Made by a program: the position numbers and the translations under genes
DNA from: Limisphaerales bacterium
GTDB lineage: Bacteria > Verrucomicrobiota > Verrucomicrobiia > Limisphaerales > SXTU01
Reading direction: 5' to 3'
Length of the DNA stretch: 36,019 bases
Assembly (NCBI GenBank): GCA_009773355.1
Contig: WRPG01000053.1
Location: 1-36,019, forward strand
The notes under the pieces: model-generated
Database searches by the model: none
What the model was told of the DNA's origin: nothing
Seen by the model: the letters and a program-made list of their open reading frames with translations, nothing else
Part shown: piece by piece, positions 1 to 36,019 of the stretch
Numbering within the stretch: position 1 is the stretch's first letter
Layout: each line of letters opens with the position of its first letter

Positions 1-44
1 CCGGCGAACGCCCCGCGCTCCTCCTCCAAATCCGCGCCCAGTAA
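1..44 (+). CDS. possible 3' end of an upstream gene (partial)
   Basis: The frame that is open from the left edge ends in TAA at 42-44 and reads GERPALLLQIRAQ. It could be the C-terminus of a gene lying outside the window, but 14 codons are too few to show coding or to name a family. The 45-113 stretch that follows has no gene; it holds only a 12-bp direct repeat (48-59 and 72-83). Confidence 0.2.
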   Translation, partial: GERPALLLQIRAQ

Positions 45-113
45 ATCTGTCCGCCTTTGCTCGCACACTTTTGTCCGCCTTTGAAATCCTCACGACAAAC
101 GCCAAAACAGCGC

Positions 114-141
114 TTGCCAAGCCGCCGGTCACTTGTATTCT
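114..141 (+). promoter_or_regulatory. sigma70-type promoter of rpmE
   Basis: TTGCCA at 114-119 and TATTCT at 136-141 are separated by 16 bp. The rpmE ATG follows 14 bp after the -10 box, so the 5' untranslated leader would be only about 8 bases and no Shine-Dalgarno sequence is visible in it. Confidence 0.55.
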
Positions 142-155
142 GCCCGCCCTTTGAC

Positions 156-410
156 ATGAAAACGGACATCCATCCGAAATACGAAGCCGCCGAGTTTCGT
201 TGCGCCTGTGGCAACGTGATCCTCACCCGTTCCACCCGCAAAAGCGTCCTGCTGGGTCTCTGCAACGCCTGCCACCCGTTCTACACGGGCCAGCAGAAGT
301 TCGTGGACACCGCCGGCCGCGTGGACAAGTTCCAGCAGCGCGCCGCCAAGACGCTGGCCGCGCAGACCGCCGTGGCCGACGCCGCCGCCGCGAAGAAGAA
401 GAAGAAGTAG
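156..410 (+). CDS. rpmE: 50S ribosomal protein L31 (bL31)
   Basis: This is bL31, a small protein of the large ribosomal subunit that helps bridge to the 30S head. The 84-residue product has the zinc-type pattern Cys16-x-Cys18 and Cys36-x-x-Cys39, followed by the family hallmark [18 protein letters not shown]. The ATG at 156 was chosen over an upstream in-frame ATG at 57 because MKTDIHPKY matches the family N-terminus and the longer form only adds unrelated sequence overlapping the promoter. The C-terminus extends past the core into an Ala/Lys tail ending in five lysines. A strong terminator follows at 426-463, so the gene is probably monocistronic. The zinc-binding cysteines are all intact, so this is the zinc-containing (C+) form. 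Confidence 0.95.
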
Positions 411-425
411 CTTTCCGCCACGCCC

Positions 426-463
426 TCGCCCGCCGGGTCCACGCCCGGCGGGCGATTGCTTTT
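426..463 (+). terminator. Rho-independent terminator of rpmE
   Basis: A perfect 12-bp GC-rich stem pairs 426-437 with 444-455 around a 6-base loop and is followed by a T-rich tail (TTGCTTTT, 456-463). It lies 16 bp beyond the rpmE stop codon. Confidence 0.8.
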
Positions 464-471
464 GGCAAACC

Positions 472-557
472 AGTTGAGAGATGAAAGTTGGGAGTTGAGA
501 GCCGCATCCGAGTCCCCACCCCGCCGCTCAACGCTCAACTCCCCAACCCTCAACTTC
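472..557. repeat. inverted heptamer array between rpmE and prfA
   Basis: The left arm (472-500) carries AGTTGAG, AGATGAA, AGTTGGG and AGTTGAG in 7-bp register. The right arm (527-557) carries the complementary family (CTCAACG, CTCAACT, CCCCAAC, CCTCAAC). The arms face each other around about 26 bp and can fold into an imperfect hairpin. The right arm ends only 3 bp before the prfA start codon, so the array occupies the whole translation-initiation region. No promoter or Shine-Dalgarno site is evident here. Confidence 0.7.
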
Positions 558-560
558 CCC

Positions 561-1640
<1,080 letters not shown>

Positions 1641-1641
1641 C

Positions 1642-1722
1642 GGAGTGATGGAGCGCTGGAGAAGTGGAGTGATGGGAAACTCCCAGTCTCCATCATTCCA
1701 GCACTCCATTACTCCACTTCAC
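1642..1722. repeat. inverted short-repeat block between prfA and HAD gene
   Basis: The left arm (from 1642) contains GGAG at 7-8 bp spacing. The right arm (to 1722) is its complement: 19 bases of the left arm starting at 1642 match the reverse complement of the right arm with two differences. A small TGGGA/TCCCA hairpin sits at the centre. The block fills the whole gap and ends 1 bp before the next ATG, the same arrangement as the array before prfA. Confidence 0.65.
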
Positions 1723-1723
1723 C

Positions 1724-2302
1724 ATGACCCCTCCTCGCGCCCTCATCTTCGACTGCGATGGCACGCTCGCCGACACCATGCCGCTGCACTGGCACGCGTG
1801 GCGGGTGATTTCGGAACGCCACGGCATCCGTTTCACCGAGGAGCGCTTCTACGCGCTGGGCGGCGTGCCGTCGCGCGACATCCTCAAGATGCTGCGCGAG
1901 GAGCAAGGCTTGAGCTACGATCACCACGCGGTCTCCGTGGAGAAGGAGCACGCCTTCCTGCCGTTCATTCCCGGCGTGCAGCCGATTCCCGAAGTGGTCG
2001 CCATCGCGCGCGAGCACCACGGCAAAGTGCCGATGGCGGTGGCGAGCGGCGGCAAGAGGCGCGTCGTGGAGCAAGTCCTCGTTCACCTCGGCATCCGGCA
2101 CTGGTTCGCCGCCGTGGTGACGAGCGAGGACATCACGCGCCAGAAGCCGGAGCCGGACATCTTCCTCGAGGCCGCGCGCCAGCTTGGGGTGGAGCCGCAG
2201 TTCTGCCGGGGCTACGAGGACACGGACCTGGGGATGGACGCCATCCGCGCCGCCGGGATGCACGCGGTGGACGTGCGGGCGTTTGTCACCGCCGCTCGTT
2301 GA
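1724..2302 (+). CDS. HAD-superfamily phosphatase, beta-phosphoglucomutase/YqaB-like
   Basis: The 192-residue protein is a haloacid-dehalogenase phosphohydrolase with a small helical cap. Motif I is FDCDGTLAD with nucleophile Asp10 and acid/base Asp12. Motif II is the Ser of VASGGKRR, motif III the Lys of RQKPEPDIF, and motif IV is YEDTDLG. The EDxxxG form of motif IV and the cap position place it with the beta-phosphoglucomutase/YqaB group, which dephosphorylate small sugar phosphates such as fructose-1-phosphate; the substrate here cannot be read from sequence. The ATG at 1724 follows a repeat hairpin with no clear ribosome-binding site. Its 3' end overlaps the convergent TPR gene by 17 bp. 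Confidence 0.85.
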   Translation: MTPPRALIFDCDGTLADTMPLHWHAWRVISERHGIRFTEERFYALGGVPSRDILKMLREEQGLSYDHHAVSVEKEHAFLPFIPGVQPIPEVVAIAREHHGKVPMAVASGGKRRVVEQVLVHLGIRHWFAAVVTSEDITRQKPEPDIFLEAARQLGVEPQFCRGYEDTDLGMDAIRAAGMHAVDVRAFVTAAR

Positions 2303-4928
2303 GCATGGCCCGCGCGCGGTCAATGCGGAGCTGGAGCACCGCGCGGCGCGCCGGCAGCATCTGCTGCATCCGCTGGTAAATTTGGATGGCCCCGGCCCAG
2401 TCGGACTGCTCCTCCCGCAGCCGCGCCAGGTTCCCGCCCGCCTCGCGCATGGCATCCAGGTCGGGAGCCTCGCCGGGCTGCAGGTTCGTCTGGTAAAGCA
2501 CGTTGCTCCAGTGTTCCACCGCCAGCTTCGGCTGGCGCTGCTTTTCCCGCACCAGGCCCAGCGCCACTTCGGCGAGGCTTCGCGCCCCGGCGTCAGCCTG
2601 CGGCCAGGTCATCGCGCGGAGAAAGGCGGCGGCGGCCAGCTCGTATTCCTTGGCGTCCTTGGCGGCGCGCTGATAATGGCACTCGCCGATCCGGCCCATG
2701 GCCCGCGCCGCAATGGGGTTGGTCGGATAATTGTTCGTGACCCGGCTGAAGGCGATGATGGCGTCGCCCAGCGGGTCGGTGGTGAGCGTGGCCCCTTTCT
2801 GCGCGGCGGTCTGGTAGGTGTCACCCAGCGCGAAGAAGGCCTGCGCCTGGATCCCCGCGGGCGTCTGCCGGTCGTTGACTAGCTGGGTGAAGTAGTCGGT
2901 CGCATCCTTGTAGCCCTGCCGCTCGTAGGCCGCGTTGCCCGCGTGGAGCAGCGCCAGATGCCGCAGGCTCGCCGCATGCGGGTTCGTGCTTTGCGCGAGC
3001 AACTGGTAGCTCGCCTCCGCGAGGTGAAACTGCTCGTGGTTCAGGTGGTAATCCCCCACCCAAAGCTGCGCGAGCGGGGCGTTCGAATGCGCGGGATGGT
3101 TGGTGATGAACTGGCTGAAGAGCACCAGCGCGTTCGTCGCGCCGGTCGGACCGCTGAAGAACGCGCGCTCGAACTCCACGTCCGCGCGCGCGGCGTTGGT
3201 CGGGTAGCGGCGGAGCCAGTCCTCGTATTGCCGCGCGGCCCCGGCCCAGTTGGCGTCCTGCCGATAGGTGCGCGCGACGGCGAGGTGAATCTGCGGCGCG
3301 AGCGGTGAATTCGGGAACCGCTCCAGTTGCGCTTGGAAGACCGCGCGCGCGTCCGCCGGACCGCGATGACGGGTTAGCTCGCCCGCGTGCAACAGCGTGG
3401 CCTTGTCGCTGGCGAGGCTCTCAGGAAACAGCTCCATGACCTTGCGGAAGGCGGCCTCGGCGGCGGCCTGGTTGGTCACCGCCCAGGCCGAGCGCATGGC
3501 CCGGTAAAGCGCCTCGTCGAAGTAGGCGTTCCGCACCCGCTCCAGGTCGGCGTATTGCTCGACCACCAGTTGAAAGTTGCGCAGCGCGTTGCTGTGGTCG
3601 TTCAGGAGCGCCTGCGCCTCGGCCAGTTTGAACCGCGCCATCGCCTGGTCCTCGGATTTCGGCAGCAGAGTCGCGGCGGCGCTGAAGTCGGCGGCGGCGG
3701 GCGCGGGCTGGCCCAGATGCCAGAGGCACCAGCCGCGCTGGTAATGCGCGCGGCTGCGGTGCGGGCTGTTGGTGAAGTTCAACAGGACGAAGTTCAGGTT
3801 GGTCAGCGCCGTCGTCAGCAGGTTCGTCTGCGCGGGGCCGCTGGGGTTGCCGGCCAGCCCGTGGAACTCCTTCACCCGCAGCTCCGCGAGCGTGAGCTGC
3901 GCGAGGTCCAGCCGCGCGTCGCCGGGGAACTGCGCCGAGTAGCGTTCCAGCAGCGCCACCGTCTCCGCGTCCTTGTGCTGGCGCGCGTTCAAGGCCACCA
4001 CGTTTGTCAGCGCGCGGTGGCGGAGGGGAAGCGGCGCGTTGGTGCTGAGGTTGTTCGTGAACGAGACGACCGCCCCCGCCAGCTCCCCGAGCTGCTCCAG
4101 CACGACGCCCTGCAGCGCGAAGGACTCCGCCTCCATGAGCGGCTGCCGCAGCGCGCTGGCGAGCTTGACCAAGTTGGTCGCGACCGGCAGCGCCTCGGCG
4201 GCACGGCCCGCCTCCGCGAGCACGCGGCCCAGCAGGAAACGCCGCTGCCAGTCCACCTCCGGTTCGAGCCGGCGCGCCTCCAGCAGGCGCACGGCCTGCT
4301 CGGCCGCCGGAAATTCCCGGCCCGCCAGCAGCGCCTCGCCCAGCAGGAGCGTGCCACTGACCACGAGGTCGTTCGTGGGCGCGGCCTTCGCGGCGCGCTG
4401 GAACGCCCCGTTCGGGTCGCGCAGCAGGCTGACGACCTTCTCGCGCTGGTTGCCGAGCTTGTAGCGGGCGAGCGCCTCGTTGTGCGCGGCGGCGAAGCGG
4501 TGCGGCGAGTTGGTGAAGTCACGCACCAGCAGCGCGTAAGTCTCGGCGGCCTTGTCGAACTGGCCGGCCTCGAACCGCGCCTCGCCCAGCCAGAACTGAT
4601 ACTGGTCCGCGAGCTTGCCGGCCTGCGGCAGCGCGATGGTGAGCAGCTCGATGGCGCCGGTGAAGTTCGTGCGCGCGTGCCGTGCGCGCGCCTGGAGGAG
4701 GATGGCCTCGGTGCGGCGCGCGGAGTTCACCCAAATGCGGGCGAAGTCGGCGAACCCGCGCTCGGCCCGCTCGTAGTTGAGGTCTTGAAAGGCCTTCTCG
4801 GCGGCGTCGAAGTCCCACTTCTCCAGCGGGTCAACGGGCTCGGCGGCCCAGCCCGAGCAGGCCACCGCGAGCAGCCAGAGGCAGATGCAGCCGCTCACCC
4901 ACGCGCTGGCAGGGCGGGGTGTCCTCAC
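2286..4928 (-). CDS. secreted tetratricopeptide-repeat protein
   Basis: About 880 residues, dominated by tandem TPR-like helical hairpins (for example WLGEARFEAGQFDKAAETYALL and FKLAEAQALLNDHSNALRNF) that run almost to the C-terminus. The N-terminus is a signal peptide: two arginines, then the hydrophobic stretch CICLWLLAVACSGWAA ending at an Ala-x-Ala-like site before EPVDPLEKW. It is therefore probably periplasmic, perhaps a scaffold akin to CpoB/YbgF or BamD-type TPR proteins, but no catalytic domain is present and the partner is unknown. The start is uncertain: GTG at 4928 gives a positively charged n-region; GTG at 4898 gives one without. The frame stays open upstream into uvrA but that part is antisense-like noise. 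The gene is 104 bp downstream of uvrA on the same strand. Confidence 0.8.
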   Translation of the reverse strand: MRTPRPASAWVSGCICLWLLAVACSGWAAEPVDPLEKWDFDAAEKAFQDLNYERAERGFADFARIWVNSARRTEAILLQARARHARTNFTGAIELLTIALPQAGKLADQYQFWLGEARFEAGQFDKAAETYALLVRDFTNSPHRFAAAHNEALARYKLGNQREKVVSLLRDPNGAFQRAAKAAPTNDLVVSGTLLLGEALLAGREFPAAEQAVRLLEARRLEPEVDWQRRFLLGRVLAEAGRAAEALPVATNLVKLASALRQPLMEAESFALQGVVLEQLGELAGAVVSFTNNLSTNAPLPLRHRALTNVVALNARQHKDAETVALLERYSAQFPGDARLDLAQLTLAELRVKEFHGLAGNPSGPAQTNLLTTALTNLNFVLLNFTNSPHRSRAHYQRGWCLWHLGQPAPAAADFSAAATLLPKSEDQAMARFKLAEAQALLNDHSNALRNFQLVVEQYADLERVRNAYFDEALYRAMRSAWAVTNQAAAEAAFRKVMELFPESLASDKATLLHAGELTRHRGPADARAVFQAQLERFPNSPLAPQIHLAVARTYRQDANWAGAARQYEDWLRRYPTNAARADVEFERAFFSGPTGATNALVLFSQFITNHPAHSNAPLAQLWVGDYHLNHEQFHLAEASYQLLAQSTNPHAASLRHLALLHAGNAAYERQGYKDATDYFTQLVNDRQTPAGIQAQAFFALGDTYQTAAQKGATLTTDPLGDAIIAFSRVTNNYPTNPIAARAMGRIGECHYQRAAKDAKEYELAAAAFLRAMTWPQADAGARSLAEVALGLVREKQRQPKLAVEHWSNVLYQTNLQPGEAPDLDAMREAGGNLARLREEQSDWAGAIQIYQRMQQMLPARRAVLQLRIDRARAMLNERR

Positions 4929-4992
4929 CCCGCCGCCGATGGCCCACAATGCCCCCGGTGTCCTCGACGCGCTGAGGACAGCGCGCCCCGCC
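4913..4992. repeat. 80-bp double-hairpin REP-like element
   Basis: The element starts with a perfect 9-bp stem (4913-4921 with 4926-4934, loop TCCT). A second perfect stem pairs TGTCCTC (4959-4965) with GAGGACA (4974-4980). The outermost GGCGGGG (4913-4919) and CCCCGCC (4986-4992) are complementary, so the whole unit is an inverted repeat. It lies between uvrA and the TPR gene and overlaps the likely TPR start codon region. Confidence 0.6.
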
Positions 4993-5032
4993 CGGACGGC
5001 CTCGATCCATGCTCCCGCTTTTTCGACACTGT

Positions 5033-8000
5033 TCACTGGCTCGCAGTATTCGTCTCCGCGCGGAGGATTCGATTCAAAAATTCTCCCGTGTGGCTGCCCG
5101 GTGTGGCGGCGACGGTCTCCGGCGTGCCCTCCGCCACGATGCGTCCGCCGCCCGTGCCGCCCTCGGGGCCGAGGTCGAGAATCCAGTCGGCGCACTTGAT
5201 GACATCGAGGTTGTGCTCGATGACGAGGAGCGTGTTCCCCGGCGCGCGGAGTTTGAAGAAGACTTCCAGCAGCTTGGCCACGTCGTGGAAGTGCAGGCCG
5301 GTCGTCGGCTCGTCGAGGATGTAAAGCGTCTTGCCGGTCTGGCGGCGCGAAAGTTCGGACGCCAGCTTCACGCGCTGCGCCTCGCCGCCGGAGAGCGTCG
5401 TGGCCTGCTGACCGAGCCGCAGGTAGCCGAGGCCCACTTCCGCGAGCGTCAGGCACGGCTCGTAAATCTTCGGCACCGCGCGGAAGAAGTTCACCGCCTC
5501 GTCCACCGTGAGGTCGAGCACGTCGGCGATGTTCATGCCCTTGAAGTTGATTTCCAGCGTCTCGCGATTGTAGCGGCGGCCCGCGCAATTTTCGCAGGTC
5601 ACATAAACCGGCGGGAGGAAGTGCATCTCGATCTTGAGCAGCCCGTCGCCCTGGCATTTCTCGCAGCGCCCACCCTTCACGTTGAAGCTGAAGCGCCCCG
5701 CCTCGTAGCCGCGAATCTTCGCCGCCGGGAGCTGCGCGAAGAGGTCGCGGATGGCGTTGAAGATGCCCGTGTAAGTCGCCGGGTTGCTGCGCGGCGTGCG
5801 GCCGATGGGCGTCTGGTCAATGACGACAACTTTGTCGAGCAACTCCGTGCCGCGAATCTCGCGGTGCGCGCCGGGCCGCTCCTTCGAGCCGAACCACAGG
5901 CGGAAGAGATGCCGCTGGAGGATGTCGCAAATCAACGTGCTCTTGCCCGACCCGCTCACGCCGGTCACGCACGTGAGCGTGCCGAGCGGAATGCGCGCCG
6001 TGACGTTCTGCAAGTTGTTCTCCCGCGCGCCGGTGATTTCCAGCCAGCCGGCCTTGCCCACGGGAGAAATGCGTTTGCGTGGCACGGGAATGCTCAAGTC
6101 ACCGCTCAAGTAACGGCCCGTGAGCGAACGCGGGTTCGCCATGACTTCAGCAACGGTGCCTTGCGCGACGACCTCGCCGCCGTGTGTGCCCGCGCCGGGA
6201 CCGAGGTCAATGACGTGGTCGGCGCGGCGGATGGTGTCCTCGTCGTGCTCGACCACGAGGACGGAATTGCCGAGGTCTCGGAGTCCTTCGAGAGTTTTGA
6301 GCAGGCGCTCGTTGTCGCGCTGGTGCAGCCCGATGCTCGGCTCGTCGAGGATGTAGATGACGCCGACCAAGCCCGCGCCAATCTGCGTCGCGAGCCGGAT
6401 GCGCTGCGCCTCGCCGCCCGAGAGCGTGCCGGACTCGCGGTCGAGCGTGAGATAGCCGAGACCGACGTTCTTGAGGAAGCCCAGCCGCGCGCGAATCTCC
6501 TTCACCAGCTCGCCGGCGATTTTCTGCTGAAAGTCCGTGAGCGGCAGCGAGGCGAAGAAGAGGTCGGCGGTGTCCACGGAGAGGGCGCAGACATCGGCGA
6601 TGCTGAGGCCCGGAAGAATTGGCGATTGGCGATTGGCGATTGGTGATTGGGGGAGTTGCGCTTGCCCGCCCAAGCGCACGGCGAGGATTTCTGGTCGCAG
6701 CCGCTTCCCCCCGCACGCATCACAAAACTCCGGGGCCATGAACGCTTTCAGGCGGTTCTTGGTGAACTCGCTTTCGCTCTCGGCGTAGAGGCGTTCGAGG
6801 TTCTTCAGCACGCCCTCGAAGGGCCGCGAGATTTTGCTGACCTTGCCAGCGCGCATGAAGTGGAAGCTCACCTCGGTCTCGCCGGAGCCGTGCAGCACCA
6901 CCCGACGAAAGTCCTCCGGCAGCGATTTCCACGGCGTCTCCAGGCTCTGCTCGAAGTGCGCTGCGAGGCCGCGCAGCAGCGCCTTGTAATAGACAATCAT
7001 CCGCTTGCCACCGCGCCGCCACGGCAGGACCGCGCCGGACTCCAGCGACTTCTCCGCGTCCGGCACGATGAGCGCGGGGTCGAAGACCATCTTCTGTCCG
7101 AGGCCGTGGCAGGTCGGGCACGCACCGAACGGCGAGTTGAAGGAGAAGTGTTTTGGTTCCGGCGGGTCGAACGTCTCGCCCGTGGCCGGGGAATACATCC
7201 GGTTGGAGAGCAGCGTCTCGGTCCACGGCGCGGTGGTAGGGCCGCGCTGCTGCGCGGCCTCGGCTTCGGCGGTCGCCGTGCCCGCTCGTTTCGCTGCGCT
7301 CGCTGACGCGGGGGGAACCTGGCCGACCGGCAGGTCGGCCCTACCGGCGTCGGGCGCTTGCGAGAGCAACAGCAACTTCCCATTCCCCCACTTCAACGCC
7401 GTCTCCACCGAGTCGCCCAGGCGGACGCGGATCTTGTCATCCACCACCAACCGGTCAACGACCACCTCGATGGTGTGCGCCTGCTTCGGCTCCAGCTTGA
7501 TGCGGACGTTGGCGGCGAGTTCGACCAGGTCGCCATCCACCCGCGCGCGCACAAAGCCGTCGCGGGCCAGCCGCTCAATCACATCGCGGAACTCGCCCTT
7601 TTGCTTTTCCACCACCGGCGCGAGCAGCATCACGCGCGTGCGCGGCGGTAACTTGAGGATGGTGTCCACGATGTCGCTGGTGGTCTGGCGCGAGATGGGC
7701 TGGCCGCTGACGGGACAGTGCGGCTGGCCGACGTGAGCGAAGAGCAGGCGCAGGTAGTCGTAAATCTCCGTCGTCGTCGCGATGATGGAGCGGGGGTTCG
7801 AGCCGGAGCTGCGCTGCTCGATGGCGATGGTCGGGGAAAGTCCTTCGAGATAGTCCACGTCCGGCTTCTGGAGCTGGTCGAGGAACTGCCGCGCGTAGGC
7901 GGAAAGGCTTTCCACATACTTGCGCTGGCCCTCCGCGTAAATGGTGTCGAACGCGAGCGAGGACTTGCCCGAGCCGGACAGGCCGGTGAGCACCACCAGC

Positions 8001-8080
8001 TTGCCGCGCGGAATGGCGAGCGAGACAGCCTTGAGGTTGTGCTGCCGCGCGCCGCCGATGCGGATGAAGTCCGTCGCCAT
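5033..8080 (-). CDS. uvrA: UvrABC excinuclease subunit A
   Basis: UvrA is the damage-sensing ABC ATPase of nucleotide excision repair and loads UvrB. The 1015-residue product has Walker A motifs GLSGSGKSS (33-41) and GVSGSGKST, two signatures LSGGEAQR, and two Walker B segments [10 protein letters not shown] and [10 protein letters not shown]. The C-terminal zinc module is complete (Cys806, 809, 829, 832). In the first zinc module only Cys321/Cys324 (CPTC) remain; where many UvrA proteins have the first CxxC pair, this one reads [12 protein letters not shown]. Typical UvrA is about 940 residues; much of the excess is two in-frame repeat insertions at residues about 245-282 and 476-488. The ATG at 8080 is chosen because [17 protein letters not shown] is the family N-terminus. 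A promoter lies 32 bp upstream. Confidence 0.97.
6618..6652. repeat. heptamer array inside uvrA
   Basis: Five tandem copies of a 7-bp unit: three ATTGGCG, one ATTGGTG, one ATTGGGG. On the uvrA strand they encode [10 protein letters not shown]-type residues at about 476-488, between the conserved [11 protein letters not shown] and [10 protein letters not shown] segments, where ordinary UvrA has only a short linker. The reading frame is kept. Confidence 0.85.
7235..7345. repeat. 111-bp inverted-repeat element in frame within uvrA
   Basis: The element begins GGTAGGGCCG (7235-7244) and ends CGGCCCTACC (7336-7345), perfect 10-bp terminal inverted repeats. Smaller palindromes lie just inside each end (GCCGCGCTGCTGCGCGGC; GGCCGACCGGCAGGTCGGCC). 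Its length is 37 codons exactly, so it is read through as [12 protein letters not shown] and an Ala/Glu-rich stretch in UvrA without shifting the frame. It sits just before the first zinc module. Confidence 0.75.
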
Positions 8081-8111
8081 GTGTCGAATTTCGCTTCGCG
8101 AGTAAGGAGCG

Positions 8112-8139
8112 AGCCTAACGAAGCCGCCCGCCGATGCAA
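8112..8139 (-). promoter_or_regulatory. promoter of uvrA
   Basis: On the minus strand TTGCAT (8139-8134) and TAGGCT (8117-8112) are 16 bp apart, and the uvrA ATG lies 31 bp further on. No SOS (LexA) operator could be recognised around it. Confidence 0.45.
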
Positions 8140-8209
8140 AGCCGGGAACAACCCCATGGGCAGCGCGCCGCGACCGTGCGAGTGAGCCTTTCCGCTCCAA
8201 GTGGGGGTG

Positions 8210-8238
8210 TTGACAAAGCGGGGTGAAATCATAATTGT
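8210..8238 (+). promoter_or_regulatory. promoter of tRNA-Lys
   Basis: A consensus -35 TTGACA (8210-8215) is followed at 17 bp by AATTGT (8233-8238), 14 bp before the mature tRNA. CATAAT at 8230-8235 is a better -10 match but leaves a 14-bp spacer, so the exact -10 is uncertain. Confidence 0.55.
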
Positions 8239-8252
8239 TCCGCCTCTTTGCT

Positions 8253-8328
<76 letters not shown>

Positions 8329-8431
8329 CTCACTTTTCCCAGCCCGTCGCTACGTGTTTCGAACCCGGGCGACGAACAATCCCCCCCTGTTTTGGCTTAA
8401 CGACGGATCGCAGTTGCCGCAAGATCCTTCT

Positions 8432-8857
8432 GTGAAGCGCAGTGAACTCCTGCTGATCAGCGCGGTCGTGGCGTGCGTGCTGTTGACGGTGACTGGCTTG
8501 GGGGCGCGACGTTACTCGGCGGCGGCTTCGTTGACCGCGACCATGAGGGTGGAGCAGCACAGCGGCGGCGTGGACACGACCGGCTGGGTGAATGCAGATG
8601 GCGTCCGGCACACGTTCGCGGCCAGCGGCCCGACGAACTTCACGGTCAGCGGTCGGATGTTGAGTTTCCATATTGAGCGGGTTGCCGGAACGAACGCTCT
8701 CGACGTGACCATGACCGGCCCGCGCCTGAGACACCGCCCACCGCGGCCAGCAGTATGGTTTGAGGGTTGGGTCACGGGTCCAGACCCGATTCGCAGCGGG
8801 CTTAGATTCTGGCAGGCAGACCCCAAGCCAGTTGAGCGAATGATCTGGAGATACTGA
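8432..8857 (+). CDS. membrane-anchored hypothetical protein
   Basis: No family is recognised. The 141-residue product starts MKRSELLLISAVVACVLLTVTGLGARR, a short positively charged n-region and one hydrophobic helix with no clear cleavage site, then a small beta-rich domain (TATMRVEQHSGG, SGRMLSFHIERVAGTNALDVTMTG) that would face the periplasm. GTG at 8432 is preferred because it puts the charged residues directly before the helix; an in-frame ATG at 8354 only adds a polar extension close behind the tRNA. It lies 7 bp before the ABC ATPase gene on the same strand, so the two could be co-transcribed. Function unknown. Confidence 0.55.
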   Translation: MKRSELLLISAVVACVLLTVTGLGARRYSAAASLTATMRVEQHSGGVDTTGWVNADGVRHTFAASGPTNFTVSGRMLSFHIERVAGTNALDVTMTGPRLRHRPPRPAVWFEGWVTGPDPIRSGLRFWQADPKPVERMIWRY

Positions 8858-8864
8858 ACGCCCG

Positions 8865-9869
8865 ATGCCGGAACACACCGTCATGCCCGCCATCGCAGTC
8901 CACGGCCTCACCAAGGCGTTCCGCACTTACAAGAAGCAGCCCGGCTTCCGGGGCGCGGTGCGCGGACTGTTCCGGCGCGAGTATGAGCAGACGCTCGCGG
9001 CGCGCGAGGTGAGCTTCAAGGTCGAGGAGGGCGAGCTGGTCGGCTTTCTCGGGCCGAACGGCGCGGGCAAGACCACGACGCTCAAGATGCTCGCGGGCTT
9101 GCTCTATCCCACCAGCGGCACGGCGAACGTGCTGGGCTACGTGCCGTGGGAGCGCGCGGATGGCTATCGCCGGCAGTTCGCGTTGCTGCTCGGGCAGAAG
9201 AACCAGCTCTGGTGGGATTTGCCGGCCCGCGAGTCGCTGGAATTGAACGCCAAAATTTACGGCATCGAGCGCAAGGTCTTCGAAGCCACGGTAACGGAGT
9301 TGACAGAACTGCTCGATGTCAAAGACAAGCTCAACGTCATGGTGCGCGAGCTGTCGCTGGGCGAGCGGATGAAGATGGAGCTGACCGCCGCGCTGCTGCA
9401 CCAGCCCAAGGTGCTCTTTCTCGACGAGCCGACCATCGGCCTCGACGTCGTGTCGCAGAAGAAGGTCCGCGAGTTCCTCCGGCACCACAACGCGACGCGC
9501 AAAACGACCATCCTGCTCACGAGCCATTACATGACGGACATCCAGGAGCTGTGCCAGCGCGTCATCATCATTGACCACGGCACGATTTTCTTTGATGGCA
9601 AGCTCACCGAGGTGATTGACCGCTTCGCCGACTTCAAGCTCGTGACCATCGAGTGTGACCCTGGCGCGGAATGTCCTGCCGCCGCATTGGCCAAATATGG
9701 CGAAGTGGTCGAGCGCGCGCCGGGCACGGTGAAGCTCAAGGTGAAGCGCGACCGCGTGGTGCCGGTGTGCAAGGCGCTCTTCGACACGCTGCCGGTGCGG
9801 GACATTGACATCCAGGAGGTGCCCATCGAGGACATCATCCGCGAGTTGTTCGCGCGGAAGGGCGGCTGA
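8865..9869 (+). CDS. ABC-2 type transporter ATP-binding protein
   Basis: A 334-residue ABC ATPase of the ABC-2/NatA-like group that energises drug, polysaccharide or ion exporters. Walker A is GPNGAGKTT (63-71), the signature is the variant LSLGERMKME, Walker B is VLFLDEPTIGLD, and the H-loop is LLTSHYM. A long N-terminal stretch before the Walker A (residues 18-47, FRTYKKQPGFRGAVRGLFRREY) and a C-terminal domain of about 80 residues after the nucleotide fold resemble the COG4586-type ATPases, normally encoded beside two membrane permeases. Neither permease is here; the next gene has one membrane helix only. An alternative start at 8883 (MPAIAVHGLTKAF) is equally plausible. Cytoplasmic, peripheral to the membrane. 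Confidence 0.88.
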   Translation: MPEHTVMPAIAVHGLTKAFRTYKKQPGFRGAVRGLFRREYEQTLAAREVSFKVEEGELVGFLGPNGAGKTTTLKMLAGLLYPTSGTANVLGYVPWERADGYRRQFALLLGQKNQLWWDLPARESLELNAKIYGIERKVFEATVTELTELLDVKDKLNVMVRELSLGERMKMELTAALLHQPKVLFLDEPTIGLDVVSQKKVREFLRHHNATRKTTILLTSHYMTDIQELCQRVIIIDHGTIFFDGKLTEVIDRFADFKLVTIECDPGAECPAAALAKYGEVVERAPGTVKLKVKRDRVVPVCKALFDTLPVRDIDIQEVPIEDIIRELFARKGG

Positions 9870-9902
9870 ATGCAGCGCCGCGGCGGCTCGGATTTTTTCC
9901 GA

Positions 9903-9930
9903 TTGCGCGGGCCAAGCGCCGGACTAGATT
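9903..9930 (+). promoter_or_regulatory. promoter of the 9938 gene
   Basis: TTGCGC (9903-9908) and TAGATT (9925-9930) are 16 bp apart. The GTG start follows 7 bp after the -10 box, which predicts a leaderless mRNA. Confidence 0.5.
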
Positions 9931-9937
9931 GCCCCGC

Positions 9938-10753
9938 GTGAACGGCCTCCGGGAATTCTTCCAGTCGCGCGCCAGCGGCGAGGGAGCCGGAGTTGTTCAG
10001 GGAGGAGATTACGTCGCGGTCTTCATGCTCGGACTGCTCTTCCTCATTCTTGCGGTCGGAGCGTTGTTCGTCTGGATGGCGACCCGGCACGCGCGCGAGC
10101 GCAAGGCCTGGGCCGAGGCCGAATTTCGGCACCGCTCGCGCGGCCGATGGTCCGAGGGCGGCGCGTTCCGTCCGGAGATTTTCGACTCGCCCTGCCGCTG
10201 GATTGCCGTCCGCACCACCGAACCGCGCGCGGTGCAGAAGGCTCTCAAGCTCGCCAATCCCACCCTCTGCACCTGGGCCGAGGGCATGGCCGAGGCGCGT
10301 GACCGGCGGCTCTTCATCACGCCGCCCATCGGCGAATGGGTGCTCGTCGTCGGCCCCGGCCTGCCCGACCCGGGGGATGATGTGGACGAGTGTTTTCACC
10401 TGCTCACCGACCTCAGCCGCAAGCTTGGCCTCGTGCAGTTCTTCAGCCTGAACCGCGCGGTGGGACACCACGCTTGGGCGCGGCTGGATTCCGGCGAGGT
10501 GCTGCGCGCCTACGCGTGGGTCGGCCACGTCGCGTGGAACCAGGGCTTGGCCAGCCCGGCGGAACTGGGTCTCGGCCTCAAGTGCTACGAGTATCTGGAG
10601 TCTGTTGAAAAGAACTGGGACGAGTCGCACGACCCGATCTTGCAGAACCTCGAGCGGCTCCCCATGCTCGCCGCGCGCTGGAGCGTGGACCCGACCGCGC
10701 TCGATGAGCGCCACTTTGCCACCGGACGCGGGATTGTCGGAGAAATGACCTGA
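9938..10753 (+). CDS. single-pass membrane hypothetical protein
   Basis: A 271-residue protein with one transmembrane helix near the N-terminus (VAVFMLGLLFLILAVGALFVWMA), a basic stop-transfer sequence RHARERKAWAE, and a soluble domain of about 200 residues rich in Trp and Arg (CRWIAVRTTEP, FFSLNRAVGHHAWARL, YAWVGHVAWNQG). I do not recognise the domain, although its even composition and conserved-looking motifs suggest a real family. GTG at 9938 is chosen because a promoter -10 box sits just upstream. It follows the ABC ATPase by 68 bp but has its own predicted promoter and is too short in membrane segments to be that ATPase's permease. Confidence 0.65.
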   Translation: MNGLREFFQSRASGEGAGVVQGGDYVAVFMLGLLFLILAVGALFVWMATRHARERKAWAEAEFRHRSRGRWSEGGAFRPEIFDSPCRWIAVRTTEPRAVQKALKLANPTLCTWAEGMAEARDRRLFITPPIGEWVLVVGPGLPDPGDDVDECFHLLTDLSRKLGLVQFFSLNRAVGHHAWARLDSGEVLRAYAWVGHVAWNQGLASPAELGLGLKCYEYLESVEKNWDESHDPILQNLERLPMLAARWSVDPTALDERHFATGRGIVGEMT

Positions 10754-10788
10754 GCGCCACCACGAGTGGCGGCCAACCCAACCAGCCT

Positions 10789-11370
10789 ATGTCACTCGAA
10801 TCCGCCCTCGACGAGTATCCCAAAGGACTCATGCTGCGCGACGGCCTCGTCTGCCAGTCGCGCCCGCTGGAGCCGGGCGACCACGCCGCGTTCCACCAGT
10901 TCTTCACCTCGCTGCCCTCACCCGAGCTGCTCTACATCAAGCACCGTGTGACCGAGCCGGAAGTGGTGCGCGCGTGGTGCGAGGATCTCGACCTCGGGCG
11001 CAACCTGCCGCTGCTCGCCTGGAACGACAGCGCCATCGTCGGCGTCTGCACGCTCCACCAGAACCTCGGCGGCTGGAAGCGGCACATCGGGCGCGTGAGC
11101 GTTCATGTGCATCCGAAGTTCCGCGGACGCGGCCTCGCGCAGGCGCTTGTCGGTGAGACCGTGGAGATCGCCCGCGCGTGCAGCCTGGAAAAACTCGAGG
11201 CCGAATTCATCGGCACGCAGGAGGGCGCGATGAAGGTGTTCGGCCTGCTCGGCTTCAGCGAACTCGTCCGCCTGCCCGACTACGTGAAGGACATGCAGGC
11301 CATCACGCATGACTACGTGCTCATGGGCCTCAACCTGCTCACGGACGACGAATACGCCAGCGCGGGCTAG
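10789..11370 (+). CDS. GNAT-family N-acetyltransferase
   Basis: A 193-residue GNAT-fold acetyltransferase that would move an acetyl group from acetyl-CoA to an amine. Motif A is visible as VSVHVHPKFRGRGLAQALV, with the RGRGLA pyrophosphate-binding loop; motif B follows in LEKLEAEFIGTQEGAMKVFGLLGF, where the usual aromatic-x-Gly-Phe ending is recognisable. The N-terminal strands contain CQSRPLEPGDHAAFHQFF. The substrate cannot be inferred. The gene lies 35 bp downstream of the 9938 gene and converges on oppC across a REPIN-like element that probably ends transcription from both sides. Confidence 0.85.
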   Translation: MSLESALDEYPKGLMLRDGLVCQSRPLEPGDHAAFHQFFTSLPSPELLYIKHRVTEPEVVRAWCEDLDLGRNLPLLAWNDSAIVGVCTLHQNLGGWKRHIGRVSVHVHPKFRGRGLAQALVGETVEIARACSLEKLEAEFIGTQEGAMKVFGLLGFSELVRLPDYVKDMQAITHDYVLMGLNLLTDDEYASAG

Positions 11371-11378
11371 GAGCAAGT

Positions 11379-11485
11379 GGAGCGCGGCCTTCAGGCCGCT
11401 TCAAGCAGCTTGCGCCATTGCACCACCGAGCTGACCGACCCCCATTCAGACTCCGCACGTTGAAGCGGACTGAAGTCCGCGCTCC
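11379..11485. repeat. 107-bp REPIN-like element between convergent genes
   Basis: Two 26-bp arms (11379-11404 and 11460-11485) are inverted copies that differ at only two positions. Each arm holds its own small hairpin: GCGGCC-TTCA-GGCCGC on the left and GCGGAC-TGAA-GTCCGC on the right. The two differences are exactly the two partners of one base pair, so the small hairpin is preserved in both arms. The right end abuts the oppC stop codon. The layout is that of a REP doublet (REPIN) and it could serve as a bidirectional terminator. Confidence 0.8.
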
Positions 11486-12484
11486 TCACCGATCCCCCCG
11501 CAGGTCGAACGCATCGCGCAAACCATCCCCGAAGAAGTTCAGCGCCAGCAACGTGCTCACCAGCACCGTGCAGGGGAAGACCAGCAGCCACCAGTAGATG
11601 CGGATGGGGTTGATCTGCGCCGCGCCGTCCGCGATGAGCGAACCGAGGCTGGCCTGCGGCGGCTGGATGCCGAGGCCGAGGTAGCTCAGGAACGACTCGT
11701 AGAGGATGATGGCCGGCACCAGCAGCATCAGATACACGATGATGATGCCGGTGATGTTCGGCAGGATGTGGCGGAAGAGGATTTGCGTGTGCGTCGCGCC
11801 CAGCGCTCGGCTGGCATCCACGAACTGCCGCGTGCGCAGCGACAGCACCTGCCCGCGCACAATACGCGCCATCGTGAGCCACGACACCGCGCCGAGGCCG
11901 ACGAACAGGCCGACGAACTTCGCCGTGTCGCGCATCGTGACCGTGAGCTTCCCGGCGGATTGCAGCTTGTCCAAAGCCCCGTGCAGCGTGGTGATGAGCA
12001 CGATGACGAAGATGATGCTCGGCAGCGAATAGAGCACGTCCACCACGCGCATCAGCCAACTGTCCCAGCGCCCACCCAAGTATCCCGCCGCAGCACCCCA
12101 CAACACACCGATGACGAGGCTCACGCACGCGCCCACCGCCCCCACCAGCAGCGACACCCGTGCGCCGTAAATCACCCGGCTGAAGATGTCCCGCCCGTGG
12201 ATGTCCGTGCCGAACCAATGCTTCGCGCTCGGTGGTGCGAACAGTTCGGCGGAATGCTCATTCGGGGTGTGCAACCCGGTGGAGAGAGAGCCCGGCATCG
12301 CCTTCGCGACGCCCGGCGACGACAGCACCGGCCAGAGCAGAATCACGCCGAGCAGCGCCACGAGCAGCACGCCGCACGCGGAAGCGAACTTGTTCTTCCG
12401 AAACCGCCGCCACGCCCGCTGATTCGGACTCAACGACTCACTGACCGCTGATTGCTGACTGCTAACCTCTGCCTCCTCACTCAT
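11486..12484 (-). CDS. oppC: oligopeptide ABC transporter permease OppC
   Basis: A 332-residue inner-membrane permease of the DppC/OppC family. After a cytoplasmic N-terminus comes RAWRRFRKNKFASACGVLLVALLGVILLW (first helix), the family motif HWFGTDIHGRDIFSRVIYGARVSL, and the EAA loop VDASRALGATHTQILFRHILPN that docks the ATPase. The start overlaps the end of oppB by 8 bp, so the two are translationally coupled. Residues 8-15 (SSQQSAVS) are encoded by heptamer repeats and extend the N-terminus beyond the family core. No ATPase genes (oppD/oppF) follow; a REPIN-like element closes the operon. Confidence 0.93.
   Translation of the reverse strand: MSEEAEVSSQQSAVSESLSPNQRAWRRFRKNKFASACGVLLVALLGVILLWPVLSSPGVAKAMPGSLSTGLHTPNEHSAELFAPPSAKHWFGTDIHGRDIFSRVIYGARVSLLVGAVGACVSLVIGVLWGAAAGYLGGRWDSWLMRVVDVLYSLPSIIFVIVLITTLHGALDKLQSAGKLTVTMRDTAKFVGLFVGLGAVSWLTMARIVRGQVLSLRTRQFVDASRALGATHTQILFRHILPNITGIIIVYLMLLVPAIILYESFLSYLGLGIQPPQASLGSLIADGAAQINPIRIYWWLLVFPCTVLVSTLLALNFFGDGLRDAFDLRGDR
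12428..12483. repeat. heptamer array in the oppC N-terminal coding region
   Basis: On the plus strand the 7-bp register runs ACTCAAC, GACTCAC, TGACCGC, TGATTGC, TGACTGC, TAACCTC, TGCCTCC, TCACTCA. The TGACCGC/TGATTGC/TGACTGC core (12442-12462) is clear; the flanks are more diverged. It reaches the oppC start codon and the oppB stop codon. Confidence 0.6.
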
Positions 12485-13394
12485 ACTTCACCCTCCGGTC
12501 GAGATAGCTGTAGGCCACGTCCACGAGCAGGTTCAGCACGAGCAGCAGGGTCGCGTAGAGCAGCACGAGGCCGATGACCATCGGGTAGTCGCGGTTCAAG
12601 GAGCTGTTCACCATGAACACGCCGACGCCGGGGATTTGAAACAGGTTCTCCACGATGAACGACCCCGTGAGCAAATCCGCCAGCAGCGGCCCCGAGTAGG
12701 ACACCACCGGCAGGACGGCGATGCGCAGCGCGTGTTTGAGCAGGACGGTCGTGTCGTCGAGGCCCTTCGCGCGAGCGGTGGTGATGTAGTGCTCGTGTAG
12801 CGTTGTGAGCATTCCCTCGCGCATGAGCCGGGCGACGCGACCGGAGAAGTAGAGACCCAGCGTCAGCGTCGGCAGGATGACGTGCGCGGGCGAGGTCCAC
12901 AGTGCCACCGGCAGCAGCCGCCACTGAATCGCCAGTCCCATCACGAGCAACGGCCCGACCACCAGCGCCGGCACGCACACCGCGAGAATCGCGAAGAAAC
13001 TGCCCGTGTAATCCCCCCACTGCCCCCGCCGCGCCGCCGACCAGAAGCCCAGCGGAATTCCCACGCCCAGCGACAGCGTGAACGCCATCCCACCCAGCGC
13101 CACCGACACCGGCAAGCCCTGCGCGATGATGTCCGTGACCGTGTGGTTGCGATACTTGAAGGACGGCCCGAAGTCGCCTTGCAGCACGCCGCCAATGTAG
13201 CGGAGGTATTGTCGCCACCAAGGTTCGTCGAGGTGATACTTGGCCTCGATGGCGCGTTTGATTTCCGCCGTGGCCGGCGCGCGCTCCTTGTCGAACGGCC
13301 CGCCGGGTGCGAGCTTCAGCAGCGCAAACGCCAGCACGCTGATGAGCAGCAGCAGCGGGAGCAGGAAGGCGGCGCGTTTGGCGAAGTAAAGCAC
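12477..13394 (-). CDS. oppB: oligopeptide ABC transporter permease OppB
   Basis: A 305-residue inner-membrane permease of the DppB/OppB family, partner of OppC. The N-terminal helix FAKRAAFLLPLLLLISVLAFALLKLAPGGPFD with the PGGPFD motif is diagnostic. The protein then has the periplasmic stretch HLDEPWWRQYLRYIGGVLQGDFGPS, further helices, and the EAA loop YITTARAKGLDDTTVLLKHALRIAVLPV. The C-terminal helices include ENLFQIPGVGVFMVNSSLNRDYPM, also typical. It is preceded on the minus strand by the imm53 gene and followed with overlap by oppC. The substrate class is oligopeptide or dipeptide by homology only. Confidence 0.94.
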   Translation of the reverse strand: MLYFAKRAAFLLPLLLLISVLAFALLKLAPGGPFDKERAPATAEIKRAIEAKYHLDEPWWRQYLRYIGGVLQGDFGPSFKYRNHTVTDIIAQGLPVSVALGGMAFTLSLGVGIPLGFWSAARRGQWGDYTGSFFAILAVCVPALVVGPLLVMGLAIQWRLLPVALWTSPAHVILPTLTLGLYFSGRVARLMREGMLTTLHEHYITTARAKGLDDTTVLLKHALRIAVLPVVSYSGPLLADLLTGSFIVENLFQIPGVGVFMVNSSLNRDYPMVIGLVLLYATLLLVLNLLVDVAYSYLDRRVKYE

Positions 13395-13404
13395 GGCGGG
13401 GAAA

Positions 13405-13432
13405 GTGATCAGTAATTAGTGCTTAGTCAGGC
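13405..13432. repeat. heptamer array, oppB side of imm53
   Basis: Four units in strict 7-bp register on the plus strand: GTGATCA, GTAATTA, GTGCTTA, GTCAGGC. The stop codon of imm53 (minus strand, 13429-13427) falls inside the last unit. Facing it at 13731-13758 is the inverted partner array. Confidence 0.8.
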
Positions 13433-13720
13433 GGCCGCCCACGAGAGAAAGGTGCGAACGATTTCTTCCAGCATGAACTCGCTGCCATGCCCTTCAAACT
13501 TGCCATCCACGACTTCACAGTGGAGCCAATTCCGCTTGTCCTCCAACCGCTTGATCAAGGGAAACGACTTTCCGGCCAACGCGGTCCCCGCAACGTCGAT
13601 GCGAACGCTCCACCCTGGATTGTCGAGTGATTCAATCTTGATGCCATGTTGATGCTCCCACTCGCCATCGCATTGCGAGCGATACCACTTCTGCAACTCT
13701 TGGAAAGGACTCTGGTTCAT
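13427..13720 (-). CDS. Imm53-family immunity protein (orphan)
   Basis: A 97-residue protein matching the Imm53 family of polymorphic-toxin immunity proteins: LQKWYRSQCDGEWEHQHG followed by IKIESLDNPGWSVRIDVAGT, where the WEH and LDNPGW motifs are the family hallmarks. Such proteins normally neutralise a cognate toxin encoded next door, but no toxin gene or toxin C-terminal domain is visible. It sits in the same direction between oppA and oppB, with heptamer arrays on both sides, like an inserted single-gene cassette. It may protect against a neighbour's toxin. The family assignment is from memory of the conserved motifs; the function is inferred from the family. Confidence 0.8.
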   Translation of the reverse strand: MNQSPFQELQKWYRSQCDGEWEHQHGIKIESLDNPGWSVRIDVAGTALAGKSFPLIKRLEDKRNWLHCEVVDGKFEGHGSEFMLEEIVRTFLSWAAA

Positions 13721-13730
13721 GCGACGCGAA

Positions 13731-13758
13731 ACTAATGACTAACCACTAATCACTTCTT
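13731..13758. repeat. heptamer array, oppA side of imm53
   Basis: Four units in 7-bp register: ACTAATG, ACTAACC, ACTAATC, ACTTCTT. They are the inverted counterparts of the GTNATTA-type units at 13405-13432. The oppA stop codon (13752-13750) lies inside the third and fourth units. Confidence 0.8.
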
Positions 13759-15477
13759 CTTCCGGATGGTGTGGATCGGATGCTCATCCAGCAGGTTCGC
13801 GTGGATGCCCTCAATCTTCTTTGGGTCAAAAAAATTCACGCCGGCGTAGAACCACAGCGGGACGATGGGCAGGTCGTCGCGGATGAGGAGCGTCTCGGCC
13901 TGGCGCAGGAGCGCGGCGCGTTTCTTCGGGTCGGTCTGGAGGTTCGCGGTGCGGATGAGGTTGTCGTAGATCGAGTTTGACCAGCCGGTGCGGTTGTTGC
14001 CGTTGCCGGTCATGAACATGTCGAGAAACGTGTTCGGGTCGTTGTAGTCGCCAATCCAACTGCTGCGCGAGAGGTCGTAGTCCAGCGCGCTCTGGGCGCT
14101 GTAATAAACTTTCGGCTCCATCGCGCGCAGCTCCATCTTCACACCGAGTTCCTTGCGCCAGATTTCCTGCAACTCCACGCCCACCTGCTCGTCGAGCTTG
14201 TCGGTCTTGAACAGGTAATGAAACGGCGGGAAGTCCTTGCCGCCGGGGAAGCCGGCCTCGGCGAGAAGCTTGCGGGCCTGCTCGGGGTCGTAGCCCCAGC
14301 CGTCGGGCGGCTCATAAACACCCATGCCCTTCGGCGTGAAGTGCGAGGTCGGCGTCTCGCCGCTGCGGGTGATTTTGTTGACGAGCTTCTGCCGGTCCAC
14401 GGCGAGGGCGAAGGCCCGGCGCACGCGCACGTCGGTGAAGGGCTTGCGCTTCACGTTGAAGCGGAAGAAGTAGGTGCCGAGGTAGTCAAACTTGTGGCAG
14501 TCGGGGCGCTTGCCCAGCACGTCCATGAGTTCGTTCGGCACGAGGTTCTTGTCCCAAATCACGTCCGCCGCGCCGGTCTCGTAGAGGTTCAGCGCGGTGG
14601 TCGAGGACTTGATGGGGAGGAAGTCCACCAGCTCGCTGCGGATGTTCGCGGCGTCCCAGTGGCGGGCGTTGCGGCGGAGACGGACACGGTCGTTGAGCCG
14701 CCAGAACTCCAGCGTGTATGCGCCGTTGCTCGGCACCGGCTGCGTGAGGAGCCAGCGGTCGCCGTGCTGCTCAATCCAGAAGCGCGGCACGACCGCGAGC
14801 GTCGGAAACGCGCAGAGGTCGAGGAAGAAGGCCGTCGGGCCGATGAGTTCCACGCGCAGCGTGTGCGGGTCGAGCGCGCACACAGCGATGTCTTCGGGCT
14901 TGAAAGGCTTGCCGGTCGCGGCGTTGGTCTTGCCAGTGGAGTAATCCTCCGCGCCCTTGATGAAGAAGAGCTGGCTGGCGTATTCCGCGCCGGTTATGGG
15001 GTCGAGCGCGCGACGCCACGACCAGACCACGTCTTCCGCAGTGATGGGCTGACCGGTGGACCACACAGCGTTGGTGCGAAGGTGGAAGGTGTAAACCACG
15101 CCGTTGGGCGACATGTCCCAACGATGGGCGAGCGCTGGTTCGGCGGTGGCGTTCTTGCCTTCCAGTCGCGTCAGCCCCTCGAAGAGCGCCTTCACGATGC
15201 GCATTTCGGTCTGCGTGGAGATGATGGCGGGATCGAGGGAGTCGGGTTCCGCGCCGTTGACCAGGACGAGGTCGGCCGGCGGCTCGGAGCGGGTGCAGCC
15301 GACGAGAACAACAACGAGAACAACGCCGACGAGTCGTGCTGCGTGTTGCGGGTTGCGTGTCAGCCCAAGCGCGCGCGTCGCGAAACCATGCAGCACGCAA
15401 CACGCAACACGCAACACAGCCCCGAAAAGGCGAAACGCCCTCGGAGCTTTACCAAGGGCGTGTTTCGCGAACGGCAT
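13750..15477 (-). CDS. oppA: oligopeptide-binding lipoprotein OppA
   Basis: A 575-residue extracytoplasmic solute-binding protein (SBP_bac_5 family) that delivers peptides to OppBC. The lipobox is LVGC with Cys61; mature sequence starts CTRSEPPADLVLVNGAEPDSLDPA. Family motifs follow: FEGLTRLEGKNATAEPALAHRWDMSPNG, TAEDVVWSWRRALDP, and RRAFALAVDRQKLVNK. The signal sequence is unusually long: residues 21-48 come from a heptamer inverted repeat, giving two hydrophobic stretches before the lipobox. The ATG at 15477 is 10 bp after the secG stop; a GTG at residue 21 is an alternative. In the same transcript as tpiA-secG upstream and imm53-oppB-oppC downstream. Confidence 0.92.
   Translation of the reverse strand: MPFAKHALGKAPRAFRLFGAVLRVACCVLHGFATRALGLTRNPQHAARLVGVVLVVVLVGCTRSEPPADLVLVNGAEPDSLDPAIISTQTEMRIVKALFEGLTRLEGKNATAEPALAHRWDMSPNGVVYTFHLRTNAVWSTGQPITAEDVVWSWRRALDPITGAEYASQLFFIKGAEDYSTGKTNAATGKPFKPEDIAVCALDPHTLRVELIGPTAFFLDLCAFPTLAVVPRFWIEQHGDRWLLTQPVPSNGAYTLEFWRLNDRVRLRRNARHWDAANIRSELVDFLPIKSSTTALNLYETGAADVIWDKNLVPNELMDVLGKRPDCHKFDYLGTYFFRFNVKRKPFTDVRVRRAFALAVDRQKLVNKITRSGETPTSHFTPKGMGVYEPPDGWGYDPEQARKLLAEAGFPGGKDFPPFHYLFKTDKLDEQVGVELQEIWRKELGVKMELRAMEPKVYYSAQSALDYDLSRSSWIGDYNDPNTFLDMFMTGNGNNRTGWSNSIYDNLIRTANLQTDPKKRAALLRQAETLLIRDDLPIVPLWFYAGVNFFDPKKIEGIHANLLDEHPIHTIRKKK
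15336..15417. repeat. inverted heptamer array in the oppA signal-peptide region
   Basis: Left arm 15336-15360 reads GTGCTGC, GTGTTGC, GGGTTGC, GTGT. Right arm 15388-15417 contains ATGCAGC and three perfect ACGCAAC units (15395-15415). The arms are complementary around about 27 bp that itself contains a CG-rich palindromic tract (15368-15382). The whole block is in frame within oppA. Confidence 0.8.
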
Positions 15478-15487
15478 GAGGCCGAAG

Positions 15488-15985
15488 TTATTTTTTCGCG
15501 GGAGGCGTTGTCGAGGGCGGATTCGCCGGAGCAGGGGCAGCAGCCTTCGGAGCGGCGTTGGTCGTGATGGTGACCTTCGGGGCGACGACGTTGGTGGTGG
15601 TCGGCGCGTTGCTCAGAATGCTTGTCGGCGGCAGAGCACTTGGCGGTGGCGGCGTGATGGTCGCCGGAGCCGCAGGCTTCGGTGGCAGCACGGAGGCCGC
15701 GCCTTCCTTCTTCAGTTGCTCGCGGATGCTGCTGCCGCCCCGGCGGGCCGCGCCGCCCATGACGTAGAGCACGAGGCACAGGACGAGGAAGATGGTCGCG
15801 GCATACTTGGTCATTTTCGTCAGCGCGTTGCCGGTGCCCGCTCCGAACAGCGCATCGGTCGCGCCGCCGCCGAAGGCCTGGCCGACGCCGGCTTCCTTCT
15901 TGGGCAACTGCACGAGGATGAGGAGAATGAGCAGCAGGCTGTCCAGCACGAGGACAGCGGTCAAAAGTCCGGCAACGAAACTCAT
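15488..15985 (-). CDS. secG: preprotein translocase subunit SecG
   Basis: SecG is the small third subunit of the SecYEG channel. The 165-residue protein has two transmembrane helices (VAGLLTAVLVLDSLLLILLILVQ and YAATIFLVLCLVLYVMGG) joined by the conserved loop PKKEAGVGQAFGGGATDALFGAGTGNALTKMTKY, which is characteristic. A Pro/Ala/Thr-rich tail of about 80 residues follows and is longer than the usual family C-terminus. It sits between tpiA and oppA in one gene run; the tpiA-secG neighbourhood is common in bacteria. The ATG at 15985 is the only sensible start. Confidence 0.93.
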   Translation of the reverse strand: MSFVAGLLTAVLVLDSLLLILLILVQLPKKEAGVGQAFGGGATDALFGAGTGNALTKMTKYAATIFLVLCLVLYVMGGAARRGGSSIREQLKKEGAASVLPPKPAAPATITPPPPSALPPTSILSNAPTTTNVVAPKVTITTNAAPKAAAPAPANPPSTTPPAKK

Positions 15986-16032
15986 AGTCTTGTCTTTCAG
16001 CTAACTGCGTTCAGCAAACCACAACGGATGCT

Positions 16033-16797
16033 TCAAATCGAATTCTTAACGATGTCCGCAAAGTCACGCACCGCTAGCGAGGCTCCGCCCACGAGTGCGC
16101 CGTCCACGTCCGGCTGGCTCATCAGCTCGCGGGCGTTGCCCGGTTTCACGCTGCCGCCGTATTGGATGCGGACGCGGCGGGCGGTCGGCTCGTCGAACAT
16201 CTGGGTGAGCACGCCGCGGATGAACGCGTGAACATCCTGCGCCTGCTGCGTGGTGGCGGTCTTGCCGGTGCCGATGGCCCAGACCGGCTCGTAGGCGATG
16301 ATGACTTCCTCCATCTGCGCCCTGGTCAGCCCGGCGAGGCTGCCGCGCACTTGTGTCTCGACGATCTGCTCGGTCTTGCCGGTCTCGCGGTCCTCCAGCT
16401 TCTCGCCGACGCAGACGATGGGCTTGAGCGACGCAGCCAGCGCGGCGGCGGCCTTCTTCGCGATGAGCGGGTCGCCCTCAAGCTGATACTGCCGGCGCTC
16501 CGAGTGGCCGAGGATGACGTAGCGCACGAGGAACTCCTTGAGCATCCCGGCGCAAATCTCGCCGGTGTGCGCGCCGAAATTGTTCTCGCTCATGTTCTGC
16601 GCGCCGAGGCGGAGCGTGGAGCCTTCGATGGCCTTGGAGATGGATTCCAGCGCGGTGAACGGCGGGCAGACGACGATGTCCACTTCCTTCACGCTCGCGA
16701 GTTCGCGCTTGAGGCCGTCCACGAGGGCCAGCCCTTCGGCGACGGTCTTGTTCATCTTCCAGTTGCCGGCGATGATGAGTTTGCGTTCCTTGTCCAT
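16033..16797 (-). CDS. tpiA: triosephosphate isomerase
   Basis: TIM interconverts dihydroxyacetone phosphate and glyceraldehyde 3-phosphate in glycolysis. The 254-residue protein has the N-terminal active-site segment AGNWKMNKT (catalytic Asn/Lys), the electrophilic histidine in LGHSERR, and the catalytic glutamate in the signature AYEPVWAIGTGK. Phosphate-binding glycines appear in QYGGSVKPGNA and DGALVGGASL. Standard length and a standard start. It lies 31 bp after pgk and 47 bp before secG, clearly in one transcript. Confidence 0.97.
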   Translation of the reverse strand: MDKERKLIIAGNWKMNKTVAEGLALVDGLKRELASVKEVDIVVCPPFTALESISKAIEGSTLRLGAQNMSENNFGAHTGEICAGMLKEFLVRYVILGHSERRQYQLEGDPLIAKKAAAALAASLKPIVCVGEKLEDRETGKTEQIVETQVRGSLAGLTRAQMEEVIIAYEPVWAIGTGKTATTQQAQDVHAFIRGVLTQMFDEPTARRVRIQYGGSVKPGNARELMSQPDVDGALVGGASLAVRDFADIVKNSI

Positions 16798-16828
16798 CAG
16801 TAGGGGAGTTGAAGTCGGTTGGGAAAAA

Positions 16829-18082
16829 TCACTTGGTCGTCAGTGCCGCCACGCCGGGCAGCTCCTTGCCTTCGAGGAACTCCAGGCTCGCGCCGCCGCC
16901 GGTGCTCATGAACGTCACCCGGTCGCCGAGACCGGCCTTGTTCAGCGCCTTCACGCTGTCGCCGCCGCCGATGATGCTCTTCGCGCCCTTGGCCGTGGCG
17001 TCCACGACGGCCTTCGCGACCGCGTTGGTGCCGGCGGCGAAGCGCTTGTCCTCGAAGATGCCCATCGGGCCGTTCCACAGAATCGTCTTCGCGCCAAGGA
17101 TGACCTCGCTGAACGTCGCCGCCGTCGCCGGGCCGATGTCCACGCCTTCCTCGGCGTCGGGGATGTTCGGCTCGGCGTTGGTGCGCGGGTTTTCGAACTC
17201 GATGATGGGCTTGCCCTTCTTGTTGAGTTTGTCCGTCTTGACCGGCGTGACGATGGTGTTGTCCGTCGGCAACAGGAACTTCACGCCGCGCGCCTTGGCC
17301 TTCTCCAGCGCGGCCTTTGCCACGTCCGTCTTGTCCGGCTCGACGAGCGACTTCCCGACCTTGAAACCTTGCGCGAGCTTGAACGTGTAGGCCATCGCGC
17401 CGCCGATGAGAATCGCGTCCGCCTTCTCCAGCAGCCGGTCAATCACGAGGATTTTGTCCGACACCTTCGCGCCACCGAGAATGACCACGAAAGGCCGGGC
17501 CGGGCTTTCCAGTTCATCGCCGAGGAACTTCAGCTCGCGCTCCATGAGCAGGCCCGCCGCGCACTGCCCGCCGCGCTTCGCGACCACGCGCGCCACGCCC
17601 TCGGTGCTCGCGTGCGCCCGGTGCGCCGCGCCGAACGCGTCGTTCACATAGACGTCCGCGACCTTGGCGAGCTGCTCGGAGAACGCGGGGTCGTTAGCCT
17701 CCTCCTGGTCGTAGTAACGGGTGTTCTCCAGCAGCAGAATGTCGCCTTCCTTCAGCAAACCGGCGGTTTGCTCAACCTTCTCGCCGATGCAGTCGTCCAC
17801 GAAGGCGACGGGCCGGTTGATGAGGTCCGCCAGCTTCGCCGCGACGGGCCGCAGTGACATGGACGGCTCGCGCTTGCCCTTGGGCCGGCCGAGGTGCGCC
17901 GCGAGGATGATCTTCGCGCCGCCGGCGATGAGCAGGTCGAGCGTGGGGAGCGTTTCCTTGATGCGGGTGGCGTCGTTGATGACCATCTGCCCGGCCTGTT
18001 CCTCCATCGGGACATTGTAGTCCACGCGCACAAAGACGCGCTTCCCACGCACATTCAGGTCTCGGACGGTCAGTTTCGCCAT
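16829..18082 (-). CDS. pgk: phosphoglycerate kinase
   Basis: PGK transfers phosphate from 1,3-bisphosphoglycerate to ADP. The 417-residue protein has the signature KRVFVRVDYNVPMEEQ near residue 15, substrate-binding LAAHLGRPKGK, AAHRAHAST, the nucleotide-binding stretch GGAKVSDKILVIDRLLEKAD, ILWNGPMGIFED, and the C-terminal GGGDSVKALNKAGL. First gene of the pgk-tpiA-secG-opp run, with a promoter directly upstream. A gap (GAPDH) gene, often found before pgk, is not in this window; the preceding gene is divergent. Confidence 0.97.
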   Translation of the reverse strand: MAKLTVRDLNVRGKRVFVRVDYNVPMEEQAGQMVINDATRIKETLPTLDLLIAGGAKIILAAHLGRPKGKREPSMSLRPVAAKLADLINRPVAFVDDCIGEKVEQTAGLLKEGDILLLENTRYYDQEEANDPAFSEQLAKVADVYVNDAFGAAHRAHASTEGVARVVAKRGGQCAAGLLMERELKFLGDELESPARPFVVILGGAKVSDKILVIDRLLEKADAILIGGAMAYTFKLAQGFKVGKSLVEPDKTDVAKAALEKAKARGVKFLLPTDNTIVTPVKTDKLNKKGKPIIEFENPRTNAEPNIPDAEEGVDIGPATAATFSEVILGAKTILWNGPMGIFEDKRFAAGTNAVAKAVVDATAKGAKSIIGGGDSVKALNKAGLGDRVTFMSTGGGASLEFLEGKELPGVAALTTK

Positions 18083-18094
18083 AAAGAGACGCGG

Positions 18095-18122
18095 AGCATA
18101 GCCAAGGGCAGCAGTCAGTCAA
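18095..18122 (-). promoter_or_regulatory. promoter of the pgk-tpiA-secG-opp run
   Basis: On the minus strand TTGACT (18122-18117) and TATGCT (18100-18095) are 16 bp apart, with the pgk ATG 12 bp beyond, giving a leader of only about 5-6 bases. The remaining divergent gap up to 18260 shows no clear promoter for the plus-strand gene. Confidence 0.6.
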
Positions 18123-18260
18123 TTCGGGGTTTTGGCAACCAACCGCCTGCAAGCCAGGGCTGCGGGCGTCGGGTTCAATGGGGCAGCGCCGGGATTTCAG
18201 GTTTGAACAATCGCCGCAGGCCGGTGCCTAATCGCCCGGAACACGCGGCCTGACACCGGA

Positions 18261-19211
18261 ATGTATTCACTCTCGACCTGCTGGAATTCGCATCGGCACA
18301 CGGATGGCCGTGCCATGTTGCAGGAGATTGCCGCGCTGGGCTTTGACCACGCCGAACTGAGCCACGGCATCCGGGTGAGCCTCGTGCCGGGCATCCTCGA
18401 CGCGGTGGACGCGGGAGAAATCCGCATCTCCACGCTGCACAACTTCTGCCCGCTCCCGATGGGCGTGAACCACGCCGCGCCCAATGTGTATCAGTTCACC
18501 GCCCGCGATCCGCGCGAGCGGGAGAGCGCACTCAAGCAGACGTTCAAGACGCTGGAGTTCGCCGTGCGGGTGAAGGCGCGGCTCGTCGTGCTGCACATGG
18601 GAAGCCTCGTGGAAATGAAGCCCAAGGGCGGTTTCCTCGGCCTGTTTGGCCCGGAGGACTTCACCGACACGCTGCTGGACATGATCGAGGCAAAAGAGCA
18701 CGAGTCGCCGAAGTTTCAGATGCTGATCGCCGGGGCCGTCGAGCAGCAGGAGCGGCTGAAGGCGGAGCCGATGCAACGCACCGCCGAGGCGCTGAAACAG
18801 ATCGCCGCGCGCGCGGCCGAGCTGGGGCTGCAACTGGGCATCGAGAACCGCGAGGCGCTGGAGGAGGTGCCGCTGGATGGCGAGATGGCGCAGTTCCTCG
18901 CGGAGTTTCCCTCGGCCACGGTGCGCTACTGGCACGACACCGGGCACGCGCAGATCAAGGAGCACCTCGGCTTCCTGCACCACGTCACGCACCTCGGCCA
19001 GCTCGCGGACCGCCTCGGCGGGCTGCACATCCACGATGTCGAGTTCCCCGGCAGCGACCATCGCGAGCCGGGGACGGGGACGGTGGACTTCGCGGCGCTC
19101 AAGCCATTTGTGAAGCCGGAGCACATCAAGGTGTTCGAGTTCAGCCCTGGCTTGAAAGTCGAGGAAGTGAAACGCGGCGTGGCGCACGTCAGGAAGCTGT
19201 GGGGAACGTGA
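18261..19211 (+). CDS. sugar phosphate isomerase/epimerase (TIM barrel)
   Basis: A 316-residue protein of the xylose-isomerase-like/AP-endonuclease-2 TIM-barrel superfamily. Evidence: MYSLSTCWNSHRHTDGRAMLQEIAALGFDHAEL at the first strand, then ISTLHNFCPLP, RLVVLHMGS, LQLGIENRE (metal-ligand Glu), RYWHDTGHA (metal-ligand Asp and His), GLHIHDVEFPGSDHREPGTGTVDF and IKVFEFSPG (Glu). The set of Glu, Asp and His ligands suits a divalent-metal isomerase or epimerase. The exact sugar is not deducible. Its stop codon overlaps the start of the next gene (GTGA), so the two are coupled. Confidence 0.85.
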   Translation: MYSLSTCWNSHRHTDGRAMLQEIAALGFDHAELSHGIRVSLVPGILDAVDAGEIRISTLHNFCPLPMGVNHAAPNVYQFTARDPRERESALKQTFKTLEFAVRVKARLVVLHMGSLVEMKPKGGFLGLFGPEDFTDTLLDMIEAKEHESPKFQMLIAGAVEQQERLKAEPMQRTAEALKQIAARAAELGLQLGIENREALEEVPLDGEMAQFLAEFPSATVRYWHDTGHAQIKEHLGFLHHVTHLGQLADRLGGLHIHDVEFPGSDHREPGTGTVDFAALKPFVKPEHIKVFEFSPGLKVEEVKRGVAHVRKLWGT

Positions 19212-20317
19212 AACCCGTCCCGTCATGGCTCAAGAACCTGGTGCAGGTCGCCGTGTGCGGCGCGCTGCTGGCGTGGATTTTCCAGAGCATCTTCTGGAAG
19301 GAAGGGCAGGACGCGTGGGAGCGCGACCAACGCACGCCCGCGTGGAAGCAACTGACGATGTTGCAAAGACTAGAGGTTTCGTGGGAACACGGCCCGCGCG
19401 AGGTGTGGCGCAATATGTCCCGCGTGCGACCGGGGCCGTTCGCGGTGTCGTTGGCGCTGATGGGCGCGACCATCCTGCTGGGCATCGTGCGCTGGCGGCA
19501 GGTGCTGCGCGTGCACGGGCTGGACTTGTCCTTCGGCCGCGCGGCGGAGATCTCGCTGGTGGCGCACTTCTTCAACTCCTTCCTGCTCGGCGCGGCGGGC
19601 GGCGACCTGATGAAGGCCTACTACGCGGCGCGGGAAACGCACCACAAGAAGGCCGAGGCGGTGGGCACGGTGTTCGTGGACCGCATCATCGGGCTGTTCG
19701 CGCTGCTGGTCTTCACGATGGTGGCGATGGCGGCGAATCTCCCGCTGCTCGACGCCGACCCGTTGTTCCTGAAGCTCGCCGGGGTCATCGCGGCCATGTT
19801 CGCGGGCTGCGCGGCGGTGCTGTTTCTCGCCCTGCGCGGCGGGGTGTCGAAGGGCTTGCCGCAGGCGCGCGAATGGCTGCGGCGTTTGCCCAAGGGTGAT
19901 TTTCTGGAGCGGCTGCGTGACTCGTTGAAGCCGTTCGGCCGGGACCGGCTGTTTCTGGCGAAGAGCTTTTCCGTGTCGCTGCTGTTGTGCGGCGTGTGCG
20001 TGCTCCATGTGCAGTCGCTGGTGTGGGGGCTGGGCTTGGACCTGTCGCTGCGGCACCTCTTCGCCATCGTGCCGATGATCACGTGCATGGTGGTGCTGCC
20101 GCTCACGCCCAGCGGCCTGGGCGTGCGCGAGAATCTGTTCGTGTGGATGCTGGCCGTGCCGCTGATCGGCGTGGAGCACACAGCGGCGCTGTCGCTCTCG
20201 CTGCTGTGCACGGCGGGAAGCCTGTTCTGGAGCCTGATCGGCGGCGTGGTCTATGCGGGCTTGCGGCGCAAGCACCACCTCGACGAGATCGCGCGCGCGG
20301 ACGCGGCGACGGACTGA
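19208..20317 (+). CDS. UPF0104/lysylphosphatidylglycerol synthase-like membrane protein
   Basis: A polytopic inner-membrane protein of about 369 residues resembling the transmembrane domain of MprF/AglD (UPF0104). Hallmarks: LLGIVRWRQVLRVHGLDLSFGRAAEISLVAHFFNSFLLGAAGGDLMKAYYAARETHHKKAEAVGTVFVDRIIGLFALL, and later LPLTPSGLGVRENLFVWML. No cytoplasmic lysyl-transferase domain is present, so it is not a full MprF; a flippase or lipid-linked role is often proposed for such proteins. GTG at 19208 is preferred over GTG at 19199 because it forms the GTGA overlap with the upstream stop. It converges tail-to-tail on the O-antigen ligase gene with 7 bp between. Confidence 0.82.
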   Translation: MKPVPSWLKNLVQVAVCGALLAWIFQSIFWKEGQDAWERDQRTPAWKQLTMLQRLEVSWEHGPREVWRNMSRVRPGPFAVSLALMGATILLGIVRWRQVLRVHGLDLSFGRAAEISLVAHFFNSFLLGAAGGDLMKAYYAARETHHKKAEAVGTVFVDRIIGLFALLVFTMVAMAANLPLLDADPLFLKLAGVIAAMFAGCAAVLFLALRGGVSKGLPQAREWLRRLPKGDFLERLRDSLKPFGRDRLFLAKSFSVSLLLCGVCVLHVQSLVWGLGLDLSLRHLFAIVPMITCMVVLPLTPSGLGVRENLFVWMLAVPLIGVEHTAALSLSLLCTAGSLFWSLIGGVVYAGLRRKHHLDEIARADAATD

Positions 20318-20332
20318 CGGCGGTTCAGTCCG
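20310..20332. terminator. palindrome holding both stop codons of convergent genes
   Basis: CGGACTGA (20310-20317) and TCAGTCCG (20325-20332) form a perfect 8-bp stem with a 7-base loop. The left arm ends with the TGA of the plus-strand gene and the right arm begins with the TGA (as TCA) of the minus-strand gene. A bidirectional termination role is likely from position; there is no T-run. Confidence 0.5.
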
Positions 20333-21811
20333 CGGCCGAGGCGTCCGGGCTGGGGGCTTCCTTCGGCTGAGGCGTGCGCGCCCAGCCGTCCGCCACCAGC
20401 GTCAGGAAATAGAGGAGGATCGAGGCTTTCTCGAGCGGGAAGTCCCAGAGCGCGTGGACAAGGATGCCGATGATCGCGCAGCCGCCACAGAAACTCAGCG
20501 CCCATTGCGTGCTGCCCCAAAGGACCGGGGCGCGAAAATGCTCCCACAAACCCAGCCCCAAGCCGCCGCCGATGAGCACCACCCAAAGCCCCAGCCCCCA
20601 TCGGCCCCAGTTGGCAAGGTATTCGTAGTAGTCGTTGTGCGCGTGCCGCCAGAATCCATCGTGCTCCGCCCCCGCCAGTCCAAAGGCTTCCATATACGGC
20701 GGCAAAGCCATCTGGAAACAGTCCGCGCCGTGGCCGAGCCAGCCGGTCTCCCGCGCCAGCTCGTGATAAACTTTCGACGGGTAGCGCTCCTGCATGGTCG
20801 CCGTCGCCGTGTTGAGCCGGACGAGCTTGGCGGTCCAGTCCGCGCTCATCGCCGCCGCCAGCACGGTGGCCACCACCGCGACCAGCATGACGGATTGCAC
20901 CAGCCCCTGGCCCCAGCGGAAATCCTCCCGCGCGGTCCGCCACCACGCCCAAAGGAAACGGCCGCCCACCAGCAGGGCGATCAGCGCGGCCAGCCCCCAG
21001 CCGGCGCGGGACGTGTTCACAAACAGGCCGAACAAAAGGGCCAGCGCGGCCATCACCCAGCCCGCCAGCAACAACGGCCGGCCCCGGCCAGCCGCGCTGA
21101 CAACGGCAAACCCCAGCGCCAGCGCCCAGCCCAGGCTCATGAGCGAGGCCGCGTTCCCGTGGTAGCGATAGGTGGCAAAGGTGCTGGTCAGCTCGGCCAC
21201 CTTGGCGTCCCAGAGCCACTCCCGCATTTCCGGCCCCCCGAGTTTGAACACCGTCCCTCCGACGGCCACCGTCGCGGCCGTCAGGGCCAGCGTGGCCCAG
21301 ACGCGCTTGCGCCAGGTCGGACGGGCCATGAGATCGCAGGCGAACAGGAACAAACCGAGCAGGGCCGTGACGTTCAGCATCGCCGACTGGGACAGGTTGC
21401 GGTCAATCGCCCCCGGCCACGCGGGCAGCGGAGGATTGTCCCAGATGCGGGTGACGGTGGTCCAAGTGCGGTAGGTATGGTAGGAGTGCGCGTTCCAAAC
21501 CAGCCACCAGCCCTGCACCAGCAACCCCGTGACCAGCACCACCGGCAGCCAGTGCATCTGCGGCCCGCGCCGCCGCCAGGCGCTGCCCGCCACCCACCAG
21601 ACGAGCAGCACGGCGCTGAAATGATTCAGGGTGGTGATCGCCGGCAGCCAGGTGCAGCCGTAGGCCCACGGCGCATAGACGAGGATGACGAGGAACATCC
21701 AGCGGGGCGCGTCGGCGAGCGCGCGGTCCAAGGTCATTGGTGGCTCAGGGTGAGCTGGCATGAAACCCCGCCCGCTTTGCCCGACCCGCCCGCCCGCGTC
21801 GAGCGGATTCA

Positions 21812-21812
<1 letters not shown>
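20325..21812 (-). CDS. O-antigen ligase/polymerase family membrane protein
   Basis: A Wzy_C-family protein of up to 495 residues with about ten to twelve hydrophobic helices (for example WMFLVILVYAPWAYG, LLLAGWVMAALALLFGLFV). The family's functional loop is clear: GWLGHGADCFQMALPPYMEA, then GFWRHAHNDYYEYLANWGRWGLGLW, containing the H-x-HNDY motif typical of O-antigen ligases and related glycan polymerases. It acts at the periplasmic face on lipid-linked glycans. The ATG at 21812 overlaps the regulator's stop by one base (TGATG), implying coupling; ATGs at 21761 and 21737 would remove a polar N-terminus and are possible. Last gene of the exopolysaccharide block. Confidence 0.85.
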
Positions 21813-23272
<1,460 letters not shown>

Positions 23273-23281
23273 CGGAGACGG

Positions 23282-23309
23282 ATTGTATCAGGAAAGCCGC
23301 GCCCGTGAA
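23282..23309 (-). promoter_or_regulatory. extended -10 promoter of the NtrC-type regulator
   Basis: On the minus strand TACAAT (23287-23282) is preceded by TGA, the extended -10 form TGnTACAAT. A weak TTCACG -35 lies 16 bp upstream (23309-23304). The regulator ATG is 9 bp past the -10 box, predicting a nearly leaderless transcript independent of the kinase gene. Confidence 0.6.
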
Positions 23310-23343
23310 GCGGCAAACTCCGAGACCGGCCGCGCGCCCGCGG

Positions 23344-25476
23344 TCAACCGCGCGAGGACGTGGCGCCGTAGACCCCTTTTTTGCCGTAATACTTGTTGCC
23401 GGAGTAGTAATAGTAGTAACCGGAGCCGGCGCTCTGGGGCAGGAAGTTCAACACGACGCCCGATGGCTTGGCCCCCGCGCGGCGCAGCATCTCCAACGCG
23501 CGCTGGACGACCCGGTAGGAGGTCTTGCGGGCGTTCGCCACGAGACAGACGGTCTGCGCCTCCTTCACAATGAGGAGCGCGTCGCTCACGGCGTTCACCG
23601 GCGCGTTGTCGAGCACCACATGGTCAAACTTGCCGGCCGCCTCGCGGATCAACTGCCTGGCCCACTGGCCCGACAACAGCTCGGCGGGATTGGGCACCGT
23701 CCTTCCCGCCGTCAGCAAAAAGAGGTTTTCAAAGCGGGTCTTCTGGACGCTCTGGTCAAGGGTCGCCTTGCCCAGCAGCACATCCGACACCCCCGCCAGG
23801 TCTTCTTTAAGACCAAAGGACTCGGCCAGCGTGGGTTTGCGAAGATCGAAATCAATGACGAGCGTGCGCCTGCCCTGCTGCGCATACGCCACCGCATAGT
23901 TCACGCAGCAGAAGGATTTTCCCTCGGACGGCACCGCGCTGGTGAAGAAAACGACCTTCCGGTCCTCCTCGCGGCCCAGCAGGGCGAGCGAGGCACGCAT
24001 GCTGCGGAAAGCCTCCGCACACAATGACTGCGGGTCGTCGCTCATGAACAGCCGGCTCTTGCCGTCCTTCACCAGCTTGTTCTTGGGCACCGCGCCCAGC
24101 ACCGGCAGGCCGAGCAGGCTTTCCGCCTGATCCACCGACTTGATGCTCGTGTCCAACTGCGCGATCAGCCAGACCAAGCCGAAGCTCAAGCCGAACCCCA
24201 TGGCCAGCGAGTAGATGAGAATCATCCGCTTGTTCGGACGAATCGGGGATGACGGCAGGTTGGCCGGCTCGATGATCCGCACGTCGTTCTTTTTCATCCC
24301 GCCGGTCAGGTCAATCTCGCGCAGCCGCTGGATGACCGCATCGTAGAGTTTTCGCTGCGAGGACAAATCCCCCTGAAGCCGGTCCAACTCAAAGCGCTGG
24401 CTCTGCATCTGGTTCAGCTTTTTTTCCTGTTCCTTGAGCACTTGCTCCAGCCCTCTTTCCCGTTCTTGGGCCGCCTTGAGTTGTTGACTAAGCCGCACCG
24501 GAGCCTTGAGCACCTCATCTTCGAACTGCTGCCGCAGCGAGTTCAGTTCCGTATGTGCCTGAATCATCGCCGGGTGCTTTTCCCGGTAGCGCAGCTTCAA
24601 ATTGGCCAGGCTCGTCTCCTGGGCTTGGATCTTCTCCTTGAGCGATTGAACCTCGGGCGTCCGGGCAATTGAAACCAACGTAAGCAGTTCGCTTACCTTG
24701 CTCCCCACCCGTTTCGTCATTTCATAGTCGGTCTCCATGACCAGGCGCTCCGTCTTCGCCGCCGTGCAGTTCTCGCTCAACGTCCTAAATTCCTCCGTGA
24801 GGATGTCCTGCCCCTGTTGCAGCGAGATGTTGTTGGTCGCCAGATACTGCTGGACGGACCGCTCGGCTTTGAGCAGCCGCTCCTTGATCCGCATCTCCTC
24901 GGCCATGAGAAACTGCCCGGCGTTCTGCCCCACCCCGGTCCGGTCCTCGCTGTTTTGCTTGATGTATTCCTCCACGACGGCCTGCGCCAGTGTCTGGGCC
25001 AAGGCCGGATCTCCCGACTCGGCGGTAACGTCAATGAGCCGCGTGAACCGGCGCAGACGGGCATCCAGCATCCCGCCCACGGCGGCCATCACCTGCGACT
25101 CGGTCAGCGTGTTGGTTCCCCCGGTGAAGTAGGGATGCCTGGTCAGGTTGTGGGCCGTCACGACGCGCTTGATGATCCCACTGCTGCGAATGTTGTTCGC
25201 AATCGTGTTAAGCAGGTCAACCCCGCCCTTTTCGCGCTTGTCCACGTCCTCGATGTTCAAGACCTTCTGCTCGCCGAAATCAAAAAACATCACCGCGCGG
25301 CTTTGGTAGACCGGCGGGGTGCGGTTGCTGGTCCAAATGCCAGCCGCAGCCGCCGCCGCCATGATGCAAACCACCAGCCAGGCCTTCTCCATGAAGGCGT
25401 GCCAAAGGTTGCGGTTGAAAAGCGTGCCCGCCTCAGGCGACACATCTCCCGCGCGCGGCTGTTCGAACGGTTCCAT
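23344..25476 (-). CDS. Wzc-type polysaccharide co-polymerase/tyrosine autokinase
   Basis: A 710-residue BY-kinase that controls chain length and export of extracellular polysaccharide. An N-terminal Wzz domain follows the first helix (AWLVVCIMAAAAAAGIWTS), with a long coiled-coil periplasmic region (LKAAQERERGLEQVLKEQEKKLNQMQSQ) and a second helix (MILIYSLAMGFGLSFGLVWLIA). The cytoplasmic kinase has Walker A SAVPSEGKSF (about 513-522), Walker A' LVIDFDLRKPT, and Walker B HVVLDNAPV. The tail GYYYYYSGNKYYGKKGVYG is the tyrosine cluster used for autophosphorylation. It follows the Wza-like gene by 3 bp, so the two are co-translated. The kinase and co-polymerase are fused in one chain, the arrangement usual in Gram-negative bacteria. 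Confidence 0.95.
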   Translation of the reverse strand: MEPFEQPRAGDVSPEAGTLFNRNLWHAFMEKAWLVVCIMAAAAAAGIWTSNRTPPVYQSRAVMFFDFGEQKVLNIEDVDKREKGGVDLLNTIANNIRSSGIIKRVVTAHNLTRHPYFTGGTNTLTESQVMAAVGGMLDARLRRFTRLIDVTAESGDPALAQTLAQAVVEEYIKQNSEDRTGVGQNAGQFLMAEEMRIKERLLKAERSVQQYLATNNISLQQGQDILTEEFRTLSENCTAAKTERLVMETDYEMTKRVGSKVSELLTLVSIARTPEVQSLKEKIQAQETSLANLKLRYREKHPAMIQAHTELNSLRQQFEDEVLKAPVRLSQQLKAAQERERGLEQVLKEQEKKLNQMQSQRFELDRLQGDLSSQRKLYDAVIQRLREIDLTGGMKKNDVRIIEPANLPSSPIRPNKRMILIYSLAMGFGLSFGLVWLIAQLDTSIKSVDQAESLLGLPVLGAVPKNKLVKDGKSRLFMSDDPQSLCAEAFRSMRASLALLGREEDRKVVFFTSAVPSEGKSFCCVNYAVAYAQQGRRTLVIDFDLRKPTLAESFGLKEDLAGVSDVLLGKATLDQSVQKTRFENLFLLTAGRTVPNPAELLSGQWARQLIREAAGKFDHVVLDNAPVNAVSDALLIVKEAQTVCLVANARKTSYRVVQRALEMLRRAGAKPSGVVLNFLPQSAGSGYYYYYSGNKYYGKKGVYGATSSRG

Positions 25477-25479
25477 CCC

Positions 25480-26178
25480 TTAAAAAATAGTCTGCCGGAC
25501 TGAGATCACATCCCCGGGCCTGACCTCGAACGGCCTGGCCTTCGGATCCTGGATCAGAGCCTGCACATCCACATCGAGCGGCTTGGGCTCCCCCTTGCGG
25601 TTCACGGTGACACTCCGCTTGTTGGCCAGGCCGGTGAAACCGTCGGCCATGGCAATCGCCCGGACAATGTCCAGCTTTTCACCATCCGGAATCTCAATGT
25701 TTCCCGGCTTCTTCACCTCCCCAAAGATCATGAACCTTAACTTTGGCTTGGCCACCTCCGCCACTTTGTTGGTCTGGGAACTTTGCACCAGAACGATGTT
25801 CACATGGGCCGCGACCAGATAATCCTTCTCATACAACTGCCGGATCACTTCACGCGCCTCGGCCACGGACCGCCCGCCAACTTTCACCGTCTTGACGAGC
25901 GGCAATGAAACCGTTCCATCCTGGTCAACCCGGGTCTCAGTCGTCAGATCAGGCTCCTTGTAGAGTTCAATCCTGATCAGATCGTTGGCCGCCAAGACAT
26001 AGCTGGTGTTGGTGACAGCACCAGCCACCGATGGTCCTGAGGGGAACGGGAGGGGTGCGGGCGGGCTGATCGGCCTGATCTCAGCCGCTGAGGCAACCGT
26101 CCCAGCGCCGTAAAAGAAAAAGGCGACCACCCCCACCACAGCGCGGATGGCCGCCCAAACTTGATTTGCCCTGCTCAC
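25480..26178 (-). CDS. Wza-like polysaccharide export protein
   Basis: A 232-residue periplasmic/outer-membrane polysaccharide export protein. After a signal peptide (VVGVVAFFFYGAGTVASAAE) comes the Poly_export domain: SYVLAANDLIRIELYKEPDLTTETRVDQDGTVSLPLVKTVKVGG and AREVIRQLYEKDYLVAAHVNIVL, then an SLBB-like domain (LRFMIFGEVKKPGNIEIPDGEKLDIVRAIAMADGFTG). It ends RPGDVISVRQTIF. No lipobox cysteine and no C-terminal outer-membrane helix are visible, so it is smaller than E. coli Wza and may rely on the adjacent barrel protein for the outer membrane pore. In one transcript with the barrel gene and the kinase. Confidence 0.92.
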   Translation of the reverse strand: MSRANQVWAAIRAVVGVVAFFFYGAGTVASAAEIRPISPPAPLPFPSGPSVAGAVTNTSYVLAANDLIRIELYKEPDLTTETRVDQDGTVSLPLVKTVKVGGRSVAEAREVIRQLYEKDYLVAAHVNIVLVQSSQTNKVAEVAKPKLRFMIFGEVKKPGNIEIPDGEKLDIVRAIAMADGFTGLANKRSVTVNRKGEPKPLDVDVQALIQDPKARPFEVRPGDVISVRQTIF

Positions 26179-26187
26179 GAACCGTGA

Positions 26188-27408
26188 TTAGAAGCGATAG
26201 GAAAGCTCAAGGCCGAGCTGATTCCCGTAGAAGTCGTTGGCGTTGACCAACAGGTTCGAGTCGTTTCTCCGATACTGGTAAAAGACGGTCGCCTGCGCAC
26301 GTTCCGCGAACCGGTAGCTGAGGGACGGCTTGGCAAAGATGTAGTTGTCATCGCGCACCGCCGCCGCCGCCGCCGTGGTCGCCTTGTAATGGGAGTAGGA
26401 GTATCCCGCATCCAGCCCAAGGGAAATGCTCTCCCACAACTGATGCTTCAAGGACCCGGAAACCGCAGTTTCCTGATTCAACTGCGCCAACTGGGCGTTG
26501 GACACCTTGTTGGCCCGGGTAACCCCAAGGCTGACAACCGTCTGCTCCGTCGCCTTCCAACTGGCGGTAACCTGAAACACGAAGTTGTCAGGATCAGCGG
26601 CTGCGCGCTCCTGAATGTTCCGGTGTTCAATACCGCCGGTGGCATTGATCGAGAGCTTTTCCGTCGCCGCCCAGTTCAAACGCAGCAAACCCTGCTCGTA
26701 AGCGCTGTTCGCATTGTGATTGGCCGCCGTGCCATCAACCTGCAGATAACCCACCGTGGCACCGAGGCCCATTTTCACCTTGGGCAGCACTTGGTAGTCG
26801 AGATACAGGTTCGCCATCCGCTCCGCCGAGTCCACCAGCGGCGCCTCATAGTCACCAATGACCTGCGTCAGATCGAGCCCGGAGGTTGTCTTCTCGCTGA
26901 CCTCGTAGGAGGTCTTCACCTCGGTGGTCCAAGTCTTGCGCTTGGCCCGGCCATTGGCGGCCAGGTTGGCGGCGTCGGCGTCAGAGCGGGACTCGAGCTT
27001 CTGGGAAACCCCCAGGCTGAGCCGGTTGAATTTCCCGCCAAACTCAACCGAAGCGTTGTGGTCAATCGCATCCGACCCGGAGTAATTGCTGAAGCGGGTG
27101 ACCACCACCTCGTAGTTCGCATCGAAATAGGCGGACTGCCGGGCGGCGGCATCGCCGGCGTTCAGCCGCAGGCCAGGGGTGAAGGTGTGGATGAAATCAT
27201 GATCACGACCGGCATTGCCCCGCCCACCCGCCTGCTTGGCCTTGTGTTCGAGGAAGATGTTGTCGTCATACATCAGCGAGTAGGTGGCGTGCGGACGAAC
27301 ATCCACGCTGCCAACCTTGAACAGTGGTGAAGACTCCTGAGCCGAAGCGCCGGCCAAGCCCGCCACCATCGCCATTCCACCGATTACGATTGTGTTTTGA
27401 TTTTTCAT
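26188..27408 (-). CDS. outer-membrane beta-barrel protein
   Basis: A 406-residue protein with a signal peptide (MKNQNTIVIGGMAMVAGLAGASAQ) followed by alternating amphipathic beta strands: VRPHATYSLMYDDNIFLE, QSAYFDANYEVVVTRFSNY, KMGLGATVGYLQVDG, ISLGLDAGYSYSHYKAT, and a C-terminal strand LGLELSYRF ending in Phe, the Bam-complex recognition feature. It resembles the beta-barrel proteins often encoded with exopolysaccharide export genes (BBP2-like), where a pore or secretin-like role is suspected. The substrate is unknown. It lies 9 bp before the Wza-like gene. Confidence 0.85.
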   Translation of the reverse strand: MKNQNTIVIGGMAMVAGLAGASAQESSPLFKVGSVDVRPHATYSLMYDDNIFLEHKAKQAGGRGNAGRDHDFIHTFTPGLRLNAGDAAARQSAYFDANYEVVVTRFSNYSGSDAIDHNASVEFGGKFNRLSLGVSQKLESRSDADAANLAANGRAKRKTWTTEVKTSYEVSEKTTSGLDLTQVIGDYEAPLVDSAERMANLYLDYQVLPKVKMGLGATVGYLQVDGTAANHNANSAYEQGLLRLNWAATEKLSINATGGIEHRNIQERAAADPDNFVFQVTASWKATEQTVVSLGVTRANKVSNAQLAQLNQETAVSGSLKHQLWESISLGLDAGYSYSHYKATTAAAAAVRDDNYIFAKPSLSYRFAERAQATVFYQYRRNDSNLLVNANDFYGNQLGLELSYRF

Positions 27409-27444
27409 GATGCTGTTCTCTTTGAAAGGTTTATGAGGTTATTC

Positions 27445-27468
27445 TCCTGATCCCCGGGTCCATCAGGA
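27445..27468. repeat. small palindrome between 27463 gene and barrel gene
   Basis: TCCTGAT (27445-27451) pairs with ATCAGGA (27462-27468) around a 10-base loop. It covers the stop codon of the upstream small secreted protein gene and could pause or attenuate transcription into the barrel gene. Confidence 0.35.
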
Positions 27469-28029
27469 CGGCGAGGTCACAAACGGATTGCTCCCATCAG
27501 GCAGAACCGGAGGTGCGGTTTGACTTGGAGGTGTCACCAAATCAAAGTTACGCCTGAATGCCGGAAGAGCTTGAACCAACACTTCTTTAGTAGCCTCAAA
27601 TTCACTGGGCGCGCCAAACTTAACACCCCTCAAAATCACTCCCATCATAATTCCTTTATCAGCCTGACGAATGTCTGTCCGGCCAGAAACGGCTTGGGCG
27701 GCGGCCGCTGCAATCCTCGGCGCCTTGTTGGGCACCAGGGCAACAGCCGTTTGCACCGCACGCTGCAAAGTTTGCTCGCGGCCGGCCGCAAGCACGCTAC
27801 CAAGGTGCGTCACGATGTCCACTGCGAGCTGCTCGCGGTCCGCCGCCGGCGCCGCCGCGAGCAGTGAGGTGATGGTGGCCTGCACGTTGGCAGCCGTGGC
27901 CGAGCCCAAAGTGGTCTTATTGGCGGCGGTCAGCGGGGTGGCGGCCTGCGCTTCAGGGGAGAAGTTTGCAGCCGAGAGGACGAATCCCCCGATGACGAGG
28001 GCTTTGAGGAAGATGGCTCCGGTTTTCAT
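27463..28029 (-). CDS. small secreted hypothetical protein at head of EPS locus
   Basis: A 188-residue protein with a clear signal peptide (MKTGAIFLKALVIGGFVLSAANFSPEAQA, Ala-x-Ala cleavage). The mature part is Ala-rich and helical (ATITSLLAAAPAADREQLAVDIVTHLGSVLAAGREQTLQRAVQTAVALVPNKAPRIAAAAAQAV), ending in a Pro/Ser tail. It contains no recognised domain. As first gene of the exopolysaccharide run, 54 bp before the outer-membrane barrel gene, it may be a periplasmic accessory of the export machinery; that is inference from position only. Confidence 0.7.
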   Translation of the reverse strand: MKTGAIFLKALVIGGFVLSAANFSPEAQAATPLTAANKTTLGSATAANVQATITSLLAAAPAADREQLAVDIVTHLGSVLAAGREQTLQRAVQTAVALVPNKAPRIAAAAAQAVSGRTDIRQADKGIMMGVILRGVKFGAPSEFEATKEVLVQALPAFRRNFDLVTPPSQTAPPVLPDGSNPFVTSPS

Positions 28030-28062
28030 GTTCGTTTTTGAAGTTTTTCCGACCGCACGGGC

Positions 28063-28092
28063 AGCCTAGTCAAACTCCCGGCTGCATTACAA
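28063..28092 (-). promoter_or_regulatory. candidate promoter of the exopolysaccharide operon
   Basis: On the minus strand TTGTAA (28092-28087) and TAGGCT (28068-28063) are 18 bp apart. A run of eight A residues (28102-28095) just upstream could act as an UP element. The leader to the ATG at 28029 is about 30 bases. A sigma54 GG-N10-GC site was looked for and not found here. Confidence 0.4.
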
Positions 28093-28140
28093 CATTTTTT
28101 TTGCCTGCTTTCCAGCGGCTCCGGCGGGCTTAAACGGGGA

Positions 28141-28177
28141 GAACTCAATACTTCTCGGGGGGGGAACTCAATACTTC
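28141..28177. repeat. duplicated aldolase stop region
   Basis: The 14-bp sequence GAACTCAATACTTC occurs at 28141-28154 and 28164-28177 with a G-run between. On the minus strand each copy spells the codons around the aldolase stop (AAG-TAT-TGA), so a short tandem duplication has doubled the gene's end. The 28030-28140 remainder of this gap contains only the candidate promoter. Confidence 0.75.
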
Positions 28178-28962
28178 GCCCCCGCGCCGCCGGGCTTGAG
28201 GCCGAGCGCCGCCACGTTCTCCCGCGCCTTGGCCAGCATCATGCCCAGCTCGCTCGCCACGGCGATGAACTGAAAACCTTCCGCCGCGCGGCGCCTGGCC
28301 GACTCCACGTCCGGCACATGGATGCCAGACGCGATGCCATACTTCTGCGCAGTTTCGCGCACGGCCTTGAGCGCGTCCACGAAGGGCGCGTAGTCGCTGT
28401 CGAAGGACGGCTTGCGGCCCATGCTCTTGTGCAAATCGTTCGGCCCGATGAACACGCCGTCAATGCCCGGCACGCTGAGAATCGCGTCGAGGTTCTTCAC
28501 ACCCTCCACGTGCTCGATCATGACGATGAGGAGGATTTCGTCGTTGGCCTGCTCAAAGTAAGTGGCCGGGTCGGTGCCGAAGTTGGGCGCGTGCAACTGG
28601 CCGCCCACCGAGCGGTTGCCGATGGGGTGATAACGCGTGTGCTGGACGGCGGCCTCGCACTCCGCGCGCGAGTTGACCATCGGCACCACGACGCCCCACG
28701 CGCCGAGGTCGAGGACGCGCTTGATGTTCTCGCCGGTGTTCCACGGCACGCGCACGAGCGGCGCGGCCCCGCCGGCGGTGATGGCCATGAAGCTGTTCGA
28801 GACGGTCTCGAAGTTGTAGCCGGAGTGCTCCATGTCGCAGGTGAGCCAGTCGAGGCCGAGGCCGGACACGAGCCGGGCGGCGACGGGGTCGGGCAGCGCG
28901 AGCCAGGTGCCGAAGCTGGCCTCACCGCGTTTGAGTTTGGCGCGAACGTGGTTTTGTTTCAT
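28168..28962 (-). CDS. HpcH/HpaI-family class II aldolase
   Basis: A 264-residue aldolase of the HpaI/citrate-lyase-beta superfamily, which cleaves 2-keto-4-hydroxy acids with a divalent metal. Family features: GTWLALPDPVAARL, LTCDMEHSGYN (catalytic His46), PLVRVPWN (phosphate/carboxylate-binding Arg), MIEHVEGVKNLDAI (metal-ligand Glu), GVFIGPNDLHKSMG (metal-ligand Asp) and a C-terminal HVPDVESARRRAAEGF. Substrate options include 2-keto-3-deoxy sugar acids and 4-hydroxy-2-oxo-heptanedioate; sequence alone does not decide. It shares orientation with a D-2-hydroxyacid dehydrogenase two kilobases upstream, and the two could take part in one sugar-acid pathway. Confidence 0.9.
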   Translation of the reverse strand: MKQNHVRAKLKRGEASFGTWLALPDPVAARLVSGLGLDWLTCDMEHSGYNFETVSNSFMAITAGGAAPLVRVPWNTGENIKRVLDLGAWGVVVPMVNSRAECEAAVQHTRYHPIGNRSVGGQLHAPNFGTDPATYFEQANDEILLIVMIEHVEGVKNLDAILSVPGIDGVFIGPNDLHKSMGRKPSFDSDYAPFVDALKAVRETAQKYGIASGIHVPDVESARRRAAEGFQFIAVASELGMMLAKARENVAALGLKPGGAGAKY

Positions 28963-28970
28963 GTGTTTGG

Positions 28971-29046
28971 TGCCCGCGAATGGACGCGAACGGGCGCGAA
29001 TTTGCCAGCCGATTTTTGATTCGCGTCTATTCGCGTGCTTCGCGGG
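28971..29046. repeat. inverted decamer array (CGCGAA units)
   Basis: Left arm: three units ending CGCGAA in exact 10-bp register (28971-29000). Right arm: TTCGCG at 29020, 29030 and 29039. The arms face each other around about 20 bp. The array fills the gap before the aldolase start and supplies the last codons and stop of the upstream secreted protein gene (29027). Its period is 10 rather than 7, so it is a different family from the heptamers. Confidence 0.7.
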
Positions 29047-29944
29047 CCACTGGCTTGTTCCTCAACTCTTCGGCCAGCGAACGGAACTTGATGCGCAGGT
29101 GGCCCACCGTGCCGACCGCCAGAAACACTTCGTATTCCAGCGCGAAGCCGTTCGTGATCGCCAGCGTGCGGATGGGCGCGAGGTAGGAGCAGCCGCTGCC
29201 CGCCGGGCCGGGCTTGCCGGGCGCGCGGTAGCAAGTCACCTCCGGCGTGCCGGGGAAGAACACGCCGAAGCCCCAGTCGCGGTCGTCCACGAAGGCGGCC
29301 CAGTTTTCGGCCAGCCCCTTCACATATTCGTTCGGCCAGCCGGGCACTCGCCGCGTGAGCGCGCCACCGGTCCACGGCGCGGCGCCTTGGTAGTAAACGA
29401 GATTGGTCAGCGCGAAGTCGGCGAAGACAGCCGGCAGTTCCTGGTGCGCGGGCGGATGATTGGTCGAACCGCTGTAAGTCATGCGGAAGCGCAACTGCGC
29501 CACGCGGTCGCGCAGTTCAATCCACTCCTCCATCGTCACCGCCGGCACGTCCGCGCCCGTGGCCCAATGCTTCGGCAGCGTCTTCGCGTAGAGCGTGGTC
29601 GCGGTGTTCGTGAAGGCCAGCGTGCGCGCTGGTTCGCCGCGCCAGCCGCCGCCCTGCACGGGGTTCCAACGCCACGCCTTGCCGTTCCAGTCCGAGCCGT
29701 CTTTCGCGCCGTAGTAGGACTGCTGGATGAACCGGCCCTTGTCGTGATGGTTCAGCAAATTCCTCCCCGTCGCGCTCTCGCCGAAGTAGCCGATGCCCGC
29801 TCCCGCCGCGCGATCCACGCCGAGGCGGACCTGGCCGTTGTCGAGATAGAGCCAGTCGGCGGCGAGAACTTGTGGCTGAAAGCACCATGCCGCCAGCACG
29901 ACCAGCGAACAGCACCATTGGAAATGCCGCTTGTCCGCCATCAT
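29027..29944 (-). CDS. secreted hypothetical protein
   Basis: A 305-residue protein with a signal peptide (WCCSLVVLAAWCFQPQVLAA) and a beta-rich mature part: DWLYLDNGQVRLGVDRAAGAGIGYFGE, LRFRMTYSGSTNHPPAHQELPAVFA, WAAFVDDRDWGFGVFFPGTPEVTCYRA. The look is that of a galactose-mutarotase-like or polysaccharide-acting beta-sandwich protein, but I cannot name the family or a catalytic residue. Its ATG overlaps the stop of the PIN-toxin gene by 4 bp (ATGA); a second Met follows directly. The last residues (AREARE) come from a decamer repeat array. Function unknown. Confidence 0.7.
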   Translation of the reverse strand: MMADKRHFQWCCSLVVLAAWCFQPQVLAADWLYLDNGQVRLGVDRAAGAGIGYFGESATGRNLLNHHDKGRFIQQSYYGAKDGSDWNGKAWRWNPVQGGGWRGEPARTLAFTNTATTLYAKTLPKHWATGADVPAVTMEEWIELRDRVAQLRFRMTYSGSTNHPPAHQELPAVFADFALTNLVYYQGAAPWTGGALTRRVPGWPNEYVKGLAENWAAFVDDRDWGFGVFFPGTPEVTCYRAPGKPGPAGSGCSYLAPIRTLAITNGFALEYEVFLAVGTVGHLRIKFRSLAEELRNKPVAREARE

Positions 29945-30342
29945 TTCAGCAGCGCATTGAACCCCGCCTGCTCAAAATGGTGGTCCTCAGTCAGGGCGTC
30001 CGTCAGACCCTCCGCGCTCATCACGAGAAACGTGATGCAATCCGTGAGCGACCATTCCTTGTCGAGGCGCTGGGCGTAGAGCGCCCAACCCCGCTGTTGC
30101 AGGCCAGCATCCAGCGGAATGAGCTTCACGTTGGGGTTGGCCTTGAGCGAGACGACCAGTTCCACCGCCGCCGCGCGATTGCGGCCGCCCGCCAGCGCGT
30201 TGGCCACTTCGAGCAGCACCCAGTCCGTGGTGATCAACTGACCAGCGAACCGGCTGGAGAAAGTGATGGCTCGGGAATGGGCAGCGTCACGCGGATTGAC
30301 CGCCGCGAGGAAGAAGAACGTGTCCGCAAAGACCGCCTTCAT
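29941..30342 (-). CDS. vapC: PIN-domain ribonuclease toxin, VapC-like
   Basis: A 133-residue PIN-domain protein. The acidic residues that hold the metal ions are all present: Asp7 (VFADTFF), Glu45 (LLEVANAL), Asp101 (LTDCITFLVM) and Asp120 (TEDHHFEQAGF). PIN toxins of the VapC type are RNases that cut tRNA or rRNA and are blocked by a small partner antitoxin. The partner is encoded immediately upstream with a 4-bp overlap. The 3' end also overlaps the following secreted-protein gene by 4 bp, so three genes are translationally chained. Confidence 0.88.
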   Translation of the reverse strand: MKAVFADTFFFLAAVNPRDAAHSRAITFSSRFAGQLITTDWVLLEVANALAGGRNRAAAVELVVSLKANPNVKLIPLDAGLQQRGWALYAQRLDKEWSLTDCITFLVMSAEGLTDALTEDHHFEQAGFNALLK

Positions 30343-30548
30343 CGCTTCGGCGTGCCGTAGAGGTAGTGGTCGTGCTGGGCCGCGAGGTCGGTCGGAAGAC
30401 CTTCGGTCTTGGCCGCGATTTCCAGCAGCCGGCGTGTCAGCTCATTGCCCGGCTCGGCCGCTAGCGATTCCACCAAGACAGGCGTGCCGTCCTTCCAATC
30501 GCCGGGCAGCTTCACCACGCCACCCGCTACAATGCCGGTGTGTTTCAT
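30339..30548 (-). CDS. antitoxin partner of the PIN toxin
   Basis: A 69-residue protein. The N-terminal part (GIVAGGVVKLPGDWKDGTPVLVES) looks like a short swapped-hairpin/AbrB-type DNA-binding strand pair, and the C-terminal half (LLEIAAKTEGLPTDLAAQHDHYLYG) would bind and block the toxin; the latter resembles tails of antitoxins paired with PIN proteins. It overlaps vapC by 4 bp (ATGA) and starts 14 bp after the dehydrogenase stop. Assigned mainly by size and position. Confidence 0.75.
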   Translation of the reverse strand: MKHTGIVAGGVVKLPGDWKDGTPVLVESLAAEPGNELTRRLLEIAAKTEGLPTDLAAQHDHYLYGTPKR

Positions 30549-30562
30549 GGCGCTACTAGAGC

Positions 30563-31564
30563 CTATTTCACCTTCGCCCGCAACGCCGCTGACTGAAACA
30601 CATCCCCATTCACCACATGCGTCGGCTTCTTGCCGTGCATCAGGTCCACGATGGCCTGCGCGGCGGCGAGGCTGACGCGCTCGCCGGTCTCACGGCCGTT
30701 GAAGGCCTGGTGCGGCGTGAGCAAGACGTTCGGGCAGCGGCGCAGCGGGTGGTCGTTGGGCAACGGCTCGGTGGTGAAGGCGTCCACAGCAGCTCCGGCG
30801 ATGGTCTTCTGCTCCAGCGCGCGGACGAGCGCGGCCTCGTCCACCAGCGCGCCGCGCGCGGTGTTGATGAGGTAGCTGGCGGGCTTCATCAGCTTGAACT
30901 GCGCCTCGCCGATGAGGCCGCGATTCTGCGACGTGAGCGCGCAGTTGAGAGAGACGAAATCGCTCTTGGCCAGCAGCTCGTCGAGCGAGACGAACTTCAC
31001 CCCGAGCGCCTCGGCGTGCGGGTTCGGCGCGATGTCGTGGCCGAGGATCTGCATGTTGAAACCGGCCGCGCGCTTCGCCACGGCCTGCCCGATGCGACCG
31101 CAGCCGATGATGCCCAGCGTCTTGTTCGACACGTCATGGCCCCACGCGACCGACCAGCGGTTGTCGCGCATGACGATGTGGCCCTCATGCACGCGGCGCG
31201 CGAGCGCGAAGAGCAGCGCCCAGGTGTAGTCCGCCACCGCGCCGTCGAGCATGCCCGGCGTGAAGGCGACCACGATGCCCAGCCGCGTGGCCGTGGCGAT
31301 GTCAATGGAGTCGTAGCCCACGCCCCAGCGCGAGAGGCACTTGATGCCGGCGGCGTTGGCGTGTTCGAGGACGGCGGGCGTGTATTTGTCCGCGCTGCAC
31401 AAGGTCGCGTCGCAGCCGGCCATGAAGGCCTGGACGTCGTCGGCGCTGAGCGGGCCGAACTTGGGCGCGAGGATGACTTCGCAGCCGGAGTCACGCAGGA
31501 GTTGATAGGCGGGCTGGCCGACTTCCTCGGCGGCCCGGGCGGTGATGAGCACTTTCCACGACAT
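30563..31564 (-). CDS. D-isomer-specific 2-hydroxyacid dehydrogenase
   Basis: A 333-residue NAD-dependent dehydrogenase of the SerA/GyaR family. The Rossmann motif is LGIIGCGRIGQAVA (about 150-163), followed by the catalytic Arg in LINTARGALVDE, Glu in AAVDAFTTEPLPNDHPL and His in LLTPHQAF. No C-terminal ACT domain is present, so it is shorter than E. coli SerA; candidate substrates are 3-phosphoglycerate, glycerate/hydroxypyruvate or another 2-hydroxyacid. A promoter lies directly upstream, with the divergent serine acetyltransferase promoter next to it; a link to serine metabolism is possible but unproven. Confidence 0.92.
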   Translation of the reverse strand: MSWKVLITARAAEEVGQPAYQLLRDSGCEVILAPKFGPLSADDVQAFMAGCDATLCSADKYTPAVLEHANAAGIKCLSRWGVGYDSIDIATATRLGIVVAFTPGMLDGAVADYTWALLFALARRVHEGHIVMRDNRWSVAWGHDVSNKTLGIIGCGRIGQAVAKRAAGFNMQILGHDIAPNPHAEALGVKFVSLDELLAKSDFVSLNCALTSQNRGLIGEAQFKLMKPASYLINTARGALVDEAALVRALEQKTIAGAAVDAFTTEPLPNDHPLRRCPNVLLTPHQAFNGRETGERVSLAAAQAIVDLMHGKKPTHVVNGDVFQSAALRAKVK

Positions 31565-31573
31565 AGGGGCGCG

Positions 31574-31602
31574 AGTGTGGCGAGGGCACGCGCCGGGTGC
31601 AA
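31574..31602 (-). promoter_or_regulatory. promoter of the dehydrogenase gene
   Basis: On the minus strand TTGCAC (31602-31597) and CACACT (31579-31574) are 17 bp apart; the ATG is 9 bp after the -10 box. It is divergent from, and 29 bp away from, the promoter of the serine acetyltransferase gene. Confidence 0.5.
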
Positions 31603-31631
31603 CCGGGAATCAGCGCCGCCGTTGCCCCCGC

Positions 31632-31660
31632 TTGCCAGCCCGGTGCGCGTGGCGAATACT
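31632..31660 (+). promoter_or_regulatory. promoter of the serine acetyltransferase gene
   Basis: TTGCCA (31632-31637) and AATACT (31655-31660) are 17 bp apart. The chosen GTG start is 6 bp after the -10 box, predicting a leaderless mRNA and supporting that start. Confidence 0.5.
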
Positions 31661-31666
31661 CCGCCC

Positions 31667-32587
31667 GTGAGCGTCACCGTCACCCAACTCACCAACGACC
31701 TGCTCGCCTCCTACGCGCGCGTCGGCGGCATCAACCACCTCGACGGCAAGAACCTGCCGTCCAAGACCGCCATCGCCGGCATCACGGTGGACTTGCTGCG
31801 GCTGCTCTTCCCCGGCTTCTTCGAGGAGAAACCGCTGCACTCCTCCGAGCTGAAGGTCGAGACCGCCATCCTCATGGACTTCGTGCAAGGCCGGCTGGAG
31901 GACGAGCTGCTCAAGGCGCTCGAATACCGCTCCCGCGACAGCGCGAAGAAGAAGGACCAGCGCCCCGAGGCCCGGCAGCTCACGCTGGAATTCCTCGGCC
32001 GCCTCCCGCACCTGCGCGAGATCCTCCAGACCGACGCCGAGGCCGCCTTCAACGGCGACCCCGCCGCGTTGAGCAAGGAGGAGGTCATCGTCGCGTATCC
32101 GTTCATGGAGGCCATCGCCGTGCAACGCATGGCGCACGAGCTTTACCGGCAGGAGGTCGTGCTGCTGCCGCGCATCATGACCGAGTGGGCGCACAGCCGC
32201 AGCGGCATGGACCTGCACCCCGGCGCGCGCATCGGCACGCACTTCTTCGTGGACCACTGCACCGGCACCGTCATCGGCGAGACCTGCCACATCGGGAACC
32301 ACGTGAAGATGTATCAAGGCGTCGGCCTCGTGGCTCGCTCGCTCGCCGGCGGCCAGGCGCTCAAGGGCCAGAAGCGCCACCCGACCGTCGAGGACCACGT
32401 CACCATCTACGCGGGCGCGACCATCGTCGGCGGCGAGACCGTCATCGGCGCGCACAGCACGGTGGGCGCGAACGTCTTCCTCATGCACAGCGTCCCGCCG
32501 CACTCGCTCGTGCTCTACGAGGAGGTGAACGTGAAGGTGCTGGACAAGCAGCAGCGCGAGAAGGGCCGGACGGACTTCCAGATTTAG
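31667..32587 (+). CDS. epsC: serine O-acetyltransferase (EpsC/CysE family)
   Basis: Transfers acetyl from acetyl-CoA to serine, the first step of cysteine synthesis. The 306-residue product has the helical N-terminal domain and then left-handed beta-helix hexapeptide repeats: MDLHPGARIGTHFFVDHCTGTVIGETCHIGNHVKMYQGVGL and HPTVEDHVTIYAGATIVGGETVIGAHSTVGANVFLMHSVPP. The His residues in HPGARIG and DHCTGTVIGE correspond to the catalytic region of the family. Length and the extended N-terminal half fit the EpsC type more than the short E. coli CysE. GTG at 31667 is chosen from the promoter spacing; GTG at 31643 or 31649 is possible. No cysK gene is adjacent. Confidence 0.93.
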   Translation: MSVTVTQLTNDLLASYARVGGINHLDGKNLPSKTAIAGITVDLLRLLFPGFFEEKPLHSSELKVETAILMDFVQGRLEDELLKALEYRSRDSAKKKDQRPEARQLTLEFLGRLPHLREILQTDAEAAFNGDPAALSKEEVIVAYPFMEAIAVQRMAHELYRQEVVLLPRIMTEWAHSRSGMDLHPGARIGTHFFVDHCTGTVIGETCHIGNHVKMYQGVGLVARSLAGGQALKGQKRHPTVEDHVTIYAGATIVGGETVIGAHSTVGANVFLMHSVPPHSLVLYEEVNVKVLDKQQREKGRTDFQI

Positions 32588-32645
32588 GCCGACGCGCGCC
32601 GCGCTGGAACTGCAATCCTGCCGGGTCGCCTGTCCAGAAATGTGC

Positions 32646-32674
32646 TTGCCGCGCCGGAAAGCCGGGGGCTACTT
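32646..32674 (+). promoter_or_regulatory. promoter of tRNA-Phe
   Basis: TTGCCG (32646-32651) and CTACTT (32669-32674) are 17 bp apart, and the mature tRNA starts 16 bp further on. Confidence 0.5.
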
Positions 32675-32689
32675 TCCCGCTCCGCAGTT

Positions 32690-32765
32690 GGCTGTGTAGC
32701 TCAGTTGGTAGAGCAGCGGATTGAAAATCCGCGTGTCGCCGGTTCAATTCCGGCCGCAGCCACCA
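32690..32765 (+). tRNA. tRNA-Phe (anticodon GAA)
   Basis: A complete cloverleaf: acceptor GGCTGTG/CGCAGCC, D stem GCTC/GAGC, anticodon stem GCGGA/TCCGC with loop TTGAAAA (anticodon GAA), T arm GCCGG-TTCAATT-CCGGC, and encoded CCA at 32763-32765. Followed by 95 bp with no gene or clear promoter before gspF. Confidence 0.97.
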
Positions 32766-32860
32766 CCGCCGGATGCGCAAACGCGGACGCCGCTTCTGCC
32801 GTCCCCTTGCTTCCGTCCTCGCAACTTTCCCGCCGTGCTGGTTAAGTATCCCGCAGCCAC

Positions 32861-34153
32861 ATGGCCCAATTTTCCTACAAGGCCCGCAAGCGCTCCGGCG
32901 AGACCGTCAGCGGCATTCTCGATGTCAACGACCGCGGCGCGGCGCTGGCGCAGATTGATCGCATGGGGTTGTTTCCAGTGGCCGTCGAGGCGGCCAAGGG
33001 CGGCGCGGCGGCGACCCCGGGCAAGGCGGAGATTTCCATCTCGTTCACCAAGTTTCTGCCGCCCGCGCTGCGCGAGGTGGCGCTGCGTCCGCGCCAGCCG
33101 AACATGCAGGAGCTGGCGACGTTCACGCAGCAGCTCGCCAACTTGATCAAGGCCGGCATGCCGCTCACCGCAGCGCTGAACAGCATGACCTACCTCGGCT
33201 CGAAGGGCATTCCCGCCGAGGTGGCCAAGCAGCTCCGGCAGGACGTGACCGAGGGCCGCAGCCTGTCCGACGCGATGGCGAAGCAGCCGGTCATCTTCAC
33301 GGACATGTATGTCAACATGGTCCGCGCGGGCGAGCAGAGCGGCTCGTTGCAGGAGGTGCTGCGGCGGCTGGCGGAGCACTACGAGCGCTTCGCCGAGGTG
33401 CGCTCGAAGGTGCAGTCCGCGCTGATCTACCCGATGATCGTCGTGCTGGTGGGCTTCGCGATGGTGGTGGTGTTCATCGTGTTCATCCTGCCGACGTTTC
33501 TCTCGCTGTTCCAAGGCATCAAGGCCGAGCTGCCGGCCTCGACGCGGCTGCTCATCGGCATCAGCAACTTCATCCGCAACCCGGCCTATCTGCTGACCAT
33601 GGCGCTGGTGGCAGTCGCGGGTTCCATTGTCTTCCTCCGCTTCCGCGCCAGCGACGTGGGCCGCCGGATGCTGGACCGCTGGAAGCTCAAGGCCCCGCTC
33701 TTCGGCAAGGTGATGCGGCTCTATCTCTTCGGGCAGTTCGCGCGCACGCTGGGCACGCTCATGCAGAACGGCGTCTCGGTCCTGACCGCGTTGAAGATCA
33801 CCGAGCAGGTGCTGCCCAACACCATTCTCAAGGAGGCCATCGCGAAGACCCGCGAGGCCGTGACCGACGGTAAAACCCTCGCGCAGCCGCTGGCGCGCAG
33901 CCAGGTCTTCCCGCAGCTCATGATTGACCTGATCCGCATCGGCGAGGAGACCGGCGATGTGCCCGGCGCGCTCCGCAGCGTGGCGGAGAGCTACGAGAGC
34001 GACCTGAACACCACGCTGCGCGTCCTGATGAACCTGATCGAGCCAGTGATGATCATCGGCATCGCCATCGTGGTGGTGTTCCTGCTCCTGAGCGTGCTCC
34101 AGGCGATGTTCATGATCACGTCGAGCATCGGAGAAAGCTTTGGTGGAAGATGA
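32861..34153 (+). CDS. gspF: type II secretion system inner-membrane protein GspF
   Basis: A 430-residue GspF/PilC family platform protein that links the secretion ATPase to pseudopilus assembly. It has the family N-terminal signature FSYKARKRSGETVSGILDVNDRGAALAQIDRMGLFPV, two copies of the GspF domain (first around FTQQLANLIKAGMPLTAALNSM, second around FGQFARTLGTLMQNGVSVLTAL), and three membrane helices (MIVVLVGFAMVVVFIVFILPTF, LLTMALVAVAGSIVFLRF, IEPVMIIGIAIVVVFLLLSVLQAMFM). The end overlaps gspH by 4 bp. PilC of type IV pili is very similar, but the downstream GspH/I/J-like genes favour a type II secretion system; GspE and GspG are not in the window. Confidence 0.93.
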   Translation: MAQFSYKARKRSGETVSGILDVNDRGAALAQIDRMGLFPVAVEAAKGGAAATPGKAEISISFTKFLPPALREVALRPRQPNMQELATFTQQLANLIKAGMPLTAALNSMTYLGSKGIPAEVAKQLRQDVTEGRSLSDAMAKQPVIFTDMYVNMVRAGEQSGSLQEVLRRLAEHYERFAEVRSKVQSALIYPMIVVLVGFAMVVVFIVFILPTFLSLFQGIKAELPASTRLLIGISNFIRNPAYLLTMALVAVAGSIVFLRFRASDVGRRMLDRWKLKAPLFGKVMRLYLFGQFARTLGTLMQNGVSVLTALKITEQVLPNTILKEAIAKTREAVTDGKTLAQPLARSQVFPQLMIDLIRIGEETGDVPGALRSVAESYESDLNTTLRVLMNLIEPVMIIGIAIVVVFLLLSVLQAMFMITSSIGESFGGR

Positions 34154-34752
34154 ATGTGGCAAGTGACAGGTGGCAGGTGACAAGTGGCGCGGCAAGCGTG
34201 TCCACCCGCCACCATTCACTAATCACTAATTACTTCTCTCCCTCCGCCGCCTTCACCCTCATCGAGATCATGATCGTCGTGGGCATCATCGCGATCCTCA
34301 TGACCATCGCCATCCCCGCCTTCGTCTCGGCGCAGAACAAGACGCCCATGCGCAATGCGCTGCAAGGCGTGATGGAAGCCTGCGCCACCGCCCGCGCCCA
34401 GGCCATCCTGCGCGGCTCGCTCGTTGAGCTGCGCATTCGCCCGCAGGACCACACCTTCGATGTGACACCCACCGGCCAGGGCGGCAGTTCATCCGGCGGT
34501 GAAGCGCGTCCTGAGCCGAAAGCCGGCGAGGGCCACGGCGTCTTCACCCTGAAGCTGCCGGAGGAGGTCGGCATCGAGGAACTTGCGGTGAACTTCCAAC
34601 TGCTCAAGGAAGCCGAGGCCGTCGCCGTGCGCTTCCACGCCAACGGCACGAGCGACGAGTTCACCGTGGTGCTGCGCTCGCTGGCTGGCGAGTTGCGGAA
34701 GATCACCCTCGATCCCGTCACCGGCAAGGCGGACTACGACGTGCTGCGATGA
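34150..34752 (+). CDS. gspH: minor pseudopilin, GspH-like
   Basis: A 200-residue prepilin. The N-methylation segment AAFTLIEIMIVVGIIAILMTIAIPAFVSAQ marks a type IV pilin-like protein, with cleavage expected before Phe35 and the Glu at +5 present. After the helix, RNALQGVMEACATARAQAILRGSLVELRIRPQ is the GspH/FimT-like pattern. The 34-residue leader is much longer than the usual 6-15 and is encoded by heptamer repeats. The residue before the cut is Ala, not Gly. Overlaps gspF (ATGA) and gspI. Confidence 0.85.
   Translation: MNVASDRWQVTSGAASVSTRHHSLITNYFSPSAAFTLIEIMIVVGIIAILMTIAIPAFVSAQNKTPMRNALQGVMEACATARAQAILRGSLVELRIRPQDHTFDVTPTGQGGSSSGGEARPEPKAGEGHGVFTLKLPEEVGIEELAVNFQLLKEAEAVAVRFHANGTSDEFTVVLRSLAGELRKITLDPVTGKADYDVLR
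34156..34235. repeat. heptamer arrays in the gspH leader
   Basis: First block in 7-bp register: GTGGCAA, GTGACAG, GTGGCAG, GTGACAA, GTGGCGC (34156-34190). Second block: TTCACTA, ATCACTA, ATTACTT (34215-34235). The first resembles the reverse complement of the arrays in the gspI and gspJ leaders; the second uses the same unit family as the array at 13731-13758 beside imm53. Confidence 0.75.
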
Positions 34753-35273
34753 ACTTCAGGGTGACAAGTGACACGAGGCAAGTGCCAAGGCTCACGCCGA
34801 GTTCCGGCGCGCGTTTCGTGTCACCTGTCACCTGCCACCTGTCACCCGCCGCCGCCTTCACCCTGCTGGAGGTGATGATCGCCATCGGCATCTTCTTCAT
34901 GTGCGTGTTCTTCATCCTGGAGCTGGTGTCCACGAATCTGCGGCACGTCCAGCGGCTTCAGAAGCCAAGCGTGGACATTGGCAGCCTGGCGTCCGAGCTG
35001 TCGCTCACGAACAAGCTGGAGGAGGGCGGCGACTCCGGGGACTTCGGCAGCCTTTACCCCAGCGTCTCGTGGTCGCGCGAGATCGTGATGGTGGGCACCA
35101 ACGGCTTGTTCCAGGTGGATTTCACCGTGCTGGACGGCTCGGGCGGCGGGCGGTTTCCCGTGGAGAGCAAACTGTCCATTTTCCTCTACCGGCCAGAATC
35201 AATGATGGGCGTGGGCGGCGGAAGCCGGGGGGGGGCGACCGGCCCGCCCGTGCGCAGCTACCCCAGCCGATGA
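34749..35273 (+). CDS. gspI: minor pseudopilin, GspI-like
   Basis: A 174-residue prepilin with segment AAAFTLLEVMIAIGIFFMCVFFILELVSTNL; the TLLEVMIA start is typical of GspI. Cleavage would precede Phe37, leaving a 36-residue leader made largely of heptamer repeats. The mature part has a short beta domain (WSREIVMVGTNGLFQVDFTVLD) and a Gly-rich C-terminus. It overlaps gspH by 4 bp and gspJ by 4 bp. Assignment to GspI rests on the N-terminal helix and gene order F-H-I-J. Confidence 0.75.
   Translation: MNFRVTSDTRQVPRLTPSSGARFVSPVTCHLSPAAAFTLLEVMIAIGIFFMCVFFILELVSTNLRHVQRLQKPSVDIGSLASELSLTNKLEEGGDSGDFGSLYPSVSWSREIVMVGTNGLFQVDFTVLDGSGGGRFPVESKLSIFLYRPESMMGVGGGSRGGATGPPVRSYPSR
34761..34848. repeat. 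inverted heptamer array in the gspI leader
   Basis: Left arm: GTGACAA, GTGACAC, GAGGCAA, GTGCCAA, GGCTCAC (34761-34795). Right arm: TCACCTG, TCACCTG, CCACCTG, TCACCCG (34821-34848). The arms are mutually complementary across a 25-bp spacer and end 8 bp before the codon of the mature Phe. Confidence 0.8.
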
Positions 35274-36019
35274 ATGCGACGGATGACAAAAGGCAGTTGA
35301 CCGGTGACGCGCGAGCGAGCGCCGCTGGTCACTTGTCACCTGTCACTTGTCACCGGTCACCTCGTTCTGCCTTCACCCTCATCGAGGTCATCATCGCCAT
35401 CGGCATCCTCGGGCTGGTGATGACGGCGATCTACGCGAGTTGGACCGCCGTGCTGCGCGCGTCGAAGACCGGCAACGCGGCTGCGGACGAGGTGCAGCGC
35501 ATGCGCATCGCGCGGCAGGCGCTGGAGCAGTCGCTTGCCTCCGCCGTGCTCTACGCCGCCAACCCGCGCCATTACTCCTTCATCGCGGACACCACGGACG
35601 AAAAGTTCGCGCTGCTCAGTTTCGTCGCGCACCTGCCGCAGGACTTTCCCGGCAGCGGCATGTTTCCCAACCAGCCGCTGCGCCGCGTGACCTTCGCGGT
35701 GGAACCCGGCACGAACAACGGCCCGCCGGCGCTGGTGTTGCGACAAGCCTCGCTGCTCACGCCGACCAACTCCCCGGTCGAGGAATCCTACACGCTCACC
35801 CTCTCGCGCCACCTCGCCGTCTTCGGCGTGGAGTTCTGGAGCACGAACCTGAACGACTGGGACGTGGAATGGCTCCCGACCAACCAGGTGCCGAAGATGC
35901 TGCGCGTGACGCTCGGCTTCGGCGGCGACAGCCGGGCCGGGTCAACGCCGGCAATCCTCGTCAGCAGCGTGATTTCGCCCGGCGGGCAGGGCGTGGGGCG
36001 CGACGTGCAGGGCGTCGCG
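35270..36019 (+). CDS. gspJ: minor pseudopilin, GspJ-like (partial, runs off window)
   Basis: An open frame of 250 codons without a stop, cut by the window end. The prepilin segment SAFTLIEVIIAIGILGLVMTAIYASWTAVLRAS has Phe35 as expected first mature residue and Glu at +5. The C-terminal body (AVFGVEFWSTNLNDWDVEWLPTNQVPKMLRVTLGF) matches the GspJ pattern, where a late strand precedes an RVTL-type strand. ATG at 35270 overlaps the gspI stop (ATGA); the 34-residue leader MNATDDKRQLTGDAR... is built from heptamers. GspJ caps the pseudopilus with GspI and GspK; a gspK gene would be expected next. Confidence 0.8.
   Translation, partial: MNATDDKRQLTGDARASAAGHLSPVTCHRSPRSAFTLIEVIIAIGILGLVMTAIYASWTAVLRASKTGNAAADEVQRMRIARQALEQSLASAVLYAANPRHYSFIADTTDEKFALLSFVAHLPQDFPGSGMFPNQPLRRVTFAVEPGTNNGPPALVLRQASLLTPTNSPVEESYTLTLSRHLAVFGVEFWSTNLNDWDVEWLPTNQVPKMLRVTLGFGGDSRAGSTPAILVSSVISPGGQGVGRDVQGVA
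35281..35363. repeat. inverted heptamer array in the gspJ leader
   Basis: Left arm: GGATGAC, AAAAGGC, AGTTGAC, CGGTGAC (35281-35308). Right arm: TCACTTG, TCACCTG, TCACTTG, TCACCGG, TCACCTC (35329-35363). The arms face each other across 20 bp, and the right arm ends 8 bp before the mature Phe codon, the same distance as in gspI. Confidence 0.8.

Follow-up and report, generated by a model that had tools for sequence, protein, structure and literature searches.

Immunity genes that stand apart from a toxin of their own have as a rule been reported from dedicated arrays or islands, among them the recombinase-associated acquired interbacterial defence arrays (PMC12247911) and polyimmunity loci (PMC3482391). 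The Imm53 family (PF15580) is marked by the motifs W, WE, PGW and W (Zhang et al., PMC3482391), and the toxin families tied to it are Ntox24 and Ntox10 (PMC3482391). Heptamer repeats of the TAACTGA type are known from Beggiatoaceae, Cyanobacteria and Bacteroidetes, where they are direct repeats of one word, with one inverted case (PMC4679880). REP, BIME and GTAG-tagged palindromic repeats are palindromic elements found at gene junctions, and REPs have been reported as insertion hot spots (PMC3733652, PMC1525189).

The window analysed here, a stretch of 36,019 nucleotides, is contig C140 of a 6.16-Mb genome that is 95% complete (G000). This genome is one of 11 in its genus (G000 to G010), and its relatives are uncultured verrucomicrobial MAGs. 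On the minus strand of the window the genes run in the order pgk, tpiA, secG, oppA, imm53, oppB, oppC (Table 1). An earlier note on this DNA, made from the letters and an ORF list, had proposed that imm53 separates oppA from oppB, and this was confirmed, as an Imm53 ORF lies between genes for a family-5 solute-binding protein and an OppB-type permease. The PF15580 profile matches the ORF over profile positions 2-91 of 92 (E = 8.7e-32) with 109.2 bits, far above the cut-off of 25, and the product keeps all motifs of the family, as W12, W21-E22, P35-G36-W37 and W65. The structure of the protein, predicted with confidence (pLDDT 89.6), has the alpha+beta fold described for Imm53, and a search for relatives in the PDB, by fold or by sequence, gave none that was convincing. 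The copy number in Table 1 comes from a search of G000 itself. No Shine-Dalgarno-like run was seen in the imm53 leader. We also considered a phage origin of the gene and rejected it, as viral contigs were without any Imm53 relative.

Table 1. Features at and near the oppA-oppB junction (positions in the window).
Feature	Position	Strand	Remarks and basis
oppC (BPD_transp_1 with OppC_N)	11486..12484	-	Pfam
oppB (BPD_transp_1, OppB-type permease)	12477..13394	-	Pfam
oppB-side arm, TNACTRA heptamer array	13405..13432	-	Holds imm53 stop; upstream of oppB start; sequence and heptamer/inverted-match tests
imm53	13427..13720	-	97 aa; Imm53 family PF15580; single copy; orthologues at the same site in G001 and G003
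Diverged imm53 tract, codons 35-97	13427..13618	-	Synonymous saturation, G000 against G001/G003; sliding divergence, split dS
imm53 leader TTCGCGTCGC	13721..13730	-	Identical in G000 and G003; sequence comparison
oppA-side arm, TNACTRA heptamer array	13731..13758	-	Holds oppA stop; upstream of imm53; sequence and heptamer/inverted-match tests
oppA (SBP_bac_5, family-5 solute-binding protein)	13750..15477	-	Pfam
CAACACG-class heptamer-array hairpin, ordinary short-loop form	15335..15417	-	secG-oppA junction; inverted-repeat scan and junction comparison

Like the orphan immunity genes of defence arrays and polyimmunity loci (PMC12247911, PMC3482391), imm53 has no toxin of its own beside it, is laterally exchanged and diverges between its carriers. 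Unlike them it is a single gene, placed in a core transport operon and in a repeat hairpin, and neither an immunity array nor a recombinase was seen with it.

The earlier note had further described imm53 as bounded by inverted arrays of heptamers, and these proved to be real but degenerate. The two arms consist of TNACTRA heptamers in opposite orientation. The whole window holds five tandem pairs of NACTRA heptamers, and four of these lie in the two arms; a shuffled window is expected to hold 0.065. Compared as inverted copies, the arms agree at 18 of their 26 overlapping positions, with a best ungapped segment score of 15, a level that 2 out of 5000 random pairs with equal spacing also reached. 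As heptamer arrays the arms are far beyond chance, and as an inverted pair they are modestly but significantly alike. The note had also placed the stop codons of both oppA and imm53 within heptamers, and the sequence agrees (TGA as the complement of 13750-13752 and of 13427-13429, respectively). This placement is nevertheless to be expected rather than special, since such heptamers hold stops in several frames and since several other hairpins of G000 likewise have the end of the preceding gene at their left arm. A long-range RNA hairpin across imm53 was rejected, because the region as a whole does not fold better than shuffles (z = -0.61).

We searched for OppA and OppB in all 11 genomes of the genus. 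In three separate MAGs, G000, G001 and G003, the arrangement is oppA-arm-imm53-arm-oppB, so the gene is variable at this site rather than fixed there in all relatives. The empty site that the earlier note had suggested looking for exists in G002, whose junction consists of oppA, a hairpin of the TNACTRA class with a short loop, and oppB. In G004 and G005 the junction carries a hairpin of a different class, built of CACAGAG units, and in G006 to G010 it is rearranged or unresolved. Among these last genomes, G007 and G008 have oppA followed by a heptamer hairpin and then by an opposite-strand gene that resembles rdgB (by eye, not by HMM). Ahead of the hairpin that stands before oppB, G009 and G010 retain a 3'-terminal remnant of oppA (loci L071 and L069), and the match of this remnant to the G008 end was reached by 0 of 1000 shuffles; the earlier order there was thus probably oppA-hairpin-oppB, with the operon since split. 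In the deepest relative, G006, oppA and oppB lie apart and there is no such hairpin. Two of the empty junctions form much stronger folds than shuffles do (z = -3.9 in G002 and -7.3 in G004), and the folds of the G008 and G009 junctions are weak (z = -1.8 and -1.1).

The same heptamer class of hairpin is therefore found without imm53 at the end of oppA in G002, G007 and G008 and before oppB in G009 and G010. Because the hairpins stay in relatives that have no imm53, the arms belong to the junction and not to the gene. Judged by these sequence comparisons, the oppA-oppB junction is subject to change, and the arms form part of it with or without imm53. We looked for remnants of imm53 in the short loops of the relatives and found none, which fits a gain of the gene in the loop and is also compatible with ancestral presence followed by loss.

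Hairpins of this kind are a common feature of the genus. In 436 kb of G000, arrays with a period of 7 occur at 9.2 per 100 kb and arrays of other periods at 0.8, and the period-7 figure in samples from relatives in the order and the phylum is about 1.2-1.3. Among 16 TNACTRA array sites sampled in G000, five have one arm only and the other 11 consist of inverted arms that pair around loops of 20-92 nt; imm53 alone among the sampled sites forms a loop of gene size. When genes around these sites were called with a simple coding-potential caller, 12 of the 16 sites lay outside called genes, and at several of these the left arm coincides with the end of the upstream gene; at the remaining four a called gene runs across the site. 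The exact TNACTRA-hairpin pattern is present in 8 of the 11 genus genomes, in 2 of 47 other genomes of the order and in 1 of 386 other genomes of the phylum, and a control search with the reversed pattern gave almost no matches. In G007 there are about 21 separate hairpins of the exact class. The loops are different at every site and mutually unrelated. In all eight genomes compared the two arms share one word (mainly TTAGT or mainly TCAGT); the co-variation of the arms is modest (510 of 40320 permutations), by a test that is weak and ignores the tree. In one case, at C52:5580-5864, repeat hairpins of another word are nested, and their loop measures 200 nt.

These arrays resemble the TAACTGA repeats (PMC4679880) in that they are tandem and intergenic, mostly at junctions, are built of 7-nt words that fit TNACTRA, often stand just before a start codon and contain stop codons. 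However, the TAACTGA repeats form single direct arrays of one word, whereas the arrays described here are for the most part paired and inverted, so that they form hairpins, use several words and occur in a phylum absent from that paper. With REP and BIME elements (PMC3733652, PMC1525189) they share a palindromic form and a position at gene junctions, but they lack the GTAG tag and the one conserved, repeated palindrome of those elements, their arms being heptamer arrays and their loops differing everywhere. In the literature that we searched we found no description of an abundant hairpin system with 7-nt arm words for Verrucomicrobiota.

The gene itself has a history distinct from that of its neighbours. 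Imm53 is rare in the phylum, with 5 carriers among 386 other genomes in an even sample, and 1 among 47 other genomes of the order. Within the genus, dS of imm53 is 2.1 between G000 and G001 and 1.2 between G000 and G003, against 0.19 between G001 and G003, while oppA and oppB have values of 0.27-0.36 between G000 and G001/G003. The synonymous saturation is confined to codons 35-97, being absent from codons 1-34 and from the flanks: between G000 and G003, third positions differ at 31 of 63 codons in the former stretch and at 4 of 34 in the latter (Fisher p = 3e-4). The excess divergence ends near the oppB-side arm, and its left limit lies inside the gene, not at an arm. Such mosaic divergence indicates allele exchange with a diverged homologue and, as read from the synonymous sites, part of the G000 imm53 comes from such a homologue, or the reverse. 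The gene is intact, and its dN/dS is well under 1, so that the protein has been maintained by purifying selection. The carriers do not form one clade on the concatenated tree, where G000 is separated from G001 and G003, and single-gene trees are weak and conflicting; a gain in the loop and an ancestral gene that was lost, leaving the hairpin, therefore both fit these data.

Some further observations concern Imm53 genes and loci elsewhere. In G161 (L082, around 6500-7938) short direct repeats adjoin the Imm53 gene, which lies between apparent full and partial copies of a CesT-like gene's 3' end. Two distant Imm53 genes (L084 and L037) have a folE2-like gene nearby, no more than a few kb away, which may be a coincidence. 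A public record titled Akkermansia muciniphila (L060) carries the orthologous locus of this lake genus.

With regard to a toxin partner, the immediate neighbours of imm53 are oppA, oppB, oppC, secG and a GNAT gene. None of these is a toxin, in agreement with the earlier note. That note had also suggested a search for Imm53-linked toxins, and neither Ntox24 nor Ntox10 was found in any genome of the genus, in a search that had no positive control and therefore does not prove absence. A tail linked to Rhs that adjoins the Imm53 gene of G063 was likewise sought in the genus and not found, again with no positive control. In G063 the Imm53 gene directly follows an Rhs C-terminal region, which is the order expected of a toxin and its immunity gene, and this supports an immunity role for the Imm53 family in the phylum. 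Matches to Rhs repeats number 13 in G000 and 11 each in G001 and G003, against 0-1 in the other eight genomes of the genus, so that Rhs is strongest in exactly the three genomes that carry imm53, a co-occurrence worth following up. The large Rhs proteins of the three genomes (L095, L097 and L099) have C-terminal regions without a Pfam family, each followed by a small gene of its own, and we therefore rejected them as obvious partners of imm53. Imm53 genes are expected beside a cognate toxin, and imm53 is not so placed; with no toxin adjacent and with variable presence among relatives, it has the properties of an orphan immunity gene.

Our preferred reading, to which we give a probability of about 0.55, is that imm53 is a laterally exchanged orphan immunity gene which occupies the loop of an intercistronic hairpin native to the site and is read with the opp transcript. 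Many junctions of the genus carry a hairpin whose arms are arrays of 7-nt words and whose short loop is unrelated to other loops; in many cases the upstream gene stops at the left arm and the downstream gene starts shortly beyond the right one. The oppA-oppB junction has one such hairpin of its own, and imm53 takes the place of its loop in G000, G001 and G003, so that the arms serve as the leader and the trailer of the gene. The likeliest route of entry is recombination at the palindromic junction, and alleles are exchanged between related bacteria. The gene is expected to be carried on the opp message and, from its family membership, the protein probably neutralises, by binding it, a toxin delivered by neighbours. 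REP hairpins set the expression ratio in other binding-protein operons and, by analogy, the hairpin probably sets the ratio of oppA to oppB expression. With its documented empty site in a relative and its allele exchange, imm53 offers a concrete and testable case of a single defence gene entering a core operon, in the place of a hairpin loop.

The explanation of the earlier note differed in one respect. It took imm53 to be cargo delivered between repeats, and while its picture of an orphan immunity-family gene that is variable at this junction and has a horizontal history holds, delivery between repeats is not supported. If imm53 were a mobile single-gene cassette, the two arms would be the ends of a unit that carries it from site to site. 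That the arm, the leader and imm53 are common to G000 and G003 down to the leader sequence would suit such a unit, as would the gene's own history, the drop in divergence near the oppB-side arm and the one other nested case with its 200-nt loop. However, relatives without imm53 keep the arms at this junction, the same arms enclose other, short and unrelated loops at many junctions, and the exchanged tract begins inside the gene instead of at an arm. Within the genus there is one Imm53 gene per genome, always at the oppA-oppB site, whereas the ends of a cassette with terminal inverted repeats move with their cargo to other sites, and no target-site duplication or recombinase was noticed on reading the stretch. 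We thus regard a cassette as improbable. It is about as improbable that the arms have nothing to do with imm53. Arrays are present at many junctions and also flank the genes of a pilin-type cluster (34150-35362), so a small gene between two others would be bound to have one on each side; but an ordinary small gene should then be flanked on both sides by complete hairpins, such as that at 34760-34846, and imm53 has one arm per side. Taken together, moreover, its two arms correspond to the one hairpin of G002, and within each genome they have a word in common.

An older origin in the same place seems to us unlikely, though less so than either of these. On this account imm53 already stood at this junction in the ancestor of most of the genus, repeated losses followed, and the hairpins of the relatives are what remained after deletion between the arms. 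The separation of the carriers on the concatenated tree would follow from it, the leader and first 34 codons diverge between G000 and G003 as the flanks do, and the flanks of the hairpin look orthologous across the genus. Against this, at least three losses are needed, no short loop holds a trace of imm53, the deepest relative has neither adjacent oppA and oppB nor such a hairpin, and short-loop hairpins are normal elsewhere with no sign of a lost gene.

A wider proposal, that heptamer-armed hairpins are self-renewing junction elements across the genus, in which arm words change in concert and loops are free, so that the loops would serve as landing places where genes such as imm53 are taken up or swapped without disturbing their neighbours, is speculative, and we think it unlikely. 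At the secG-oppA junction the array words vary by species (CAACACG, GCCTTTT and TTGCCTG), which suggests that words are replaced while the array stays. The hairpin of this junction in the window overlaps the start of the listed oppA ORF, so the true start of oppA is probably further downstream; relatives of OppA align to this ORF only from about residue 41-55. In the pilin-type cluster, heptamer arrays precede each gene, with GTGACAA words and one TNACTAA array at 34216, and listed ORF starts lie inside arrays. GTAG-like repeats occur separately in G000: contig C27 (loci L039-L053) contains many near-identical inverted pairs, GTAGCTCGACATTCCAATGTCGAG...CTCGACATTGGAATGTCGAGCTAC, that resemble GTAG-tagged REP dimers, for example at 35906, 38728, 61206, 94023, 96093, 188105, 209619 and 210493.

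What the first reader, a model, noticed from the sequence alone, without database searches (positions are those of the whole stretch)
34150..35374. Three consecutive prepilin leaders are encoded by inverted heptamer arrays
gspH, gspI and gspJ each begin with a 34-36 residue leader, against the usual 6-15, and almost all of each leader is heptamer repeat. In gspI and gspJ the right array ends 8 bp before the codon for the mature Phe, and both use the TCACCTG family; gspH carries a related array plus a second family. The leaders are removed by prepilin peptidase, so the repeats can change without altering the mature proteins. Each array lies at an ATGA gene junction and could fold to control coupled translation, and a one-unit change would shift frame and switch the pseudopilin off.
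Basis: partly seen in the sequence, partly recalled or inferred. Interest (0 to 1): 0.8.

Follow-up and report, generated by a model that had tools for sequence, protein, structure and literature searches.

The report
Heptamer hairpin elements in prepilin leaders
In this verrucomicrobium three adjacent secretion-pilin genes begin with disposable leaders made of mirrored 7-base repeats, and the same kind of mirrored repeat frames small four-helix-bundle genes at gene junctions in several bacterial phyla, which links two long-unexplained features of bacterial genomes: heptamer repeats and rRNA-type intervening sequences.

Summary
The arrays are real. gspH, gspI and gspJ start at ATGA overlaps with leaders of 34, 36 and 34 residues built largely of inverted 7-nt arrays; shuffles do not give this. 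All 33 orthologous leaders of 11 congeneric species are in frame, median 35 aa (outgroups 16). The arrays are translated: no in-frame stops, and units that would read TGA read TGG. The heptamer family differs between species at the same gene.

The arrays are not specific to prepilins: 46 occur in 634 kb, mostly intergenic and often as inverted pairs; only 5 of about 90 prepilins carry them. The same architecture frames S23/23S-IVP (PF05635) genes in this genus (23/31 against 8/475 other genes), across the phylum (16/30) and on plasmids, mostly cyanobacterial (11/18). Whole units are present or absent between stop and start codons of conserved operons, cleanest in two Nostoc plasmids. The Coxiella 23S rRNA intervening sequence, which encodes S23p, also carries heptamers (published).

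Best reading: the leaders hold ORF-less relatives of intervening-sequence-like junction elements, tolerated because prepilin leaders are cut off. A phase switch is unsupported; a role in coupled translation is untested.

The parts
34150..34251 (+). gspH leader (34 aa), start overlaps gspF stop (ATGA)
   Evidence: GspH-like TIGR01708 E 5e-12 (below its cut-off) and N_methyl
34156..34188 (+). gspH left heptamer array, GTGRCAR units
   Evidence: TRF; TGG where TGA would stop the frame
34202..34234 (+). gspH right array, degenerate CACCCGC then TCACTAA units
34749..34856 (+). gspI leader (36 aa), start overlaps gspH stop (ATGA)
   Evidence: weak GspI match
34761..34789 (+). gspI left heptamer array (GTGACAA units)
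   Evidence: inverted arm I6
34819..34846 (+). gspI right heptamer array (TGTCACC units), inverted to the left arm
   Evidence: fold z -3.9
35270..35371 (+). gspJ leader (34 aa), start overlaps gspI stop (ATGA)
   Evidence: N_methyl and weak GspJ match
35279..35308 (+). gspJ left arm, degenerate heptamers
   Evidence: inverted repeat I22; fold
35325..35361 (+). gspJ right heptamer array (GTCACCT/GTCACTT units)
   Evidence: fold z -3.7
32861..34153 (+). gspF, upstream gene of the operon, used to find orthologous loci
   Evidence: PF00482 E 2e-60, TIGR02120 E 4e-105; 72-90% identical orthologues in 10 congeners
15335..15417 (-). another inverted heptamer pair of the same kind (GTGTTGC/GCAACAC), inside the signal-peptide-like N terminus of a lipoprotein-like gene (13750-15477, minus)

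Best explanation
The three leader arrays are ORF-less members of a class of junction elements with the plan [left heptamer array][loop][right inverted heptamer array], lying between the stop codon of one gene and the start of the next. Members with an ORF carry an S23/23S-IVP four-helix-bundle gene in the loop and resemble rRNA intervening sequences (IVS). At gspF-H-I-J the genes overlap as ATGA, so there is no intergenic space; the element sits just inside the downstream gene, in the prepilin leader, which is translated but cut off, so only frame and absence of stops are constrained. The arms drift and change heptamer family by repeat turnover and by exchange between neighbouring leaders. SHOWN from sequence: arrays, position, an open frame kept through them, family turnover, genome-wide class, association with S23/IVP genes in several phyla, presence/absence of whole units at junctions. 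INFERRED: that gsp leaders descend from or are made by the same process as the IVP elements; that the unit is mobile; that it is a tolerated passenger rather than a regulator. NOT SHOWN: mechanism of gain, processing by RNase III, any role of the S23/IVP protein.
For: Leaders: open frame in all 33; in the 31 scored, 0 stops/1060 codons against 91/2058 in the other two frames, and GTGRCA units at the stop phase read G in 8/8 against 8/39 elsewhere, p 4e-5. Same gene, different heptamer families between species; gspH and gspJ leaders of G005 and G008 share a spacer found nowhere else in the genomes except gspJ of G002/G009, so leaders exchange sequence. The same plan lies at intergenic junctions: ccsA-hemA with families swapped between species, the junctions before and after gmk filled in some species and empty in others. 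S23/IVP genes sit between inverted arrays in 23/31 cases in the genus and 16/30 across the phylum against 8/475 control genes, and 11/18 on plasmids, mostly cyanobacterial, against 0/45 other genes of one Nostoc plasmid. At parB-def, IVP sequence plus arrays are present in 4 species (ORF shortened to 65 aa in G004, frame broken in G008) and no intact IVP is seen in the other 6. Two Nostoc plasmids with the same operon carry different IVP units at different junctions and reciprocal clean empty sites. Heptamers of the gsp leaders recur in IVP arms of the same genome. Published: the Coxiella 23S IVS has a 28-bp terminal stem, an S23p ORF and 2-3 variable tandem GACAGAT heptamers before the ORF (PMC4990558).
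Against: No gsp leader contains an S23/IVP ORF. ORF-less arrays far outnumber IVP genes (roughly 450 by extrapolation from 634 kb, against 8 in this genome), so heptamer arrays may be an independent phenomenon that IVP genes merely colonise. In several leaders and junctions the two arms belong to different families and do not pair (G005 and G002 gspJ, G000 gmk). Native arms pair better than swapped arms overall but not in every case. Insertion was inferred by comparison of species, mostly from MAGs.
Confidence: 0.58

Rival explanations
1. Mutational repeat arrays only: 7-nt slippage plus hairpin template switching makes inverted heptamer arrays in any unconstrained stretch; prepilin leaders and intergenic regions simply tolerate them, and S23/IVP genes insert into arrays that already exist.
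For: Heptamers are the most abundant long simple-repeat class in many bacteria (reviewed in PMC4679880); arrays also lie in N-terminal extensions and loops of unrelated genes here; the arms are not always complementary.
Against: Most species without IVP at parB-def have no arrays there, as would be expected if IVP had entered a pre-existing array; reciprocal whole-unit empty sites in Nostoc; the gmk upstream junction is either a few nucleotides or a full unit, with no short intermediates.
Confidence: 0.25
2. Functional RNA hairpins that tune coupled translation or mRNA stability at the gspF-H-I-J junctions.
For: Position at the gene junction in nearly all species of the genus; hairpins down to -77.7 kcal/mol with z to -9.6 in some species; native arms pair better than swapped arms, 0 of 5000 permutations as good.
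Against: Only 11 of 29 leaders fold with z below -2; G003 gspH has a 12-aa leader without array; most outgroup leaders lack arrays.
Confidence: 0.12
3. Phase-variable switch: gain or loss of one heptamer shifts frame and turns the pseudopilin off.
For: 7 is not a multiple of 3, so single-unit changes do shift frame; heptamer number varies among Coxiella strains (PMC4990558).
Against: All 33 assembled leaders are in frame; no length change between the closest species pair; arrays are short (about 2-5 units) and imperfect, which disfavours rapid slippage (general knowledge of simple repeats).
Confidence: 0.05

Closest known systems
23S rRNA intervening sequences (IVS) with S23p/IVP ORF (Leptospira, Coxiella; PF05635)
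   Same: Terminal inverted repeats forming a stem, an S23/IVP ORF in the loop of the ORF-bearing members, heptamers next to the S23p ORF in Coxiella (PMC4990558), presence/absence between relatives
   Different: Here placed between protein-coding genes, not in rRNA; the gsp leader members have no ORF and are translated as part of the host gene; excision by RNase III not tested
Heptameric intergenic repeats: STRR of Nostoc/Calothrix, GGGAATC of Xanthomonas with inverted pairs (PMC4692102), TAACTGA of Beggiatoaceae (PMC4679880)
   Same: Dispersed 7-nt tandem units, mostly intergenic, often between co-directional genes, inverted pairs in 70-75 cases per Xanthomonas genome, content poorly conserved between relatives
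   Different: Many heptamer families in one genome; family swaps at a fixed junction; arrays inside translated leaders; link to S23/IVP genes not found in those papers
MITEs / REPINs
   Same: Short, ORF-less, inverted ends, many copies, presence/absence of whole units
   Different: No shared end sequence or transposase found; arms are tandem arrays of changing heptamers
Type II secretion minor pseudopilin leaders (N_methyl domain)
   Same: Class III signal peptide before Phe of FTLIE/FTLLE, Ala at -1
   Different: Leader of 34-36 aa built from repeats, against a median of 16 aa in order-level relatives

Membership tests
Heptanucleotide tandem repeats (STRR/LSSR type) | Excess of 7-nt tandem units over other periods, genome-wide | tested here: met
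   46 period-7 arrays in 634 kb against 0-17 for other periods (27 for the multiple, 14) and 0 in shuffles
Heptanucleotide tandem repeats (STRR/LSSR type) | Mostly intergenic | tested here: met
   About 34 of 46 intergenic although intergenic DNA is 10%; the gsp arrays themselves are coding
23S rRNA IVS | Terminal inverted repeats that form a stem | tested here: met
   gspI and gspJ leaders fold with z -3.9 and -3.7, gspH -2.2; near-perfect stems in G004 gspI and G001 gspI/J; missing in some congeners
23S rRNA IVS | Located inside a 23S rRNA gene | tested here: not met
   Located in a T2SS-like operon; therefore not filed as an IVS
23S rRNA IVS | Encodes S23/IVP protein (optional: short IVSs lack it) | tested here: not met
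   No ORF in the gsp loops; sister elements of the same genome do encode it
23S rRNA IVS | Excised by RNase III | not testable with these tools
   Needs RNA work
Phase-variable simple-sequence contingency locus | Repeat number varies within a population and toggles frame | not testable with these tools
   No reads; between species G002/G009 no length change
Prepilin/pseudopilin with class III signal peptide | N-terminal methylation motif after the leader | tested here: met
   PF07963/TIGR02532 hits start at residues 30-35 of gspH and gspJ, weaker in gspI
Transposon-derived MITE | Shared terminal sequence with a transposase-bearing element | tested here: inconclusive
   Arms differ between copies; the one shared spacer is confined to gspH/gspJ; no transposase search was made
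Transposon-derived MITE | Target-site duplication | tested here: inconclusive
   None evident by eye in the Nostoc empty/filled comparison; two sites only

The most novel reading that the evidence does not exclude
Inverted heptamer arrays are the ends of a cross-phylum class of mobile, IVS-like elements that insert cleanly between the stop and start codons of operons; the S23/IVP four-helix-bundle protein (a relative of the Avd protein of diversity-generating retroelements) is their own protein, perhaps acting with a reverse transcriptase on the RNA stem; ORF-less copies explain the unexplained heptamer repeats of cyanobacteria, xanthomonads and verrucomicrobia, and in tight operons they end up as translated, disposable prepilin leaders.
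Probability: 0.35. Interest if true: 0.92.

Novelty: new variant of a known kind. Interest (0 to 1): 0.72.

Why it matters
Heptamer repeats have been described in several groups of bacteria (from the Calothrix STRRs on) without an agreed function or origin, and S23/IVP proteins have no known role. If the two are parts of one element, both questions become testable at defined loci: empty and filled sites in cultured Nostoc, processing by RNase III, need for the S23/IVP protein. The gsp leaders would show how such elements persist inside coding sequence: in a part of the protein that is translated and thrown away. In the held library (10 full-text searches) I found no report of the association apart from the Coxiella heptamers; most subscription papers are not in that library.

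Tried and rejected
Rfam on the region: only a sub-threshold hit, taken as chance. A dispersed copy of the G005/G008 leader spacer was looked for in 11 genomes and found only in gspH/gspJ leaders, so copying is local. Internal starts after the arrays (GTG/TTG in the window) are not conserved across species and I saw no nearby Shine-Dalgarno (sequence), so the ATGA starts are preferred. A general prepilin property was rejected: 85 of 90 prepilin-like loci have no array. Strict compensatory pairing was rejected as a general rule: arms often differ in family. A first ORF-picking script missed about a third of the IVP genes and was replaced with one that uses the profile match. Structure prediction was not used; nothing hinged on it.
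Full report
OBSERVATION. The operon at the right end of the window is gspF (32861-34153), gspH (34150), gspI (34749) and gspJ (35270, runs off the contig end). Each of the three pseudopilin genes starts at an ATGA overlap and has a leader of 34, 36 and 34 residues before the mature Phe of an FTLIE/FTLLE motif. Family profiles support GspF (strong), GspH (moderate), GspI and GspJ (weak). TRF and a period scan find heptamer arrays in all three. Arms are inverted within each leader, least clearly in gspH.

RELATIVES. The genome has ten held congeners with GspF 72-90% identical. Named records of the same contigs are MAGs of Verrucomicrobiota, one labelled Pedosphaera. All 33 gspH/I/J leaders could be read. 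Their median length is 35 aa against 16 aa in 104 order-level leaders. A period-7 array was found in 21 of the 31 leaders scored (threshold 10), none with another period tested, and none in codon shuffles. The unit differs between species at the same gene: GTGACAR/TCACCTG, AGAAGTC, AGTCAGC, CTCAACT, TTTCACC, GCTGTCC. Outgroup leaders have arrays in 9 of 104, mostly with other heptamers, and those leaders are long (median 32 aa against 15 aa).

TRANSLATION. In the ATGA frame there are 0 stops in 1060 codons, against 56 and 35 in the other two frames. This frame was chosen as the open one, so the fair parts of the test are that the junction ATG lies in it in nearly all cases, and the next point. 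The GTGACAR unit contains TGA; in the phase where it would be a codon, 8 of 8 units read TGG, while elsewhere 31 of 39 read GTGACA. The leader is thus kept readable, which fits a start at ATGA and removal by prepilin peptidase. That removal is established for N-methylated pilins generally but was not tested here.

EVOLUTION. In the pairs compared, mature parts are 75-99% and leaders 46-98% identical, leaders lower in every pair. The closest pair (G002/G009) shows substitutions but no length change. gspH and gspJ leaders of G005 and G008 share a 22-nt spacer that otherwise occurs only in gspJ of G002 and G009, pointing to exchange between leaders of one operon. Hairpins reach about 40 bp (G004 gspI, -77.7 kcal/mol); 11 of 29 leaders have z below -2 and the others less. 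Native arms pair better than swapped arms overall.

GENOME-WIDE CLASS. In 634 kb of the genome 46 period-7 arrays were found (other periods 0-17, apart from the multiple 14; shuffles 0), about 34 of them intergenic and many as inverted pairs around a short loop. Of 90 prepilin-like loci examined (96 by profile), 5 carry arrays near the leader, three being gspH/I/J. At ccsA-hemA the plan is kept while the heptamer is exchanged: GTGACAA, CGATTGC/CCCCATT, AATTGCG/ATTCGCA, TTCATCC. Before and after gmk some species have the full element and others have only a few nucleotides between stop and start.

LINK TO S23/IVP. One GTGACAA pair encloses a small ORF that matches PF05635, the 23S rRNA IVP family. 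In the own genome all seven genes above the family cut-off lie among such arrays, six with clear inverted arms, one of those six with period 8. Tested uniformly, 23 of 31 IVP genes of the genus and 16 of 30 across the phylum have flanking inverted repeats (20 and 12 with period 7, some with period 8), against 8 of 475 control genes. IVP hits on plasmids are nearly all cyanobacterial; 11 of 18 pass the same test, including Azospirillum and Gemmatirosa, against none of 45 other genes on one Nostoc plasmid. Caveats: the control for the phylum set is the own genome; a second control set still contained IVP genes, so I do not use it; IVP genes of related species are not independent, so the p values are nominal.

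UNITS COME AND GO. At parB-def four species have IVP sequence plus arrays, in one of them with the ORF shortened to 65 aa but arms kept and in another with a broken frame; six have no intact IVP. At cysH-cysD an IVP element, a PDDEXK_3 gene in inverted ACGGATT arrays, and an ORF-less hairpin of that same repeat occupy the same junction in different species. In two Nostoc plasmids with the same operon, one has an AGTCAGG-armed IVP unit before a 95-aa gene and the other a GGGAAAA-armed one after it; each lacks the other's unit, with stop and start directly adjacent. These are complete plasmid records, not MAGs.

LITERATURE. The Coxiella IVS is a 23S rRNA insertion with a 28-bp terminal stem, cut by RNase III, encoding S23p, with two or three tandem GACAGAT heptamers before the ORF among strains (PMC4990558). 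Xanthomonas GGGAATC heptamers are mostly intergenic with 70-75 inverted pairs per genome (PMC4692102); X. campestris also has a solved S23p (cited in PMC4990558). TAACTGA repeats are known in Beggiatoaceae, cyanobacteria and Bacteroidetes (PMC4679880). PF05635 resembles the DGR protein Avd (PMC10053308; sub-threshold bAvd hit). No held paper that my searches found joins heptamer arrays to S23/IVP genes in general.

CONCLUSION. The arrays are translated, disposable and junction-placed. They are best read as ORF-less relatives of IVS-like junction elements (0.58), with independent slippage arrays as the main rival (0.25). Regulation of coupled translation and phase variation remain untested or unsupported.

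Noticed in passing
window 15335-15417 (gene 13750-15477, minus strand): An inverted GTGTTGC/GCAACAC heptamer pair lies inside the signal-peptide-like N terminus of a lipoprotein-like gene, a second cleaved leader hosting such an element.
   Followed up: partly
window 6618-6650 (gene 5033-8200, minus strand, UvrA-like by eye): 4.7 copies of ATTGGCG lie in frame inside a conserved-looking gene, presumably in a tolerant loop.
   Followed up: no
L320-L326 (cysH-cysD junction): A PDDEXK_3 gene in inverted ACGGATT arrays replaces the IVP unit in one species, and an ORF-less hairpin of the same repeat sits there in another: a second small-gene family with the same habit.
   Followed up: partly
L313-L315 (parB-def junction of species without IVP): A different inverted repeat (GCGAAAGAGCACAAACAGCGCAAA / TTTGCGTCCTCTGTGC) occupies the junction when the IVP unit is absent.
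   Followed up: no
L373 (Anabaena sp. 90 plasmid pANA02) and L367 (Picosynechococcus plasmid): An IVP gene between cas6 and cas4 has a 260-nt array of AGGTGAC/AGGGAAC units, one of them the heptamer family seen in the window; another IVP lies between cas10 and cmr3.
   Followed up: no
L268 (G000:C139:36293-36858) and L263 (G000:C11:2381-2943): Two further prepilins of this genome with heptamer leaders, one an inverted GTGTTGC pair, one a CAATCGG array.
   Followed up: no
ccsA-hemA junction of G002 and G009: Two very close species (gsp mature parts 98-99% identical) have quite different heptamer families at this junction, which suggests replacement of the whole stretch rather than gradual drift.
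   Followed up: no
record titles (L082, L085, L087, L088, L096): Congeneric MAGs are labelled Akkermansia muciniphila, Klebsiella pneumoniae and Proteobacteria in public records, evidently mislabelled.
   Followed up: no
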